Shown here: piece after piece, positions 1 to 64,000 of the stretch
How the letters are laid out: every line of letters starts with the position of its first letter
Position numbering within the stretch: position 1 is the first letter of the stretch
Assembly (NCBI GenBank): GCA_024224155.1
Contig: JAAENP010000005.1
Span: 1-64,000, forward strand
Direction of reading: 5' to 3'
Origin: a bacterium
GTDB lineage: Bacteria; Acidobacteriota; Thermoanaerobaculia; Multivoradales; JAHEKO01
DNA length: 64,000 nucleotides
The notes under the pieces: model-generated
Told to the model about the DNA's origin: nothing
The model's database searches: none
Seen by the model: only the letters and a program-made list of their open reading frames with translations
Position numbers and translations under genes: made by a program

Positions 1-170
1 AGACCGATCTCGAGACCTCCGAGGCGGCGTTTCTCGCGTCGGAAGACCTCGCCGCCCATCGCTTCGAGTTGGCCCACGACGACCCGGTGGCCGGTCGCAA
101 CTTCGACAGCTTCGTCCCCGCGGGCTTCGAGCGCGCGTTCTTGGAAGCACAGGGCGAGCTGCCGGATTGA
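1..170 (+). CDS. C-terminal fragment of an unrecognised protein
   Basis: The frame is open from position 3 to a TGA at 168-170 and gives the last 55 residues of a protein whose start lies before the window. The tail is acidic and ends AQGELPD; no motif or family was recognised. Its stop overlaps the TTG start of the next gene (TTGA), so the two are probably translationally coupled in one operon. Coding potential is supported by the codon pattern (G/C third positions) and by this tight overlap. Confidence 0.6.
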   Translation, partial: TDLETSEAAFLASEDLAAHRFELAHDDPVAGRNFDSFVPAGFERAFLEAQGELPD

Positions 171-649
171 ACCCCGGCGTCCAGGATCACCGGGTCAGCG
201 TCGCCCTGAGCGCCGAGCAGAGCCTCGAAGCCGTCGAGCGGGCCGCCGAGCTCTGGGGCGCCCAGTGGAACCGCCTCGGCACCGGGGGTCGACTCGAGAT
301 CCCGGTCCATGCCGGCGTTCGCCACGGGATCGTCACCGGGCGTCTGTGGACCGAGCCCGAGCGCGACGGCACCTCGGTCGTGGTTCGAGTCGAGTCCAGT
401 CACTACTCACTCAAGAAGGGCGCCGTTTCGATTCTCGCCGTCGGCGCCCTGGGAGCTCTGGCGCTGACCCTCTGGCCGCTCTATCCGCCCCTTCTGGCGG
501 TCGCTCCGCTGGCCCTGGTGTTCGCCTTCGTGGCCTGGCTGGTCATCGCCTCCCGCCTCCAGAGCGCGGGCGTTGAGGATTTCCTCAAGATGGTGGCGTC
601 GGCCGGAGACGAGGACCGGCCGGGAGAGCCCAGCCGGCCGCCGGACTAA
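167..649 (+). CDS. Small membrane protein of unknown function
   Basis: A 160-residue protein starting at TTG, overlapping the previous stop by TTGA. The first 85 residues look soluble. Residues about 85-130 form two closely spaced hydrophobic segments (around AVGALGALALTLWPLY and LAVAPLALVFAFVAWLVIA), so it is probably a hairpin inner-membrane protein with a cytoplasmic or periplasmic N-terminal domain. The last 30 residues are charged. No family was recognised. It lies just upstream of tmRNA and probably forms an operon with the truncated gene before it. Confidence 0.6.
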   Translation: MNPGVQDHRVSVALSAEQSLEAVERAAELWGAQWNRLGTGGRLEIPVHAGVRHGIVTGRLWTEPERDGTSVVVRVESSHYSLKKGAVSILAVGALGALALTLWPLYPPLLAVAPLALVFAFVAWLVIASRLQSAGVEDFLKMVASAGDEDRPGEPSRPPD

Positions 650-726
650 ACGAGCCCAGGCCCGAGATCCGGGAATCTCAGTCGACTGCCGGCCGTTATA
701 CTGGGTGAGGTTCTTTGATTCCCTAT

Positions 727-1079
727 GGGGGCGCTCCGGTTTCGACGGGGAACAGGGCGGTTCCGTAACTGCGTGTCGAGGTTTCCGCTCGTTAAAACGG
801 AAAACCATAGTTGCCAACGATAATTTGGCATTGGCTGCTTAGACGCTAGCCACGCTCTCGCCGAGGCCTTGATTCACGGCACCGGCGAAGAGCGACACTG
901 AAGTGGATCGAAAGGTGCGTGAGGCCTCGGAGCGTACCTGGATAATTTTCGGGGCTGGCCCTTGCGGCGGTGGCCGTCAGCCTAACCGCTCGGGCGAGAC
1001 TTCAAATCGACGGCTACTCACGTAGACGTTGCGGGGACGCGTTCTTCGGACGTGGGTTCGAGTCCCACCGCCTCCACCA
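727..1079 (+). ncRNA. ssrA: tmRNA (transfer-messenger RNA)
   Basis: The 5' end GGGGGCG pairs with CGCCTCC near the 3' end (one G-U pair) to make the tRNA-like acceptor stem, and the gene ends in an encoded CCA at 1077-1079. The T-arm GTGGGTTCGAGTCCCAC lies just before it, and the 5' domain has the usual TTCGACGGGG segment. The internal reading frame encodes a short Ala-rich tag. Length 353 nt is normal. tmRNA rescues stalled ribosomes together with SmpB and tags the nascent chain for proteolysis. A possible -10 box TATACT lies at 697-702, but no convincing -35 was seen. Confidence 0.95.
813..842 (+). other. tmRNA proteolysis-tag reading frame
   Basis: After the TAGTT sequence that precedes the resume codon, GCC opens the frame ANDNLALAA followed by TAG. 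With the alanine carried by tmRNA itself the appended tag would be AANDNLALAA. The ending LAA is the signal read by ClpXP-type proteases. The resume position was set by alignment with the E. coli pattern TAGTC-GCA. Confidence 0.85.
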
Positions 1080-1092
1080 ATTCGCGAACAAC

Positions 1093-1125
1093 GAGCCGGG
1101 CTTACACGCCCGGCTCATTCTCTCT
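1093..1125 (+). terminator. Probable intrinsic terminator of tmRNA
   Basis: A perfect 9-bp stem GAGCCGGGC / GCCCGGCTC with a 6-nt loop (1093-1116) is followed by the pyrimidine-rich ATTCTCTCT. It starts 13 nt after the mature 3' end of tmRNA. The right arm overlaps the stop codon of the convergent DUF885 gene, so the hairpin also lies in that gene's 3' end. Confidence 0.7.
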
Positions 1126-2836
1126 GCTCTTCGATCCAGGCTTCGACCCGCCGCTCCAAGATATCGAGCGGCATCGCGCCCTCGCCCAAAACGACTTCAT
1201 GAAAGCCGCGCAGGTCGAAGCGCCTGCCCAGCCGCTTCTCGGCTCGCGCGCGCAGCTCCGAAATACGGAGCTCTCCTACTTTGTACGCCAGGGCTTGCCC
1301 CGGCCAGGCGATATAGCGATCGACTTCACGCTCGCTGCCGAGATAGTCGATGGCGCGCTTCCGGCTCCAGCCCAACGCGTGGAGACCCGTATCCACCACC
1401 AACCGCCGCGCGCGAAACAGCTCCGAGCGCAGAGCGCGGAGCTTCTGGTCGCGGGTCCGGTAGAGGCCGAGGTCCTCTCCGAGGCTCTCCGCATAGAGCG
1501 CCCAGCCCTCGCTGTACGCGGTGACGTGCCCGAACCGGCGGAAGCGAGGCAGACGCTCGAGCTCGCGCTGCAGCGAGATCTGGAAGTGGTGCCCCGGAAT
1601 GGCCTCGTGCAGAAACAGAGCTTCGCTGGCCGCGCCCCGGGTCTCCGCATCGGCGTTGACGTAGAAGCGTCCGCGGCGCGACCCGTCGGGCGTACCGGCG
1701 ACGTAGGACGCTCCGGGCGCCGAGCGGCGGCGGAACGCTTCCACGGGACGGATCTCGAAATCCGCTTCGGGAACAGTAGAGAACAACTCGCCGAGCCGGG
1801 GCTCGACGCGCTGTCGCAGCGCCCGGTAGCCGTCCAGCAAGCGTCCGCTGCCGGTGTCACCGGTGCCGGGCGTCGCGGCCCAGGGCCGGCCTTGGATCCG
1901 CCGGATCTCGGTGGTAATGCGCGCCACCTCCCGCCGGCCGATGCTGTGGACCTCCTCGGGTGTCAGCTCGGTCGTGGTCTCGGCGCGAACCCGAGACGCG
2001 TACCAGTCGAGGCCGCCGGGAAGATCCGACAGGCCGACCGAATCGCGGCAATGCGGCAGGTACTCGGCAATCAGAAAATCGCGCAGGCGCGCGTACCCCG
2101 GCACTACCTGATCGCGAATGGCCGCCAGATAGGCGGCCTCGAGCCGCTCGCGCTCCGGACCTGTGATCGCCGCCGGCATCCGCTCGATCGGGCCGTAGAA
2201 AACGCTCTCCCGCGGATCTTCGACGACCTGAGTCGCCACGAGCGGCAGCACCCGCTCGATCACGATCCGAGGCTGCACTACGCCCGCTTCGAGCCCCGTG
2301 CGCATATTGTCGATCGCCTGTTCGACCCACGGTCTCCAGCCGTCGAGGCGTGCGAGCCAGTTGTCGTAATCCCTTGCCGTCAGAAAAGGCTGCACCGAGC
2401 CGCCGCCGAGCACCGCCAGCACCACCGGCAGACTCTGCAGGTGATCGACCGGCAGCAAGTGGTCCGGAAAACCGAGAGCCTCGATGGCTTGCCTGCGGCC
2501 GTACCTGAAAAGCTCGAGCGTCAGTCGATCGGCTGAGTCCAGGGCCGCTTGATCGATGGCTTCGACCTGCGCCAAGAAGCGTCTCTCGAGATCCAGCTCC
2601 CGCGCGCGGTGCACTGGCGCGATATCGATCGTCAGCCGATCATCGAAGCGATGGTCCCCGTTATAGGTCGCGACCAGAGGGTTGAGCTCGAGCGACTTCT
2701 CGTAATACTGCTCGACGAGTTGATTCAGCCGGATCGACGGATCGTCTCCGGCTCTCAAGGCCACCGGCAAGAGAACAGCGCCGACAACCAGCTTCAAGAA
2801 CCGACGACCGAAGCTCGGCCGCAAGACCACCATCAT
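1115..2836 (-). CDS. DUF885 family zinc peptidase-like protein, exported
   Basis: 573 residues. The N-terminus (MMVVLRPSFG... LVVGAVLLPVALRAG) is a signal peptide, so the mature protein is probably periplasmic. The DUF885 signature HExxPGHH lies at residues 410-417 (HEAIPGHH) followed by FQISLQREL, and SEGWALYAE lies about 30 residues later; both are typical of this family of putative metallopeptidases. Substrate unknown. It stands alone, converging on tmRNA. On the coding strand GATAAT lies 8 nt before the ATG, so its transcript may be nearly leaderless. Confidence 0.85.
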   Translation of the reverse strand: MMVVLRPSFGRRFLKLVVGAVLLPVALRAGDDPSIRLNQLVEQYYEKSLELNPLVATYNGDHRFDDRLTIDIAPVHRARELDLERRFLAQVEAIDQAALDSADRLTLELFRYGRRQAIEALGFPDHLLPVDHLQSLPVVLAVLGGGSVQPFLTARDYDNWLARLDGWRPWVEQAIDNMRTGLEAGVVQPRIVIERVLPLVATQVVEDPRESVFYGPIERMPAAITGPERERLEAAYLAAIRDQVVPGYARLRDFLIAEYLPHCRDSVGLSDLPGGLDWYASRVRAETTTELTPEEVHSIGRREVARITTEIRRIQGRPWAATPGTGDTGSGRLLDGYRALRQRVEPRLGELFSTVPEADFEIRPVEAFRRRSAPGASYVAGTPDGSRRGRFYVNADAETRGAASEALFLHEAIPGHHFQISLQRELERLPRFRRFGHVTAYSEGWALYAESLGEDLGLYRTRDQKLRALRSELFRARRLVVDTGLHALGWSRKRAIDYLGSEREVDRYIAWPGQALAYKVGELRISELRARAEKRLGRRFDLRGFHEVVLGEGAMPLDILERRVEAWIEEQRE

Positions 2837-2986
2837 GGAGGACCATTATCGCAACCTAGAAGAGACTCGAATCCATGGCCGTGATGTCTGCAGCACTTCG
2901 GCCGGCACGGGTTTGAATCCCGTACGGTCTGCCTAACCTTCAGTCACCAACCCCCACGCGCGCGGGACGCGCCCTCCGGCCTCTCG

Positions 2987-4840
2987 CTACTCCACCTCGC
3001 AGAAGCAATACGCGTACATGCCGAAGGGGTCGTCGAAACCGGCCAGGGCGTTCGCGTACTCCTCCAGAGTGCCCAGAGCCAGCTTCTCGAGTGACGAGCG
3101 TTCGGTCCGGCCGGCGGCCTGGAAGCGATCGGCTACTTTCGATAGAACGTCGGCGAGGATGCGGTCCTTCCAGTCGAGCTCTTTTTCGACGTACTCGACC
3201 GAGTAGTCATCGCCGAGCTCGGCGAGCTCGGCGGCCGAAGCGATCGCCTCATCCAGACCGCCGAGCTTGTCGACCAGACCGATCTCGTGGGCGTCGACGC
3301 CGCTCCAGACTCGGCCTCGAGCAATCTTGTCGACTTCCTCCGTCGTCATGTCACGCGCCTCTGCCACGCGTTCGAGGAAGTCTCTGTAACCCTTCTCGAC
3401 CACCTGGGTTGCGACCTCTATGACGCGCGGGTCCAGGGCCCGGTCCGGCCGGCCCTGACCGGCGATCCAGGTCGTGCCGACGCCGTCGATCCGAGTGCCG
3501 AGATGCTTGGCCAGAGGCTTCTGAAAGGTCGGCAACATGCCGAAAATGCCGATCGAGCCGGTGATCGTGTTGGGGTTCGCCCAGATCTCGTCCGAGGCCG
3601 TCGAGATCCAGTAGCCACCCGAGGCGGCGACGCCGGCCATCGAGACCACGACCTTCTTGCCGGCCTCGCGGGCGAGTACGAACTCCTGTCGAATGAGCTC
3701 GGAGGCGAAGGCGCTGCCGCCGCCCGAGTCGACCCGGAGCACGACCGCCTTGACGTCCTCGTCGTTGCGAGCCCGGCGAATCAGGGCCGCCGTCGAGTCG
3801 CCGCCGATGGTTCCCGGAGGTTGGTTGCCGTTGAGAATCGAGCCCTTGGCAACCACCACGGCGACCTTGCCGCTCTTGCCCTTCTTGAGGTCCGGGCCCA
3901 CCACTTCCAGATAGTCGGCGTGACCGATGCGATGGAAGCTCTGGTCTTCCTCGTCCTCTCCGACCAGCTCGATCATGCGCTGGCGAAGCAGGTCCCGCCC
4001 GCCGACGTGGTCCACCAGACCGCTGTCGAGCGCCAGCTGGGCGATGTCGCCGTCGGCCTCGGCCAGGTGCGCGTTCAGGTTGTCGACACCTTCGGTCAAC
4101 GTCTCCGGGGTCAGGCCCCGCCCGACGGCGACGTCCGCCAGATAGGAGCTCCAAAGATCCCCCAGCCACTCGAGGTTCGCTTCCTTGGCCTCATCCGACA
4201 TGCTGTCTCTCAGGAAGGGCTCGACCGCGGACTTGAACTCGCCCACCCGGACGATGTTGCTGTCGACCTCGAGCCGTTCGAGACCCTCCCGGTGGTAGGC
4301 GCGAAATCGCCCGCAACCGTCCAGCAGAACGACTCCCATGTCGGCGAGGTAGATCTCGTCAGCCGTCGAAGCCAGGTAGTACTGCGTCTTCAGATACATG
4401 TCCGCGGTTGCGATCACCGGCTTCTCGGACTCTTTGAACTCCTCGATGGCGGCCTTCAGGTCCTGCAGCATGGCGGGTCGGGCGCCGGTCAGGCTGTTGA
4501 GGTCAAGCAGCAGGGCCTTGACTCGCTCATCGTCTTTCGCCGCTCGAATCGTCCGCACGAGATCCCGGCCGAGAGTCTCGGGCCGGGCAGAGCCGGTGAG
4601 CTTGCCCTTGGCGAGCTCGATCGAGTCGCCGGCGAGCTGCTCGACGATCTGGCCCTTGGGGGCGATCACGAGAGCGGTGGAGTCGCGGACCTTGGGCTTG
4701 TCGGAGCGCAAGGCGACGACCAGGACCGCGACCACGAGCGCGACAAAGAGCACGTCCATCGTGAACCGCCGCGCCCTGCCGACGCCACGCCAGGCGCCTA
4801 CCAGAATGCTTCGCAGGCCGTTTCTGTTTACTTTCTTCAT
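2987..4840 (-). CDS. sppA: Signal peptide peptidase SppA, long (67K) type
   Basis: 617 residues, the length of the two-domain 67K SppA. One N-terminal membrane anchor (about residues 28-46) is followed by two ClpP-like domains. The catalytic dyad is complete: Lys203 in VGEFKSAVEPF in the N-domain and Ser407 in AGVAASGGYWIS in the C-domain. SppA degrades leftover signal peptides in the cytoplasmic membrane. It is divergent from the broken cytochrome gene, sharing a 127-bp intergenic region. A purine-rich GGGAGAGA precedes the ATG. Confidence 0.95.
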   Translation of the reverse strand: MKKVNRNGLRSILVGAWRGVGRARRFTMDVLFVALVVAVLVVALRSDKPKVRDSTALVIAPKGQIVEQLAGDSIELAKGKLTGSARPETLGRDLVRTIRAAKDDERVKALLLDLNSLTGARPAMLQDLKAAIEEFKESEKPVIATADMYLKTQYYLASTADEIYLADMGVVLLDGCGRFRAYHREGLERLEVDSNIVRVGEFKSAVEPFLRDSMSDEAKEANLEWLGDLWSSYLADVAVGRGLTPETLTEGVDNLNAHLAEADGDIAQLALDSGLVDHVGGRDLLRQRMIELVGEDEEDQSFHRIGHADYLEVVGPDLKKGKSGKVAVVVAKGSILNGNQPPGTIGGDSTAALIRRARNDEDVKAVVLRVDSGGGSAFASELIRQEFVLAREAGKKVVVSMAGVAASGGYWISTASDEIWANPNTITGSIGIFGMLPTFQKPLAKHLGTRIDGVGTTWIAGQGRPDRALDPRVIEVATQVVEKGYRDFLERVAEARDMTTEEVDKIARGRVWSGVDAHEIGLVDKLGGLDEAIASAAELAELGDDYSVEYVEKELDWKDRILADVLSKVADRFQAAGRTERSSLEKLALGTLEEYANALAGFDDPFGMYAYCFCEVE

Positions 4841-4967
4841 GACGGTCTCTCCCGGAGTAAGTGCGGCCCGTGCCCGCGTGTGTACCTACGGAGGCTCTCT
4901 CGGCCTCCAAGGTTCAATACGGTACCAGGCGCGGACTGTTCCAAGCCCTCTGCTAACGTCCCGGGCC

Positions 4968-5867
4968 ATGTCTGTCGCTCGGCGCCCAGTCGCCCCGGCC
5001 GTGTTGCTTTCGGCGCTGTTGGCGCTCCTCGCCGCCCCGGGAGCTCGCGCGAGCTCGGAACCGGACGTTTCACTCGACCGCGGCAAGAAAGTCCACAGGA
5101 ACCACTGCCTCGAGTGTCACGGCAAAGACGGCCGGGGCGACGGCGAGAGGGCCCGGCGGCTCGGCTTCAAGCCGCGTGATTTCACTCTGGGCTCGTTCAA
5201 GTGCCGGTGCACTCCGAGCGGCAGCCTGCCCACCGACGAGGACCTGCTGCGGGTCGTCACGCGCGGCCTTCCCGGAACCCCCATGAAGGGCTACGAGGAG
5301 GCGATTTCCGAAGTCGATCGGCGAAGCGTGGTCGAATACGTCAAGAGCCTGTCTCCGGCCTTCGCCGACCAACCGACGCCGCAGTGCCTCGAGGTGCCGA
5401 CGCCGGAGCCCTCGAGCGATCAAAGCGTGGCCGAGGGCCGGCAGGTCTACCGGCTGCTGAGATGCTAGACCTGTCACGGCGTCGAGGGTCGCGGCGACGG
5501 GCCGGCGGCGAAGACGCTGCTCGACGATTGGGGCAATCGGATCCGCGTCTACAACTTCACCCGGCCCGGGCGATTCAAGTGCGGCGGGGAGGACCGGGAT
5601 CTCTATCGCTTCTTGCACACTGGGCTGGCGGGCTCGCCCATGCCCTCGTACTCGACCGCCCTCGTGTTCTCACGCGAGAGCGCCGGCAACCTCGACGGAT
5701 TGAGCGGGGCCTTCTGTGCCGCCGAGCTCGAGGAGCTCGGAAGGTACCTCGACGAACAGCCAGACTCGGTTGCGCTCGGCTCGATGACCGACGGCGAGAG
5801 CCGGGCCTTGAGCGACCATCGCGCCTGGGCGCTGATTCACTTTCTGCGCTCCCTGGTCGCTCCCTGA
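4968..5867 (+). pseudogene. Diheme cytochrome c with an in-frame amber codon in heme motif 2
   Basis: The ATG at 4968 opens a signal peptide (VLLSALLALLAAPGARA) and a c-type domain with heme motif CLECH and a GTPMKGY methionine ligand region. At 5466-5468 a TAG interrupts the frame inside the second heme motif: the codons read Cys-TAG-Thr-Cys-His. The same frame then runs open to 5867, giving a second domain with GSPMPSY. Upstream and downstream parts are clearly homologous repeats (each has RGDG and an FKC motif). Either a single point mutation has inactivated the gene, the base is a sequencing error, or the amber codon is read through. If terminated, a monoheme 166-residue product results. 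Confidence 0.8.
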
Positions 5868-5956
5868 GCGGTCCCCTGCCGGCGCCAGACTCCTCTCGCG
5901 ATGAACCCAAACCGCTCGCTCCACTGGTAGGCTTCGCCGAGGGAGAAGGAAGCACG

Positions 5957-8197
5957 ATGAAGCAAAAGCAGGAACTCCAAACGCTCGTTCTCGCGGCCGC
6001 GATGATTCTCATCGTTGGCTGCGCGAGCCAACCCGTGAGCACCCCGCAAGCCATGAACACCTCCGCCGTCTCCGAGCCCGAGATCGACTCCGAATCGAAG
6101 CTCGAGCAAGCCGAAAACCCCCTGCTGGAAGAGTGGACCGGTCCCTACGGAGGCGTGCCGGCATTCGATCGGATGAAGATCGAGGACCTGAAGCCCGCGC
6201 TTCGAACCGGCATGGCGATGAACCTGGAAGAGATCGACGCGATCGCCGCCAACCCCGAGCCGCCGACTTTCGAGAACACCATCGTCGCCCTGGAAAGCTC
6301 GGGCCGCAATACCGGGAGGATCCTAAGCTACTGGGGAATCTGGCGATCGAACCGATCGACACCGGAATCACGGGCGGTGCAGCAGGAGATGGCTCCCGAG
6401 CTCGCCCAGTTCCGTTCCAAGATCACCCAGAACGCAACTCTCTTCGAGCGCATCAAGTCGGTCTACGAAAGCGACGAGATGAAGGCGCTGCGTCCGGACC
6501 AGCAGCGCTTGGTGTGGCTCGTCTACGACGGCTTCGCGCGCAACGGCGCGACCCTCGACGACGAGGCCAAGGAGCGCTATGCGGCGATCAACCAGGAACT
6601 GGCCGAGCTTCATTCGAAGTTCTCGAACAATGTGCTGGCCGACGAGGAAGGCTACGCCGAGTATCTAGCCGAGGACCAGCTGAGCGGCCTGTCCGACTCC
6701 TTCGTCAAAGCCGCGGCGGCAGCCGCGGCAGAGCGTGGCCACGAGGGCAAATACGCGATCACCAACACCCGGTCATCGATGGATCCGTTCCTGACCTTCT
6801 CCGACGAGCGTGACCTGCGCGAGAAGGTCTGGCGGACCTACTACTCCCGTGGCGACAACGGGGACGAGCACGACAACAACGCCCTAATTCCCGAGATCCT
6901 GCGACTGCGTCGCGAGCGCGTTCAGCTTCTCGGTCATGCCAGCTACGCCGACTGGCGACTCGAGAACCGAATGGCCAAGACCCCGGAGCAAGCGCTCGAG
7001 TTGATGGAAACGGTTTGGCCGGCAGCGCTCGCGCGGGTCGGCGAAGAGGTCGCCGACATGCAGGCGATTGCCGACGCCGAAGGCGCCGGTATCACCATCG
7101 AGCCCTGGGACTATCGCTACTACGCCGAGAAGGTCCGCAAGGCGAAATACGATCTCGACTCCGACGAGGTCAAGCAGTACCTACAGCTCGACAAACTGCG
7201 CGCGGCCATGTTCTTTGTCGCCGGCGAGCTGTTCGATTTCACCTTCAACCCGGTTCCGGAAGGTTCCGTGCCCGTCTTTCACGAGGACGTCAAGGTTTGG
7301 GAGGTCTCCAAGAAGACCTCGGGCGGTCTCGTCGGGCTCTGGTATCTCGACCCCTACGCGCGCACCGGCAAGCGTTCGGGCGCCTGGGCCACGACCTATC
7401 GCGGCCACGAGACCTTCGACGGCAAGAAGACCGTCCTCGGCTCCAACAACTCGAACTTCATCAAGGGCGCGCCCGGAGAGGCCGTGCTGGTTTCATGGGA
7501 CGACGCTTCGACCCTGTTCCATGAGTTCGGCCATGCCCTGCACTATCTCTCCTCCAACGTCGCCTACCCGACACTCAACGGCGGCGTTCGCGACTACACC
7601 GAGTTTCAGTCGCAGCTCTTGGAGAGATGGCTGCTGACCGACGAGGTGATCGACCGGTTTCTCGTCCATCACCAAACCGGGGAGCCGATCCCCGACGATC
7701 TGGTCGCCAAGATCAAGAAGGCCGACACGTTTAATCAGGGCTTCGCGACCACGGAGTATCTGGCCTGCGCTTTGATGGACATGAAGTACCACACGATGAA
7801 CCCGGCGGATCTCGACGTCGACGCCTTCGAGCGCGCGGCCCTCGGCGAGCTCGAGATGCCGAATGAGATTCCGATGCGCCATCGAACGCCGCATTTCGGC
7901 CACATCTTCAACAACGAGAACTACGCCGCCGGTTACTACGGTTACATATGGGCCGATGTCCTGACGGCCGACGCGGCCGAGGCGTTCCAGGAGGCTCCGG
8001 GCGGTTTCTACGACAAGGCGCTCGCCAAGAAGCTCGTCGAGCAACTGTTCGCGGTGCGCAATGCCGTCGACCCGGCGGAGGCCTACCGTGCCTTTCGCGG
8101 CCGTGACCCGGAGATGGAAGCCCTGATGCGAGATCGCGGATTCCCCGTACCGGCGAGGGAGGGTTCAGCGGTGGAGGGCTCCGGCGCGGGCGAGTAG
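5957..8197 (+). CDS. M3 family peptidyl-dipeptidase (Dcp-like), lipoprotein
   Basis: 746 residues starting at the ATG behind a strong GGGAGAAGGA site. The N-terminus ends in the lipobox LIVGC, so it is probably a periplasmic lipoprotein. The thermolysin-like zinc motif HEFGH is at residues 522-526, in the M3 context FHEFGHALHYLSSN, with the third ligand region (FNQGFATTEYLACALMDM) downstream. The full-length architecture matches Dcp, which removes C-terminal dipeptides; oligopeptidase A (PrlC) is the alternative but is cytoplasmic. It follows the cytochrome pseudogene by 89 bp and is read in the same direction. Confidence 0.9.
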   Translation: MKQKQELQTLVLAAAMILIVGCASQPVSTPQAMNTSAVSEPEIDSESKLEQAENPLLEEWTGPYGGVPAFDRMKIEDLKPALRTGMAMNLEEIDAIAANPEPPTFENTIVALESSGRNTGRILSYWGIWRSNRSTPESRAVQQEMAPELAQFRSKITQNATLFERIKSVYESDEMKALRPDQQRLVWLVYDGFARNGATLDDEAKERYAAINQELAELHSKFSNNVLADEEGYAEYLAEDQLSGLSDSFVKAAAAAAAERGHEGKYAITNTRSSMDPFLTFSDERDLREKVWRTYYSRGDNGDEHDNNALIPEILRLRRERVQLLGHASYADWRLENRMAKTPEQALELMETVWPAALARVGEEVADMQAIADAEGAGITIEPWDYRYYAEKVRKAKYDLDSDEVKQYLQLDKLRAAMFFVAGELFDFTFNPVPEGSVPVFHEDVKVWEVSKKTSGGLVGLWYLDPYARTGKRSGAWATTYRGHETFDGKKTVLGSNNSNFIKGAPGEAVLVSWDDASTLFHEFGHALHYLSSNVAYPTLNGGVRDYTEFQSQLLERWLLTDEVIDRFLVHHQTGEPIPDDLVAKIKKADTFNQGFATTEYLACALMDMKYHTMNPADLDVDAFERAALGELEMPNEIPMRHRTPHFGHIFNNENYAAGYYGYIWADVLTADAAEAFQEAPGGFYDKALAKKLVEQLFAVRNAVDPAEAYRAFRGRDPEMEALMRDRGFPVPAREGSAVEGSGAGE

Positions 8198-8248
8198 CTC
8201 GACGCGGGCCTCCGGGCCAATCCCAATGCCGATCTGAGCCGATCTGAG

Positions 8249-8731
8249 ATGAAAGAGAAGCACATCCGCATTCGCATCGAGCAATGCCTGGCTCTGGCCA
8301 AAGCCTCGAACTGCCCCCGGCGCAAGTTCGGCGCTCTGCTTCTCGACCCCGAGCGCAACGTCACCCTGATGGACGGCTACAACGGCGGTCCGCGCGGCGG
8401 TGGCGAGCTCTGCGGCGGCGAGGTCTGCCTGCGAGACAGTCAGGAGATCCGATCCGGGACCCACATGGAGATCGGCTGTCACCACGCCGAAATGAACGTG
8501 GTCTGCAACTGTGCCGCCTCCGGCGTGCCGACCAAGGGCGCCTGGCTGCTGATCACTGGTGAGCCCTGTATGCTGTGTGCGAAGCTCATCCACCACGCCG
8601 GCATCACGAAAGTCATCGTCGTCGGCGGCGGCTATGCCGGCAAGAACGGCGTCGGCTATCTCGCCGATCACGGAGTCGCGGTCGAGAGCGTCGAAGGTCC
8701 TCAGGACCATCGTCTGACCGCTATCACCTAG
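8249..8731 (+). CDS. Deoxycytidylate deaminase-like (ComEB family) zinc enzyme
   Basis: 160 residues with the cytidine deaminase zinc site: H79-A-E81 (CHHAEMN) and PCMLC with Cys107 and Cys110. The N-terminal region GYNGGPRG matches dCMP deaminases, which make dUMP for thymidylate synthesis. The longer Cys-containing insert (ELCGGEVCLRDSQ) between these elements is typical of dCMP/ComEB members. Substrate specificity (dCMP, dCTP or another deaminase target) cannot be fixed from sequence. It follows the M3 peptidase by 51 bp and converges on mtnA. Confidence 0.85.
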   Translation: MKEKHIRIRIEQCLALAKASNCPRRKFGALLLDPERNVTLMDGYNGGPRGGGELCGGEVCLRDSQEIRSGTHMEIGCHHAEMNVVCNCAASGVPTKGAWLLITGEPCMLCAKLIHHAGITKVIVVGGGYAGKNGVGYLADHGVAVESVEGPQDHRLTAIT

Positions 8732-8740
8732 GGGCCGGCT

Positions 8741-9799
8741 TTAGCCTGCCTGTTGCGCGAACGCGCGCGCGATCGACTCCGTATACGGGGCCTCGAGCAC
8801 GCCGGCATCGGTGATGATCGCCGCGATCAGCTCGTTGGGAGTGACGTCGAAAGCGAAGTTGGCCGCCGGTGCGGCCGCCGGTGCGACCGTCGTACCGAAG
8901 ACCTCGGTGACCTCATTGGCCGAGCGTTCTTCAATGGGAATTTCGTCGCCGGTCGGTGTCAACCGATCAATAGTCGACAGCGGTGCGGCGACATAGAACG
9001 GCACGTTGTGCCGGTTCGCCAGCACGGCCACGGTGTAGGTACCGATCTTGTTGGCGGCGTCGCCGTTGGCGGCAATCCGGTCGGCGCCGACCACGACACG
9101 ATCGACCAGGCCCCGAGCCATGAGCGTGCCGCAGCTCGAATCGGTCACGACCTTGAACGGAATGTCGAGCCGCTGCAGCTCCCAGGCGGTCAGGCGCGCG
9201 CCCTGGAGAAGCGGCCGGGTCTCGTCCACCCAAACCTGGGAGACCTTGCCCTGGTCGTGAGACGCCTGGATGACTCCCAGAGCGGTGCCGTAGCCGGCGG
9301 TCGCGAGCGCGCCCGTGTTGCAGTGCGTGAGCACCCGGTCGCCGGCGGCGAACAGGGTCGCTCCGTGCGCGCCCATGCGTCGATTCGAAGCCACGTCCGC
9401 GGCATGGAGCTCGTGCGCCCACGCCAGCAGCCCGGCGATTCTCTTCTCGTCGGGCAATCCCCGGGTCTGGTCGAACACCTTGCGGCCGCGCTCGAGGGCC
9501 CAGCGCAAGTTGACCGCGGTCGGCCGGGTCGCGCCCAGAAGCTCCGACACCTCGACGAAGCGCTCCTCCAAGCTCTGATCGTCTGCGCGCGTGTTCAAGC
9601 CCACCACCAGACCGTAGGCCGCGGAGACCCCGATGGCCGGAGCGCCGCGCACACTCAAACGGTAAATCGCGGCGGCGACGTCTTCGGGTCGCTCACAGTC
9701 CAGCCAGGTCTCCTCCCGCGGCAACCGGGTCTGATCAAGAAGCTTCAAGCCGCCGTCCTGCCAGCGGATCGGACTGAAAGTGGCCGGGTTCTGACTCAT
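8741..9799 (-). CDS. mtnA: S-methyl-5-thioribose-1-phosphate isomerase
   Basis: 352 residues, full length for MtnA. Diagnostic segments are RGAPAIGVSAAYG near residue 50, THCNTGALATAGYGTALGV with the catalytic Cys, and GADRIAANGDAANKIGTY with the catalytic Asp. It isomerises methylthioribose-1-phosphate to the ribulose form in the methionine salvage pathway in the cytoplasm. The related eIF2B alpha-like proteins are less likely because the catalytic Cys and Asp are present. The divergent neighbour at 9960 is also a sulfur amino-acid enzyme, which supports a Met-metabolism locus. Confidence 0.93.
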   Translation of the reverse strand: MSQNPATFSPIRWQDGGLKLLDQTRLPREETWLDCERPEDVAAAIYRLSVRGAPAIGVSAAYGLVVGLNTRADDQSLEERFVEVSELLGATRPTAVNLRWALERGRKVFDQTRGLPDEKRIAGLLAWAHELHAADVASNRRMGAHGATLFAAGDRVLTHCNTGALATAGYGTALGVIQASHDQGKVSQVWVDETRPLLQGARLTAWELQRLDIPFKVVTDSSCGTLMARGLVDRVVVGADRIAANGDAANKIGTYTVAVLANRHNVPFYVAAPLSTIDRLTPTGDEIPIEERSANEVTEVFGTTVAPAAAPAANFAFDVTPNELIAAIITDAGVLEAPYTESIARAFAQQAG

Positions 9800-9805
9800 G
9801 GCCGT

Positions 9806-9811
9806 ATTCTA
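9806..9811 (-). promoter_or_regulatory. Extended -10 box for a leaderless mtnA transcript
   Basis: On the minus strand TAGAAT is followed by exactly 6 nt and then the mtnA ATG. That spacing would put the transcription start at or next to the start codon. No Shine-Dalgarno sequence is present upstream of this ATG. The same arrangement is found at rsmG and lepB1. Confidence 0.5.
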
Positions 9812-9959
9812 GTGGTCGCGGCGGGTCTTTTCGGCGTCTCGTCGAGCCAGCCCGGAGTGCCGCTGCCGGCCAGGCTCCGCCGAGAGCGCTGCTAGAATCT
9901 CGCCGGCTTGCTCACGCCGGTCCGCTTCGGCCGGCGTTTGTCGTTGAGGAGATACCCCT

Positions 9960-11120
9960 TTGAAAGGCGATTCCAGAAAACTCGGCTTTTCGACCCGCGC
10001 GATTCATGCCGGGCAATCACCCGACCCGGTCACCGGCTCGGTCACGGTCCCGATCTACCAGACCTCCACCTACATGTACGAGGAGCTCGGGGTCCACAAG
10101 GGCTACGAGTACGCGCGCGTTCAGAATCCCACCCGGGAGGCCCTGGAAGCGAACATCGCTTCACTCGAAGGGGGGCTCGCCTGCCACGCTTTCGCCTCGG
10201 GCATGTCGGCGATCGCGACTCTCCTGACCCTGGTCAGGGCCGGTGAGCATGTCGTCTGTTCGCGCAACGTGTACGGCGGCACCTATCGCTTTTTTCATCA
10301 CGTCCTCGAGCGCTACGACCTTTCGTTCTCCTGGGTGGACTCCCCCGACCTGGCAACGATTGAGCGCGCCATCACGCCTGAGACCAAGCTCGTCTACATC
10401 GAAACGCCCACCAACCCGATGATCGAGGTCACCGACATCGCCGGCGCCGCCGAGATTGCTCATGCGCGTGGGGCTCAGCTGGCCGTGGACAATACCTTCA
10501 TGTCCCCCTACTTCCAGCAGCCGCTCGAGCACGGCGCCGATTTCGTGATCCACTCGACGACCAAGTTTCTGAACGGCCACAGCGACTCGATCGGCGGCGC
10601 TCTGGTCAGCAAGCACGAGAAGGACGCCGAGTGGTTCGGCTTCGTGCAGAAGTCGGAAGGCGCCATTCTCAGTCCCTTCGACTCGTTTCTGGTCCTGAGG
10701 GGCCTGAAGACCCTCGCCGTTCGCATGGAGCGGCACGAGGTCAACGGCCGCGCCGTCGCCCGGTTCCTGGCGGGCCATCCCAAGGTCCGCTCGGTGCTCT
10801 ACCCCGGGCTTTCCGATCATCCCGGACACGAGACCCAGAAGAAACAGGCGTCCGGCTTTGGCGCGCTGATCGCGTTCGATCTTGGCGGCCGCTCGGCCGC
10901 CAAGACCTTTCTGGATCGGCTCGAGCTGCTCAGCCTCGCCGAGAGCCTGGGCGGTGTCGAGACCCTGATCTCGCACCCGGCCTCGATGACCCACGCCTCG
11001 GTGCCACCGGAGCGGCAGGCAGAGCTCGGCATCAGCGAAGGGCTGGTCCGGGTCTCGGTCGGAATCGAGGACCGCGAAGACCTGTTGGCAGATCTCGAGC
11101 AGGCCCTGTCGGCGCTCTAG
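9960..11120 (+). CDS. Cys/Met metabolism PLP enzyme (cystathionine gamma-synthase / beta-lyase type)
   Basis: 386 residues from a TTG start preceded by GAGGAGA. It is a fold-type I PLP enzyme of the MetB/MetC/MGL family: the aldimine lysine lies in HSTTKFLNGHSD (about residue 202), with YIETPTNP and AVDNTFMSPYFQQP upstream and SLGGVETLISHPASMTHAS downstream. Such enzymes act in transsulfuration or methionine metabolism; sequence alone does not separate gamma-synthase, beta-lyase and gamma-lyase. A TAGAAT -10 box at 9893-9898 and a GC hairpin lie in its leader. It is divergent from mtnA, and its last 4 bp overlap the convergent cutA. Confidence 0.88.
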   Translation: MKGDSRKLGFSTRAIHAGQSPDPVTGSVTVPIYQTSTYMYEELGVHKGYEYARVQNPTREALEANIASLEGGLACHAFASGMSAIATLLTLVRAGEHVVCSRNVYGGTYRFFHHVLERYDLSFSWVDSPDLATIERAITPETKLVYIETPTNPMIEVTDIAGAAEIAHARGAQLAVDNTFMSPYFQQPLEHGADFVIHSTTKFLNGHSDSIGGALVSKHEKDAEWFGFVQKSEGAILSPFDSFLVLRGLKTLAVRMERHEVNGRAVARFLAGHPKVRSVLYPGLSDHPGHETQKKQASGFGALIAFDLGGRSAAKTFLDRLELLSLAESLGGVETLISHPASMTHASVPPERQAELGISEGLVRVSVGIEDREDLLADLEQALSAL

Positions 11121-11464
11121 GAGTCCGAGCCCTGGGCCAAGGTCGGGTTCTTCTGAACCGACTCGGCCAGCCACGCCAGGAACCTCTCCTCGCCTCCCTG
11201 AACCGCAAAACGCAGAATCTCCGGCAGCTCGTAGCTGTGGAGCTCCTGAATCGCGGCTTCGATCGCCGGATACTCGTCTTCGACGCTCTTGATGAGAAGC
11301 ATGAACTCGCTGTCTTCGCAGAGCTTGCCTTGCCACCGGTAGACGGACCGGCGAATCGGAATAACGTTGACACAGGCAGCGTGCCGGCGACCCACCAGCT
11401 CCCCGGCGAGGCTGTTGGCTTCCTCTTCGGTTCCAACGGTTGTGATGACGACGATGGCGCTCAA
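11117..11464 (-). CDS. cutA: Divalent-cation tolerance protein CutA
   Basis: 115 residues, TTG start (TTGAGCGCC). It has the CutA trimer fold signatures: VVITTVGTEEEANSLA at the N-terminus, ACVNVIPIRRSVYRWQGK in the middle with the conserved ACVN motif, and HSYELPEIL near the C-terminus. CutA proteins are small cytoplasmic trimers resembling PII and are linked to copper tolerance, but their exact role is unclear. It converges on the PLP-enzyme gene with a 4-bp overlap. Confidence 0.93.
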   Translation of the reverse strand: MSAIVVITTVGTEEEANSLAGELVGRRHAACVNVIPIRRSVYRWQGKLCEDSEFMLLIKSVEDEYPAIEAAIQELHSYELPEILRFAVQGGEERFLAWLAESVQKNPTLAQGSDS

Positions 11465-11519
11465 GGTGAGGGGGAATCTACTTCACCCCTGCTTTTTCGG
11501 TCAAGGCTCTCATGGCCGC

Positions 11520-12107
11520 TCAGCGCCAGGTCTCGGATTCGACGTCGTAGCGCAGAATCTTGGCCTTGCCCGTACGGCCGAAGAGCCGCACCGCGGCCAG
11601 CCGAGATCGGCCGTCGGTCAAGTAGATCGAGCCCGGAGTCGACCCACCGAGCGGACCGAAGGAAGCGAGATCCGAGCGGTTGAAGCGGACCGGGTCGGGC
11701 GGCAGCCGGCGGCGGTGATTGCCCGGGTCCCTCGGTGCGGGACCGAGCGGGAATCCAAGCCTGACCCGCCGGCCGAAATGATGAAGATTGCGAGGTGGTC
11801 CGACCGGGGGGTCGACGCTGGACTCGATGTCTCTGGTCAAAACGCCGTCACCGTCACCATCTCGATAGAGAGTGAAGGTGAAGACACCTTTCTGCTGTTC
11901 ACGAAACTTGACCCCGACCTTGACGCCCAGTCGAATCGCCGTGGCCCGCGCCAGGCGCAACGCGTTGACGACCTCCGCCGAGGCCAGGTCGAGCTCGAGT
12001 GAAGTGGCTCCGCTCGTGATCCAGGGCAGGCCCACCCCCGCCACCAGCACGATCAGCGCCAGTACGAGAACGAGCTCGATCAGTTGAAATCCGCAGTTCG
12101 GTTTCAT
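11520..12107 (-). CDS. GspH/FimT-type minor pseudopilin
   Basis: 195 residues starting at the ATG that gives MKPNCGFQLIELVLVL. This is a class III (type IV) prepilin leader cut between Gly and Phe, with Glu at +5 of the mature protein and a hydrophobic helix after it. The globular part fits the GspH/FimT group (ASAEVVNALRLARATAIRLG). Such proteins are minor pilins of type II secretion or type IV pilus systems; no other pilus gene is in the window. An ATG five codons upstream is possible but would extend the leader unnecessarily. It lies downstream of the comEA-like gene on the same strand. Confidence 0.8.
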   Translation of the reverse strand: MKPNCGFQLIELVLVLALIVLVAGVGLPWITSGATSLELDLASAEVVNALRLARATAIRLGVKVGVKFREQQKGVFTFTLYRDGDGDGVLTRDIESSVDPPVGPPRNLHHFGRRVRLGFPLGPAPRDPGNHRRRLPPDPVRFNRSDLASFGPLGGSTPGSIYLTDGRSRLAAVRLFGRTGKAKILRYDVESETWR

Positions 12108-12134
12108 GGTTGATCGATCCATGTCGAAGCCGGC

Positions 12135-12158
12135 GCGGGGGCGCGCGAGCGCCCCCGC
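12135..12158. repeat. Perfect 10-bp GC hairpin between the comEA-like gene and the pseudopilin gene
   Basis: GCGGGGGCGC (12135-12144) and GCGCCCCCGC (12149-12158) are exact inverted repeats with a 4-nt loop. It lies 8 bp past the comEA-like stop on the minus strand and has no U-tract on either side, so it may be an mRNA-stabilising or Rho-assisted stop element between the two leftward genes. Confidence 0.6.
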
Positions 12159-12166
12159 TTCACCGA

Positions 12167-12514
12167 CTACTCCTCGCCCTCGTCCTTGGGCTTGCGCGGC
12201 GCGCTAACCTTCTCGGTCAGGGTCGTCTCGCCCGACAAGCTGATGTGTGGCTCGATGAGCTCGAACGTGCGTTCGCCGATCCCTTTGACGAGCATCAGGT
12301 CCTCGGTCGCCTCGAAGGCGCCGTTGGCCGAACGAAACTCGACGATGCGACCGGCGACCACTTCGCCGACTCGGGGCAGAAGAGACAACTCTTCGACGCC
12401 GGCCTGGTTGATGTTGACCTTGCCCTCGGCGGCCGCGGCCATGCTTCCGGTGGCCAGCGCGAGCGCGGCCAGGATCAAGAGTCCAACGAAAAGTCTGTTC
12501 TTGAGGTCACCCAT
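12167..12514 (-). CDS. ComEA-like helix-hairpin-helix protein, exported
   Basis: 115 residues from the ATG behind AAGGAGAAA. Residues 1-29 are a signal peptide (LFVGLLILAALALATGSMAAAAE). The HhH DNA-binding unit follows (VNINQAGVEELSLLPRVGE... ANGAFEATEDLMLVKGIGE), as in ComEA, the periplasmic double-stranded DNA receptor in natural transformation. A charged tail ends the protein. Because it sits next to a pilin-like gene on the same strand, a role in DNA uptake is plausible but not shown. Confidence 0.85.
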   Translation of the reverse strand: MGDLKNRLFVGLLILAALALATGSMAAAAEGKVNINQAGVEELSLLPRVGEVVAGRIVEFRSANGAFEATEDLMLVKGIGERTFELIEPHISLSGETTLTEKVSAPRKPKDEGEE

Positions 12515-12914
12515 GATTTTCTCCTTTTGTTGTTGTGGGTGGTTTCGAGCGTTGTGCTCATTTGCTTTCGAATCACTTCTGGTCAAAGGTGGCCAGGGGT
12601 TGCCTGCCGTGGCCAGTTGCTGGGTCCTTGTTCTACTGATCGCGCCTCCTTTCTCCGGTTTCCGTGTGCTCGGTCCCCAGATCACGATCCCGGCCAAGGC
12701 TCGAGAAAGCGGTCAAGCCGCTTGTTTGTCGTGGTTTACCGGGCTATGCCCGGCTCTTGGGCAAGTCCCGGGCGTCAAGGGATCTGGACACGAGGGCTGC
12801 GGCCCGGAGCCCGCGCGGTAGAGGGCATCGGGGACCGGCCCCCTGTCAAGCCATTTGGACTGGCGCAAAAACGCTTGTCATCGACTTTGCGCTCGTGCCT
12901 GCTAGATTAGGGAT
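12515..12914. other. 400-bp intergenic region between divergent comEA-like and lepB1 genes
   Basis: No open frame with coding character was found. It contains a small perfect hairpin CCGGGC-tat-GCCCGG at 12739-12753, a weak leftward TTGACC about 70 bp upstream of the comEA-like ATG with only a poor -10 (AAATGA) at 17-bp spacing, and the rightward -10 box for lepB1 at its right end. Confidence 0.5.
12903..12908 (+). promoter_or_regulatory. -10 box for a leaderless lepB1 transcript
   Basis: TAGATT is followed by 6 nt and then the GTG start at 12915. No ribosome-binding site can fit. A TTGTCA at 12875-12880 lies 22 bp upstream, too far for a standard -35. Confidence 0.45.
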
Positions 12915-13598
12915 GTGCAGAAACGGCGTTCTACTTTCCGCGAGTATTTCGAGGCTTTGTTGATCGCCGGGATCTTTCTCGGATTCACCAACGCCTTTGT
13001 CTTCAAGACCTTCTACATTCCCAGCGCTTCGATGGAGGAGACCCTCCTCATCGGCGACCACCTCTTCGTCAACCGGTTCATCTTCGGGTCCGAAAGCTCG
13101 AATCTCGAAAAAGCCCTGTTCCCGCTGCGCAAGGTGCAACGTGGCGACGTCGTGATCTTCCGCTCGCCCGAGCGGCCCGCGGTGGACATGGTCAAACGCT
13201 GCGTCGGGATCCCCGGCGACACGATCCAGGTCACGGGAAAGACGCTCTTTGTGAATGGCGAGCCGGTCGACGAATCGGGCTTCGCCGTGCACCGGGACAG
13301 CAGGCGCGGCCGGGCCGGCTTGCGTTCCAGGGATGACTTCGGGCCCTATGTGGTGCCCGCGGAGCACTATTTCTGCATGGGCGACAACCGGGATCATTCG
13401 TACGATTCGCGCTTCTGGGGACCGGTGCCCGCTCACTTCATCAAGGGCCGGGCCTTCTTGGTCTACTGGTCCTTCGGCGGCGAGACGCCCGACGGATCGT
13501 GGCCGGGCTGGGGGGCGCGGCTAAGACAACTGGGACAGACCGCAGCCAGCTTCGTCACCAAGACCCGCTGGGGCCGCACGCTCCACGTGATCCGCTGA
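12915..13598 (+). CDS. lepB: Signal peptidase I (first of a tandem pair)
   Basis: 227 residues from GTG. One N-terminal membrane segment (residues 12-30), then the catalytic Ser39 in IPSASM and general-base Lys94 in MVKRCVGIPGD, with the box E region GDNRDHSYDSRFWGPVP near residue 160. The enzyme cleaves signal peptides on the outer face of the cytoplasmic membrane. Its stop overlaps the start of a second lepB (TGATG). The start is fixed by the -10 box just upstream and by the conserved EYFEALLIA segment, which follows directly. Confidence 0.93.
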   Translation: MQKRRSTFREYFEALLIAGIFLGFTNAFVFKTFYIPSASMEETLLIGDHLFVNRFIFGSESSNLEKALFPLRKVQRGDVVIFRSPERPAVDMVKRCVGIPGDTIQVTGKTLFVNGEPVDESGFAVHRDSRRGRAGLRSRDDFGPYVVPAEHYFCMGDNRDHSYDSRFWGPVPAHFIKGRAFLVYWSFGGETPDGSWPGWGARLRQLGQTAASFVTKTRWGRTLHVIR

Positions 13599-14359
13599 TG
13601 ACATCCGCCGCCTCGGAAGGGGCAGCGCCGCGAACGCCGGTTGACGCCCCGCCGCCGGCGACCACTCCGCGCGCGAAGCATCCCTGGAGCGACTACCTCG
13701 AGGCCCTGCTCATCGCGGTCATCTTCGCCACGTTTGCGCGCTCCTTCGTACTCCAGGCCTTCAAGATTCCGAGCTCCTCGATGGAAGAGAATCTCCTGGT
13801 CGGAGACCACATCCTGGTCAACAAATTCATCTACGGGCCGACCTACCTCGAAGGTGGCCTGTTACCGGCTCGCGAGGTTCGACCGGGCGACATCACCGTG
13901 TTCCGATTCCCCGAAGAGCCGACTCGCGACTTCATCAAGCGCTGCATCGGCGTTGCCGGCGACCGGATCGAGATTCGAGACAAGGTCGTCTTCGTCAACG
14001 GCGAGCCTCTCGACGAATCCGCCTATGTTCTTCACCGGGATCCGCGCATCTACCCGCGATCCATCTTTCTCTCCGAGGAGTATCGGCGTAGAGACAACTT
14101 CGGGCCGATAACGGTCCCCGAAGGTGAGCTCTTCTTTCTCGGCGACAATCGGGACGACTCGCACGACTCCCGCTTCTGGGGCACCGTGCCGCGAGAATTC
14201 GTCAAGGGCCGCGCACTCATCGTCTATTGGTCCTTCGATGCCGCTCATCAGGGCACCGGCTGGCCGGGCTTGGGACCCCGCCTGCGTCAGCTGCTGGAGG
14301 TCGTCGTCAAGTTCCCAGCCCGAACGCGTTGGCGCCGGAGCTTGCGCCTGATCCGCTAG
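13598..14359 (+). CDS. lepB: Signal peptidase I (second of a tandem pair)
   Basis: 253 residues from the ATG that overlaps the previous stop. It carries a 30-residue Pro/Ala-rich extension before the anchor (EALLIAVIFATFARSF). Catalytic Ser61 (IPSSSM) and Lys114 (FIKRCIGVAGD) are both present, with GDNRDDSHDSRFWGTVP downstream. It is closely related to the first copy, so the pair looks like a local duplication that has diverged, mainly at the N-terminus and in the loop between box C and D. Both copies seem active, and specialisation for different substrates is possible. Confidence 0.93.
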   Translation: MTSAASEGAAPRTPVDAPPPATTPRAKHPWSDYLEALLIAVIFATFARSFVLQAFKIPSSSMEENLLVGDHILVNKFIYGPTYLEGGLLPAREVRPGDITVFRFPEEPTRDFIKRCIGVAGDRIEIRDKVVFVNGEPLDESAYVLHRDPRIYPRSIFLSEEYRRRDNFGPITVPEGELFFLGDNRDDSHDSRFWGTVPREFVKGRALIVYWSFDAAHQGTGWPGLGPRLRQLLEVVVKFPARTRWRRSLRLIR

Positions 14360-14389
14360 CCAGACGGGTTGAGGTTAAGATAGAGCTCT

Positions 14390-14758
14390 ATGAGGACGTT
14401 TCGACCCGGTCGGGGAGACAGCAAGCTCGGTTGTCTGATGTGGCTAGCAGCTCTGGGATTCGCCGCCTACGTCGCCTATCAGGCCATCCCGGCACAGATG
14501 AAGGCCGCTGAGCTCAAGAGCTTCATGACCAACCAGGCCGAGCGTAGCGCCGAAGCTCCGGTCGAGAACATCGCGGCCAACGTGCTCACCCAGGTCAAGA
14601 ACCTAGGCCTTCCGGTCGACAAAAAAGCGGTCCACGTCAAGCGCGTCGGCGGCCGGATCAGGATCTCTTACAGCTATTCGGTGCCCATCAACCTCGTCGT
14701 TACGACCTACGACTGGTCGTTCGAGGTCAAGGTGGATCGACCGGTCATCATTGTCTAG
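14390..14758 (+). CDS. DUF4845-like single-pass membrane protein
   Basis: 122 residues. A short basic N-terminus is followed by one membrane helix (CLMWLAALGFAAYVAYQAIP, residues about 20-39) and an extracytoplasmic domain ending KVDRPVIIV. Proteins of this shape, grouped as DUF4845, often follow lepB in other bacteria, which fits this position 30 bp after the second signal peptidase. Function unknown. A TAAGAT box about 8 nt upstream of the ATG may provide a short-leader promoter in addition to read-through from lepB. Confidence 0.65.
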   Translation: MRTFRPGRGDSKLGCLMWLAALGFAAYVAYQAIPAQMKAAELKSFMTNQAERSAEAPVENIAANVLTQVKNLGLPVDKKAVHVKRVGGRIRISYSYSVPINLVVTTYDWSFEVKVDRPVIIV

Positions 14759-14786
14759 CTGCCGCCTTCCTTCGACCAGGATCTGC

Positions 14787-15473
14787 TCAGAGCTCGGCTA
14801 GCAGACGCTCGAGCGCGGCCTCGGGATCGTCGGACGCTGTCAACGGTCTTCCCACAACCAGCAGATCCGCGCCCGCCTCAAGCGCCTGGGCGGGGGTCGC
14901 CGTGCGCTTCTGGTCGTCGGGGCCGGAGCCGGCCGGCCGAACGCCCGGCGTCACTAGGGTGAAGGATCCGGGCAGAACGCCGCGCAACCGGGCGACTTCA
15001 CGCGGCGAGCAGACGGCACCGGCGCACCCGGCTTGGTGCGCCAACCTGGCCCAGGCCGAAACCAGGACGTCGGGCGGGTCATCGATCCCCAGGCCCATGA
15101 GCGACCCTTCATCCATGTGCGTCAAGAGCGTCACGGCGAGGATCCCGACCCGGCCGCTCCCGGCCTCCGAAGCTGCGCTCAGCATGTCGCTCCCCCCGGT
15201 CGTGTGGGCGGTCACGTAGTCGACTCCCAGATCCGCAACCGCGCTGACGGCTCGAGCGACGGTATTCGGAATGTCGTGGAGCTTCAGATCCAGAAAGACC
15301 CTTGCCTTCGCCCGGGCCTCCTCCACCGCCCGAGGTCCCCACCTGACGAAGGCCTCGAGCCCGACCTTGAGCAGTCCCACTCGTGGGCCGAGGGTCCGGC
15401 ACCAGTGGCGAAACTCATCCCAGTCCGAGGTGTCCAATGCAACCACGATCTTGCGCGCAGCGTTCGTTTTCAT
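14787..15473 (-). CDS. pyrF: Orotidine 5'-phosphate decarboxylase
   Basis: 228 residues. The OMPDC core is present: ALDTSDW near the N-terminus, LKVGLE with the first catalytic Lys, and LDLKLHDIPNTV with Asp62, Lys64 and Asp67 of the catalytic array; VTPGVRP and VVGRPLT form the phosphate site. It converts OMP to UMP, the last step of pyrimidine synthesis. It starts 8 nt after the stop of pyrD, so the two form a pyrimidine operon read leftward. The ATG was chosen because longer starts would run into pyrD. Confidence 0.95.
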   Translation of the reverse strand: MKTNAARKIVVALDTSDWDEFRHWCRTLGPRVGLLKVGLEAFVRWGPRAVEEARAKARVFLDLKLHDIPNTVARAVSAVADLGVDYVTAHTTGGSDMLSAASEAGSGRVGILAVTLLTHMDEGSLMGLGIDDPPDVLVSAWARLAHQAGCAGAVCSPREVARLRGVLPGSFTLVTPGVRPAGSGPDDQKRTATPAQALEAGADLLVVGRPLTASDDPEAALERLLAEL

Positions 15474-15481
15474 CTCAGGTA

Positions 15482-16594
15482 TTACCCCTCTCCCTTGGGT
15501 TCCAGATCGGCACCGATCACCTCCGCTATCGACTCGTATCCATCTCGGTCGAGTAACTCGACCAGCTCTTTCCGGATCCGGGCGACAAGTCCCGGCCCTT
15601 CGAATACCAGCGCGGAGTAGAGCTGCACCAGGCCGGCACCGGCTCGCAAGCGCTGGTAGACATCCGCCCCGGACGAGACCCCGCCGACACTCACCAGAAG
15701 GCATTTGCCAAACAGGTCCCCGGCCAGGGCCTCAAGCAGTTCGAGACTGCGGCGGCGCAGGACCCGGCCGCTCAATCCGCCGACTCTTCTGGCCCCGGGA
15801 AGGAGCTCATAGTCCGTGGTGGTGTTCGCCAGGACGATTCCGTCGGCCCCGGAAGCGACGCTCGCCTCGGCGATCTCGAGAGCTTCCGAGACTTCGAGGT
15901 CCGGAGAGAGCTTGACCAGCAGCGGCCGGTTGGTCGCCGCGCGAGTGCCGCGCACCAGGTCGCCAAGCTCGTGCCTTCGCTGAAGGTCGCGAAGCCCGGG
16001 TGTGTTGGGCGAAGAGACATTCAGCACGAAGCCATCACAGCGATCGCGGAGAGTGTCGATCAGCAGCAGGTAATCGTCGAGCGCCTGGGCGTTGGGCGTA
16101 TCGCGGTTCTTTCCCAGATTCACGAATAGCGGGACCGCCGCCGGATAAAAGAGCTCGAGACGCCCGTGAAGTGCCCGCGAGCCCCGGTTGTTGAAGCCCA
16201 TCGCGTTCTCGAGGCTGGCCGCGGTGGTGTATCGAAAGAGTCGCGGACGCGGATTCCCTTTTTGTGCACGCGGGGTCACCGCTCCGACCTCCAGCCAGCC
16301 GAATCCAAGCGCAGCCATTCCGGGAATGACGAGTCCGTCCTTGTCGAAGCCGGCGGCGAGACCGACCGGATTAGAGAACCTCTGGCCCAGCAGATTCGCT
16401 TGAGACAGACGGTCGTTGGTGTCTACTCGGTATCGACTTTCGATCAGGCCGCGGACCGGCGTCGACTGCACGAGCCGCAAGGCGCTCAGCGCAATGGAGT
16501 GGGCGCTCTCGGCGGGCAGCGACAGCAACAGCCGATGCGGCCAGGAAAGGTGCGCAACGGCGCCATCAGGACCTCTGTTATTCTGCTGTTTCAC
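15482..16594 (-). CDS. pyrD: Dihydroorotate dehydrogenase, quinone-type (class 2)
   Basis: 370 residues from GTG. The N-terminal helix pair typical of class 2 enzymes (HRLLLSLPAESAHSIALSALRLV) inserts into the membrane to reach quinone. FMN site: NPVGLAAGFDKDG and VGAVTPRAQKGNPRPRLFRY; catalytic serine in LNVSSPNTPGLR; phosphate loop VSVGGVSSGADVYQRLRAGA. It oxidises dihydroorotate to orotate. It is first in the pyrD-pyrF operon and divergent from the AlkP-fold membrane protein gene. Confidence 0.95.
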   Translation of the reverse strand: MKQQNNRGPDGAVAHLSWPHRLLLSLPAESAHSIALSALRLVQSTPVRGLIESRYRVDTNDRLSQANLLGQRFSNPVGLAAGFDKDGLVIPGMAALGFGWLEVGAVTPRAQKGNPRPRLFRYTTAASLENAMGFNNRGSRALHGRLELFYPAAVPLFVNLGKNRDTPNAQALDDYLLLIDTLRDRCDGFVLNVSSPNTPGLRDLQRRHELGDLVRGTRAATNRPLLVKLSPDLEVSEALEIAEASVASGADGIVLANTTTDYELLPGARRVGGLSGRVLRRRSLELLEALAGDLFGKCLLVSVGGVSSGADVYQRLRAGAGLVQLYSALVFEGPGLVARIRKELVELLDRDGYESIAEVIGADLEPKGEG

Positions 16595-16643
16595 CGGCCC
16601 CCTCTAGGCGAGTCGCTCCAATCTAGCAAAGCAAGAGTCGTCA

Positions 16644-18437
16644 ATGCCTGAAACCGCCCCTCGCCGGTTGCCTGGCTCGTCGCGGCGCGCGCGAGAGATA
16701 GCGCTCAACCTGCTGCCGGGTCTTCTCGCCGGCGCTCAACTCGCCGGCCTGCTGCTCTTCTTGAACCCCGACATCCCTTTCGATTGGTTTCGTTTCTTTC
16801 GGGCATCGGCGGTTCTCGGATTGTTGCTGGGGGTTGTGAGCGCCTCCGGGCTGACCTTCTACACCTGGAGGCGGCCGGGAGCGGCCCAACGAATCCTGCC
16901 CTGGGCGATCATCGCGGTGCTGGCGACGGCGGCGCTTGCCGACTGGATTCAGGCCTCCTTTCTGGCTTTCTACACACCGCCCGGAATCAATATCCGGTTG
17001 ATCAAGGCCGCGGGCCTGCTGAGCTTTGCCGCGGTGGTGCTCTTCTACACGGCGCTCCTGCACAGCTTCCCTCCGAGACGATATGGCCGCCGATCGATCC
17101 TCCTGTTTCTGGTGATCTCTCTGGCCTCCGTGTATGCGCTCGGAGAACGTCGCGAGGCCTACCGGCCCCGGCTCCAGTCGGCGCCGCTACCCTCGCTGGT
17201 CGAGCTCGAAGAAGGTCCCGCTCTCTTCGTCGTCGGTCTCGAAGGAGCCACCCTCGACGCCATTCTGCCGCTGGTCCAAGAGGGCCAGCTGCCCTTCTTC
17301 GGGCAGATCGTGGAAGGCGGCGTTCACGCTCGATTGGAGCCACTGTCTCCGATCATGCGCTCGGCGCTGTGGACCTCGCTCGCCACCGGCAAGTTTCCGT
17401 ACAAGCATGGAGTGCTCTCGGAGACCTCGCTCAGAGTCGGCTTTCTTCCCGGCAAACCGCGACTGACGTTGCTGCCGTGGGGGCTACCGCTGCCGGACCG
17501 ATTGATGCCGGGCTTTCGCCGCGCTCGACCCGACGCCACGAGTCGTCGCGGCCTCGCACTCTGGGAGATCTACTCGAGACTGAGCCTGAGGACAGGCGTC
17601 GTGTCCTGGCCCTCGCTCTATCCGGTTACCGAGACGTCCGCCTTCACCTTCTCGGAGCGATACTTCGCGGGCAACTTCTCGGCGCCGGCCGCGCTCCCGC
17701 CCGAGCTCGCCGAGCGAGGGATCCTCTTTCAGATTGGCCAGAACGAGCTCGGTCCCGGACCCCTGGCCGCGTTTACCGACGCACCTCCGGAGGTACTGAG
17801 CGCTCTTGCCGGAGATGTCTGGCGGGAGTCTCTTGCGCAGTTCCTTCTCGAGCAGCGTCAGGATCTGCGCCGCTTCTTCATCCTGCTTCCCGGCCTGGGA
17901 GAAGTCTCCACGCGCTATCTGGGAGGCTTCTCCGCCTTCGAGCACGAGGGCATCCGAAACGAGCGCCGCAGAACCGCGGCCCATCTGGTCACCGCCTACT
18001 ACCGGCACCTGGACAGCTATCTGGCCGATCTCTGGGAGCGCCAAGATGGACCCAAGCTGATGGCGATCGTTTCACCGTTTGGCGCTCAGAGCCCCGAAGG
18101 CTGGCGACGGGTCTGGTTCGCCACCACCGGAAGATCAGACGAGGGGAGCTTCAGCCCCGCGAATGACGGCGTGCTGTTTCTGATGGGCGAGGGCGTCAAG
18201 CAGGGACACTTCCTCGAACGCGCAAGTCTCCTCGACGTGATGCCGACGTTGCTCTATGCCACCCAGCTGCCGATCAGTCGCGAGTTGGACGGCCAGGTTC
18301 TGGTGGATGCCTTCTCGGCGCCGTTCCTGGCTCAAACGCCGCTCAACTTCGTCCCGTCCTACGAGACGCTGGTCGGGCAGCCGCCCTCCATGGTCGAAGA
18401 AGACCTCAGCTCTTCTTCGGCAACGGCAGCCGAGTGA
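16644..18437 (+). CDS. Membrane-anchored alkaline-phosphatase-superfamily protein, probably catalytically dead
   Basis: 597 residues. Four or five hydrophobic segments occupy residues 20-165, followed by a large extracytoplasmic domain with the fold signatures of type I phosphodiesterases (VVGLEGATLDAILPL, LWTSLATGKFPYKHGVLSE). Key metal ligands look lost: the usual GxDGA has Glu200 in place of Asp, and the SDHG motif is replaced by SPFG near residue 477. A LDVMPTLLYATQLPISRELDG segment near the C-terminus is well kept. It may be a regulator or binding protein derived from an AlkP enzyme. Its end overlaps the convergent bactofilin gene by 32 bp. Confidence 0.7.
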   Translation: MPETAPRRLPGSSRRAREIALNLLPGLLAGAQLAGLLLFLNPDIPFDWFRFFRASAVLGLLLGVVSASGLTFYTWRRPGAAQRILPWAIIAVLATAALADWIQASFLAFYTPPGINIRLIKAAGLLSFAAVVLFYTALLHSFPPRRYGRRSILLFLVISLASVYALGERREAYRPRLQSAPLPSLVELEEGPALFVVGLEGATLDAILPLVQEGQLPFFGQIVEGGVHARLEPLSPIMRSALWTSLATGKFPYKHGVLSETSLRVGFLPGKPRLTLLPWGLPLPDRLMPGFRRARPDATSRRGLALWEIYSRLSLRTGVVSWPSLYPVTETSAFTFSERYFAGNFSAPAALPPELAERGILFQIGQNELGPGPLAAFTDAPPEVLSALAGDVWRESLAQFLLEQRQDLRRFFILLPGLGEVSTRYLGGFSAFEHEGIRNERRRTAAHLVTAYYRHLDSYLADLWERQDGPKLMAIVSPFGAQSPEGWRRVWFATTGRSDEGSFSPANDGVLFLMGEGVKQGHFLERASLLDVMPTLLYATQLPISRELDGQVLVDAFSAPFLAQTPLNFVPSYETLVGQPPSMVEEDLSSSSATAAE

Positions 18438-18831
18438 CGTTCTGCGCCCTCTCGGGCGCCTGCTCCGGCCGATCGCGATCGACCGAGCCGGCCTGAGTGG
18501 ACATGTTGCACTGGCCCTGGAGCACGGCGCCGTCTTCCACGACCAGGCTGGGCGTCTCGAGATCGGCCAAGACTCTGCCACCGGCGGCGATCTCGACCCG
18601 GTGCTGGGCCACCACGCTGCCGCGAACCGTCCCGGAAACGAAGATCCTGCCAACCTCTATTTCGGCGTCGACATCACCGTGCTCACCGACCACCAGGTCG
18701 CCACGCGAAACGACGCGCCCCTTGAGTCGTCCGTCGAGGCGGAAGGTGTCTTCGAAATGGAGAGCGCCCTCGATATAACTGCCCTCATCGAGGAAGCCGT
18801 TGAGATCACCTCTGGATCCTGTTTTCTTCAT
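18406..18831 (-). CDS. Bactofilin
   Basis: 141 residues. A central right-handed beta-helix domain (about residues 15-105) with short repeating turns (GSYIEGALHFEDTFRLDG, GDLVVGEHGDVDAEI, GRIFVSGTVRGSV) is the bactofilin fold; the tails are charged and flexible. Bactofilins polymerise into cytoskeletal filaments without nucleotide. The start overlaps the parB stop (ATGA), so it belongs to the par operon. In other bacteria bactofilins can tether ParABS near the poles, a plausible role here. Confidence 0.9.
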   Translation of the reverse strand: MKKTGSRGDLNGFLDEGSYIEGALHFEDTFRLDGRLKGRVVSRGDLVVGEHGDVDAEIEVGRIFVSGTVRGSVVAQHRVEIAAGGRVLADLETPSLVVEDGAVLQGQCNMSTQAGSVDRDRPEQAPERAQNVTRLPLPKKS

Positions 18832-19688
18832 CCATCGCTCCCAGTACTCATGAGCATGTCATAAAGACGAATCAGTTCTTCCTCCGAGTGAAAGGCCAGG
18901 ATAAGTTTGCCACCCTTGGCGTGTCTTTTTATTTCAATTTTCGTTTGTAAATGTTTTGTCAAGCGTTCGGCCGCCGCCGCCGTGTCCGGATCGACCGTGG
19001 GCCGGGCTCGGCTTCGCTGGGAAGCCTCCTTCGGCCGGGTCGCGGCTTCGAGCTGACGCGCGTTGAGCCCCTCCTTGACCGCTCGCCGGGCCCAAAGGAT
19101 CCGATCTCGCGCCCTCGGCAAGCTGAGCAACGGACGCGCCTGGCCGGCGGTCAACTGCCCTCTCCGCAACATGCCCTGCACCTCGTCCGGCAGCCCGAGC
19201 AGTCGCAACCGGTTGGAAACCGCCGAGCGGCTCTTGCCCACCCTCTCGGCGATCTCTTCGTGCGACAGGCCGAATTCCCGCCTCAGCCGGTCAAACGCCT
19301 CCGCCTCCTCGATGCCATTGAGGTCGGAGCGCTGCATATTCTCTACGAGAGCCGCCTCCAGAAACTCTCGTTTCGAGGCCATGTCCCTCACCACGACCGC
19401 CACCCGCGACAAGCCGGCTTCGCGCGCAGCTCGCCAACGTCGCTCTCCGGCGACAATCGAGTACCCGCCCTTCGCTCGGGGCGTCACCAGAATCGGCTGA
19501 ATGAGACCCTGGGCACGAATCGACGCAGCCAGCTCGGCGAGCTCCTCGGGATCGAACTCAGCGCGAGGCTGATAGTCGTTCGGCACTAGGTCGTCGAGCG
19601 CGATCTCGGTTCGAGGCACCGAAGCAGCGGGCGCTTCCGAGAACAAAGCATCGAGACCGCGGCCCAGGCCGCTCTTCTTCGCCATCAT
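18828..19688 (-). CDS. parB: Chromosome partitioning protein ParB
   Basis: 286 residues. The N-terminus KKSGLGRGLDALF is the usual ParA-contact region; the CTP-binding ParB/Srx domain contains GLIQPILVTP and the GERRWRA motif followed by ENMQRSDLN; the helix-turn-helix is in GLSHEEIAERVGKSRSAVSNRLRLL; the C-terminal dimer domain ends the protein. ParB loads on parS and spreads as a CTP-dependent clamp. It overlaps parA (ATGA) and bactofilin (ATGA), so all are one leftward operon with rsmG. Confidence 0.96.
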   Translation of the reverse strand: MMAKKSGLGRGLDALFSEAPAASVPRTEIALDDLVPNDYQPRAEFDPEELAELAASIRAQGLIQPILVTPRAKGGYSIVAGERRWRAAREAGLSRVAVVVRDMASKREFLEAALVENMQRSDLNGIEEAEAFDRLRREFGLSHEEIAERVGKSRSAVSNRLRLLGLPDEVQGMLRRGQLTAGQARPLLSLPRARDRILWARRAVKEGLNARQLEAATRPKEASQRSRARPTVDPDTAAAAERLTKHLQTKIEIKRHAKGGKLILAFHSEEELIRLYDMLMSTGSDG

Positions 19689-20443
19689 ATTCTCCTCGTC
19701 AGAACCTCTCGGGCCAGCGCCAGATAGGCCTGCGCGCCGCGGCTCCTGATGTCGTAGTTCAGAACCGGCAGACCGTGACTGGGTGCCTCGGCCAATCGGA
19801 CGTTGCGCGGAACCACGGTGTCGTAGACCCGGCCGGCAAAGTGCGTTCGGACCTCTCGAGCCACGTCGCGAGCCAGATTGGTTCTCTCGTCGTACATGGT
19901 CAACAAGATCCCGGTCAACTGGAGCCGCGAGTTCAAGCTCTGCTGCACTCTCGACACCGTCTGGAGCAGCTCTTTGATGCCTTCGAGCGCAAAGTACTCA
20001 CACTGGAGCGGCACCAGCACACCGTCGGCCGCCACCAGGGCGCTGACCGTCAGGTGCCCCAGAGACGGCGGACAATCGAGCAGGATCGTGTCGTAGTTCG
20101 CGGTCACTTCGGACAGCGCGTGCGCCAAGCGATGCTGCCACCCTGCCAGCCCGACAAACTCCACCTCGGCTCCGACGAGCGCTCGGTTCGACGGGACCAT
20201 TTGAAGACAGGCGAGCGATGTCGGGCGAATCGCTTCCGCCATCTCGGCTTCTCCAATCAAGACCTCGTAAACGGTGGGACCCTCCGTTTCCACTCCCAGC
20301 CCACGGCTGGCATTGCCCTGAGCATCGCAGTCCACGATCAGAATGTCTCTCTCCAGAGCCGCCAGGGCGGCGCCGAGATTGATCGCGGTGGTCGTCTTTC
20401 CGACGCCTCCTTTTTGATTGGCTATCGCGATCGTGGTTGTCAT
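19685..20443 (-). CDS. parA: Chromosome partitioning ATPase ParA (Soj)
   Basis: 252 residues. The deviant Walker A motif KGGVGKTTTA starts at residue 11 with the signature Lys and Lys16; LIVDCDAQGNAS (A') and ILLDCPPSLG (Walker B) follow. No N-terminal HTH is present, so this is the chromosomal type Ib/Soj form that binds DNA non-specifically and moves ParB-parS complexes. It overlaps rsmG by 4 bp upstream and parB by 4 bp downstream. Confidence 0.96.
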   Translation of the reverse strand: MTTTIAIANQKGGVGKTTTAINLGAALAALERDILIVDCDAQGNASRGLGVETEGPTVYEVLIGEAEMAEAIRPTSLACLQMVPSNRALVGAEVEFVGLAGWQHRLAHALSEVTANYDTILLDCPPSLGHLTVSALVAADGVLVPLQCEYFALEGIKELLQTVSRVQQSLNSRLQLTGILLTMYDERTNLARDVAREVRTHFAGRVYDTVVPRNVRLAEAPSHGLPVLNYDIRSRGAQAYLALAREVLTRRI

Positions 20444-21090
20444 CGAGGGCTCTCGGCCAAGGGAAGCCACTCCTGGATCCTGCGCCCATGCCCCGGAAGC
20501 TCGACCACTCGTCCCAAGCTCGCCTGGGGCCAGGGAGCGGCCGACGGACCCTCCCACCGGAGGATTCGAGCCCCGAACGCGAGCCCCGGCTCGAGGCCCG
20601 CCCAGATATCTCGATCGATCCTGACACCTCGGACGGTCACCAGATCTATCTTTCCATCTGTCACTGTCGCCGTCACCGGGTGACGCCCGGAAACTCTAGC
20701 ATTGACAATACGGCAGGACAATTCCGCCTTGGCAGCAGCCGCGCGCAGGAAAGAGGCCTTGCGAACCCGCGACTCGAACAGCCAGAAACGCTGATCCGGG
20801 CGAGCCGCCGCGAGCACCTGCCCCGGAAAGCCCGCGCCCGATCCCAGATCGAGCACCGTTGAGGCGTCACCGAGCAGGGGTAGGGCGCGCAAGCTCTCCG
20901 CGTAGTGGCGCTCGACGATCAGTTCGGCTTCACCCGCGCTCACCAGCGCAAGTCGTCCGGCCCACCGCCGGAGTTCCACGTAATGGGCAAGAAGTCTTCT
21001 TACCAGATCCGCCGAGAGACTTCCGCAGCCCGACGCTTCGAGCCGACTGCGAAACTGATCTGCCGAAATTGCGTCCAAGACCGTTGCCAC
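20440..21090 (-). CDS. rsmG: 16S rRNA (guanine-N7) methyltransferase RsmG
   Basis: 216 residues from GTG. The SAM-binding motif VLDLGSGAGFPGQVLA is characteristic of RsmG/GidB, which methylates G527 of 16S rRNA. LFESRVRKASFL and VTVRGVRID match later family motifs. It is the first gene of the rsmG-parA-parB-bactofilin operon, a common arrangement near origins. TAGAAT lies 6 nt before the GTG, so the operon may be transcribed leaderless. Confidence 0.93.
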   Translation of the reverse strand: MATVLDAISADQFRSRLEASGCGSLSADLVRRLLAHYVELRRWAGRLALVSAGEAELIVERHYAESLRALPLLGDASTVLDLGSGAGFPGQVLAAARPDQRFWLFESRVRKASFLRAAAAKAELSCRIVNARVSGRHPVTATVTDGKIDLVTVRGVRIDRDIWAGLEPGLAFGARILRWEGPSAAPWPQASLGRVVELPGHGRRIQEWLPLAESPR

Positions 21091-21096
21091 TCTGTC

Positions 21097-21102
21097 ATTC
21101 TA
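21097..21102 (-). promoter_or_regulatory. -10 box for a leaderless rsmG-par operon transcript
   Basis: On the minus strand TAGAAT is followed by 6 nt and the rsmG GTG. It lies about 45 bp from the parS-like repeats, so ParB binding there could influence this promoter. Confidence 0.5.
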
Positions 21103-21144
21103 CGGCCTCAGCGGCCCCGAAAACGCCCCCTTGACGACAGCCCA

Positions 21145-21216
21145 TGTTTCACGGGAAACTTGACGGTGAAACAACTCGCTGCACCTTTGTTCCACGGGAA
21201 ACCTGACGGTGAAACA
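21145..21216. repeat. Two 29-bp parS-like direct repeats (possible ParB-binding sites)
   Basis: Copies at 21145-21173 and 21188-21216 match at 27 of 29 positions and are spaced 43 bp apart, about four helical turns. Each consists of a half-site TGTTYCAC, 13 nt (GGGAAACYTGACG), and an opposite half-site GTGAAACA. The left 16 bp of each (TGTTTCACGGGAAACT in copy 1) match the bacterial parS consensus TGTTTCACGTGAAACA at 14 of 16. They lie between rsmG (start of the parAB operon) and the divergent LAGLIDADG-like gene, whose GTG start is inside the last half-site. Confidence 0.65.
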
Positions 21217-21550
21217 GGATACATCGCAATTCGCAAAAGGCTTTCTGGTCGGAGTGCTCGTCGGGGAAGGACACTTCGGGGGAGACGGGCGCCAGCCTCA
21301 GGTCACTCTCAGGATGCACACCGACCACGAGGCGCTGTTTCGATGGATCGAGAGTACTTTCCCGGGTGGAAAGCTCTATGGCCCCTACCACCATGGCGGC
21401 CGCAGCTACTTCCAATGGATGGCCCGCGGCAGATTCCTGAAAGACGAGCTGCTCCCGATTCTCGAAGAGCACCTCGCCCCCGAACTCGATCGCAAGAGCT
21501 ACGACCGCTTCGTGGCAATGAAAGAACGCTATCGATTGTCGCGGTCTTGA
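21209..21550 (+). CDS. Small LAGLIDADG homing-endonuclease-like protein
   Basis: 113 residues from GTG. Residues 13-23 (LVGVLVGEGHF) align with the LAGLIDADG helix, with Glu20 at the acidic metal-binding position; PQVTLRMHTDHEALFRWIES and LYGPYHHGGRSYFQWMARG resemble the beta strands that follow in this fold. One motif means it would work as a dimer. It is free-standing, not in an intron or intein, and sits between parS-like repeats and jag, with its 3' end overlapping jag by 22 bp. It could be an active homing endonuclease or a domesticated DNA-binding regulator, as in WhiA. Confidence 0.65.
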   Translation: MKQDTSQFAKGFLVGVLVGEGHFGGDGRQPQVTLRMHTDHEALFRWIESTFPGGKLYGPYHHGGRSYFQWMARGRFLKDELLPILEEHLAPELDRKSYDRFVAMKERYRLSRS

Positions 21551-22383
21551 CCCGGCGCTTGCCGGCGAATGGGCCGAACCGCAACTCGCTTGAACAGACC
21601 GGTGCCGTGACTCTCGGTCTCCACGGCCGGATCGTCGGCCAACGTCAAATGCACGATCCTGCGCTCGTCCGGCGACATCGGCTCGAGGCTCTGCATTCGG
21701 TGTTCCCTGCGGACTTTGGCGGCCGCATCCTGCGCCAGTACCCGCAATTGCTCGGCGCGAACCTCGTGAAAGTTGTCTGAATCGACCCGGCACGGAACCG
21801 AGGCTCCGGTCAAGCCTCGAATCATCCGCGGTAGCAGGTGCTGGAGCGCCAGCAGCAAGCGGCCGCGGTCCTCGAAGAGCTGGTCCTCGTGGGCACCGCT
21901 CAGCTCTACCTCGAGCCCGGCCTCGGTAGTTGCTATCTCCGCCGAAAGGTCCAAAGCGCCGAGCCGAAACAGCCGCCGCAGCGCCTCCTCGGCAGCCTCG
22001 GTCGCGTCCGCGGGGCTCAGGTCCAGCCAGGCGTTCTCGCCCTCCGGGTCCGAGCTCGGGGGAGAGGAATCGGAGCGACCCGCCGGCTGCGGGGTTTCCC
22101 CAGGCTCAGACCCACCCTCGCCGCCATCCGAGACGGCCTGCACGCTCTCCTCTGGCGCGCCCCTCTCCGGCTCCGGAGCCAGGCTGCCCACAGACGACGG
22201 GTCTTGACGTGGGCTTTCGGGATCGACGCCGATCACGACTCGGCGTCGGACTTTGAGAAAGCCGTGGCGGCGCTCGACCTGCTCATAGGCAACTTCCTCC
22301 GGGTCGAGCTGAAAATAGCGCGCTGCCTGAAGAACCGCTTGTTCGAGCGTATTGCCGGAAAAGAACTTCTTTGCGGGACTCAT
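21529..22383 (-). CDS. jag: Jag/KhpB RNA-binding protein
   Basis: 284 residues. The Jag N-domain (FFSGNTLEQAVLQAARYF... VAYEQVERRHGFL) is followed by an acidic, Ser/Pro-rich linker of about 80 residues, then a KH-like domain (LSAEIATTEAGLEVELSG) and an R3H domain (SDNFHEVRAEQLRVLAQDAA... MSPDERRIVHL). KhpB proteins bind RNA and affect cell elongation and division. The ATG at 22383 was chosen because it matches the family N-terminus and follows yidC by 17 bp. It is the last gene of the rpmH-rnpA-yidD-yidC-jag operon. Confidence 0.9.
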   Translation of the reverse strand: MSPAKKFFSGNTLEQAVLQAARYFQLDPEEVAYEQVERRHGFLKVRRRVVIGVDPESPRQDPSSVGSLAPEPERGAPEESVQAVSDGGEGGSEPGETPQPAGRSDSSPPSSDPEGENAWLDLSPADATEAAEEALRRLFRLGALDLSAEIATTEAGLEVELSGAHEDQLFEDRGRLLLALQHLLPRMIRGLTGASVPCRVDSDNFHEVRAEQLRVLAQDAAAKVRREHRMQSLEPMSPDERRIVHLTLADDPAVETESHGTGLFKRVAVRPIRRQAPGQDRDNR

Positions 22384-22400
22384 AACGGACTTTCCTTCCT

Positions 22401-24152
22401 CTACTTCTTGTCGCCCTTCGTCTTCGCCGCCCGGCTTTCCTTCAAGCGCTTGTAGCCGGCCTGCTGGGCGATGCCCAGGACGTTGTTTGTCAGCCAGTAC
22501 AGCACCATTCCACTCGGAAAACCCAAGAATAGAAACGTGAAAAAGAACGGCATCAGCATGAAGATTCTTCTCTGCATCGGATCCGCCGCTGCAGGCGTCA
22601 GCCTCTGCTGCACGAACTGACTCGCGCCCATGATGATCGGCAGCGCATAGAAGGGGTCCGGTGCCGAAAGATCTTGAATCCACAGAATCCACGGCGCGTG
22701 GCGTAGTTCGACCGCGGCCGAGAGCAGGTTGTAGAAGGCAAACAGAACCGGGATCTGGAGCAACATGGGAAGGCAGCCCCCCGCAGGGTTCACACCTTCC
22801 TTCTTGTAGAGCCCCATGACCTCTTCATTCATCTTGCGCTGCATCTCGGTGTTGGGCCGCCCCTGCTTGTCCTTGAGCTTGCCGCGGTACTTGTTCTTGA
22901 TCGCCTGGATCTTCGGGTTGACCTCTTGCATCTTCTGCATCGACACGAAGCTCTTGTGCGTCAGCGGAAACAGAATCAGGCGAATGAACACGGTCATCAG
23001 GATGATCGCCCAGCCCCAGTTACCGGTCACTTCGTGGTGGAGCCAGCGCAAACCGAAGAGAATGGGCTTCGCCAAGATCGCAAAGAAGCCGAGGTTGACG
23101 GCCTCCTGAAGACCGTTCGGCAACACCGCCAGGTGGTCATACTGCTTGGCACCGAGATAGGCCGAGCCTTCCAGGACTTCGGCTCCGGCGGCGATCAGCA
23201 GCTCGAGCTCGCGAACCACCCCGTCGTCGTCCTCGACCGGGGCCGCGGCCACCTCGAACACGGCTTCTTCGCCTTTGCCGGCGATCCGGCCCGAAACCGG
23301 CCGAACCAGCGCGTACTCGAAGGGCGCGCCGGTCACTACCCAGCCGGTCAGAAAGTAGGTGTCCTCGAGCCCTATCCACGAGACTCCGCTACCCGAGATT
23401 CGCTCGGCCTCCGCGGTCTTCCGGGCATCCAGCCGTTCGACCTCCTGGTCTCGCATGTAGATCGCGGCCCGCCGGGCAAAGCGGCTTTCGGTCTCTTCGA
23501 GCTCCGGATTTCGAACCCCGGGGCCGAGCAACAAGGACCAATCAGACCGGCCGGCCACCGAGAGGCGCACGCCCAGCATGCCGTCATCTCGCAACCAAAA
23601 ACTCTTCTCGGCCCGGCCCGAAGCCCCCGAATACTCGAAGCGAATAGGATCTTCCTCGGTGCCTGCTCCCTCGGAAACAACGAACAGAGCGTCGTTGAGC
23701 GGATCGGAGGCTCCACGGAAATCTACGATGGCGAAAGGGTAGGGGGGCTCGGCGCGACGCTTGACCAGGTCGACACCGCCGCCGGACCCATTCGAGTGCT
23801 CCTTGGAGACGAACGAATGCAGCTGGGCACCGCGGTTGCTGAAAATCGCCCGAATGCGGTCGCTCTCGAGCACCACCTCGCGCTCGGCGGCGGCCACGAT
23901 CTCTTCTTGGAGCTCTTCCCCGAGAGTCTCTTGCCGGCGGTCGGCGTCGGCACCCGCCGGCGGGCCGACGTCCCGGGGCTCGGCCGCAAAACCGGACGAG
24001 CCTCTCTCGGCGCCGCCGGTCGGACTCTCGATCGGCCTCGGCTCTGGGCTCGGCTCGCGGCTAGGTTGGGGCGCACTCGGGAATATCGTCTGCCAGAGAA
24101 GCAGCACTGCGACCGAAAGTAAAGCAGCCAGAAATAGGCGTTTGTTATCCAA
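22401..24152 (-). CDS. yidC: Membrane protein insertase YidC
   Basis: 583 residues. N-terminal anchor (LFLAALLSVAVLLLWQTIF), a Pro/Glu-rich linker, the large periplasmic beta-domain of gram-negative YidC (about residues 90-340), then the conserved five-helix insertase core (WGWAIILMTVFIRLILFPLTHKSF with the hydrophilic-groove Arg, and QKMQEVNPKIQAIKNKY for the cytoplasmic hairpin). The presence of the periplasmic domain indicates an outer-membrane (diderm) organism. It inserts proteins with or without SecYEG. Confidence 0.95.
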   Translation of the reverse strand: MDNKRLFLAALLSVAVLLLWQTIFPSAPQPSREPSPEPRPIESPTGGAERGSSGFAAEPRDVGPPAGADADRRQETLGEELQEEIVAAAEREVVLESDRIRAIFSNRGAQLHSFVSKEHSNGSGGGVDLVKRRAEPPYPFAIVDFRGASDPLNDALFVVSEGAGTEEDPIRFEYSGASGRAEKSFWLRDDGMLGVRLSVAGRSDWSLLLGPGVRNPELEETESRFARRAAIYMRDQEVERLDARKTAEAERISGSGVSWIGLEDTYFLTGWVVTGAPFEYALVRPVSGRIAGKGEEAVFEVAAAPVEDDDGVVRELELLIAAGAEVLEGSAYLGAKQYDHLAVLPNGLQEAVNLGFFAILAKPILFGLRWLHHEVTGNWGWAIILMTVFIRLILFPLTHKSFVSMQKMQEVNPKIQAIKNKYRGKLKDKQGRPNTEMQRKMNEEVMGLYKKEGVNPAGGCLPMLLQIPVLFAFYNLLSAAVELRHAPWILWIQDLSAPDPFYALPIIMGASQFVQQRLTPAAADPMQRRIFMLMPFFFTFLFLGFPSGMVLYWLTNNVLGIAQQAGYKRLKESRAAKTKGDKK

Positions 24153-24172
24153 GGCGCTCCTTTGCGTCCAAC

Positions 24173-24382
24173 TTAAGGCAGATCAACCCCGCCGGGGTGA
24201 AAGGGATGGCAGCGCAGCAACCGGCCAAGCGCTCGCAAGCTCCCACCGACGAAGCCGTACTTGAGAATCGCCAATCGGGCATACTCCGAGCAGGAGGGTG
24301 AAAACCTGCAGGCCCTCGGCAACAGAGGAGACAGAAAGCGCTTATAGACCGCAACGAGAGCTAGGGCCGCCTTTGCCGCCAC
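24173..24382 (-). CDS. yidD: Membrane protein insertion efficiency factor YidD
   Basis: 69 residues from a GTG that lies 22 bp inside rnpA; this start gives the usual YidD N-terminus ([17 protein letters not shown]). The signature [11 protein letters not shown] and the ending [13 protein letters not shown] are diagnostic. YidD assists YidC-dependent insertion. Longer upstream starts exist but would duplicate rnpA sequence in another frame. It lies between rnpA and yidC as in most bacteria. Confidence 0.9.
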
Positions 24383-24765
24383 GCCTGGTTCGAGTTCTCG
24401 AGCACCCGCCGAAGCCCCCGGATCAGGTCCCGTTCCAGTTCGCCGAACGTGGCTCTCGCGGAGGACGGCTTGGCATGAACCACCAAGTCCAGTGGGGGAA
24501 GATCCCTGCGCTGAGGCCATCGCCTGTAGATCTCCCGGAATCTTCTCTTGAGTTTGACCCGAACGACTGCGCCACCGACCTTCCGACTTACGGTCATGCC
24601 GATACGCGCGCAATCGCGCTGATTGTCAACAAAGTGGAGCGTTAAGTGCGACCCGAAGTTTCGCCGGCCCTTTTGGTAGCAACGGCGGTAGTCCTCTCGG
24701 CGACAAAGCCGCTCTGCCCGACGCAACGACTCTCCGGGGCGAGACGGCTCTCGCCCGACCGGCAT
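24361..24765 (-). CDS. rnpA: Ribonuclease P protein component
   Basis: 134 residues, slightly long because of an N-terminal extension of about 18 residues. The RNR-like helix [24 protein letters not shown] identifies RnpA; the usual Asn and Arg of the motif (GNAVxRNRxKR) are replaced here ([11 protein letters not shown]). Together with RNase P RNA it matures tRNA 5' ends. It starts 4 nt after the rpmH stop and overlaps yidD by 22 bp. Confidence 0.9.
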
Positions 24766-24769
24766 TTCG

Positions 24770-24904
24770 CTAGACGGCCAGACGTGCCCGGCCTTTGCGA
24801 CGGCGCCGCGACAAGATCGCTCGCCCCTGGCGGGTTTGCATGCGCGATCGAAAGCCGTGCTTCTTCTTGCGGCGCCGATTCTTGGGCTGGTATGTACGTT
24901 TCAC
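24770..24904 (-). CDS. rpmH: 50S ribosomal protein L34
   Basis: 44 residues from GTG: it starts [20 protein letters not shown] and ends [12 protein letters not shown], which is unmistakably L34. It is the first gene of the rpmH-rnpA-yidD-yidC-jag operon, has a clear promoter about 95-120 bp upstream, and ends 4 nt before rnpA. The extra Lys in RRRKKKHGF is a lineage feature. Confidence 0.96.
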
Positions 24905-24998
24905 GGTTCTGTCCCGACTGTTCTCGTTGTTGTCGCCGGTGACCCCTGCTTGGTGAACGACCCCGGCGGGGTCGGGCCATCGACGGACGAACTTTAGA

Positions 24999-25027
24999 AT
25001 TTAACCGAACAAGGCACACCAGGTCAA
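24999..25027 (-). promoter_or_regulatory. Sigma-70-type promoter of the rpmH-rnpA-yidDC-jag operon
   Basis: On the minus strand TTGACC (25022-25027) and TTAAAT (24999-25004) are separated by exactly 17 bp. The predicted start is about 90 nt upstream of the rpmH GTG. It is one of the best promoter matches in the window. Confidence 0.7.
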
Positions 25028-25446
25028 GACTCGCCGGCCAGCCCGAGGTGGAAGGTTTGGCGGAGAGGGAGAGATTACTCTCGTGCACGTGTCCGGCAAA
25101 GGGGCTAAAGCGGCAGCGGCCCCCGCGCGAGCTCGCCCCGTAAGAGGGGGTTGGTTCAGGAAGCGGCCTGCGCTGATTTCAAGGGGCCACCCCCCATGGC
25201 ACACTCCTGGCACACTTGGACACAACAAATGACCGCTATCAGCAGGAGGCGGCAGCAAGGGCGAGGTGCCTAGTCCACTGATTCGGTTGCTGTTAGCTGT
25301 CATCGGGCAAGTCTCTCGCAGGTTCGAATCCCGCCCCCTTCGCCAAACAAGTATCAGCCTCGCACGATCCAGGACTACGTAAGAAGGACCCGCGAAGAAA
25401 TCCAAGCGTGCCGGTGGTATGGTTCGACCGGTCGAGAGACAGTTCG
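25028..25446. other. Intergenic stretch with a tRNA 3'-end-like remnant (25318-25345)
   Basis: No full gene was found. At 25318-25345 a T-arm (stem GCAGG/CCCGC with one mismatch around loop TTCGAAT) is followed by CCCCTTC, G and CCA, exactly the 3' end of a tRNA. No matching 5' acceptor GAAGGGG occurs within 100 bp upstream; a 91-nt fold with GCAAGGG has two mismatches and no sound anticodon arm. Just before it lies a short frame (25196-25273) ending RRRQQGRGA. The layout resembles an attachment site left at the edge of an integrated element. Confidence 0.4.
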
Positions 25447-26436
25447 ATGCCGCCTGTGCTCAACCTGGATTCATCGATCTTCGTCGCGGGACATTGCGGG
25501 CTCGTCGGTTCGGCGATCCTCCGGCGGTTGCGCAAAGAGGGGTTCAGCCAGATTCTCACCGCGACTCGCGAGCAGCTGGACCTCCGCGATCAGTCGGCCG
25601 TCAACTACTGGTTCCAGGCTAACCGGCCGGAGTATGTCCTCCTGGTCGCCGGGACCGTCGGTGGCATCCTGGCCAACAGCACCCGGCCTGCCGAGTTCAT
25701 CTACGACAACTTGATGATTCACGCGACCGTCGTGCATGCCGCGCACCTTTTCAAAGCGAAGAGGCTCCTCTACCTAGGCAGCTCGTGTATCTACCCTCGC
25801 GAAGCGCCACAGCCCATGAAGGAAGAGGATCTCCTGACCGGTCAACTCGAACCGACGAACGAGCCGTACGCGGTGGCGAAGATCGCGGGAATCAAGCTCT
25901 GTCAAGCCTACCGGAGGCAATACAATTGCGACTTCATCTCTGCGATGCCGACCAACCTCTACGGACCGAACGACAACTTCGACCTCGAGAGCTCCCACGT
26001 GCTGCCGGCCTTGATCCGACGCTTCCACGACGCCGCGGCCGAGGGAAGACGGGATGTCGTGGTCTGGGGTACCGGTTCAGTCCGGCGGGAGTTCCTTCAC
26101 GTCGATGACCTGGCCGACGCCTGCCTCTTCCTGATGTGCCACTTCGACGAGGATCAGCACATCAACGTCGGCACTGGTGAGGATCTGACTATCCGTGAGC
26201 TTGCGGAGATAGTCCGCCAGGTGGTGGCGCCCGGTTTGGAGCTCACTTTCGATCCTGACAAGCCGGATGGCGCCCCGCGAAAGCTGCTCAATGTCTCACG
26301 CATCCACGACCTGGGCTGGCATCACACAATCGCGCTGCGGGAGGGGATCGAAAGCACCTACGCGTGGTTCATCGAGAACTCCGAGCGGGTAAGCGTGGCG
26401 CGTAGCAAGGCGCCCCCGGGCCTGGTCATTCAGTGA
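25447..26436 (+). CDS. GDP-L-fucose synthase-like NAD-dependent epimerase/reductase
   Basis: 329 residues from ATG. Extended SDR enzyme: the coenzyme loop is GHCGLVGSAI, the catalytic Ser lies in GSSCIYP, and the Tyr/Lys pair in YAVAKIAGIK. The segment PREAPQPMKEEDLLTGQLEPTNEPYA is typical of GDP-4-keto-6-deoxymannose epimerase-reductases (Fcl/WcaG), which make GDP-fucose for surface polysaccharide. A GTG 39 bp upstream is an alternative start, but the extra residues lack homology. The next gene starts inside its stop (GTGA). Confidence 0.87.
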   Translation: MPPVLNLDSSIFVAGHCGLVGSAILRRLRKEGFSQILTATREQLDLRDQSAVNYWFQANRPEYVLLVAGTVGGILANSTRPAEFIYDNLMIHATVVHAAHLFKAKRLLYLGSSCIYPREAPQPMKEEDLLTGQLEPTNEPYAVAKIAGIKLCQAYRRQYNCDFISAMPTNLYGPNDNFDLESSHVLPALIRRFHDAAAEGRRDVVVWGTGSVRREFLHVDDLADACLFLMCHFDEDQHINVGTGEDLTIRELAEIVRQVVAPGLELTFDPDKPDGAPRKLLNVSRIHDLGWHHTIALREGIESTYAWFIENSERVSVARSKAPPGLVIQ

Positions 26437-27230
26437 AGAGCGTGCTCGGGAAGCTAGGGTCCACAGTTCGAACATGGCTGAGCCATCCCCTGACGCGGGG
26501 GATGGAAATCGATCATCCCATCACGACCGAGCTGCGCCGGTCCATCCTCCTCGAGAACCGGTTTCTCCGCGCTATCTACGAGGACTGGTACGAGCTCCTG
26601 GCCGGCGTCCTCCCCAGTGGCTCCCAGCCGATGCTCGAGGTGGGAAGCGGCGCCAGCTTCTTCCGGGACCATGTTCCCGGATTGATATCCACGGATATCT
26701 GGCCCCTGAGGAATATCGACATCGTCACCGACGCCCAGCAGCTTCCACTGGGCGATCGAACGCTCCGCGCAATTGCGATGACCAACGTCCTCCATCACAT
26801 CCCGAACGTACGGTCGTTCCTGTCAGAAGCGGCCCGATGCGTCGTGGAGGGCGGTGCTCTCGCCATGGTCGAGCCCTGGCTGACGAGCTGGTCTCGGTTT
26901 TTCTATACCCACCTCCACCATGAACCGTTCGAGCCGGCGGCGACGGACTGGACCTTTTCCCGAACCGGCCCCCTATCCGGCGCGAACGGCGCTTTACCCT
27001 GGATCGTCTTCGAGCGGGATCGTCCACGCTTCGAGCGCGAGTTTCCCATGTGGCGCATCGAGATCATCCGACCCATCATGCCTCTTCGCTACCTCATGAG
27101 CGGAGGAATGTCGTGGCGGCCGTTGATGCCGGCCTGGACATCTGGCCCATGGCGCGCTCTCGAACGAGTCTGGCCAATTCGTCGCGCCGCCATGTTCGCG
27201 CTCATCGTGCTCAGACGAGTCGCGTGTTGA
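26433..27230 (+). CDS. Class I SAM-dependent methyltransferase, polysaccharide-type
   Basis: 265 residues from GTG overlapping the previous stop. Motif I is MLEVGSGASFFRD (about residue 68); ISTDIWP and AIAMTNVLHHIPNVRSFLSEAARCVVEGG are the acidic-loop and post-motif regions of the methyltransferase 11 family. Target unknown; its coupling to the fucose synthase-like gene suggests sugar or lipid-linked glycan methylation. Its 3' end overlaps the convergent FkbM gene by 20 bp. Confidence 0.8.
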   Translation: MKSVLGKLGSTVRTWLSHPLTRGMEIDHPITTELRRSILLENRFLRAIYEDWYELLAGVLPSGSQPMLEVGSGASFFRDHVPGLISTDIWPLRNIDIVTDAQQLPLGDRTLRAIAMTNVLHHIPNVRSFLSEAARCVVEGGALAMVEPWLTSWSRFFYTHLHHEPFEPAATDWTFSRTGPLSGANGALPWIVFERDRPRFEREFPMWRIEIIRPIMPLRYLMSGGMSWRPLMPAWTSGPWRALERVWPIRRAAMFALIVLRRVAC

Positions 27231-28134
27231 GTTGGCCCGTCTTCTCGTGTCCGATCCGGGCGGTCCCATCTGCCCAGCCGGCCTCTCTGGGGTTCGCGAG
27301 AGCGTTGATACTCCCGCCTTCTGGGATCAGGCGCTCGAGCGTGCAAGGATCGTGGGGGAGCCGAGCGCCCCGCTCGTCGAACAGGTCGTACTCCTTGTCG
27401 AGCAGGAGAGACACGAGCGCAGCGAAATCCCTTCCCGGCTCGCGGTGTAGATAGGGGCAGAGTTCGATCAGGATGCGGGGTCGGTGCTCGGTCAGCGTCT
27501 TGCGGCCGCCGCTGAGGACATGGTATTCGTAGCCGTCGACGTCCACCTTCAGGAAGTCCGGTGGCCCCGCCCGCGCCGTGAGCTCGTCGAGAGTAAACGT
27601 AGCCGCGTCCTCCGCGCTCTCCAGTTCCCCCAGATGGACCGGGTGACGCCAGGTGTTCCGTTTGCTGGGGGAGGTCAGCGTCCAGCGGGCATAGAAATTG
27701 GCAGGCCTCTGAGTCGGGTCCTCGACTATTGCGGCGTTGAGTAGCTCGATCCTCCCCGTGAGATCAGGGTTGAGACCTGCGTTTCGGGTGAGCTTGGAGA
27801 AGGCCCAGTGTGTCGGCTCGACCGCCACGACCCGCCCCTCGTCTCCGACCAGCTTCGCAAGAGGGAGGGTGTGGGAACCGATATTCGCTCCGATGTCGAA
27901 CACGGTCATTCCCGACCGAACCAACCGGGTGAATGCGTTCGAAGTGGCTCGCTCGAACCGCCCGAATATAAAGATCGCCAAGTCCACGCCCTCGGAGAGA
28001 TCGAGCTCCCAGGTGACGCCTCGGCGACGACACAGGACTCGTCGGCTCCCGAGGCCGATCGGTCGCCGTATCGCTCGAATCGCCCCGGACATGAGTCGAG
28101 CGACCCAGATTTTCGTTCGGGAGGAGAGTAGCAC
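27211..28134 (-). CDS. FkbM family methyltransferase
   Basis: 307 residues. SAM motif VFDIGANIGSHTLPLAKLVG with the FkbM-type VVAVEPTHWAFSKLTRN following, and FLKVDVDGYEYHVLSGG plus RPRILIELCPYL near the C-terminus, all diagnostic for FkbM methyltransferases (O-methylation of sugars or polyketides). The first 45 residues are basic and may sit at the membrane. It is the only leftward gene in this polysaccharide block. Confidence 0.85.
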   Translation of the reverse strand: MLLSSRTKIWVARLMSGAIRAIRRPIGLGSRRVLCRRRGVTWELDLSEGVDLAIFIFGRFERATSNAFTRLVRSGMTVFDIGANIGSHTLPLAKLVGDEGRVVAVEPTHWAFSKLTRNAGLNPDLTGRIELLNAAIVEDPTQRPANFYARWTLTSPSKRNTWRHPVHLGELESAEDAATFTLDELTARAGPPDFLKVDVDGYEYHVLSGGRKTLTEHRPRILIELCPYLHREPGRDFAALVSLLLDKEYDLFDERGARLPHDPCTLERLIPEGGSINALANPREAGWADGTARIGHEKTGQLNTRLV

Positions 28135-28417
28135 TGAGCGCGGAACCAGTCAGCAGGGCCGCTATGGCCCGAGGCCATCAGGAGTCGGAGGCCCTGGGAG
28201 CACGATTCTTCATCCCAGCTCCTCCATCCCCCTACGTGTACGATGCAGCATCCTACACACTGTGTCCATCGGAGTACACTGCGCGCCCAATCTTCTCCAG
28301 AGCGATCGACCAGCCTCTGGGAGGAGCCGTAGGGGCTCCCCTCTGGTACAGTTCACACCTCCTTGCCAGCTGTGGCGCCTCGGCCTCCCTGCGCGCGAGG
28401 CGAAACTCTAACTCGCC

Positions 28418-29761
28418 ATGAGCCCAGCGGAAAAGAGACGGTACCGCCATACCCGCTACTTCAACCGGGTGCTGGCCGCCGAGGTCTCCACCTCGACCCG
28501 CTACTACGACAGGGTCGTTCAGTGTGCGCCGGTCGTGTTCGACGAGGGCGACCTGCTCGCCCTCGTGGACAACGCAGACAAGTCGGCCGTCTCTACCATC
28601 GAGGAACTGCCGGATCTGAGCGGGGAGCGCCGCCGGAGGAGCGCGGTCCTGTTCAACGGCAATCTCAACTTCAGCCTCGATATCCAGGATCTGCTCTCCC
28701 GTGTGCGGCCCAAGATGTCGCGCACCTCTCGCATCATCGCCGTCGCCTACAACCCTTATCTGAAGTGGCTGTTCAGAACGCTCTCCGCCATGGGCCTGAG
28801 CCGCAGCGGGAACATGACGACCTTCGTCACCGAGAGCGCGATCTCCCAAATAGCCAGCCTCGCAGGGTTCGAAATAATACGCAGCCGACCTTGCTGCCAC
28901 ATGCCCTTCAAGCTGCTCGGGCTGGGCTCGTTGGTCAACAGGGTGCTACCGGCAATTCCAATCTTGCGGCGCCTGCTGGCGTTGGCCGAGGTCATAATGC
29001 TGCGCCCGGAGCTTGCCAGCGCGGACAAGCCCTCCATATCCATTGTCATTCCTGCCCGAAACGAAGCGGGCAGCATCAGACGCGCCATCGAAGAGACTCC
29101 TCAGATGCCTGGGGTCGACACCGAGATCATCTTCGTCGAAGGCCACTCCGCCGACGACACCTGGGAGGTGATCCGGGAGGCGGTCGGGGAAGGGCACGAC
29201 ACCTTCCGACTCTCCTGCTACCAACAGCCCGGCAAGGGCAAGGTAGACGCGGTCCGGCTCGGCTTCTCGAAAGCGAACAACGAGATCCTGACAATCCTCG
29301 ACGCCGACCTGACCATGCCGCCTGAGATGCTCCCGCGGTTCTACGAAGCCTATACTGGAGGGCACGCTGACTTCGTTAATGGCAGCCGCCTGCTCTACCC
29401 GATGGAAGGAGAGGCCATGCGGTTCCTCAATCACCTCGGAAACCTGTTCTTCGCCAAGTCTCTCAGTGTGCTGCTGGGGATGCAGATCGGAGACTCGCTG
29501 TGCGGCACCAAGCTACTCGCCGCCCACGACTACGAGCGAGTCGGACGCTGGCACGACGACTTTGGCGACTTCGATCCGTTCGGAGACTTCGAGCTGCTCT
29601 TTTCCGCGGCCGAACTGGGTCTGGGCTGTGTGGACATTCCGGTTCGCTACAAGGCCCGCACCTACGGCTCCACCAACATCAGCCGCTTCCGTCACGGTCT
29701 GGTGCTGCTCAAGATGACCCTCCTCGGATTGTTCAGGATCCGAATGGGGAAGACGAGCTAG
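28418..29761 (+). CDS. Methyltransferase-remnant / family 2 glycosyltransferase fusion
   Basis: 447 residues. Residues 1-205 resemble the C-terminal half of class I methyltransferases (TFVTESAISQIASLAGFEIIRSRP) but lack any GxGxG SAM loop. Residues about 207-440 are a GT2 domain of the dolichyl-phosphate-mannose-synthase type: SIVIPARNEAGSIRRAIEE, the DxD-type LDADLTMPPEMLPRFYE, and GDSLCGTKLLAAHDYE. It probably moves a sugar to a polyprenyl-phosphate carrier. Related bifunctional proteins keep an intact methyltransferase half, so the N-domain here is likely degenerate or structural. Confidence 0.8.
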   Translation: MSPAEKRRYRHTRYFNRVLAAEVSTSTRYYDRVVQCAPVVFDEGDLLALVDNADKSAVSTIEELPDLSGERRRRSAVLFNGNLNFSLDIQDLLSRVRPKMSRTSRIIAVAYNPYLKWLFRTLSAMGLSRSGNMTTFVTESAISQIASLAGFEIIRSRPCCHMPFKLLGLGSLVNRVLPAIPILRRLLALAEVIMLRPELASADKPSISIVIPARNEAGSIRRAIEETPQMPGVDTEIIFVEGHSADDTWEVIREAVGEGHDTFRLSCYQQPGKGKVDAVRLGFSKANNEILTILDADLTMPPEMLPRFYEAYTGGHADFVNGSRLLYPMEGEAMRFLNHLGNLFFAKSLSVLLGMQIGDSLCGTKLLAAHDYERVGRWHDDFGDFDPFGDFELLFSAAELGLGCVDIPVRYKARTYGSTNISRFRHGLVLLKMTLLGLFRIRMGKTS

Positions 29762-29785
29762 GCCAACACAGGTTGGGACATCTGA

Positions 29786-31867
29786 ATGAGTGAGGGTAGG
29801 GAGCGGAGTTTCTGGCTGACGCTGTGGACGGTGTACTTGGTCACCGCCGGGGCATTCAGTGCGCTTGCTCCGATCGGTCACTGGCGGAATCGGATGTTCG
29901 GGTTCTTTCTCTGGTGGGATAACGATCCCGGAGGCTCGTACCTCTCGAGCGCACACGAGCTGTTTGCCTCGGAAGGGAGCCCTTTGTTTCCCGGCCATCC
30001 TGGCCTTACCTTACAGATGCTGCTGTACGGCGTCGAACAAGTTTTCTTTCTGATGAAAGCCGGCCGAGGCGAGGAGCTGACTGCGTTTGTGGCACGAAAC
30101 CTCCACCAGTTCGGCCTCTTGGCACGAACGCTCATGACCCTGTTGCACCTCGTGTCCTTCTACGCGCTGTTCCGTTTCTCCCGGAGGCTCTTCGACTCGG
30201 CGCGCGCGGCTCGGCTTGCCGTAGTGGGCTATGCAACCAGTCTGCCCGTGCTCTATTTTCTCTCGCGTATTTCAGTCGAGCCTTTGATGGTGATCTTCTT
30301 TCTCGCAACATTCCTTGGCCTCTGGAATTATCGCGAGTGCCTCTCACGTGGTGCAGGTCTGCGGGCGATCGGCTTTGCCGCCGTTGCCGCCGCTCTGGCC
30401 GTGTCGGGCGTCGTCACCAAGTTCCATTTCCTGGCACCACTGCCGGTGTTTGGACTGTTGTACGTGATCACGATGGGTCCCACCAAGTCAGGGCTGTCCG
30501 TTGGCTCTGCGTGGAAGGTCCGTTCTTGGGCAGCCGGTACGTATGTTCTCGCGTCGAGCGCGACTCTGTTCTTCTACTCTTTGTTCTTGAATTGGAAGGA
30601 GTTTTTCGACCTCTGGAGGGTCGTCAATGAGGGAGGCCTAGTCCGCGTGATTCGTCGGCTCGAGGGGCTGAAACGGATCCTCACCGCGGACCACCTGCTT
30701 CCAGATGCGAGCGCCGGCGGGATTTTTCTTCTTTGCGAGTTCTCCTTCCTGGCGGTGGCTTTGGTGGGGCTTGTTCTCTTCTTCCGCTGCCGGGAGGCGG
30801 AGCGCGGCGCTGCGTTGTGGCCACTTGCGTTCTCCGTCTACACGCTCATGATCTTCGGGTACCGAAGCTCGGTGTTTGGGAATCTCAACGGATTCCACTA
30901 CCTGTTCGTGCCAATGGCGGTCCTGGCGGTGTTCTTTGGGGTCGCGCTCGACGCGTTGGGGCGGGCCTTTCCCAAGCGGGCCCGCGGTCTGGCCACGCTG
31001 GCTGTTGTGCTCCTTATTCATCATGTGCCCATTTGGGCAGTGCTCGACTCTCGTGTCAAGGATGTAAGAGCTTACCGACCGCTGCGGCCGTTCCAGGAGG
31101 CTCTTGGGAGGATCCGCGCCGGGCAGCGAGTGGGAGTGCTCCATCGCCAGCGCCGATTTGCTGTCTGGGTAGTCCATGGTTTGGCTACTAGCGATTTCGC
31201 GGGTCGACGATCAGCAATGCTGGCGGAGGAGTTCGCCTCGTTGTTCGTTCCAATCGCGGTCAAGAACGAACAGCCAGACCAGCTCGCTCGGCGCGTGCGG
31301 GGAGCAGGGGTTGCCGTGGTCTTGGACCTCACTGAAGAGGGTTCCGAGGCAGAGGTGTACGACGCGCTGGCATGGGCAGACGCGAACGACCCCGGAGGAG
31401 AGCTACTCTTGAAGCTGCCCGGCCTGAACAAGAAGCGAGACCCCGAGCTGCGCCAGCGGGTCCTGACAGCCATTCTGGACGGAACCCTCAGGTCGAGGTC
31501 GCTGGGCGACGATCGGGTTCGCCTGGCTAGCGTGACCGAGGACCGCTGGACCGTCGGCGACCGACCGGCTGTGGTTGTCGTACAAAACTCCGGCAAAAGA
31601 GCTCTCCGAGTGAAACTCCGCATCGGCACGGGTGCCCAGTCGGCCGGGACCCAGGTGCCGGTATTCGTGGATGACGGTCAGGAAGTAGTCGAGCATCCCC
31701 TCGAGGGGGGCTCCGCGCCGCTTGTTCCGCTCTCGCTCGTGCCGGCCGGAGCTTCGCGGCTTTTCCTGGTTTGGAGGGAAATCCCGGGCACCTCGGCCGC
31801 TGGCCGCCCAGGTAGGCTGGGAATCCGCCTCAACGAGGCGCGACTCCGGCCACGCGACCGGGATTAG
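29786..31867 (+). CDS. Multi-pass membrane protein, probable GT-C type glycosyltransferase
   Basis: 693 residues. About ten hydrophobic helices cover residues 10-430; the first loop carries the acidic motif WWDNDPGG (around residue 43), as in GT-C enzymes that use polyprenyl-phosphate sugars (ArnT/PMT-like). Residues 440-693 form a soluble C-terminal domain. Following the DPM1-like GT2 by 24 bp, it could use the lipid-linked sugar made by that enzyme. The specific family was not recognised, so the call rests on topology, loop motif and context. Confidence 0.6.
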   Translation: MSEGRERSFWLTLWTVYLVTAGAFSALAPIGHWRNRMFGFFLWWDNDPGGSYLSSAHELFASEGSPLFPGHPGLTLQMLLYGVEQVFFLMKAGRGEELTAFVARNLHQFGLLARTLMTLLHLVSFYALFRFSRRLFDSARAARLAVVGYATSLPVLYFLSRISVEPLMVIFFLATFLGLWNYRECLSRGAGLRAIGFAAVAAALAVSGVVTKFHFLAPLPVFGLLYVITMGPTKSGLSVGSAWKVRSWAAGTYVLASSATLFFYSLFLNWKEFFDLWRVVNEGGLVRVIRRLEGLKRILTADHLLPDASAGGIFLLCEFSFLAVALVGLVLFFRCREAERGAALWPLAFSVYTLMIFGYRSSVFGNLNGFHYLFVPMAVLAVFFGVALDALGRAFPKRARGLATLAVVLLIHHVPIWAVLDSRVKDVRAYRPLRPFQEALGRIRAGQRVGVLHRQRRFAVWVVHGLATSDFAGRRSAMLAEEFASLFVPIAVKNEQPDQLARRVRGAGVAVVLDLTEEGSEAEVYDALAWADANDPGGELLLKLPGLNKKRDPELRQRVLTAILDGTLRSRSLGDDRVRLASVTEDRWTVGDRPAVVVVQNSGKRALRVKLRIGTGAQSAGTQVPVFVDDGQEVVEHPLEGGSAPLVPLSLVPAGASRLFLVWREIPGTSAAGRPGRLGIRLNEARLRPRDRD

Positions 31868-32512
<645 letters not shown>

Positions 32513-32524
32513 TTTTGGAAAAAC

Positions 32525-32615
<91 letters not shown>

Positions 32616-32636
32616 GTTGATCTTGCAAAGAACTCG

Positions 32637-33095
32637 CTAGCGACGAAGGTCTGAGAAGAACTCGCTCAGCAGCGAGCCACATTCCTCCGCCAGCACTCCC
32701 TCCCTCAACTCGAGCCTGTGATTGAGGCGCTGGTCTCGCACCAAGTCTCCCAGGCTGCCGCAGAAGCCGGCCTTCGGGTCCCGAGCACCGAACACTAATC
32801 CGGCGAAACGCCCGTTGACCAGGGCCCCGGCGCACATCGCGCACGGTTCGAGAGTTACAACCATTTCGCAGCCATCGAACCGCCAGCCGTCGATGTGCTC
32901 TCGGGCGTCCGAGATCGCTTCCAGCTCGGCATGAGCCAAGGGATCTCCCCTGGTCTCGCGTCGATTGAAGCCCTTACCCAGCAGTTTGCCCTCGCGCACC
33001 ACCACGGCTCCGACCGGAACCTCCCCGAGAGCTCGAGCCTTTCGGGCGAGCGCCAAGGCCTCGCCCATCCATTGAATCTCTTGCTCCGCAGTCAC
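32637..33095 (-). CDS. tadA: tRNA-specific adenosine deaminase TadA
   Basis: 152 residues from GTG. Zinc site HAELEAI (His, catalytic Glu) and PCAMCAGAL (two Cys); VPVGAVVV and GARDPKAGFCGS are typical TadA segments. It converts A34 to inosine in tRNA-Arg(ACG), an essential wobble modification. It is immediately upstream of the tRNA-Ser genes on the same strand and divergent from the SRP RNA gene. Confidence 0.92.
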   Translation of the reverse strand: MTAEQEIQWMGEALALARKARALGEVPVGAVVVREGKLLGKGFNRRETRGDPLAHAELEAISDAREHIDGWRFDGCEMVVTLEPCAMCAGALVNGRFAGLVFGARDPKAGFCGSLGDLVRDQRLNHRLELREGVLAEECGSLLSEFFSDLRR

Positions 33096-33204
33096 CTCAC
33101 ATCACGTTTCCGGCACATCCGGCCCGGCTTCGATTCCTGGCACCTCACCGAGCACAGGGGCCGTAGTGTAACGAAACCGCGTCGGACCGGAAACCGGCAA
33201 CGAC

Positions 33205-33233
33205 TTTACTTCGCTCGGTGCTGTGCATAGCAT
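33205..33233 (+). promoter_or_regulatory. Promoter of the SRP RNA gene
   Basis: TTTACT (33205-33210) and TAGCAT (33228-33233) are spaced 17 bp apart. The expected start, 7 nt after the -10 box, coincides with A33240, the first base of the predicted RNA stem. Confidence 0.6.
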
Positions 33234-33239
33234 GAGCGA

Positions 33240-33371
33240 AGCAGAAGGCGACGAAGGGTTCGGGCCCTGTGCAGCGGCTGGCGCCGAACCTCGTCAGGCC
33301 CGGAAGGGAGCAGCGATAAGGCGTCCGGCTGGGTGCCGCAGAATCACCGGAACCCTTCGTTGCCTTCTGCT
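33240..33371 (+). ncRNA. ffs: Signal recognition particle 4.5S-type RNA
   Basis: The conserved domain IV is intact: GTCAGGCCCGGAAGGGAGCAGC on the 5' side with GGGTGCCGCAGA on the 3' side, forming the Ffh-binding internal loops and GGAA tetraloop. The ends AGCAGAAGGC and GCCTTCTGCT pair perfectly and continue into GACGAAGGGTTC / GAACCCTTCGTT. A T-rich run (CTTTTCTTTTT) right after the stem acts as terminator. At about 132 nt it is slightly longer than the E. coli 4.5S RNA. It lies directly upstream of dnaX, as in many bacteria. Confidence 0.93.
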
Positions 33372-33386
33372 CTTTTCTTTTTGGCT

Positions 33387-35051
33387 ATGGCGTACCAGGT
33401 ACTCGCACGGAAGTGGCGCCCGCAGGACTTCTCCGAAGTCGTCGGCCAGGCGGCGGTCGTCACCGCATTGCAGAACGCGGTGTCGAAGGAGCGCATCGCC
33501 CATGCCTATTTGTTCTCGGGTATCCGTGGAGTCGGCAAGACCAGCGTCGCGAGGATCCTGGCCAAGGGGCTCAACTGCGAGAACGGGCCTGCGGCCGAGC
33601 CCTGCAACGACTGCGACACCTGCCGGCAGATCACCGCGGGGTCCGATTTTGACGTCATCGAGGTCGATGCCGCGACCTACTCCAAGGTCGAACAGGTTCG
33701 CGAACTCACCGAGAGCCTCAAATACGGCCCGGCACATGGTCGCTTCAAGGTCGTCATTCTCGATGAGATTCATCGCCTGTCCCGTCAGGCGTTCGATGCG
33801 CTCCTGAAGATCGTCGAAGAGCCTCCCGACCATCTGGTCTTCATCTTCGCGACGACGGAGTCCGATGCCGTCCCCGCCACGATCCTGTCACGCTGCCAGG
33901 AGTTCCGCTTTCGGCGGGTACCGCTCGACCAGCTCGCCGAGTACCTCGAGACGATTGCCAAACGAGAGAAGATCTCCGTCGGCACCTCGGCGCTGCGAAT
34001 CATCGCGCAGGCCGGCGACGGATCGGTTCGGGACGCCATCGCGCTGCTCGACCAGCTTGCCACTTTCGGCTCCGGCTCGATCGACGACGGCGACGCGGTG
34101 CGGCTGTTGGGCGGCCTCGACCAGGAAGTCTTTCGCCAGGTCCTGACCGCGATCGGCCACGGCGATTGCAAGCAGGTCGCACAGATCACCGCCAGAATCG
34201 AAGAGGAGGGTTGGGATCCTCGGTTCGTCTTCGGAGAGTTTCTCTCCTACTGCCGAATGGCGCTTCATCTTTGTCTCGGAGCGGACCCGGAACGACTCGA
34301 AACCACCCGGGAAGAGGCCCAGGCGTTGACCGTCGTAGCCAAGAACATCGGCTACGAGCAGGTTCTCCGTGTACTCAACCTCTTGCTCCAGAGTGAGGAG
34401 GCGATTCGGCGAAGCGAGAGCGCCGCGCTCGCGCTCGAGATCGCCTGGTTACGGGCCACCGAGCTGCCCAAACTCGTGGCCATCGAGACTCTACTGGCCG
34501 GAAACGAAGCCGCCCCGCAAGCGCCGCCGAAGGCCGAGACGACCGTCGAGCGCCGCGCGGCCCGGGCGCCGGCGGCGGCCGAAAGGGAAACCGCTACTTC
34601 GACGCCGGGACCACCGTCGCAAGCTACGACCGGTGTCCGTGCCGACACCGGCTCGGACCAGAACGCCGGCGATGGCCAGCCCGCGGATCCCCACGCTCGG
34701 TTCCTTGCGGCCGTCGGACGCAACCGGCAGGCGCTAGCGGCGCACCTGTCGGGCGCAAACTCACTGACCTTCGCGGCGGGAGTGCTCGAGATCTCGGTCC
34801 CCAGCGGAGACACCTGGCTGCGCGACCGGCTCGACCGGGCCGCCAATCGCAAAGTGCTCGAGGAAGCTCTCGCCGCCACCTGGGGCGAGGACGCCAGTTG
34901 GAAGATCATCGAAGAAGATCTGCCGGGAAGCGAGCAACGACCGGCTAAAACGAAAGCGACCGAAAAAGCACTTAAAGACCCACGAGTCCAGACCGTGCTC
35001 GAGATCTTCGGCGGGTCGGTCGAATCCGTCGAGCCCCTCAACGAAACCTAG
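33387..35051 (+). CDS. dnaX: DNA polymerase III subunits gamma/tau
   Basis: 554 residues from the ATG giving MAYQVLARKWRPQDF, the universal DnaX N-terminus; the frame is open upstream but that part overlaps SRP RNA. Walker A GVGKTS (Lys51), zinc-binding cysteines 64, 73, 76 and 79, and VVILDEIHRLS (Walker B). A Pro/Ala-rich linker (about 370-450) leads to a C-terminal DnaE-contact domain. The ATG lies only 15 nt after the SRP RNA end with no clear ribosome site. No convincing frameshift site for a short gamma form was seen. Confidence 0.94.
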   Translation: MAYQVLARKWRPQDFSEVVGQAAVVTALQNAVSKERIAHAYLFSGIRGVGKTSVARILAKGLNCENGPAAEPCNDCDTCRQITAGSDFDVIEVDAATYSKVEQVRELTESLKYGPAHGRFKVVILDEIHRLSRQAFDALLKIVEEPPDHLVFIFATTESDAVPATILSRCQEFRFRRVPLDQLAEYLETIAKREKISVGTSALRIIAQAGDGSVRDAIALLDQLATFGSGSIDDGDAVRLLGGLDQEVFRQVLTAIGHGDCKQVAQITARIEEEGWDPRFVFGEFLSYCRMALHLCLGADPERLETTREEAQALTVVAKNIGYEQVLRVLNLLLQSEEAIRRSESAALALEIAWLRATELPKLVAIETLLAGNEAAPQAPPKAETTVERRAARAPAAAERETATSTPGPPSQATTGVRADTGSDQNAGDGQPADPHARFLAAVGRNRQALAAHLSGANSLTFAAGVLEISVPSGDTWLRDRLDRAANRKVLEEALAATWGEDASWKIIEEDLPGSEQRPAKTKATEKALKDPRVQTVLEIFGGSVESVEPLNET

Positions 35052-35061
35052 CGGAGAGTCC

Positions 35062-35358
35062 ATGAAGATCCAGAAGCTAATGAAACAGGCCCAGGAAATG
35101 CAGGCCCGCCTCGAACAGGACCTCGCCAATCTGGTCATCGAATCCAGCGCGGGCGGCGGCATGGTCTCGGTCAAAATGAACGGCAAGAAGCAGCTACTCT
35201 CCGTGCAGATCGACCCGGAAGTGCTCTCACCCGACGAGTCCGACATGGTTGCCGACTTGGTGCTGGCCGCCGTCAACGATGCCGCCCGCCAGGTGGACGA
35301 GGCCGTGCAGAGCAGCATGGGAAGTCTCGGCGCCGGCTTGGGCGGCCTGCTGGGCTGA
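35062..35358 (+). CDS. ybaB: YbaB/EbfC nucleoid-associated protein
   Basis: 98 residues. MKIQKLMKQAQEMQARLEQ is the usual helical start, followed by SAGGGMVSVKMNGKKQLLSVQIDPEVL; the C-terminus ends in a Gly-rich tail GSLGAGLGGLLG. It binds DNA as a dimer with loose specificity. It is the middle gene of dnaX-ybaB-recR, a conserved group, 10 bp after dnaX and behind GGAGAG. Confidence 0.93.
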   Translation: MKIQKLMKQAQEMQARLEQDLANLVIESSAGGGMVSVKMNGKKQLLSVQIDPEVLSPDESDMVADLVLAAVNDAARQVDEAVQSSMGSLGAGLGGLLG

Positions 35359-35386
35359 TCGCCGGACCGACTCCGAAGCCGAAACC

Positions 35387-35974
35387 TTGTCTTCAGATCC
35401 GTTTTCTCGCCTGGTCTCTGAGCTCGCGCGGTTGCCGGGCATCGGGCCCAAAACGGCAGCCCGGCTGGCCCAGCACATTGCCAAGTCGGACCGGGCCGGA
35501 GCCGAAGCCCTCGCCGGCGCGATTGTCGAGGTCAAGGACAAGCTTCGCCCCTGCTCGACCTGTTATTCGTTGACCGAGGAAGATCCCTGCTCGATCTGCT
35601 CCGATCCCGAGCGCGACTCCTCTCAGATCTGCGTCGTCGAGCAACCTTTCAACATTCAACCACTCGAGAAGACCGGCGAGTATCGCGGCCTCTATCACGT
35701 GCTGATGGGTGTGCTGTCTCCGCAGCACGGCGTCGGACCGGATCAGCTTCGGGTCGCCGATCTGCTCGATCGTCTGGAGGGAGTCAGCGAGATCATTCTG
35801 GCGACCAATCCCGACGTCGAGGGCGAGGCCACGGCTCTCTATCTCGGCCGTCTGTTGAAAGATCGCGGCATCGGCGTCTCCCGTCTCGCCTTCGGGATGC
35901 CCGTCGGCGGTGATATCGAGTACACCGACGAGGTGACTCTCGCGCGCTCGCTGATCGGCCGGCGCAGCTTCTGA
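35387..35974 (+). CDS. recR: Recombination protein RecR
   Basis: 195 residues from TTG (the first start compatible with family length). Helix-hairpin-helix LARLPGIGPKTAARLAQHI, C4 zinc finger CSTCYSLTEEDPCSIC, and Toprim domain starting ICVVEQPFNIQPLEKTGEYRGLYHVL with GVGPDQL and the ATNPDVEGEATALYL segment. RecR acts with RecF and RecO in loading RecA at gaps. The open frame continues upstream into ybaB, but no homology lies there. Confidence 0.93.
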   Translation: MSSDPFSRLVSELARLPGIGPKTAARLAQHIAKSDRAGAEALAGAIVEVKDKLRPCSTCYSLTEEDPCSICSDPERDSSQICVVEQPFNIQPLEKTGEYRGLYHVLMGVLSPQHGVGPDQLRVADLLDRLEGVSEIILATNPDVEGEATALYLGRLLKDRGIGVSRLAFGMPVGGDIEYTDEVTLARSLIGRRSF

Positions 35975-36072
35975 TCGAGGTGACGAAGGCCCCCCGATCA
36001 GCCCGGTCCGCCTCGCAGCAGCCCGCCACCGTCCAAGAGTCGCCGAGCCACGACCTCGCCGCTTCGCGCCTC

Positions 36073-36456
36073 TCACTCGAGGGAGATCGCCAGGTACGCC
36101 TGGCGGTGGGCAAGACCGCGAATCCGTCCCGCGAAGTACTCGCCGACGTAGATCAGAAGAAACCGAAAGAATCCCAACTCCTTGTACTGGCGGACATGGA
36201 CCAGCTCGTGCGCGAGCAATACCAGGCCCGCTTCGCTCCTTCGATCGAGCTCGAGCCAGCCGTTCGCCGAGAACAACACCGCGTTTCCCAAGGTCACGGC
36301 GGCAGCGCCACAGATTCCAGCCACCGAACGCGCAGCCGGGCCGTTGAGCAGCATCATGCCGTCGCCCGGCATCCGCAGCAGCGCCGCCATCAGGCTCATC
36401 CAGTCAGCAATCTCGTTTCCCGCCGGCTGTGAGCTTTTCGAGGTCGTGGGGCGCAT
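36073..36456 (-). CDS. Small zincin-like protein with HExxH motif (DUF4157-like)
   Basis: 127 residues. A hydrophobic segment (SVAGICGAAAVTLGNAVLFS) is followed by GLVLLAHELVHVRQYKELG, with HELVH as the zinc-metallopeptidase motif, and a second hydrophobic patch FFRFLLIYVGEYF. This resembles the short DUF4157/peptidase-like proteins in many bacteria whose role is mostly unknown. The start at 36456 is divergent from the next gene, with only 12 bp between the two start codons. Confidence 0.6.
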   Translation of the reverse strand: MRPTTSKSSQPAGNEIADWMSLMAALLRMPGDGMMLLNGPAARSVAGICGAAAVTLGNAVLFSANGWLELDRRSEAGLVLLAHELVHVRQYKELGFFRFLLIYVGEYFAGRIRGLAHRQAYLAISLE

Positions 36457-36468
36457 ACAATCGCAACC

Positions 36469-37047
36469 ATGAAACAAGCGTGTCAGCCTTTCAAGTTGGC
36501 CTTCATCGGTAGCCACGGCGTCGGTAAGACGACGCTCTGCTACGGGCTCGCGGCACAGCTCAAAGCCAGTGACGTCTCTTTGGAAGTCGTGCACGAAGTC
36601 GCCCGGCGCTGCCCCCTACCGATCAACGAGACAACCAGCGTCGAGGCTCAGTCCTGGATACTTCACACCCAGATAGCCGAGGAGTTGTCTGCGGTCTCGA
36701 GATATCCAGCGGTCATCTGCGACCGGAGTATTCTGGACAACTACGTCTATCTGCTGCTGGCCGCGGGACCGCAGGAAACGCTAGAGCCACTGGTGTGCAG
36801 CTGGATGACGTCCTACCAACTTCTCGTGCACGTGCCCGTGCTCGACACGCCGGCGGCGGATGGGGTGAGGGCCACCGATCCTTCATTTCAGCTCGCCGTC
36901 GACCAACGTCTCCAGCAAGAGCTCGCTCGTCGAGAGTTGGATCACCTCCGACTCGACGGCAATGATCGAAGCTCCTGGTTGTCGCATGTCGAGGCTGCGG
37001 TGCTTGAACAGATGACGGGGCTCGAAGGCATTCCCGCACGCCGGTAG
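36469..37047 (+). CDS. P-loop ATPase/kinase of the NadR-like AAA_28 group
   Basis: 192 residues. Walker A GSHGVGKTTLCYGLA at residues about 14-28; VVHEVARRCPLPINETTSVEAQSWIL and CDRSILDNYVYLL are characteristic of the AAA_28/NadR kinase-like group, which phosphorylate nucleosides, nicotinamide riboside or other small molecules. Real substrate unknown. TACAAT lies 7 nt before the ATG, so the transcript may be leaderless. It sits divergent to the zincin and 43 bp before the cyclic-nucleotide-binding protein. Confidence 0.7.
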   Translation: MKQACQPFKLAFIGSHGVGKTTLCYGLAAQLKASDVSLEVVHEVARRCPLPINETTSVEAQSWILHTQIAEELSAVSRYPAVICDRSILDNYVYLLLAAGPQETLEPLVCSWMTSYQLLVHVPVLDTPAADGVRATDPSFQLAVDQRLQQELARRELDHLRLDGNDRSSWLSHVEAAVLEQMTGLEGIPARR

Positions 37048-37090
37048 CAGCTTTCAAAGCCAGCTCACGCCGTTCTACAATGGATGCACC

Positions 37091-38083
37091 TTGAAGAATC
37101 CGGAACGCCTTCACCTCCTGGATCCCTTCTCGCATTTCGGCGCGCGGGAACTGACCCTGCTGAGCGAAGCCGTTTCAGAAGAGGGCTTCACCGCCGGAGC
37201 ACAGGTGTTCAAGGAAGATGATCCTGCCGGCGATCTCTATCTCCTCGAGAAGGGCGAGATTCGGGTACGGAAGATGACGCCTTTCGGCGAATACGAGCTC
37301 TTCCGACCCTTGACTGGGGACCTCTTCGGTGAAGACTCCTTTCTCACGGGTATTCCCAGAGATGGCGACGCGGACGTGATCATCGACTCCGAGCTCCTGG
37401 TCATGAATGCGCAGGCCCTGGCGTCCGCCTCCGACCAGGACTCGCGTTTCGAGCTGGCCCTCCACTGGGCACTCTGGCGAGGCCTCTCGAAGAAACTACG
37501 GCTCGCCAACGATCGGTTGACCAGCATCTTCTCGGGCGATTCCGAGCTACCCGAGTTGCCCCCCAGAACCGAGCAGTCCCTCGGTGCCGAAACCCATCTC
37601 GACATGGCTCACAAGGTCGGGCTTTTTCGCGAGCAGCGCCTTTCGGCGATGGAGATCAACTTTCTGGCCTCGTTGTCTCGCGAGGAGGTTTTCCCGCCGG
37701 GCAAGACCATCTTCAAAGAGGGCGAACCCGGTGAGAAAATGTACATCGTCGCCGACGGTACCGTGATGATCAGCAAGTTGATCGCCGGCGTCGGGGAAGA
37801 GGCCCTCGCGTTCCTTGAGCGCGGTGACTATTTTGGAGAGATGGCCTTGATCGATCGGCGTCCGCGCTCCGCCGACGCCCGTGCTCATCCAGACAAAGGC
37901 GTGACGGTTCTGGCGCTGCCGCGCGCGGTCGTAGAGGGACTTCTCAACATCGAGAAGGTCTCGTCGGTTCGTCTACTCAAGATCCTGACCTCGCTCGCGG
38001 GCAAACGCACCCGAGCGATCCAGAACAAGCTAGTCGGCCTCTTCCTTCTGGCCGGCGGTGACATCGAGGCGGCTCCGCCCTAG
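37091..38083 (+). CDS. Tandem cyclic-nucleotide-binding-domain protein
   Basis: 330 residues from TTG. Two cNMP-binding beta-barrels: residues about 10-110 (AGAQVFKEDDPAGDLYLLEKGEIRV... LTGDLFGEDSFLTG) and 175-290 (PPGKTIFKEGEPGEKMYIVADGTVMISK... LERGDYFGEMALIDRRPRSADARA). The second has the phosphate-binding FGEMALI...RSA motif, so it probably binds cAMP or cGMP; the first lacks the Arg. No HTH or kinase domain follows. A CYTH protein that might be a cyclase is encoded at 50.6 kb. The gene ends inside the convergent mutY. Confidence 0.85.
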   Translation: MKNPERLHLLDPFSHFGARELTLLSEAVSEEGFTAGAQVFKEDDPAGDLYLLEKGEIRVRKMTPFGEYELFRPLTGDLFGEDSFLTGIPRDGDADVIIDSELLVMNAQALASASDQDSRFELALHWALWRGLSKKLRLANDRLTSIFSGDSELPELPPRTEQSLGAETHLDMAHKVGLFREQRLSAMEINFLASLSREEVFPPGKTIFKEGEPGEKMYIVADGTVMISKLIAGVGEEALAFLERGDYFGEMALIDRRPRSADARAHPDKGVTVLALPRAVVEGLLNIEKVSSVRLLKILTSLAGKRTRAIQNKLVGLFLLAGGDIEAAPP

Positions 38084-39126
38084 TCCGCGGCCGCCAGGAT
38101 GGCCTTGCGGACCAGAGAGGAGTGCGGAAGCTCGTCGAGCTCTGTCAGGTTCGCCCAGCGGGCTTCGCGCCCTTCGGCCACCGAGCTCGCGCACTCGAGT
38201 CCACCTTCGCTCACGGTAACCACGAGGTTGCGGCGGGTAATCGTGTGGCGAATCGAGGCGATGCGTGCGCCCACGCGCCAGGCGCCGCCATAGCGCTCGG
38301 CGAGTTCCTCGGACGGATCAGGATCATCGCTCTCGACCCAGGGAAGCTCCCAGGTACCCGGCAGAATGGCGGTTCTCGAGTCCCGCCGAAACAAGAGAAA
38401 TCGATCTCTGCGTCGCACCATCACGGCCAGAAGCCGGCGTTCCTCTTTTTGAATGGCCCGAGATCGATTGGGATAGTCCTCGACTCTTCCCCGGCGCCTC
38501 GCCGTGCACGACCGGTTTATCGGACAACGATGGCAGCGTGGATTCCCGGGAAGGCAAATGGTCGCACCCAACTCCATCAAAGCCTGGTTGCTGTCTCCGG
38601 GTCGATCGGCGTCGATCCAGGGCTCCGCAGCCTGAGTCAGGAATCGCCTTCCGGCCGCGCTCTTCGGTCTGCCGTCGTAGGCCTCGAGCCTGGCCAGCAC
38701 TCGCTCGACATTGCCGTCGAGCGCTACCACTCGCTCACCATGGACGATGCTTGCCACTGCAGCGGCGGTGTAGGGGCCGACACCCGGAAGCTGTTGCCAA
38801 GCTTCTGCCGACTGCGGGAATCCTCCGTTCCGAACCACATCTCGAGCCGCCTTGACGAGCATTCGAGCGCGACGGTAGTAGCCGAGTCCGGACCACAAAG
38901 CCTGAACCTCGTCATCCTCGGCCCGAGCGAGGGCCTCGACCGTCGGCAACGCGCTCAAGAACCTCTCGTAGTAGGGAATCGCGGTCTCGACCCGGGTCTG
39001 CTGGAGCATTACCTCTGAGACCCAAACCCGATAGGCGTCTCTGTCTTGCCGCCAGGGGAGAGGTCTCTTGACCTGCTCGTACCAGGCAAGCAAAGAAGAA
39101 AGCGAGCCGCTCGGGGTCTTCGCCAT
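38080..39126 (-). CDS. mutY: A/G-specific adenine glycosylase MutY
   Basis: 348 residues. HhH-GPD core with LPWRQDRDAYRVWVSEVMLQQTRV, catalytic region LPGVGPYTAAAVASI and VALDGNVERVLAR, and the [4Fe-4S] cluster cysteines CLPGNPRCHRCPINRSC. A C-terminal NUDIX-like domain (residues about 225-345) recognises 8-oxoG. It removes A opposite 8-oxoG. The ATG for MAKTPSG was chosen; ten more residues upstream are possible but not family-like. It lies just left of the origin. Confidence 0.93.
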   Translation of the reverse strand: MAKTPSGSLSSLLAWYEQVKRPLPWRQDRDAYRVWVSEVMLQQTRVETAIPYYERFLSALPTVEALARAEDDEVQALWSGLGYYRRARMLVKAARDVVRNGGFPQSAEAWQQLPGVGPYTAAAVASIVHGERVVALDGNVERVLARLEAYDGRPKSAAGRRFLTQAAEPWIDADRPGDSNQALMELGATICLPGNPRCHRCPINRSCTARRRGRVEDYPNRSRAIQKEERRLLAVMVRRRDRFLLFRRDSRTAILPGTWELPWVESDDPDPSEELAERYGGAWRVGARIASIRHTITRRNLVVTVSEGGLECASSVAEGREARWANLTELDELPHSSLVRKAILAAAD

Positions 39127-39587
39127 GAGCGGGTCAATATGGCATACCCGAGGCATCTGTGCCCCGGGAGCCGTGGGCGTCGGATCAGGCGGGCGCTGGA
39201 TTCGCAGTCAAAGGGGTTACCGGGGGAGGTTCTGATGAGGTGGGTTTTTGTGGTTCTACCCCTGTGGAATAAGGGGAATTTGGCAGGTCTTTTGAGAATG
39301 GGTGAAAGACTAGCTTTCGATTGTAGGTAGGATTGATGTTGTGGGTGAACCTCCCCAATAACCGTCAAAAACTACTGTCATTTATCCCCAGCAGTATTCG
39401 TGCCAACTTGGGCGTACTGGCCCAAATACGCCTCAACAAACGGCTTTCCGGTCCCTCTTGGCGCCCAAGAAAACTGTGCTAATATCCCTCCTGCTCCGTT
39501 AAGGTAGGACCCTCGAGCGGCGCCTCAGTCACGCAGGTTTTCCACAATTCTTCCACAGTCTGTGGAAAACTTTGCGGTGGAGAATTA
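39127..39587. promoter_or_regulatory. oriC: Origin region left of dnaA with DnaA boxes
   Basis: A 461-bp gene-free stretch, AT-richer than the genes around it. Three DnaA-box-like 9-mers lie within 32 bp just before the dnaA ATG: TTTTCCACA (39538-39546), TCTTCCACA (39549-39557) and, inverted, TGTGGAAAA (39561-39569). Two more lie further left: TGTGGAATAA (39263-39272) and TTATCCCCA (39382-39390, one mismatch from TTATCCACA). These are consistent with autoregulation of dnaA and part of the replication origin. Confidence 0.65.
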
Positions 39588-40880
39588 ATGTCCAATTCCC
39601 TCTGGCTTCGTCTCCGAAACCACCTCCAAAACGAACTCGACCCCGAGGAATTTTCCACCTGGTTCCAGCCCCTTCGGTTGGGGCGCGAAGAAAGCGGTCG
39701 CGTCGTGCTGCTCGCGCCCAATCAGACATTCCTGCATACGCTCGAAGCAAGTTACCGGCCCGCGGTGGACCGAGCAATCGCCGGACTTGAGGACGAAACT
39801 TGTGAAGTCCTTTTCTCGGTCGAGGACAAGGCATCCTCAGTCAAGGCGCGAGCCCGCTCGCATTCGGAATCGCGCTTCAATCCTCGCTATGTCTTCGAGA
39901 CTTTCGTTGTCGGCAATTCCAACCAATTCGCCCACGCCGCGGCAAGAGCCGTCACCGAATCGCCCTTTCGAAGCTACAACCCGCTCTTTCTCTACGGAGG
40001 CGTCGGGCTCGGCAAGACCCATCTCCTGAACGCTATTGGTCACCGCCTCCAGGAACAGCACCCGGAGCTCCAGGTCATGTACCTGGCCGCGGAGCAGTTC
40101 GTAAACGATCTCATCAGCTCGCTCAGATTCAACCGCATGCCGTCGTTTCGTGAGCGCTACCGCAACATCGATATTCTGCTTGTCGACGACATTCAGTTTC
40201 TGGCCAACAAAGAACGCACGCAGGAAGAGTTCTTCCATACCTTCAACACTCTCTACACCGGCCAGAAGCAAATCATCCTCTCCTCGGATGCGCCACCACG
40301 CAATATCCCCGACCTCGAGGAGCGACTCCGGAGCCGATTCGAATGGGGCCTCATCGCCGACATTCAACCCCCTGATCTCGAAACCAAGATAGCCATCCTG
40401 CGCAAGAAGGCCGACACCCAGAAGCTGCACCTTCCGGACGAGGTGGCTCACTTCATAGCTCACCAGGTCCGTTCCAACATCCGCGAGTTGGAAGGCCTGC
40501 TCAATCGCGTGCTCGCCTTTGCGTCGCTCACCGGGCGGCCCCTTTCTCTCGAGGTGGCCAAGGAAACCCTGAAAGACATCCTTCCGGAAGATCCACGAGT
40601 TAACGCCAGTGACATCATCAAGACCGTAGCCCACCACTATGGGCTCAAGGTCGGTGAGATCAAGAGCCGCAAGAACTCGCAGCAAATCGTGTTTCCGCGC
40701 CAGGTTGCTATGTACTTGTGCAAGCAAATCACGGATCTCTCCTATCCGGAGATCGGGAAGCACTTCAACAACAAACACCACTCGACGGTCATGTACTCGG
40801 TGGAGAAGATAGATCGCTTGCGCTCCGAGGATCGCGAGCTCGGCCGTACCCTCGATCACCTGGCCCGCAAGTTTTCCTAG
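39588..40880 (+). CDS. dnaA: Chromosomal replication initiator DnaA
   Basis: 430 residues. Domain I at the N-terminus (LWLRLRNHLQNELDPEEFSTWFQPL), a short domain II, AAA+ domain III with YGGVGLGKTHLLNAIG (Walker A), LLVDDIQFLANKERTQEE (Walker B) and the Arg-finger region, and domain IV ending with the signature KHHSTVMYSVEKI. It binds the boxes upstream and opens the origin. It starts 18 bp after the last DnaA box, so autoregulation is likely. Confidence 0.97.
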   Translation: MSNSLWLRLRNHLQNELDPEEFSTWFQPLRLGREESGRVVLLAPNQTFLHTLEASYRPAVDRAIAGLEDETCEVLFSVEDKASSVKARARSHSESRFNPRYVFETFVVGNSNQFAHAAARAVTESPFRSYNPLFLYGGVGLGKTHLLNAIGHRLQEQHPELQVMYLAAEQFVNDLISSLRFNRMPSFRERYRNIDILLVDDIQFLANKERTQEEFFHTFNTLYTGQKQIILSSDAPPRNIPDLEERLRSRFEWGLIADIQPPDLETKIAILRKKADTQKLHLPDEVAHFIAHQVRSNIRELEGLLNRVLAFASLTGRPLSLEVAKETLKDILPEDPRVNASDIIKTVAHHYGLKVGEIKSRKNSQQIVFPRQVAMYLCKQITDLSYPEIGKHFNNKHHSTVMYSVEKIDRLRSEDRELGRTLDHLARKFS

Positions 40881-41114
40881 GACCACTCCTCCAACAGCCA
40901 CCTAGATGCTGAGGAAAACCTGCGGACCTTCCGCTGGCGGATTGATTTTGCGCAGATTCTCACAAGTTTTCGACAGGCCTTTCCGGAACCGCTTCCGCGC
41001 GCTGACCTGAGCGGCTTGAACAACTTGGAAGCTTTTTCCGTTTTTCGAGGGCCGCTTACTACTACTACTGTGTTATTTTTTCTCTTCCCTATCTAGTAGA
41101 AGAGGTAGAAAGAA
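40881..41114. promoter_or_regulatory. oriC: dnaA-dnaN intergenic region with DnaA-trio-like unwinding element
   Basis: At 41048-41055 a GC-rich GGGCCGC is followed by TTA-CTA-CTA-CTA-CTG (41056-41070), i.e. repeated 3'-GAT-5' trinucleotides on the complementary strand, and then the AT-rich TGTTATTTTTT. This GC-spacer, DnaA-trio, AT-rich order matches the basal unwinding system known from Bacillus. Only degenerate DnaA boxes (TTTTCGACA, TTCTCACA) were seen to its left. The probable dnaN ribosome site GAAGAGGTAGAAAG lies at the right end. Confidence 0.6.
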
Positions 41115-42212
41115 ATGGAAGTTCGAGTCAAACGATCCAGCTTGCTGAGCGAACTGATTCCAATGCAAGGAATCGTCGAGCGCCGAACGACCATTCCGGT
41201 CCTTTCGCACATCCTCCTGCGTGCGGCGGATGATCGACTTCACTTTGCCTCGACCGACCTGGACGTGTCGCTGACCTCGTCTTGCGAGGCTGAACTTTCG
41301 AGCACGGGCTCGATTGCGGTACAGGCGAGGAAGTTCCTGGAGATCATCCGGGCGGTTGGTGCCGAGGACGTGAATCTGAAGCTCGAAGACGAGAAGCGTC
41401 TCAGCATCGACGCCGGTCATTCCCACTTCAAGATCAACGGGTTGGCGGCCGAGGATTTTCCAACTCTGCCGGAGGTTGCGGACGATCAGGAGTTGACCAT
41501 TCCCTTCGAGCTTCTGAAGAAAGCGATCGGTCGCATTATCTTTGCCGTTTCGACCGAGGAATCTCGATTTCAGCTCAACGGTGCGTTGCTGAAGTTGAAT
41601 GACGATGGGGTCGAGTTGGTAGCGACCGACGGTCACCGGCTGGCGCTGATCGAGAATGATCTGCCGGGTTCGAGCGTCGCCGAAGGGGTTCTGGTTCCGC
41701 GCAAGGCTCTACATGAGCTCCAGCGTTTCGAAGAAGCCGGCGATCTGTCCTTCCGTAGGAGCGAGCACCACCTGTCGTTTCGACTGGGTAGCCGGGAATT
41801 GATCTGCCGAATCCTGGAAGGCACATTCCCGGACTACAACCGAGTGATCTCGAAGGAGAACGACAAGCAGGCGGTCTTTGACAAGAAAGCCCTGTCGCAG
41901 GCCGTACAGAGGGTGGCGCTGCTGACCGGGGACCGGGCGCGGGCGGTTCGACTCGAACTCGCCAGCGGCAACCTGGTGATCACCGCGGCCAATCCGGATC
42001 TGGGCGAGGCGATGGAGGAGTTGGCCTGTGACTACGAGGGCGAGGAGCTCAAGATCGGGATGAATCCGGACTACCTGGTTCACTTTCTTGCGGCGTTGGA
42101 CACCGACAAGGTCAGGCTCGATCTCAAGGATGAGAACACCCAGTGCATTGGCTATCCGGTCGACGGCGAGGACAAGCGATACCTCTGCGTCATCATGCCG
42201 ATGCGCATCTGA
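41115..42212 (+). CDS. dnaN: DNA polymerase III sliding clamp (beta subunit)
   Basis: 365 residues, full length. Typical beta-clamp elements: MQGIVERRTTIPVLSHILL near the N-terminus, VQARKFLEIIRAVG, GLAAEDFPTLPEV, and the ending YPVDGEDKRYLCVIMPMRI that forms part of the partner-binding cleft. It is a ring-shaped processivity factor. The same reading frame continues past its TGA into recF without another stop. Confidence 0.97.
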   Translation: MEVRVKRSSLLSELIPMQGIVERRTTIPVLSHILLRAADDRLHFASTDLDVSLTSSCEAELSSTGSIAVQARKFLEIIRAVGAEDVNLKLEDEKRLSIDAGHSHFKINGLAAEDFPTLPEVADDQELTIPFELLKKAIGRIIFAVSTEESRFQLNGALLKLNDDGVELVATDGHRLALIENDLPGSSVAEGVLVPRKALHELQRFEEAGDLSFRRSEHHLSFRLGSRELICRILEGTFPDYNRVISKENDKQAVFDKKALSQAVQRVALLTGDRARAVRLELASGNLVITAANPDLGEAMEELACDYEGEELKIGMNPDYLVHFLAALDTDKVRLDLKDENTQCIGYPVDGEDKRYLCVIMPMRI

Positions 42213-42227
42213 GCAGTAGTCGTCTCC

Positions 42228-43304
42228 CTGCTGAAAAGCATCTCAATTCAAGACTTTCGCTGCTTTGCGGGAGCGAGCTGGGCTCCGGGAAGCGGTCGCC
42301 ACATTCTCGTTGGCGACAACGGTGCCGGCAAGACGTCGGTCCTCGAGGCGATCTACTTTCTCGCCACCACTCGGAGCTTTCGCAGCAGCCGGCTCGCCGA
42401 CTGCGTGCGTTGGCAGCACGATGGTTTCTGGGTCAGCGGACGTCTGGAAGGGGATCGGGGAACCGAGTTGGTGGCCTCCTGGAAGCCCGGCGGAGGCCAG
42501 CGTTTGGTCAACGGCAAGAGCGCCCCACTGAGCGACTATTTGGCGGTTTTGCCGGCCTTCTCATGGTCCACGCGGGACAATCCGCTGCTCGATGGGGAGC
42601 CGGAGGCGCGCCGGCGGCTGTTGGATCAGGGAATCGTCTCCAAGAAGCCGCTCGAAGTGGAGGTGCTATCGCGCTATCGGCGCGTCCTCGTGGCCAAGAG
42701 GCGGCTCCTGGCGGATGGCGGCGGCACGAGCTCGGGCGACACTCTCGAGTCCTGGAATAGGCTTCTTGCCGAGTTTGGGAATGAGCTGATTAGGCTTCGG
42801 TACACTTACCTGAGTGAGCTCCAGGCTGCGCTCGCGGAAACGCTGATCGAGAGCGGGATCGAGCTTCAGCCCGTCGAGTTACGCTACCGGCCCAACCCCG
42901 AGTCGGGGGCCGAATCGGTCGAGGGTTTTCTGAGGGCTCTGGAACTCGAGCGCAAGAGTGAGTTGAGACGCAGGAGAAGCCTGGTGGGGCCACACCGGGA
43001 CCGCCTCGAGATCCGCTGGGGTATGTCGGATATCGGCCGTTCGGCGTCGGCCGGAGAGCGCAAGCTCTTCGGGCTGGTGCTGACCGCGGCCAGACGGCGG
43101 GCTCTACGGGCCGGTGGCCGGGAGCCGATCATCTTGCTGGATGACCTGGACGCGACCCTCGACGGCCCCCATCTGGAGGCTGCTTGGCGACTCTTCGACA
43201 ACGTGCCGCAGGTGGTCGCTTCGTCGGCGGATCCGGCGACAGGTCGCCGATTCAATGGGGTCAGTAGCTGGTGTCTGAAGGACGGCCGAATCGAGCCGCT
43301 GTAG
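42228..43304 (+). CDS. recF: RecF, with no standard start codon
   Basis: Translating the frame after the dnaN stop gives LLKSISIQDFRCFAGASW and Walker A VGDNGAGKTSVLEAIYFL, then LDDLDATLDGPHLEAA (Walker B/D-loop) and SAGERKLFGLVLTAA (signature) near the end. No ATG, GTG or TTG lies between the dnaN TGA (42210) and the GTG at 42405, which is beyond Walker A and would give a dead protein. Starting at CTG 42228 (or 42231) gives 358 residues and lines up with E. coli RecF. RecF binds gapped DNA and directs RecO-RecR. Translation probably uses CTG coupled to dnaN. Confidence 0.85.
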   Translation: MLKSISIQDFRCFAGASWAPGSGRHILVGDNGAGKTSVLEAIYFLATTRSFRSSRLADCVRWQHDGFWVSGRLEGDRGTELVASWKPGGGQRLVNGKSAPLSDYLAVLPAFSWSTRDNPLLDGEPEARRRLLDQGIVSKKPLEVEVLSRYRRVLVAKRRLLADGGGTSSGDTLESWNRLLAEFGNELIRLRYTYLSELQAALAETLIESGIELQPVELRYRPNPESGAESVEGFLRALELERKSELRRRRSLVGPHRDRLEIRWGMSDIGRSASAGERKLFGLVLTAARRRALRAGGREPIILLDDLDATLDGPHLEAAWRLFDNVPQVVASSADPATGRRFNGVSSWCLKDGRIEPL

Positions 43305-43360
43305 AGATTTTGGACTTTTCGGAAAATCGCTGAGAATCGTAGTATAAGTCATTGAAATAA

Positions 43361-45997
<2,637 letters not shown>

Positions 45998-46031
45998 GTG
46001 GTCGGCCTAGCGGACAAAAGGTAAGCGAGGA

Positions 46032-48569
46032 ATGAGCGAGCAAGATCGACTGCTTCCGTTCGACGATTCCGTGGTCGTCGATATCGAAGATGAAATGAAG
46101 CGCAGCTACATCGATTACGCCATGAGCGTGATCGTGGGCCGAGCGCTGCCCGATGTTCGTGACGGTTTGAAGCCGGTCCATCGGCGAGTTCTCTACGGCA
46201 TGTGGGAGAGCGGCAACCGCTCGAACCGACCGTACAAGAAGTCGGCTCGCATTGTCGGTGACGTCATGGGTAAGTACCACCCCCATGGCGACTCGGCGAT
46301 CTACGACACGGTAGTGCGTTTGGCGCAGGACTTTTCCATGCGCTATCCACTGGTCGACGGTCAGGGCAACTTCGGATCCATAGATGGTGACAGTGCGGCG
46401 GCGATGCGCTACACCGAAGTTCGGCTCACGAAACTGGCCGAGGAGACCCTGCGCGAGGACATCGACAAGGAAACCGTAGATTGGGTGCTCAACTACGACG
46501 GCTCACTGCAGGAGCCGGTGGTGTTGCCCGCCCGTGTCCCGAACCTCCTGGTCAACGGCGCCGCCGGTATTGCGGTGGGTATGGCCACCAACATTCCCCC
46601 GCACAACTTGGCGGAGATCATCGACGCGCTGGTGCTTCTCATCGACCAGCGCGACGCCGGCATGGAGGATCTGCTCCGGGTCGTTCCAGGACCGGATTTT
46701 CCGACTGCGGGATTCATCCATGGCAGACAGGGCATCCGCAATGCCTATGCCACCGGGCGCGGCAGCATCCAGGTGCGGGCGCGGGCGGCCATCGAGACCC
46801 GAAAGCGGGGCGACAAGCAGTCGATCATCATCACCGAGCTGCCGTACCAGGTGAACAAGGCCAGGCTGCTGGAGAAGATCGCGGACCTGGTTCATCAGAA
46901 GAGGATCGAGGGGATCACAGACCTGCGCGACGAATCCGATCGCGACGGTATTCGGATCGTCGTGGATATCAAGCGCGAACAGATCGCCGAGATCATCCTC
47001 AACAAGCTCTACAAGCTGACTCCGATGCAAACCACCTTCGGGATCATCTTGCTGGCGATCGTCGACAACCAGCCCAGGGTGTTGAACCTGCTCGAGATGC
47101 TCGAGCATTTCCTGGATCACCGCAAAACCGTGGTGGTTCGACGAACTCGCTACGATTTGCGCAAAGCCGAAGAGCGAGCTCACATCCTCGAGGGAATCCT
47201 CAAGGCCCTCGACCAGCTCGACGAGATCATCACCGCGATTCGTTCGAGCCGCACTCCGGCGGGGGCAAGGGAGCGCCTGATTGCCGAGTTCTCGCTGAGC
47301 GAGCCCCAGGCCCAGGCGATCCTGGACATGCGGTTGCAGAAGCTCACCGGCCTCGAGCGCGAGAAGGTGGTCGAGGAGTACAAGGAACTCACCGCTCTGA
47401 TCGAGCGCCTCAGAGCTCTGCTTGCGTCCGACGAACTGGTCTTGGCCCAGATTCGCCAGGAGCTGCTCGAGATCCGGAAGAGCTACGGCGATCCGCGGCG
47501 TACCGAGATCATCTCCGAGAAGGAAGACATCACGGTCGAAGACATGATTGCCGACGAGAAGATGGTGATCACCGTGACCAATGCGGGTTACGTTAAGCGG
47601 TCCCCGCTGTCGCTCTACCGAGCGCAAAATCGGGGCGGTAAGGGTCGGCGGGGCATGGTGGCGAAAGAGGGCGACTTCGTCGAGCATCTCTACGTCGCCA
47701 CCGCGCACAGCTACATTCTGGTTTTCACCGAAACGGGACAGGTCCACTGGCTCAAGGTTCACGAGATTCCGCAGATGGGTCCGGCCTCGCGAGGCAAGGC
47801 GATCGTCAACCTGCTCCACCTGGCCGGCGACGAGAGAGTCGCGACGACGGTAGCCGTGCGTGAGTTCACAGAGGACCAGTTCCTGGTTTTTGCGACCGAG
47901 AGCGGGACCATCAAGAAGACCGCGCTCATGGAGTACTCGCGACCCCGTGCCGGTGGCATTCGGGCGATCAACGTTGACGAGGGCGACCGGCTCCTGGGGG
48001 TCCGCATGACCGATGGCTCGAGGTCCATCCTGCTGGCAACGGCAAAGGGCTTCGCGATCCGATTCGCCGAGTCGGACGCCAGGCCGATGGGCCGGGCCAC
48101 GAGGGGGGTGCGCGGAATCCGTCTCCGCAAGGACGATCGAGTGGTCGCCATGGAGTCTCTCGACCCCGAGGGCGGCGAGCTCTTGTCGCTGACCGCGCGT
48201 GGAGTCGGCAAACGCACCGTGGCCTCTCAGTACCGCATCCAGAGCCGCGGCGGCAAGGGGATCATAAACCTCAAGGTCTCGGAGAAGACCGGGGAGGTCA
48301 TAGGCACTCGCCAGGTCGTGGCGAACGATGGCCTGATGTTGATCACCCAGGAGGGCAAGATCATTCGGATCGGAGTCGACGGCGTGCGCGTCAGTGGCCG
48401 CTCGACTCAGGGGGTCAAGCTCATGGACCTCGGTGCCGACGACCGGGTGGTGGCGGTCGCGAAGCTCGCCGAACGAAACGAGGGAGACGACCTCGCCGAA
48501 GGTGGAGAGGAAGAACCGGCGGAGCTCGCCCAGCTGACGACGACTCCCGCCGAGCCCGACGCCGAATAG
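46032..48569 (+). CDS. gyrA: DNA gyrase subunit A
   Basis: 845 residues. Breakage-reunion domain: [49 protein letters not shown] in the quinolone-resistance region, and the active-site Tyr in [18 protein letters not shown]-terminal beta-pinwheel with repeated motifs, including the GyrA box [10 protein letters not shown] (about residue 535) and a related QSRGGKGI. An acidic tail ends the protein. The GyrA box identifies gyrase rather than topoisomerase IV. Confidence 0.97.
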
Positions 48570-48596
48570 GCCCCCGACGGCTCGAGTTGGCGCCAG

Positions 48597-49190
48597 TTGC
48601 CTGAAGACCAGCAGCCGATGCCGTCCGGTGCGCTCCTTCGCTGGGGCTCGTGGATCTATCTGGTGCTGGCGGTGGCGGCGGTCTTGTGGCTAGGGCTGCG
48701 CGATGGCTTGATTCCGATGGCCTTGTTTCTTGATCGCACGACCTGGCTCCTGGATCTAGCGGTTGGCGCCGCTGCAGCGGCCGCCGTGATCGGGCTCTGG
48801 CAGCTCGGGTTGCATCTGTTGCCGAGTGCTCGAGCGCTCGAAAGAACCATCGCCGAGACGGTCGGGCCGCTGAGCGGCGCCGAGGTTGTCACGCTGGCGG
48901 TTCTCTCCGGCTTCGCCGAAGAGCTCTTCTTCCGAGGTGCGGTTCAGTCCCAGTGGGGGATTCTGCCCGCGACGCTGTTCTTCGCTCTGCTTCATATGGG
49001 TCCGGGGCGGGAGTTCCGCTTGTGGACGGTATTTGCTCTGCTGGCGGGAGCTGCCTTGGGGGCTCTCATGATCTGGCGGGGCAACCTTCTGGCGCCGACC
49101 GTCGCTCATTTTTCGGTGAATCTAGTAGGGCTCTCACGTCTGCGGAAACTGACCCCGGCGCCACCAGAGCCCCCAGTTGACCTCTGCTAG
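48597..49190 (+). CDS. CPBP family intramembrane metalloprotease
   Basis: 197 residues from TTG. Five or six hydrophobic helices; the family motif EELFFRG (EExxxR) lies at about residue 104, followed by FFALLHMG with the first His and LLAPTVAHFSVN with the second. CPBP (Abi/Rce1-like) proteins cleave in the membrane and include CaaX-type and bacteriocin-self-immunity proteases; the substrate here is unknown. It starts 27 bp after gyrA and may be read with it. Confidence 0.87.
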   Translation: MPEDQQPMPSGALLRWGSWIYLVLAVAAVLWLGLRDGLIPMALFLDRTTWLLDLAVGAAAAAAVIGLWQLGLHLLPSARALERTIAETVGPLSGAEVVTLAVLSGFAEELFFRGAVQSQWGILPATLFFALLHMGPGREFRLWTVFALLAGAALGALMIWRGNLLAPTVAHFSVNLVGLSRLRKLTPAPPEPPVDLC

Positions 49191-49221
49191 ACTGACTGCC
49201 GTTTTCTTGGAGGTGTGACGA

Positions 49222-50604
49222 ATGGCGACAGATTCGAACGATGTGCTGACTCGCGTGGACGGCGAGAAGCCCGGATATCTGGGGCAGCTCAAGGACTATC
49301 TGCGGATACCTTCGATCTCGACCGACCCGGCCTACGCCGATGCCGTGCACAAGTGTGCGGCGTTCCTGAAAGCCCAGTTCGACGCTGCCGGTCTGGACGC
49401 GGAGATCATTTCCACCGAGCGCTATCCGCTGGTCTACGCGGAGTGGCTCGGAGCGCAAGGCAAACCCACCATCCTCTTCTACGGTCACTACGATGTGCAG
49501 CCGCCGGACCCGATCGAGGAGTGGCGCAACCCGCCGTTCGAGCCGACCGAAGAAGGCGACCTGTTGGTGGCCCGCGGCGCAACCGACGACAAAGGCCAGT
49601 CGTTCGCGCACATCAAGGCCGTAGCTGCGATGCTGGCGGAGCGCGGCTCACTTCCGATCAACGTCAAGTTCGTGATCGAGGGCGAGGAGGAATCGGGAGG
49701 CGAATCGATCGAGCATTTCGTACGCGAGAACGGCGCCGAGAAGTTGGCCTGTGACGCGATCGTAGTGTCGGATTCGTCGATGTTCGCGCCCGGGCAACCG
49801 TCGCTTCTATACGGCCTCAAAGGCCTTGCCTACATGGAGATTCGCGTAGACGGTCCGAACCGGGATCTGCACTCGGGGACCTTCGGGGGCGCCGTCGCCA
49901 ATCCGGCGAACGCGCTCGCGTATATCCTCGCGCGGTTGCTCGACCAGAAGACCGGTAAGGTGAGGATCCCGGGTTTCTATGACGAGGTGTTGCCGCTCGA
50001 GGAGTGGGAGCGCGAGGCGTTCGCCGCGTTGCCTCATGATGACGACGCCTATCGCGAGGAGCTCGGAATCTCGGAGACTTTCGGCGAAGAGGGTTACTCG
50101 ACGCTGGAGCGATCCTGGGCCCGGCCCACTTGCGACGTCAACGGCATTTTCGGCGGTTATCAAGGGGAGGGCGCAAAGACCGTGCTGCCTGGTTGGGCCG
50201 GTGCCAAGGTCTCCATGCGCCTGGTGCCGAATCAGGATCCCGACAGGATCGCGAAGTTGTTCGCAGACTATGTCGAGTCGATCGCGCCGGCGGGAGTGCG
50301 GGTTTCGGTGAGTTGGAATCATGGTGCCGGTCCGGTGCTGATCGATGCCGAGGGCCCGATTGTCGAAGCCGCCATGGCAGCGCAGGAAGATATTTGGGGC
50401 AGAAAACCAGTGCTGATTCGCGAGGGCGGCTCGATTCCGATCGTGGGCACGTTCTCAGAGGTTCTGGCGGTGCCGGTGTTGCTGATGGGCTTTGGGCTCA
50501 GCGATGACCGGCTGCATTCGCCCAACGAGAAGTTCAACATCAGCCATTTTTACAACGGCATCCGTACGACCGTGCGCCTGCTCGATCGGGTCGCGGAGAT
50601 CTAG
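49222..50604 (+). CDS. M20 family dipeptidase/deacylase
   Basis: 460 residues behind GGAGGTGTG. Zinc ligands: YGHYDVQPPD (His, Asp), RGATDDKGQ (bridging Asp), EGEEESGGES (catalytic Glu and metal Glu), and SDSSMF and HSPNEKFNI near the C-terminus. DLHSGTFGGAVANPANAL is typical of the M20 dipeptidase group (DUG1/carnosinase-like). It probably hydrolyses dipeptides in the cytoplasm. A TAGACT box lies 29 bp upstream. The CYTH gene begins 7 bp after its stop. Confidence 0.9.
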   Translation: MATDSNDVLTRVDGEKPGYLGQLKDYLRIPSISTDPAYADAVHKCAAFLKAQFDAAGLDAEIISTERYPLVYAEWLGAQGKPTILFYGHYDVQPPDPIEEWRNPPFEPTEEGDLLVARGATDDKGQSFAHIKAVAAMLAERGSLPINVKFVIEGEEESGGESIEHFVRENGAEKLACDAIVVSDSSMFAPGQPSLLYGLKGLAYMEIRVDGPNRDLHSGTFGGAVANPANALAYILARLLDQKTGKVRIPGFYDEVLPLEEWEREAFAALPHDDDAYREELGISETFGEEGYSTLERSWARPTCDVNGIFGGYQGEGAKTVLPGWAGAKVSMRLVPNQDPDRIAKLFADYVESIAPAGVRVSVSWNHGAGPVLIDAEGPIVEAAMAAQEDIWGRKPVLIREGGSIPIVGTFSEVLAVPVLLMGFGLSDDRLHSPNEKFNISHFYNGIRTTVRLLDRVAEI

Positions 50605-50611
50605 TCAGCCG

Positions 50612-51184
50612 GTGTCGCAGGAGAACAACGACCGCGCGACGGAAGGCACGGAAGAGCGCGAGATCAAGTTTCGCTGTGAAGACCTCAGCCGTTTGCGCGA
50701 ACGCCTGATCGAGGCCGAAGCGGAAAGGGTCTCGGCTTCGGCCAAGGAGACCAACTGGGTGTTCGACCGAAAAGGTGACCTCCAGGAGCGCGGCGAGTTA
50801 CTGCGAGTTCGCGCCCAGGGAACGGAGGCGCACCTCACCTTCAAGGGACCCGCGCGCTTCGAGGAGGGTACGAAGATCCGCACCGAGCGCGAGGTCGGGG
50901 TCGACGACCACGAAGAGGTAATCGCGATTCTTCGGGCGCTGGGGTACGAGATCAATCGCCGCTATGAGAAGTTTCGCGAGACCTGGCGGTTGGGTGGCGT
51001 CTCGGTGTGCCTCGACCATACGCCGATCGGCGACTTCGTCGAGTTCGAGGGCTCGAAGGCGGCCCAGGTAGCGAAGCGCTTCGGGTTTTCGCCCACCGAG
51101 GCCGAGCGCGGCAACTACCTCGAGCTCTACCGGGAGTACAGGCAAGACCATCCCGAAGCGCCCGAGGACATGGTCTTCCCTTGA
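50612..51184 (+). CDS. CYTH-domain protein (class IV adenylate cyclase / triphosphatase-like)
   Basis: 190 residues from GTG. The CYTH hallmark ExExK is EREIKF at residues about 14-19; LRVRAQGTEAHLTFKGP, RTEREVGVDD, FRETWRLGGVSVCLDHTPIGDFVEFEG supply the tunnel residues. Members are class IV adenylate cyclases (CyaB) or inorganic triphosphatases. Because a double cNMP-binding protein lies 13 kb away, cAMP synthesis is possible but unproven. Its stop overlaps the TTG of the next gene. Confidence 0.85.
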   Translation: MSQENNDRATEGTEEREIKFRCEDLSRLRERLIEAEAERVSASAKETNWVFDRKGDLQERGELLRVRAQGTEAHLTFKGPARFEEGTKIRTEREVGVDDHEEVIAILRALGYEINRRYEKFRETWRLGGVSVCLDHTPIGDFVEFEGSKAAQVAKRFGFSPTEAERGNYLELYREYRQDHPEAPEDMVFP

Positions 51185-52227
51185 AGCCGGCGCGTTTTCG
51201 GGCCGTCATCCTTGCTGCCGGGTTAGGCACCGGGCTCCGTCCGCTGACGCTTTCCTTGCCGAAACCCCTGCTTCCCGTGGCCGGCCTGCCGGTCTTGGGC
51301 CACACTTTGCAGGCGCTGCAAAAGCGTGGTTGCGAGGCAGCCGCGATCAATCTTCACTATCAAGGGGAGAAGATCGCCTCTCGGTTCGGCTCGGATTTCG
51401 AGGGCATGCCAATTCGTTACTCGCGCGAGGAGGAGATCCGGGGAACGCTCGGTGCTCTGGGTCCACTTCGAGAGTTTCTCGCCCCATCCGAAGTCGTGCT
51501 CGTGCTCAATGGCGACAGCCTCGCGCGATGGCCGCTTGCCAAGCTCCTTCGGCACCACCAGAAACACCAGCCAAGGGCGACTCTGATGGTTTCCTCGCGA
51601 GCGCGAGTCGGCGACTACGGTGGCGGCATCGGCATCGAGCGCGATGGCAGAGTGGTGTCGTTCAGAAAAACAGCCCCGGATGAGCCCCAGGAATCCAAGG
51701 AGACCAGGCGAAGGGTCTTTGCCGGCGCCCATGTCCTTTCGCCGGAACTCGTGGAGAGAGTTCCCCCCTCACCGTCCGATTTCATCCTCGACCTGTATCA
51801 ACCATTGGTCGAGAGCGGTGAACGCATAGACGCCGTCGAGAGCTCGGACCTGTGGTTCGATCTCGGAACTCCGAGGCGCTATCTGCAAGGGGTCATCGGT
51901 TGGGCGGGCAAGAGCGGCTGGCGCCGGCGCGGTTGGTGGAGCTCGGAAGCCGAGGTGGACCCGGAAGCCTCGGTCCGAGGATCCGTGCTGGAAGCGGGCA
52001 CCAAGATCTCTGCGGGCGCGCGGGTTCGCCGGTCATTGGTCCTCTCCGGGGCCTCGATCGGCGCCGGTGCCAGAGTTCGGGATTCGGTGATCGGCTTCTC
52101 GGTGAACCTGCCATCGGGTACGGTGGTCGAGAACCGCCTCGTCACCGAGGCACGCGCCGACACGCCGCCACACGCTAAGGCCTCGGTTGTCGGCGGACTG
52201 GTCTACGGTCCCCTCGGCGACGAATAG
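51181..52227 (+). CDS. NDP-sugar nucleotidyltransferase with a C-terminal hexapeptide region
   Basis: 348 residues from TTG overlapping the CYTH stop. N-domain of the mannose-1-phosphate guanylyltransferase / glucose-1-phosphate thymidylyltransferase type: VILAAGLGTGLRPLTLSLPKPLLPV (one Arg of GTRLRPLT replaced by Gly), LVLNGDSL as the metal-binding site. Residues 255-330 show hexapeptide-like turns (ASVRGSVLEAGTKISAGARV). It makes an activated sugar, possibly GDP-mannose for the GDP-fucose-type pathway at 25 kb; the exact sugar is unknown. Confidence 0.85.
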   Translation: MKPARFRAVILAAGLGTGLRPLTLSLPKPLLPVAGLPVLGHTLQALQKRGCEAAAINLHYQGEKIASRFGSDFEGMPIRYSREEEIRGTLGALGPLREFLAPSEVVLVLNGDSLARWPLAKLLRHHQKHQPRATLMVSSRARVGDYGGGIGIERDGRVVSFRKTAPDEPQESKETRRRVFAGAHVLSPELVERVPPSPSDFILDLYQPLVESGERIDAVESSDLWFDLGTPRRYLQGVIGWAGKSGWRRRGWWSSEAEVDPEASVRGSVLEAGTKISAGARVRRSLVLSGASIGAGARVRDSVIGFSVNLPSGTVVENRLVTEARADTPPHAKASVVGGLVYGPLGDE

Positions 52228-52242
52228 CGTAAGCTTGCCGGA

Positions 52243-52944
52243 GTGGCGGGGTCTCTTTACAGGCTGGTTGTATTCGATTGGGACGGCACACTTTTGGATT
52301 CGATTGCCACCATCGTGGGTTGCACGCAGGCGACGCTCGACGAGCTGGGATTGCCGCCGGCGGACGAAGCCAATATCCGCTCGGCCATCGGCCTGGGCAT
52401 CCGCGAAACGGTGGATTCGTTCTGTCCGGGGTGTAGCGAGGAGACCTTCGGCAGAATCGTCGAGGTCTACCGGAGGCTCTGGTTCGGACGCTACGTCGAC
52501 GAGCCGGTGCTGTTCGAAGGCGTCGAGGGATTGCTCGAAGGCCTTGCCGAGGAGGGTCGTTTGCTGGCCGTGGCTACGGCGAAGAGCAGGAGGGGGCTCG
52601 CCACTGATCTCGAGCGCACCGGCCTGGGCCGTTTCTTCCAGGCCAGCCGAACCGTCGACGAAGCGGCCAGCAAACCCAGCCCGGACATGCTTCTCGGCAT
52701 CCTGAACGAGCTCGGCGTGCGTCCGGAAGAGGCACTGATGGTCGGCGACGCCGTCCACGATCTGCAGATGGCGACCAACGCGGGTGTTGCGTCGGTGGGT
52801 GTGGCCAGTGGCACCACGGCGCGGGACGTGCTGCTTGGTAGCGGACCCCTCGAGTGTCTCGATACGGTCGCCGCGCTGCCGGAATGGTTGGCGGAGAACG
52901 CTCTCGATCCGGTGCGATCTTCGCCGAAGGAGCTGGCTCGATGA
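52243..52944 (+). CDS. HAD-superfamily phosphatase, phosphoglycolate-phosphatase type
   Basis: 233 residues from GTG. Motif I VFDWDGTLLDS (nucleophile Asp and acid Asp), a helical cap, motif II region VATAKS, motif III KPSPDM with Lys, and motif IV VGDAVHDLQMA. This fits Gph-like HAD phosphatases of small phosphate esters. It lies 15 bp after the nucleotidyltransferase and overlaps the propeller gene by ATGA, so it belongs to the same transcription unit. Confidence 0.85.
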   Translation: MAGSLYRLVVFDWDGTLLDSIATIVGCTQATLDELGLPPADEANIRSAIGLGIRETVDSFCPGCSEETFGRIVEVYRRLWFGRYVDEPVLFEGVEGLLEGLAEEGRLLAVATAKSRRGLATDLERTGLGRFFQASRTVDEAASKPSPDMLLGILNELGVRPEEALMVGDAVHDLQMATNAGVASVGVASGTTARDVLLGSGPLECLDTVAALPEWLAENALDPVRSSPKELAR

Positions 52945-55508
52945 AGAGAATACACGTCAGCGCAAGCCTGGTCGCGCTCCTGGCGCTCGCGGCCGTCATG
53001 GGAGGTGGGCAAGCGGGCGAGGCCGGGCAAGGAGCGGCGTCGCTGCAGGGCGCCGAGATCCACGAGCGGATCGAGCGGAAGGCCGGTCGGGCACGGGCGA
53101 ATCCGCGCCCCTTCGATGCGCCCGATCAAGCCCTTGCCTACTATCGGGCCAAGCGTCTCGGATCGAGTGTTCGGCCCGATGGCTCAGCCGGTTTTGACTC
53201 AGTGCGTGCCTACCGGCTGGCGGAGGAGCAGGTCGCCCGGATGCCGCGTCTTCGCGTCAGTAGCAGAAGACCCTCCAAAGTGGCCAAAGCCGGGAGCTCC
53301 TTGGAGCTCGAGGCTGCGACCGCTTGGGAGTGGTTGGGACCGGGCAATATCGGGGGGCGCACGCGAGTTCTGGCGATCAACCCGAAGAGACCGAAGATCA
53401 TGTACGCGGGTGGGGTCTCGGGCGGTATCTGGAAGAGCAAGAACCGCGGCAAGAGCTGGCAGCCGGTGGGCGACCGGCTCTCGAACCTGGCCGTCAATTC
53501 ACTGGCCATGGACCCCGAGGACCCGAACACCCTCTACGCGGGCACCGGCGAGGGTTATTTCCGCGAGGTCGTGCGCCAGACGTCTTTGCCTCTGCGGGGC
53601 GGCGGCATCTTCAAGACCACGGACGCGGGCGCGACCTGGGAGCTCCTCCGGAAGACCCGCAAGGAGTCGTTTCAGTGGGTGAACGACCTGGTGGTCAGTC
53701 CGCGGGCGAGCGATCGAATCTACGCGGCGACTCGGAAGGGGGTCTTTCGCTCAACCAACGCCGGGCGAAAGTGGAAGAGGATCTTGAGATCCAAGGCTCG
53801 CGGCGGCTGTCTCGACCTGGTGCTATCGACCGCGAACGGTACCGATACGCTCTTCGCCTCCTGTGGCACTCTCGAGCAGGCGACCGTGCTTCGCAATCGC
53901 CGCGCGGAGGACAGCAAGGAGTGGCGGGAAGTGCTCTCCGAGCCAGGCATGGGGCGCACGTCCTTGGCCATTGCGCCCTCGGACCCGGACGTGGTCTACG
54001 CCCTTTCTGCCAGCAACGTGCCGGGCCCCGGAGGGAACTTCGAGCAAGCTCTGCATGCGGTCTTCCGTTCGACCGCTGGCGGCCTCGAAGGCACCTGGGA
54101 AGCACGATTGCGCAACAGCGGCGGGCGCAAGATCGACCGGGTCGTTCTCTCCAATCCGATTATTGCCTTCCTGGAAGAGTGCGGTTTTCAGGGTACCAAT
54201 GGCTTTTTTGCCATGGGTTGGTACGTGAACCTGATCGCGGTCGATCCGGGGAATGCCGACCGGATCTGGGTAGGCGGGGTAGACCTTTTTCGTTCCGACG
54301 ACGGTGGCGCCTCCTTCAACCCGGTGACCTACTGGTGGAGTGATCCGCCGATACCGAACTCGGTGCACGCCGACCAACACGCGGTGGTCTTTCATCCCAA
54401 GAACGGCAGGCGTCTGTACGCGCTCAATGACGGCGGCGTTTATGAGTTGCGCAACCCGCGAGTGGCCATACCGAGCGATCCGCTGGCGGTGTGCACTCCC
54501 GGGTCGAACGGGGGCGATTGGAAGTCGCTCAACAGAAACTACGGCGTAACCCAGTTCTACCACGGCACCGCGACGCCAGACGCCCGACGATTTATCGCCG
54601 GAGCGCAGGACAACGGCACAGTCCTGGGAGACGAGAGCTTCGGAGCGAACGGTTGGGTGACGATCTCCGGCGGGGACGGAGGCTATTCCGCGATCCACCC
54701 CGGCGACAACCGGATCATCTACGTCACCTCTCAGAATGGTCGAGTGCGCAAATCGATCGACGGCGGAGCCAGTTTCTCCGAGGCGATCGATGGCATCAGC
54801 GATCTCGAGACCAACAACACAGCGAGTTTCCGTGCCGTCGGCCCGAACTTCCTGTTTATTTCGCCACTCGTCATGGATCCGAATCAACCCCAGCGGCTGT
54901 GGCTGGGCGGGCGCCGGCTGTGGCGAACCGATGACGGAGCCTTGGGTTGGAGGGCGGCCTCGGCGCCGTTGTCGAGCGCCGGCAAGGTGAGTGCCGTCGC
55001 CGTGGCCCCGGGCCGGTCGGATTTGGTTATCGTCGGCACCGACAACGGCTGGATCCACACCAACGACCAAGCCACACTCGCCGGCAGCACCGACGACTGG
55101 CCGGGAACGAGACTGCGTTCCGGTTTCGTATCATCGATCGCCTTCGATCCGGAGAACCTGGACATCGTCTACGCGACCTACGCGACATTCAACGGCGAGC
55201 ACGTCTGGAAGAGCGAGGATGCGGGAATGACCTGGAGCGCCCTGGACGGCAGCGGCGCGGGCGCGCTCCCGGATCTGCCGGTGCACTCGATCGTGGTCGA
55301 CCCGGCCGAATCCGGACAGATCTTCCTGGGCACCGACCTCGGAGTATTTGCCTCTGCCGACGGCGGCTCGACCTGGGGTGTCGAGGCAAGCGGTCTGCCG
55401 CCGGCGGTGACCGAGTGGATCAGCTACATCGAGACCCCCGGTGGAGCCCGCTATCTGTTCGCCTTTACGCACGGACGAGGCGCCTGGCGCCTGCGCCTGG
55501 ACGACTGA
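52941..55508 (+). CDS. Large secreted Asp-box (sortilin/VPS10-type) beta-propeller protein
   Basis: 855 residues. Signal peptide at the N-terminus (ASLVALLALAAVMGGGQA). From about residue 130 it is a series of propeller blades with Asp-box motifs: SKNRGKSW, TTDAGATW, STNAGRKW, SDDGGASF, SIDGGASF, SEDAGMTW, SADGGSTW. The segment GNIGGRTRVLAINP opens the propeller, as in VPS10/glycosyl-hydrolase-like proteins common in Acidobacteria and Bacteroidetes. No sorting domain was seen at the C-terminus. Ligand or substrate unknown. It is the last gene of the 50.6-55.5 kb series. Confidence 0.85.
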   Translation: MKRIHVSASLVALLALAAVMGGGQAGEAGQGAASLQGAEIHERIERKAGRARANPRPFDAPDQALAYYRAKRLGSSVRPDGSAGFDSVRAYRLAEEQVARMPRLRVSSRRPSKVAKAGSSLELEAATAWEWLGPGNIGGRTRVLAINPKRPKIMYAGGVSGGIWKSKNRGKSWQPVGDRLSNLAVNSLAMDPEDPNTLYAGTGEGYFREVVRQTSLPLRGGGIFKTTDAGATWELLRKTRKESFQWVNDLVVSPRASDRIYAATRKGVFRSTNAGRKWKRILRSKARGGCLDLVLSTANGTDTLFASCGTLEQATVLRNRRAEDSKEWREVLSEPGMGRTSLAIAPSDPDVVYALSASNVPGPGGNFEQALHAVFRSTAGGLEGTWEARLRNSGGRKIDRVVLSNPIIAFLEECGFQGTNGFFAMGWYVNLIAVDPGNADRIWVGGVDLFRSDDGGASFNPVTYWWSDPPIPNSVHADQHAVVFHPKNGRRLYALNDGGVYELRNPRVAIPSDPLAVCTPGSNGGDWKSLNRNYGVTQFYHGTATPDARRFIAGAQDNGTVLGDESFGANGWVTISGGDGGYSAIHPGDNRIIYVTSQNGRVRKSIDGGASFSEAIDGISDLETNNTASFRAVGPNFLFISPLVMDPNQPQRLWLGGRRLWRTDDGALGWRAASAPLSSAGKVSAVAVAPGRSDLVIVGTDNGWIHTNDQATLAGSTDDWPGTRLRSGFVSSIAFDPENLDIVYATYATFNGEHVWKSEDAGMTWSALDGSGAGALPDLPVHSIVVDPAESGQIFLGTDLGVFASADGGSTWGVEASGLPPAVTEWISYIETPGGARYLFAFTHGRGAWRLRLDD

Positions 55509-55514
55509 TCCGGT

Positions 55515-56771
55515 CTAGTTTGGATCGGGCTCGGCGGCCGCCTCGGCCTCCGGCGCATCGAGCAGCTCGAAGACCTCGTCGACCTGCTGCCAGCCCAGTC
55601 GCATCAAGAACGACGGGTTGCGCCCGTAGGACTTGGCTCCAAGGATGAAGAAGTTGGGCTCGGGGTTGAGCAGGGTCTCGGCGCCCTGACTCTGCTGGTC
55701 GAGACAGTCTGCGCTCGACGATCCGGACGATCCGAGCAGGGCCGCCGCCAGCTTCATCGGTCCGTGGGTGGCATAGCATTCGTGAATCTGTAGCTGTCGG
55801 TAGAGATCGTGGTCGCCGACGGAGCCGGTTAGCGACAGGATCTTGTCGACATGGACGGTTTCGACCGTGCCATCCGTGCGGCGCAGGCCGACTGCGAACC
55901 GGTTTCCGTCGCGGCTGACGGATTCCACCACGACGCCGCTGATTGGGTGAATCGCCGGCGACTCGCCTGCCAGGAACTGGTGGGCCCGCTCGGCGAGCCG
56001 CGATCGCGCCGGCAGAGGGTCCTTCGGATCAACGTGCCAGCTGGGATGCTCACGGCGCAGAGCCCACACCACCGATGTGGCCGGCGCCTCCTCGGCGAGC
56101 TTGGCAAGGTCGGAGACCGCGGTGAGAGCCGAGTGGCCGGCACCGACCACAAGGATCGTCCGTCCGGCCCACTGCCCGCCTTCTGCCTCTAGATCGGGAA
56201 TCGTGCGGCGGATTTGGTCGTCGAGCGGAGCCTCACCGGGGGCGGCAATGCCGCCGTCTCCCAGCGCATTGGGCTGGCCGTAGGAGCCGGTGCAGTCGAG
56301 CACGGCATCCGCTCTTTCCGTCCATTCGCGCCCGGAGGTGTCTCTGAGCAAGAGCCGAAATGGCCGTTCTCGGCGCGCTTCGGTCGCGATCTCCTCGTGC
56401 TTCAATAGGCCTTCCCGGCCGACGCTCACGACTTTCACTCCGGTGCGAAGATGGGGGCGGATCTGGGCCAGGTCACCGAGCGGTTTGAGCACGCGCTCGA
56501 CGAGTTCCGCCCCGGTCGGGCAGGTGGAGTCGTTCGGATCGGGGAGCCCGACTCCCGCGGCCGAAAGTGCTCGACGCGCGCGCTGAGAAACGTCGTACGC
56601 CCAGGGCGAGAAGAGCTCGACGTGGCTCCAGTCTCGGACGTGACCGGCAACGCCTTCGGCGGCCTCGTAGAGGGTGAAGGCCAGGCCGCGCTCGGCCGCG
56701 GCCAGCGCCGCCTCGAGGCCCGTCGGCCCGGCTCCCAGAATCGCGATCGAGTGTGGCTTTGCGGCTCTCAT
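55515..56771 (-). CDS. FAD-dependent oxidoreductase (flavin monooxygenase-like)
   Basis: 418 residues. FAD-binding AILGAGPTGLEAALAAAERG at residues about 9-28 and a second dinucleotide motif ILVVGAGHSALTAVSDLA near residue 210 for NAD(P)H, with VLDCTGSYGQPN between them, as in flavin monooxygenases or thioredoxin-reductase-fold enzymes. The C-terminus has NPEPNFFILGAKSYGRNPSFLMRLG. It is the last gene of the putative organoarsenical cluster, 11 bp after the metallophosphoesterase, and could carry out a redox step on the product. Confidence 0.82.
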   Translation of the reverse strand: MRAAKPHSIAILGAGPTGLEAALAAAERGLAFTLYEAAEGVAGHVRDWSHVELFSPWAYDVSQRARRALSAAGVGLPDPNDSTCPTGAELVERVLKPLGDLAQIRPHLRTGVKVVSVGREGLLKHEEIATEARRERPFRLLLRDTSGREWTERADAVLDCTGSYGQPNALGDGGIAAPGEAPLDDQIRRTIPDLEAEGGQWAGRTILVVGAGHSALTAVSDLAKLAEEAPATSVVWALRREHPSWHVDPKDPLPARSRLAERAHQFLAGESPAIHPISGVVVESVSRDGNRFAVGLRRTDGTVETVHVDKILSLTGSVGDHDLYRQLQIHECYATHGPMKLAAALLGSSGSSSADCLDQQSQGAETLLNPEPNFFILGAKSYGRNPSFLMRLGWQQVDEVFELLDAPEAEAAAEPDPN

Positions 56772-56782
56772 CTGAGTTCGTC

Positions 56783-57754
56783 TCAATAGCGTGAGAGCGC
56801 GCGCTCTTTGGCCGGCAAGATCTCGAGACAGGTCGTCCACCAGCCCGTGGCAATGGTCTCGATGAACTCCTCGGGAAGCTCCTCGGCGCGCATTTCGATG
56901 ATCAGTTTCTGATAGTCGTAGTCGAGCGGTTTCAGGGTGATCGAGACATCGTCCCCAGAGGCCTCGATCAGCGTATACCAAACCGAGGTCCGACCGTCGT
57001 TGGCGGGCCGTCCGATGACTCCGGCGTTGATGGCATCTCTGCCGGAGGGCAACCGGCGGTGCCAGTGCAGGCCGGTGTGGGTGAAGAGCAGGCCGTCGGC
57101 GCCTTCCTGATCGAGCAGTACCTCGAGAAACGGGTCCGGCGACGTCGAGGCGAAAAGAAACTCGTTGACCCTTCGCGGCGAGCCGTGAACCAAGAGGAAC
57201 TCGCGGTTTCCGACCCAGACGCGCCGGCGGGGCGGAAGATCACCCATCCAGCGCTTGAACTCCGCCGAGGTCCTGGCCGCGGTGTAGCTATAGGAGATCT
57301 CGGCGAAGTGATTGTCGCGTGGGTCGGTGTATCCGCAGTTGCAGTCGTCGTGGCCGGCGGCAAGAGACTCCTCGTAGTTGCCCTGGATGGCGAGAACGCC
57401 ACCCTGCTCCAGAAGCGGTCGAACTCTCTCCGGGCTCGGCCCGAAGCCGCCCAGATCGCCGAGGCAATAGACAGCCTCGACGGCATCGTCACGGACAGCC
57501 TGGAGCAGTGCTTCCAGAGCGCAGTGGTTGTTGTAGACACCACCAAAGACCGCGACACGAGTATAGGGACCCTCTACGGTGGTCGAATCCGGGCGCCGCG
57601 CGGCAAAGGCCCGTCTTTCCCGCTCGCGATCGGCGCCATCCAGAACCCGTCCGGCGTGGGCGGTGGCCTCGTGAAACCGGCCGAGCGGCACGAGCTTCTC
57701 GCCCCAGGTCGCCAGGCCGCGATGGGCAGTCAGCTTCTCGTCGTCGCGGTCCAT
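56783..57754 (-). CDS. Metallophosphoesterase-like protein with altered motif I
   Basis: 323 residues. After a basic 75-residue N-terminal part the calcineurin-like fold begins: VAVFGGVYNNHCALEALL replaces the canonical xxSDxHGN, so the first metal ligands Asp and His are Gly and Tyr. Later motifs are intact: YCLGDLGGFGP, IQGNYEESL, LLVHGSPR, FTHTGLHW. A Cys pair and NCGYTDPRDNHF follow GNYE. This suggests single-metal or non-catalytic chemistry specialised to the pathway. The ATG starts 8 bp after the radical SAM stop. Part of the five-gene leftward cluster. Confidence 0.75.
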   Translation of the reverse strand: MDRDDEKLTAHRGLATWGEKLVPLGRFHEATAHAGRVLDGADRERERRAFAARRPDSTTVEGPYTRVAVFGGVYNNHCALEALLQAVRDDAVEAVYCLGDLGGFGPSPERVRPLLEQGGVLAIQGNYEESLAAGHDDCNCGYTDPRDNHFAEISYSYTAARTSAEFKRWMGDLPPRRRVWVGNREFLLVHGSPRRVNEFLFASTSPDPFLEVLLDQEGADGLLFTHTGLHWHRRLPSGRDAINAGVIGRPANDGRTSVWYTLIEASGDDVSITLKPLDYDYQKLIIEMRAEELPEEFIETIATGWWTTCLEILPAKERALSRY

Positions 57755-57762
57755 GACGAATC

Positions 57763-58659
57763 TCAGGTCTTGCAGCTCACGCCGTAGACGTGACACGTCC
57801 AGCAGGCGGAGTGGGTCATGGCAAAGGCGTTCAGAGTGTCGGCCAGCTCTGCCCCCATCTTCCCGTCGGGCTCGTTGACCAGTATGGGACAGACCCAGAC
57901 CCCCTGGTCGGTCACCATCCGGCAGCTCGAGCACTGGAGGTGGTCCCAGCTTCCCGGCTTGTCGCTGGTGCGCAGTCGCTGCCAGCTTTCGTAGGCTCCG
58001 GTGCGCTCGGCCTCGGCTCCGATTCGAAAGACCGGCAGCATCTTGAGCCGGGGCTTCTCGATGCCGAGCTCCGCCAGGAGAGCGAAGAATCGAGTCTTGC
58101 CCTCGATCGAGCCGTTGTCATCGTAGACCTCGGTCACGGTGATCACCGGGTTGAGCCCTGCTTTGAAGAGGTTCGAGATCCCCGCGAGAATCCGCTCGAA
58201 AGTGCCCGCCCCTCGAATCGGATCGTTAGTGGCGGCAGAATAGCCGTCGAGCGAGACACGAAAGTCTAGGGAGTAGCGGCAATCGCGAGCCATTCGAGCG
58301 AGCTTCCGGCAGCGGTCGGGGTTGAGCAGCAGCCCGTTGGTCAGGACCGTGGCCGGGCCGTACTCCAGGGTCTTCTCCAGGATCTGCTCCATCTCGGGAT
58401 TCAGAAACGGCTCGCCGCCCGTGAAGTAGTACTCCTTGACACCCAGAGCAGAGCCTTCTTCGAGGTAGGGAACGATCTCGGCCAGGGACAGCGCTTCATG
58501 GGTATGGTTGGTCGGCGAGCTCGACACGAAACAGTGCGTGCAAGCCAGGTTGCAGACGGTTCCCGAAACCTGGAACCAGAGTGTGTCGAGAGAGCGCAAC
58601 TCGACCCAGGGGGCGGTACTCGATGCCTCGGCCGGGGTCGCCGGCGACAAGTCGGGCAT
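57763..58659 (-). CDS. Radical SAM protein with SPASM-like C-terminal cysteines
   Basis: 298 residues. The [4Fe-4S] SAM cluster motif is CNLACTHC (CxxxCxxC) near residue 36, followed by EYYFTGGEPFLNP and FRVSLDGYSAATND. The last 60 residues carry cysteines CSSC, CPIL and CWTCHVYGVSC, which could bind auxiliary clusters. It starts in overlap with the ArsM-like gene (TGATG). In arsenosugar pathways a radical SAM enzyme (ArsS) adenosylates methylated arsenic; this protein could be its counterpart, though it is not clearly the same subfamily. Confidence 0.8.
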   Translation of the reverse strand: MPDLSPATPAEASSTAPWVELRSLDTLWFQVSGTVCNLACTHCFVSSSPTNHTHEALSLAEIVPYLEEGSALGVKEYYFTGGEPFLNPEMEQILEKTLEYGPATVLTNGLLLNPDRCRKLARMARDCRYSLDFRVSLDGYSAATNDPIRGAGTFERILAGISNLFKAGLNPVITVTEVYDDNGSIEGKTRFFALLAELGIEKPRLKMLPVFRIGAEAERTGAYESWQRLRTSDKPGSWDHLQCSSCRMVTDQGVWVCPILVNEPDGKMGAELADTLNAFAMTHSACWTCHVYGVSCKT

Positions 58660-59816
58660 CAGCAGCAGCCGTCTCCGGGCTCACAGCACGGGACCGGCTC
58701 TGTCGTGACTTCGTAGTCCTCGCCCTTGGTCTCTCTTGGGTGGCGCAGCACGGTCCGGGAACAATCAAAGGGCTGTGCGGCGTCGAGCGGGATTTCCTCG
58801 AGAGGATCGATGAATTCGAAAGACTCGGCGTACGGCGCGGTCGAGTACAGCCGGTAGGTCTTGTCGCAGACCGCGTAGCGCCGACCGCGCTCCAAGCGGT
58901 GATCATCGTCGTCGAGGACTTCCTTGAACGGCCCCTTGTAGACCACGGCCTGGTTGCGTTCGAGGCAGGCGCCCTCCTTGCCCTTGAAGGCTTCGACGGT
59001 GAGCGAGCGAAACTCGAGCCCTTCGACGACGCGCCACGGGTTCCGGTCGCGCTCCAGGATGCGGATGCCGTGAAAGGCGGCCCGCTCAAAGGCCTCGAGG
59101 AAGCCATGCTCGGTGAAAGCGCCGGAGATGCAGCCGCTCCACAGCTCGGGGTCCTTCTGCATCTCGATTGGCACCGGCTCGTCGCTGACGATATCGGAGA
59201 TCACCGCCCGGCCGCCGGTTTTGAGGACGCGGTAGATCTCCGCGAACAGCTTCTGCTTCTTTGCGTTCTCGACCAGGTTGAGGACGCAGTTGGAAACCAC
59301 TACGTCCACCGACTCGTCTGTGACCAACGGCCGCTCCCGCCGAAGGTCGTCGGCTCGATGCTCTGCGGCGAACAGCGATTCGGCGTTGGTAATCGGTTGG
59401 GCGGCGAGCTCGCGCTCGAGCAGGTCCCAGTCCAGGGATAGGTCCTGAATGCGGCCCCGACGAAACTCGACGTTGGCGTAGCCGAGCCGTTCGGCGACCA
59501 CGGGCGCCGACTCACGCGCGACTTCGAGCATCTCGGGCGTCATGTCGACGCCGATGACACGACCCTCCGGCCCGACCACCTGAGCGGCGATAAAGCAGAT
59601 CTTGCCGGTGCCGCTTCCCAGGTCGAGCACGGTCTCACCGGGATTCAGATGCCGGCTCGGGTCGCCGCAACCATAGTCACGCTCGAGGACCTTCTTGGGA
59701 ATGACTTCGAGGTATTGGGGATCGTAGTCCACCGGACAGCAGAGCTCGGCGACCTGGTTCTGGGCACCTTTTCGGTAACGATCCTTGACGACTTTTTCGA
59801 CGTTCGCTAGAGCCAT
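58659..59816 (-). CDS. ArsM-like arsenite methyltransferase with a Cys-rich tail
   Basis: 385 residues from the ATG behind AAGGAGTGGAG. SAM loop VLDLGSGTGKICFIAAQVVG at about 63-82. All three As(III)-binding cysteines of ArsM are present: Cys50 (RDYGCGDP), Cys177 (VVSNCVLNL) and Cys229 (LWSGCISGAF). A C-terminal extension of about 130 residues ends CCEPGDGCC, and CCPV occurs at 26-29. Such proteins methylate arsenite, either for detoxification or as the first step of organoarsenical synthesis. It is second in the cluster, 85 bp after the DUF2064 gene. Confidence 0.85.
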   Translation of the reverse strand: MALANVEKVVKDRYRKGAQNQVAELCCPVDYDPQYLEVIPKKVLERDYGCGDPSRHLNPGETVLDLGSGTGKICFIAAQVVGPEGRVIGVDMTPEMLEVARESAPVVAERLGYANVEFRRGRIQDLSLDWDLLERELAAQPITNAESLFAAEHRADDLRRERPLVTDESVDVVVSNCVLNLVENAKKQKLFAEIYRVLKTGGRAVISDIVSDEPVPIEMQKDPELWSGCISGAFTEHGFLEAFERAAFHGIRILERDRNPWRVVEGLEFRSLTVEAFKGKEGACLERNQAVVYKGPFKEVLDDDDHRLERGRRYAVCDKTYRLYSTAPYAESFEFIDPLEEIPLDAAQPFDCSRTVLRHPRETKGEDYEVTTEPVPCCEPGDGCC

Positions 59817-59901
59817 GATGCTCCACTCCTTCTTGATCTGAGGCGGCCTGAGGTTCTCCGGAGCCGGCAATTGGCTGCGGAAGCGGTGCGAGAAGAAGGA
59901 G

Positions 59902-60648
59902 CTAGCGTGGCGGTGCGCGGCCCGAAACGGTGGCCGGTATCGGTGCGTCGAAGGGCAAGAACGGGGCAGGCAACTCCAGGAGGAGTCGCTCGGCCAGAAG
60001 TCGAATGATGCGAGCGGCCTGGATGCGCCAGCGCTCTTCTCCGCGGCCACTCGCCAACCAGCGCTCCATGTCGGGCGCGCGGTCCAGGTCGGCCCGCGGC
60101 TCTAGAAAGCGGACCTTCCGGCCGACGGCCTCGATTCGGGCGCGAAGCGTCGCGCGAGTTCTCCCCGAACACCAGGAGACCCGTTCCCAATCGATCCCGT
60201 CCAGGGCCCCGTTGAATGCCAGCAAGTAGAAACCGCCGTCGATCGCGGGACCCAGGACGACGCTGTCGGGTTCGGCCTCGAGGCGCGCGAGCGACTCCTT
60301 CAGGACTCGGGTGCCGAGCCCGGGGGTGTCGGTGCCGACGACCAATACCGGCCCTGAGCCTATGGCGCGCGCGTGCTCGAGAGCGCCCGCGAAGCGCTCG
60401 CCGAAAGTGCGCCCGGCCTGAGGGACGAGTCGAACGTCTTCGGGCAAGTCGAGGCCTCGTGGACAGGAGACGACGATCCGGCAGCCCAGCTGCCGGCCGC
60501 AGCGAATGGTTTCCGCGAGGCTCTGTTGGTGAAACTCCGTTTCGACGTGGGCGAGCCGCCCGGGCAGAAGACGCTTGCGGCGGCTCTCCGGGCGAGGTCC
60601 CCGGGTCAGAACTAACAGGGTCGGCGTTTTCGTGTCGGCGACGATCAT
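59902..60648 (-). CDS. DUF2064 glycosyltransferase (TIGR04282-like)
   Basis: 248 residues. The GT-A-like DUF2064 fold is seen in GPVLVVGTDTPGLGTRVLKESLARL (acidic DTPG site) and VVLGPAIDGGFYLLAF (D-G-G-F-Y-L motif). TIGR04282, a named subfamily of this domain, is associated with arsenosugar biosynthesis, which supports the cluster assignment when combined with the ArsM-like gene. It is the first gene of the leftward cluster; TATAGC lies 11 nt before its ATG, and no Shine-Dalgarno is seen. Confidence 0.8.
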   Translation of the reverse strand: MIVADTKTPTLLVLTRGPRPESRRKRLLPGRLAHVETEFHQQSLAETIRCGRQLGCRIVVSCPRGLDLPEDVRLVPQAGRTFGERFAGALEHARAIGSGPVLVVGTDTPGLGTRVLKESLARLEAEPDSVVLGPAIDGGFYLLAFNGALDGIDWERVSWCSGRTRATLRARIEAVGRKVRFLEPRADLDRAPDMERWLASGRGEERWRIQAARIIRLLAERLLLELPAPFLPFDAPIPATVSGRAPPR

Positions 60649-60750
60649 GGCGTCAGCAAGCTATACGGTATGAATTCGAGCCCGGATCTCTCGGCGCGAA
60701 CACCGGCAGGAGACTCTATCCGACCCCTGGTGACGCGGGGGGCGGCTAGA

Positions 60751-62364
60751 ATGACGACCAACGCCCGCCCGAGCCGCGGAGAGAAGCCCTTACCCCAGAT
60801 GAGCCAGAACTGGAGCGCGCACCGCGCCGAAGAACGCCCGGTCGAGCGCTTCTCGCCCCACGGGCGCTACAGTCTCGCGCTGGCGTACGCCAACAGCTAC
60901 CACCTGGGCATGTCGTCGCTGGCCCTCCAGCGCCTCTATACCCTGATTCACCGGGCAGAGGACTGGTCTTGCGAGCGCTTCTTCGCCGACGGCTCGGGGG
61001 AGCCGAGGTCGGTGGAGCTCGACACGCCGCTTTCGGCGTTCGGTGCGATCGCGTTCTCGGTCTCCTTCGAGGGCGACTACGTTCACCTGTTGCAGATGCT
61101 CGATCGCTCAGGGATCCCCCTGCGCCGCAGCCGGCGGAGAGCCGATGACCCCGTGATCATCGTCGGCGGAGCGTGCGCATCGATCAATCCCCTGCCGCTG
61201 GCCGAGTTCGTGGATGTTTTCGCCCTCGGCGCCGCTGAGAATCTTCTGCCCGAGCTCCTGCCGGCACTGGAGGAAGAGAGCCGCCAGGCGGTGCTCGAGC
61301 GGCTTGCCGGCAAGCCGGGATTCTTCATCCCCGAGCTCCACCATCCGGAAGCCACTCGAGATCGGGGCCCGGCGTTTCAAAAACTGGCCAAACTCGAGTT
61401 GAGCGCCGAGCAGATGCTCGAGCCGGGCCACCTGCCGACCACCGCGATTGTCACACCGCACACCGAGTTCGCCAACAAGTTTCTGCTCGAGATGTCTCGA
61501 GGCTGTCCCGAGAAGTGCATGTACTGCTGGGCGACCTTCGGCATGGGCCGCTTCCGCTGGCACCCGACCGAGTTCATTCTCGGAGCGCTCGCGGGGGCGC
61601 GGCCGGTCACCGACCAGCTCGGGTTCGTGGCCACTGCCGTCGGCGATCATCCGGAGCTCGAAAGGATTCTCCTGAGCGCCAACGAGCTCGGTTTTCGCAC
61701 TTCGGTCTCCTCGGTTCGGATTCCGGCCGTGAACGAGAGCGTCCTCGCGGCCCTGGCCGCATCGGGCGATCGTTCGATCACCTTGGCCCCAGAGACCGGT
61801 AGCGACGAGCTGCGGATCAAGCTCAACAAGCCGGTGCCAAACAGGATGCTGCTTGACAAGGTCAGGCTGATCTTTCGCGCCGGATTCACCCAGCTCAAGC
61901 TCTATTTCATCGTCGGCCTTCCGGGTGAGACCGACAGCGACGTGGACGCGATTCTGGCGATCGCCAGACGATGCCGCGAGATCATGCTTGAAGAGTTGGC
62001 CCCATCGGGAGTCATCGGCAATATCCATCTCGGTGTCAACATCTTGATTCCCAAGCCGTATACCGGCTACCAGCGCGACACCGTCGAGGATCCCGCGGTT
62101 CTCAAACGCAAGCTCGGGGTTCTGAGGACCGGCGCGCGCAAGATCCCGAACGTCTCGATGACCACCATGCCGGTGCGCGAAGCCGTTTGGCAGGCCTACA
62201 TCACCAAGGCCGGTTCCGACGCCGCCGATGTCCTGGAGCGAGCCGCCGAGGGCGCCGGTGCGGCCTCCCTGTTGCGCGAGTTTAGGCGGCGAATAGAACC
62301 CGTGGTATTCGAGCGCAGTCCGAGTGGCGAACGGCTTCGATGGCACTTCCTACGCGCCGGCTGA
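60751..62364 (+). CDS. Radical SAM protein with N-terminal B12-binding-like domain
   Basis: 537 residues from an ATG behind GCGGGGGG; an ATG 81 bp upstream is possible but lacks a ribosome site. Residues about 20-200 form a Rossmann-like domain (AYANSYHLGMSSLALQRLY, PVIIVGGACASINPLPLA) resembling the B12-binding part of TIGR03960-type proteins without DxHxxG. The radical SAM cluster motif is CPEKCMYC in SRGCPEKCMYCW, then TLAPETGSDELR and KLYFIVGLPGETD. Substrate unknown. It diverges from the arsenic-type cluster, so shared regulation is possible. Confidence 0.8.
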   Translation: MTTNARPSRGEKPLPQMSQNWSAHRAEERPVERFSPHGRYSLALAYANSYHLGMSSLALQRLYTLIHRAEDWSCERFFADGSGEPRSVELDTPLSAFGAIAFSVSFEGDYVHLLQMLDRSGIPLRRSRRRADDPVIIVGGACASINPLPLAEFVDVFALGAAENLLPELLPALEEESRQAVLERLAGKPGFFIPELHHPEATRDRGPAFQKLAKLELSAEQMLEPGHLPTTAIVTPHTEFANKFLLEMSRGCPEKCMYCWATFGMGRFRWHPTEFILGALAGARPVTDQLGFVATAVGDHPELERILLSANELGFRTSVSSVRIPAVNESVLAALAASGDRSITLAPETGSDELRIKLNKPVPNRMLLDKVRLIFRAGFTQLKLYFIVGLPGETDSDVDAILAIARRCREIMLEELAPSGVIGNIHLGVNILIPKPYTGYQRDTVEDPAVLKRKLGVLRTGARKIPNVSMTTMPVREAVWQAYITKAGSDAADVLERAAEGAGAASLLREFRRRIEPVVFERSPSGERLRWHFLRAG

Positions 62365-62396
62365 GTGAACGCGGGCAGCGGGAGACGGATCAGGGA

Positions 62397-62645
62397 TCAG
62401 TCGCGGGGCGTGATGTCCTTCTCGGGGGGTTTCTCGACTTCCGGGACGGCTGTCTTGTCCTTCAGATTGGCGAGGAGAAGAGTCGCGGCGGCGAGGAGGA
62501 TCTCGTCCAGGAAGGGAATCAGGTCCGGAATCAGGAAGTCGACAAAGAAGAGGGCGGCGGTGAAGGTGAAGAGCTGAGGGAACCGCAGGCGCGAAACCCA
62601 GCGGGTGAAGATCGTCTGCCCGACCTGTTTGGACGTCGTCGACAT
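62397..62645 (-). CDS. DUF6116-like small membrane protein
   Basis: 82 residues from the ATG giving MSTTSKQVGQ; an ATG three codons upstream is possible. TAAGAT lies 7 nt before the chosen ATG, consistent with a leaderless transcript. RLRFPQLFTFTAALFFVDFLIPDLIPFLDEILLAAATLLLANL contains two hydrophobic helices and resembles the DUF6116 group, small proteins with a conserved LIPDxIPFxDEIL core. Function unknown. It converges on the radical SAM gene. Confidence 0.72.
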   Translation of the reverse strand: MSTTSKQVGQTIFTRWVSRLRFPQLFTFTAALFFVDFLIPDLIPFLDEILLAAATLLLANLKDKTAVPEVEKPPEKDITPRD

Positions 62646-62692
62646 GATGGTCATCTTAGCGAACTTGCGTGGATTCGCCTTACCGAGACCGG

Positions 62693-63598
62693 CTAGAGGC
62701 GCCGCTCTTCGAGCTCTTCGAGCGTTCGGGGCCAGTCGTCCTTGAGGAGCTTGGACAAGACCCGATCGGCCAGAATCTTGCCCCCGGTCTGGCAGGAGGC
62801 GCAGTAGTTGGCCTCGTTGGATGCGTAGACGATGCGCTGCACGGGCGAGCCACAGGCCGGGCAGGGCTCCCTGTGTTTGCCGTGAACCGCCATTTCGGGG
62901 CGGAAGGCGGTGACCTTGGCGGGGAAGCCGTCCCGATTGCGTCTAGCTTCCTCGGTCAGCCGGGCGGTCCACTCGTTCAGAACGGCTCGAGTGGCCTCGA
63001 ACAGGCGCGCGACCTCGTCCTCGCCGAGGTCGCGCGTTCGCTTGAACGGCGACAGGCACGCCCGATGGAGAATCTCGTCCGAGTAGGCGTTGCCTATCCC
63101 TGCCAGGATCCGGGGATCGGTGAGCGCGCGTTTGAGCGTGTGGCTCCTCGAGCGCACGGCCGAGGCGAAGGTCTCGAGGTCGGTGTCCAACACCTCGAGC
63201 CCGCCGGGGTCGTGCTCGGCGAGGGCCTCTTCGCCGGCGACGGCATAGAGGGATGCGCGCTTCTTCGATCCCGCCTCGGTCAGAACGAGGGTTCCGGGAT
63301 CGAAGTCGAAAGCCGCGAGTCCCACTCGGCCGGGGATCTTCGCGCCGGGTGCTTTCCAGTGCAGCCGGCCTGCGATCATCAGATGGAGGACCAGAAAGAG
63401 GTCGTCTTCCAGGGCGAGGACGACTCGCTTTCCCAGACGGGTGACCCCGAGAACCGAACGCCCGGCGGTTTTCGACAGCGGTGGCTCCACCGACCGCAGA
63501 AGAAACGGGCTGGACAAACGCACACCCCGGAGTCGCGAGCCGGCTACCAGGGAGCGCAGCGCCCCCAGGTAGCTCTCAATATCCGGGAGCTCGGGCAT
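62693..63598 (-). CDS. Fpg/Nei family DNA glycosylase
   Basis: 301 residues. MPELPDIE gives the catalytic Pro2 and Glu3; LHLMIAGRLHW, the helix-two-turn-helix GIGNAYSDEILHRACLSP and a C-terminal zinc finger with two Cys pairs (CPACGSPV and CASCQT) complete the family. It excises oxidised bases by bifunctional glycosylase/AP-lyase action. The Asp in PELPD in place of Glu (PELPE) and the loop lengths make Fpg and Nei hard to separate. Its ATG is 4 nt after the stop of the lipid kinase. Confidence 0.9.
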   Translation of the reverse strand: MPELPDIESYLGALRSLVAGSRLRGVRLSSPFLLRSVEPPLSKTAGRSVLGVTRLGKRVVLALEDDLFLVLHLMIAGRLHWKAPGAKIPGRVGLAAFDFDPGTLVLTEAGSKKRASLYAVAGEEALAEHDPGGLEVLDTDLETFASAVRSRSHTLKRALTDPRILAGIGNAYSDEILHRACLSPFKRTRDLGEDEVARLFEATRAVLNEWTARLTEEARRNRDGFPAKVTAFRPEMAVHGKHREPCPACGSPVQRIVYASNEANYCASCQTGGKILADRVLSKLLKDDWPRTLEELEERRL

Positions 63599-63602
63599 CG
63601 TC

Positions 63603-64000
63603 TCAAGCGGCCGGAAGGAGCAGGCGTAGCGTGTCTTGCGCGAGTGATACTACGAGCGGCCGACCCGGCTCCCGAGCCAGGACGTCGCCGTCGATCTGGA
63701 AGGGAACCTCCGGCCCGGCTTTGAGTTTCACCTGCCGGGTCGGTTCGAGTGCGCTCTCGCGGAGCCTCAAATGGCGACCGAGGAGAAGGGAGAGGGCGAA
63801 CCTTACCGCGCCTCCGCGTCCTCTTCCCGAAAAGAGAAAGAGCTGCAGCTTCCCGTCATCGGCGCGAGGCGTCAGCTTGAAGGGCCCGCCGTAACGAAGG
63901 ATGTTCGAAGCGACAGCCAGGGTTACGCGGTGAGTTCGGGATTGCGACTCGACCTCGAAGACCGGGAACGGATACCTGACGAGCGAGCGCAGAATCGCCG
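63603..64000 (-). CDS. C-terminal part of a diacylglycerol kinase-like lipid kinase (partial)
   Basis: The frame runs from the right window edge leftward to a TGA at 63603-63605, giving the last 131 residues. AVASNILRYGGPFKLTPRADDGKLQLFLF and VPFQIDGDVLA match the C-terminal beta-domain of DagK/YegS/BmrU-like kinases (the xQxDGD motif). The catalytic N-terminal part is outside the window. It lies just upstream of the glycosylase in one operon. Confidence 0.75.
   Translation of the reverse strand, partial: AILRSLVRYPFPVFEVESQSRTHRVTLAVASNILRYGGPFKLTPRADDGKLQLFLFSGRGRGGAVRFALSLLLGRHLRLRESALEPTRQVKLKAGPEVPFQIDGDVLAREPGRPLVVSLAQDTLRLLLPAA

Follow-up and report, generated by a model that had tools for sequence, protein, structure and literature searches.

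Gene order and strand asymmetry at the locus

The genes dnaA and dnaN lie next to each other in the order mutY / dnaA-dnaN-recF-gyrB-gyrA, with mutY upstream on the opposite strand. They are located in a 64,000-nucleotide stretch of acidobacterial DNA, the window, which comprises positions 1-64000 of a 106,735-base contig from an assembly of 5.7 Mb in 576 contigs. Profile matches on the open reading frames of the window are above the model cut-offs for dnaA, dnaN, gyrB, gyrA and mutY, and below the cut-off for recF (147 vs 172, for the reading frame as listed). The following features are found around dnaA:

39263-39271, reverse strand: TATTCCACA, weak DnaA-box-like 9-mer, one mismatch to TTTTCCACA
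39382-39390, forward strand: TTATCCCCA, weak DnaA-box-like 9-mer, one mismatch to TTATCCACA
39477-39485, forward strand: TGCTAATAT, extended -10-like element of a putative dnaA promoter (pattern match), upstream of the box cluster
39538, forward strand: TTTTCCACA, DnaA box, exact
39549, forward strand: TCTTCCACA, DnaA box between the two copies of TTTTCCACA
39561, reverse strand: TTTTCCACA, DnaA box, exact
39538-39569: cluster of these three boxes (forward, forward, reverse) in the dnaA leader
39588-40880, forward strand: dnaA (TIGR00362, 539 bits vs a cut-off of 344)
40910-40918, reverse strand: TTTTCCTCA, weak DnaA box within CTGAGGAAAA.CTGCGGA, common to three genus members
40967-40975, forward strand: TTTTCGACA, weak DnaA box; TTTCGACAG is common to three genus members
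41034-41050, forward strand: degenerate trio-proximal box positions TTTTCCGTT (41034) and TTTTCGAGG (41042)
41049-41055, forward strand: GC-rich spacer GGGCCGC
41056-41070, reverse strand: five DnaA-trios, top strand TTACTACTACTACTG, bottom strand 3'-AAT GAT GAT GAT GAC-5'
41071-41079, forward strand: TGTTATTTT, extended -10-like element, possible dnaN promoter, abutting the trios and opening the AT-rich run
41115-42212, forward strand: dnaN (TIGR00663, 310 bits vs a cut-off of 138)

On this contig, one of the 576 in the assembly, the cumulative GC skew falls up to position 41259 and rises beyond it; other minima may exist elsewhere on the chromosome. To the left of this minimum 32 of 40 1-kb bins are negative and to the right 56 of 65 are positive, and the mean skew of the two arms is opposite (-0.043 vs +0.043). 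The skew switch point, which the sequence-only reading had named as a check on its proposal of an origin, therefore falls at the dnaA-dnaN locus, and at the level of the contig the strand asymmetry of a chromosomal oriC is present there. The lowest-GC 25-mers of the whole window (16% GC) are located far from the origin, at 18921-18950.

DnaA boxes on both sides of dnaA

The boxes at 39538 and 39561 are the only two exact copies of TTTTCCACA in the window. Box-like 9-mers with at most one mismatch to TTWTCCRCA, a class-like motif drawn up by the analyst from relatives, occur 24 times in the window, and nine of these begin at positions 39263 to 40967; one of the nine lies within dnaA. The boxes flank the gene, with four box-like 9-mers in the 300 nt upstream and three in the dnaA-dnaN gap. 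A box cluster just before dnaA had been proposed, and it is indeed found as TTTTCCACA, TCTTCCACA and TTTTCCACA at 39538-39569, with the weaker 9-mers at 39263 and 39382 in front. The proposed Bacillus-like split, with boxes on both sides of dnaA and the unwinding element ahead of dnaN, also holds. The leader cluster may be the upstream part of the origin, may serve dnaA self-control, or both.

In family f1, a head-to-head arrangement TTTTCC[AG]CA...TGTGGA is present 30-80 nt before dnaA in 13 of 17 loci, and a match to TGNTANNNT lies 97-140 nt before the dnaA start in all 17 loci listed. The f13 and f14 loci (L180, L194 and others) have 0.02 and 0.12 boxes per 100 nt upstream of dnaA vs 0.46-1.0 in f1-f11, and look monopartite because of this near absence. 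By eye, a reverse-strand rpmH-like gene seems to be present upstream of dnaA in these loci.

The trio tract in the window and its genus

DnaA-trios were reportedly introduced by a 2016 paper. In the dnaA-dnaN gap of the window, a GC-rich segment is followed by TTA-CTA-CTA-CTA-CTG and an AT-rich run, as had been claimed. The sequence TTA-CTA-CTA-CTA-CTG is unique on the contig. The GC content is 75% at 41045-41056 and 30% at 41071-41090, and the 25-mer with the lowest GC content (24%) in the region from 39.2 to 41.2 kb begins at 41056. Four consecutive [CT]TA triplets occur, with both strands considered, once in the window and once on the 106,735-base contig, and dinucleotide shuffling of the 234-base gap produced them in 2 of 20,000 cases. 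In the available text of PMC8287927, the trio consensus is 3'-GAT-5' and the pattern used for the basal unwinding system (BUS) is at least three trios 3'-NAN-5'; the window has five (AAT GAT GAT GAT GAC).

In two genomes of the same genus the gap has mostly diverged and four blocks persist, namely CTGAGGAAAA.CTGCGGA, TTTCGACAG...TTTCC, the trios together with TGnTATTTT directly next to them, and the stretch leading up to the dnaN start. The trios are kept in genus and family relatives, so the conservation of the CTA repeats, a further proposed check, came out positive. Together with the skew minimum at the locus, this conservation supports the reading of the segment as a GC spacer followed by DnaA-trios.

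Trio tracts across the class

The dnaA-dnaN gap was compared among 143 loci of the host class (probably Thermoanaerobaculia), of which 135 had a dnaN that was found and eight were dropped for lack of one. One assembly, G011, contributed two loci (L007 and L049), and the duplicates L139, L140, L059-L061 and L226-L255 were excluded. Named comparison loci (L062-L138, n = 77) were reduced to 73 by dropping four with no dnaN or a gap shorter than 60 bases. Tracts were called as five triplets scored at positions 1 and 3, with the middle base ignored and box motifs barred; the thresholds of 7 and 8 were the analyst's choice. Four earlier callers, which ran into boxes or missed other spacings, had been replaced.

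Tracts were called in 101 of 135 class loci at a score of at least 7 (null 12.2%) and in 64 of 135 at a score of at least 8 (shuffles 2.5%). The 34 loci below 7 are there partly for reasons of the caller, which still mis-sites some loci, and in f17 several dnaN starts appear to be set too far downstream, which gives weak rows. The same caller found a tract in 66 of the 73 named loci, mostly Bacillota, and the arrangement of box, box, spacer and CTA triplets is seen in many of these. In a strict, box-anchored reading, a 4-nt spacer performed best (37 of 135 loci at a score of at least 6), vs 3-27 loci at the 12 other box-trio offsets and 0.4% of shuffled sequence at the 4-nt offset. Box, spacer and trios therefore tend to share a register, as in the named Bacillota loci. 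Tracts are found in the same position in relatives down to approximately 45% DnaA identity.

Several loci stand apart. Those of genus g11 in family f3 (L047, L048, L051 and L052) share TGATTATAAAT(A/G)GTTTACAA and have a short, degenerate trio-like CTTCT(A/G)CGGTT(A/G)CTT in the gap, and the f3 gap has almost no boxes (0.09 per 100 nt); the g11 loci possibly represent a diverged origin. In L012, head-to-tail copies of a long GC-rich unit stand in place of dnaN directly after dnaA, at the contig end; this is perhaps an assembly artefact. G011 carries L007 and L049, two dnaA genes that are both long and differ from each other, and may be a mixed bin.

Weak boxes beside the trios

Up to 16 bp away from the trios of the window, no 9-mer comes closer to TTATCCACA than four mismatches, which is the commonest value in 5,000 shuffles. 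Measured against TTWTCCRCA, TTTTCCGTT has two mismatches and a 13-bp spacer, and 8% of shuffles have two or fewer. Two loci of the same genus have three mismatches each to TTATCCACA near the trios, and in L004, from the same family, a perfect box precedes them by 13 bp. Among the 101 called class loci, mismatches to TTATCCACA number at most three in 86, at most two in 38 and at least four in 15, the window included, and 18.5% of shuffles of the gap of the window have three or fewer. It was thus correctly noted that strong boxes are missing beside the trios. This is not confined to the window: by this measure weak trio-proximal boxes are widespread among the class loci, with the window at the weak end.

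In the available text of PMC8287927, only the upstream box is required in vitro in Bacillus subtilis, and in that of PMC6669920 distal boxes are thought to raise the local DnaA concentration by looping. For these reasons, the weak site of the window could still work.

Promoter-like elements and the trios

A dnaN promoter may have its -10 region in the AT-rich run. A sigma-70 scan found no promoter that scored higher than shuffles, nor one at the two proposed -10 elements, which are put forward from their conservation. An element matching TGNTANNNT is positioned between -6 and +24 relative to the tract end in called loci of f1 (11/17), f2 (2/2), f9 (3/4) and f13 (15/17), and it is found there in 0/15 loci of f14, 1/15 of f10 and 2/14 of f3 (shuffles 4.2%). 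Where element and trios abut, the DNA melted by RNA polymerase would lie next to that melted by DnaA. The promoter-like element of f10/f11 is strongly conserved at a near-fixed distance from dnaN, for example approximately 101 nt before it in L158.

The CTA repeats could accordingly be merely a spacer or the upstream part of a dnaN promoter with no role in unwinding, and the adjoining element in the window and many relatives is in favor of this. However, in f10/f11 the only TGNTANNNT match of the gap is upstream of the trios in 18 of 18 loci, as TG[CA]TATACT 98-116 nt before dnaN, and the tracts are nevertheless kept (11/18 at score 8). Likewise, all 15 f14 loci have a tract at score 7, and none of the 15 has such an element beside it. 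The promoter position thus changes independently of the trios, which speaks against these being promoter parts, and a triplet periodicity in register with the upstream box is no promoter trait. It is therefore improbable that the repeats have a promoter role alone.

The base-reading residue of DnaA and the spelling of the trios

The DnaA of the window keeps Asn187, Ile190, Arg202 and Glu228, and has Leu rather than Ile at position 193. The B. subtilis numbering was carried over via the DnaA of a Bacillus (L087), with a tetrapeptide taken as the anchor; residue types at the other named pocket positions agree with it. According to the accessible portion of PMC10721633, Asn187 reads the middle adenine of the trio through its amino group; with a middle cytosine the opening rate in vitro is similar, with guanine and thymine it is lower, and in vivo cytosine outperformed both. 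The search in PMC8287927, as far as its available text describes it, demanded a middle adenine, and deviant trios were merely suspected.

In class tracts with a score of at least 8, the middle bases A, C, G and T number 123, 127, 9 and 6 at loci with Asn, and 34, 0, 13 and 3 at loci with Thr, which form a single clade; shuffles give 94, 77, 93 and 71. Cytosine-centred trios, 3'-GCT-5', make up f13 almost wholly and f14 mostly, and the two families form one supported clade. Box-anchored calls were obtained for 12 of the 15 f14 loci, and all 12 have CGA (top strand) as their first trio; in most of these tracts the register is fixed by CTA triplets. The f13 tracts are nearly pure CGA/TGA, and their register depends on the box spacing and on in-frame CTA or TTA in a few members (L189, L216 and L218). 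The amine rule, in the part of PMC10721633 available, allows cytosine-centred trios such as those of f13 and f14.

Among the 18 f10/f11 rows with a dnaN, 14 have Thr, three Asn and one Ser. Their middle bases at score 7 are A 48, C 5, G 21 and T 6; the five cytosines come from the mis-sited L165 and L167, and none is left at score 8. Every one of the 80 named loci, which include three class members, has Asn, as do the rows of f1-f9 and f12-f16 (L021 was read separately). In f17, Lys is found in 4 of 14 rows with ordinary trios in view; in L222-L224 (genus g69), Lys stands at the base-reading position beside ordinary CTA/CTT trios.

A degenerate pattern for Thr187, which also fixes neighbouring residues and could miss lineages, matched 12 times over 396 genomes of the phylum. 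Five of these matches are f10/f11 DnaA proteins and the other seven lie in sequence without a dnaA match. A second search of the class yielded no further f10 genome.

Several loci do not follow a joint change of residue and middle base. L175 has Asn with guanine-centred trios and is a counter-example, and f11 has Thr with only adenine in the middle. L176 (Thr; CGA CTG CTT CCA CTA) has one cytosine-centred trio and is an exception outside the score-8 count; the trio site of L174 (Ser) is CTA CTG CTT CCA CTA. Both fall below the threshold because of mis-siting. Fisher values that ignore relatedness are approximately 1e-14 and 1e-15. A tree-aware test of Asn/Thr co-change, with L192 entered as G (in fact T) and L021 as a gap (in fact N), was not significant with at most five independent pairs and 17 of 106 rows non-Asn, and there is therefore no statistical support beyond one clade. 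The score-8 counts by residue given above use the corrected entries for these two loci. In named loci outside the class, the middles other than A are C 14, G 2 and T 13 at score 7, so a preference for cytosine is no general feature. In the gap of L092 (a Bacillota MAG), CGA CGA CTA CTA CGA was noted by eye beside a box, which places cytosine-centred trios outside the host phylum as well.

A tentative reading, given somewhat less than even odds, is that the trio code varies in the class and may co-evolve with DnaA, Asn going with A or C and the Thr clade departing mainly to G or T. If true, the trios and DnaA proteins of the relatives would be natural specificity variants of origin opening.

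The origin model

The locus is best read as the chromosomal replication origin, bipartite around dnaA as in Bacillus and with a BUS-type unwinding site (probability approximately 0.87). The anatomy of the locus, the rarity of the tract, its conservation, the skew switch and the pocket residues of DnaA all point to this. In the proposed model, DnaA would load on the leader cluster (39538-39569) and on the weaker boxes of the dnaA-dnaN gap, and would then reach the degenerate positions at 41034-41050, probably aided by a high local DnaA concentration via looping. An ATP-DnaA oligomer could spread from there across the GC spacer onto the bottom strand of the five trios (41056-41070), and this engagement would open the duplex into the AT-rich run. 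RNA polymerase at 41071-41079 might share the melted region.

The origin could also be located here and be opened elsewhere, for example in the dnaA leader, with the trios as a relic in the genus. The strongest boxes are in the leader and the trio-proximal ones are degenerate, as this would predict, yet few blocks of the gap are as well conserved in the genus as the trios, and the lowest-GC 25-mer of the region begins at them, which makes opening elsewhere quite unlikely. Trinucleotide repeats arise by slippage, but a chance repeat has a negligible likelihood given the 2 in 20,000 shuffles, the same tract in near relatives and tracts at the same place down to approximately 45% DnaA identity.

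Comparison with known unwinding systems

With a bipartite origin around dnaA as the preferred reading, the closest known system is the BUS of the B. subtilis oriC (incC), as described in the available parts of PMC6669920, PMC8287927 and PMC10721633. Both are located between dnaA and dnaN, and both have boxes followed by a GC spacer, 3'-GAT-5' trios and an AT-rich run, a second box cluster upstream of dnaA, and the DnaA pocket residues. Unlike in B. subtilis, the boxes next to the trios are degenerate in the window and an extended -10-like element abuts the trios; the trios number five, compared with six in PMC10721633.

In Gram-negative bacteria with a BUS (Helicobacter pylori, Synechococcus elongatus and Deinococcus radiodurans), trio-dependent opening by the cognate DnaA is described in the available text of PMC8287927. 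The proteins tested there include none from Acidobacteriota, a word that does not occur in the main text, and its survey of 2070 species is a supplementary table. The titles and abstract openings of the matches listed, a scope mostly outside subscription papers, mention neither the origin of this class nor natural cytosine-centred trios.

The locus is thus best taken as a chromosome origin of an ordinary kind, well supported and with an unwinding site of the BUS type, and it extends the BUS arrangement to an Acidobacteriota lineage. The larger value lies in its relatives, in which natural A-, C- and G-centred trio sets stand beside a DnaA with Asn or Thr. With these, the nucleobase-capture model could be tested by exchanging cognate partners instead of by artificial mutation.
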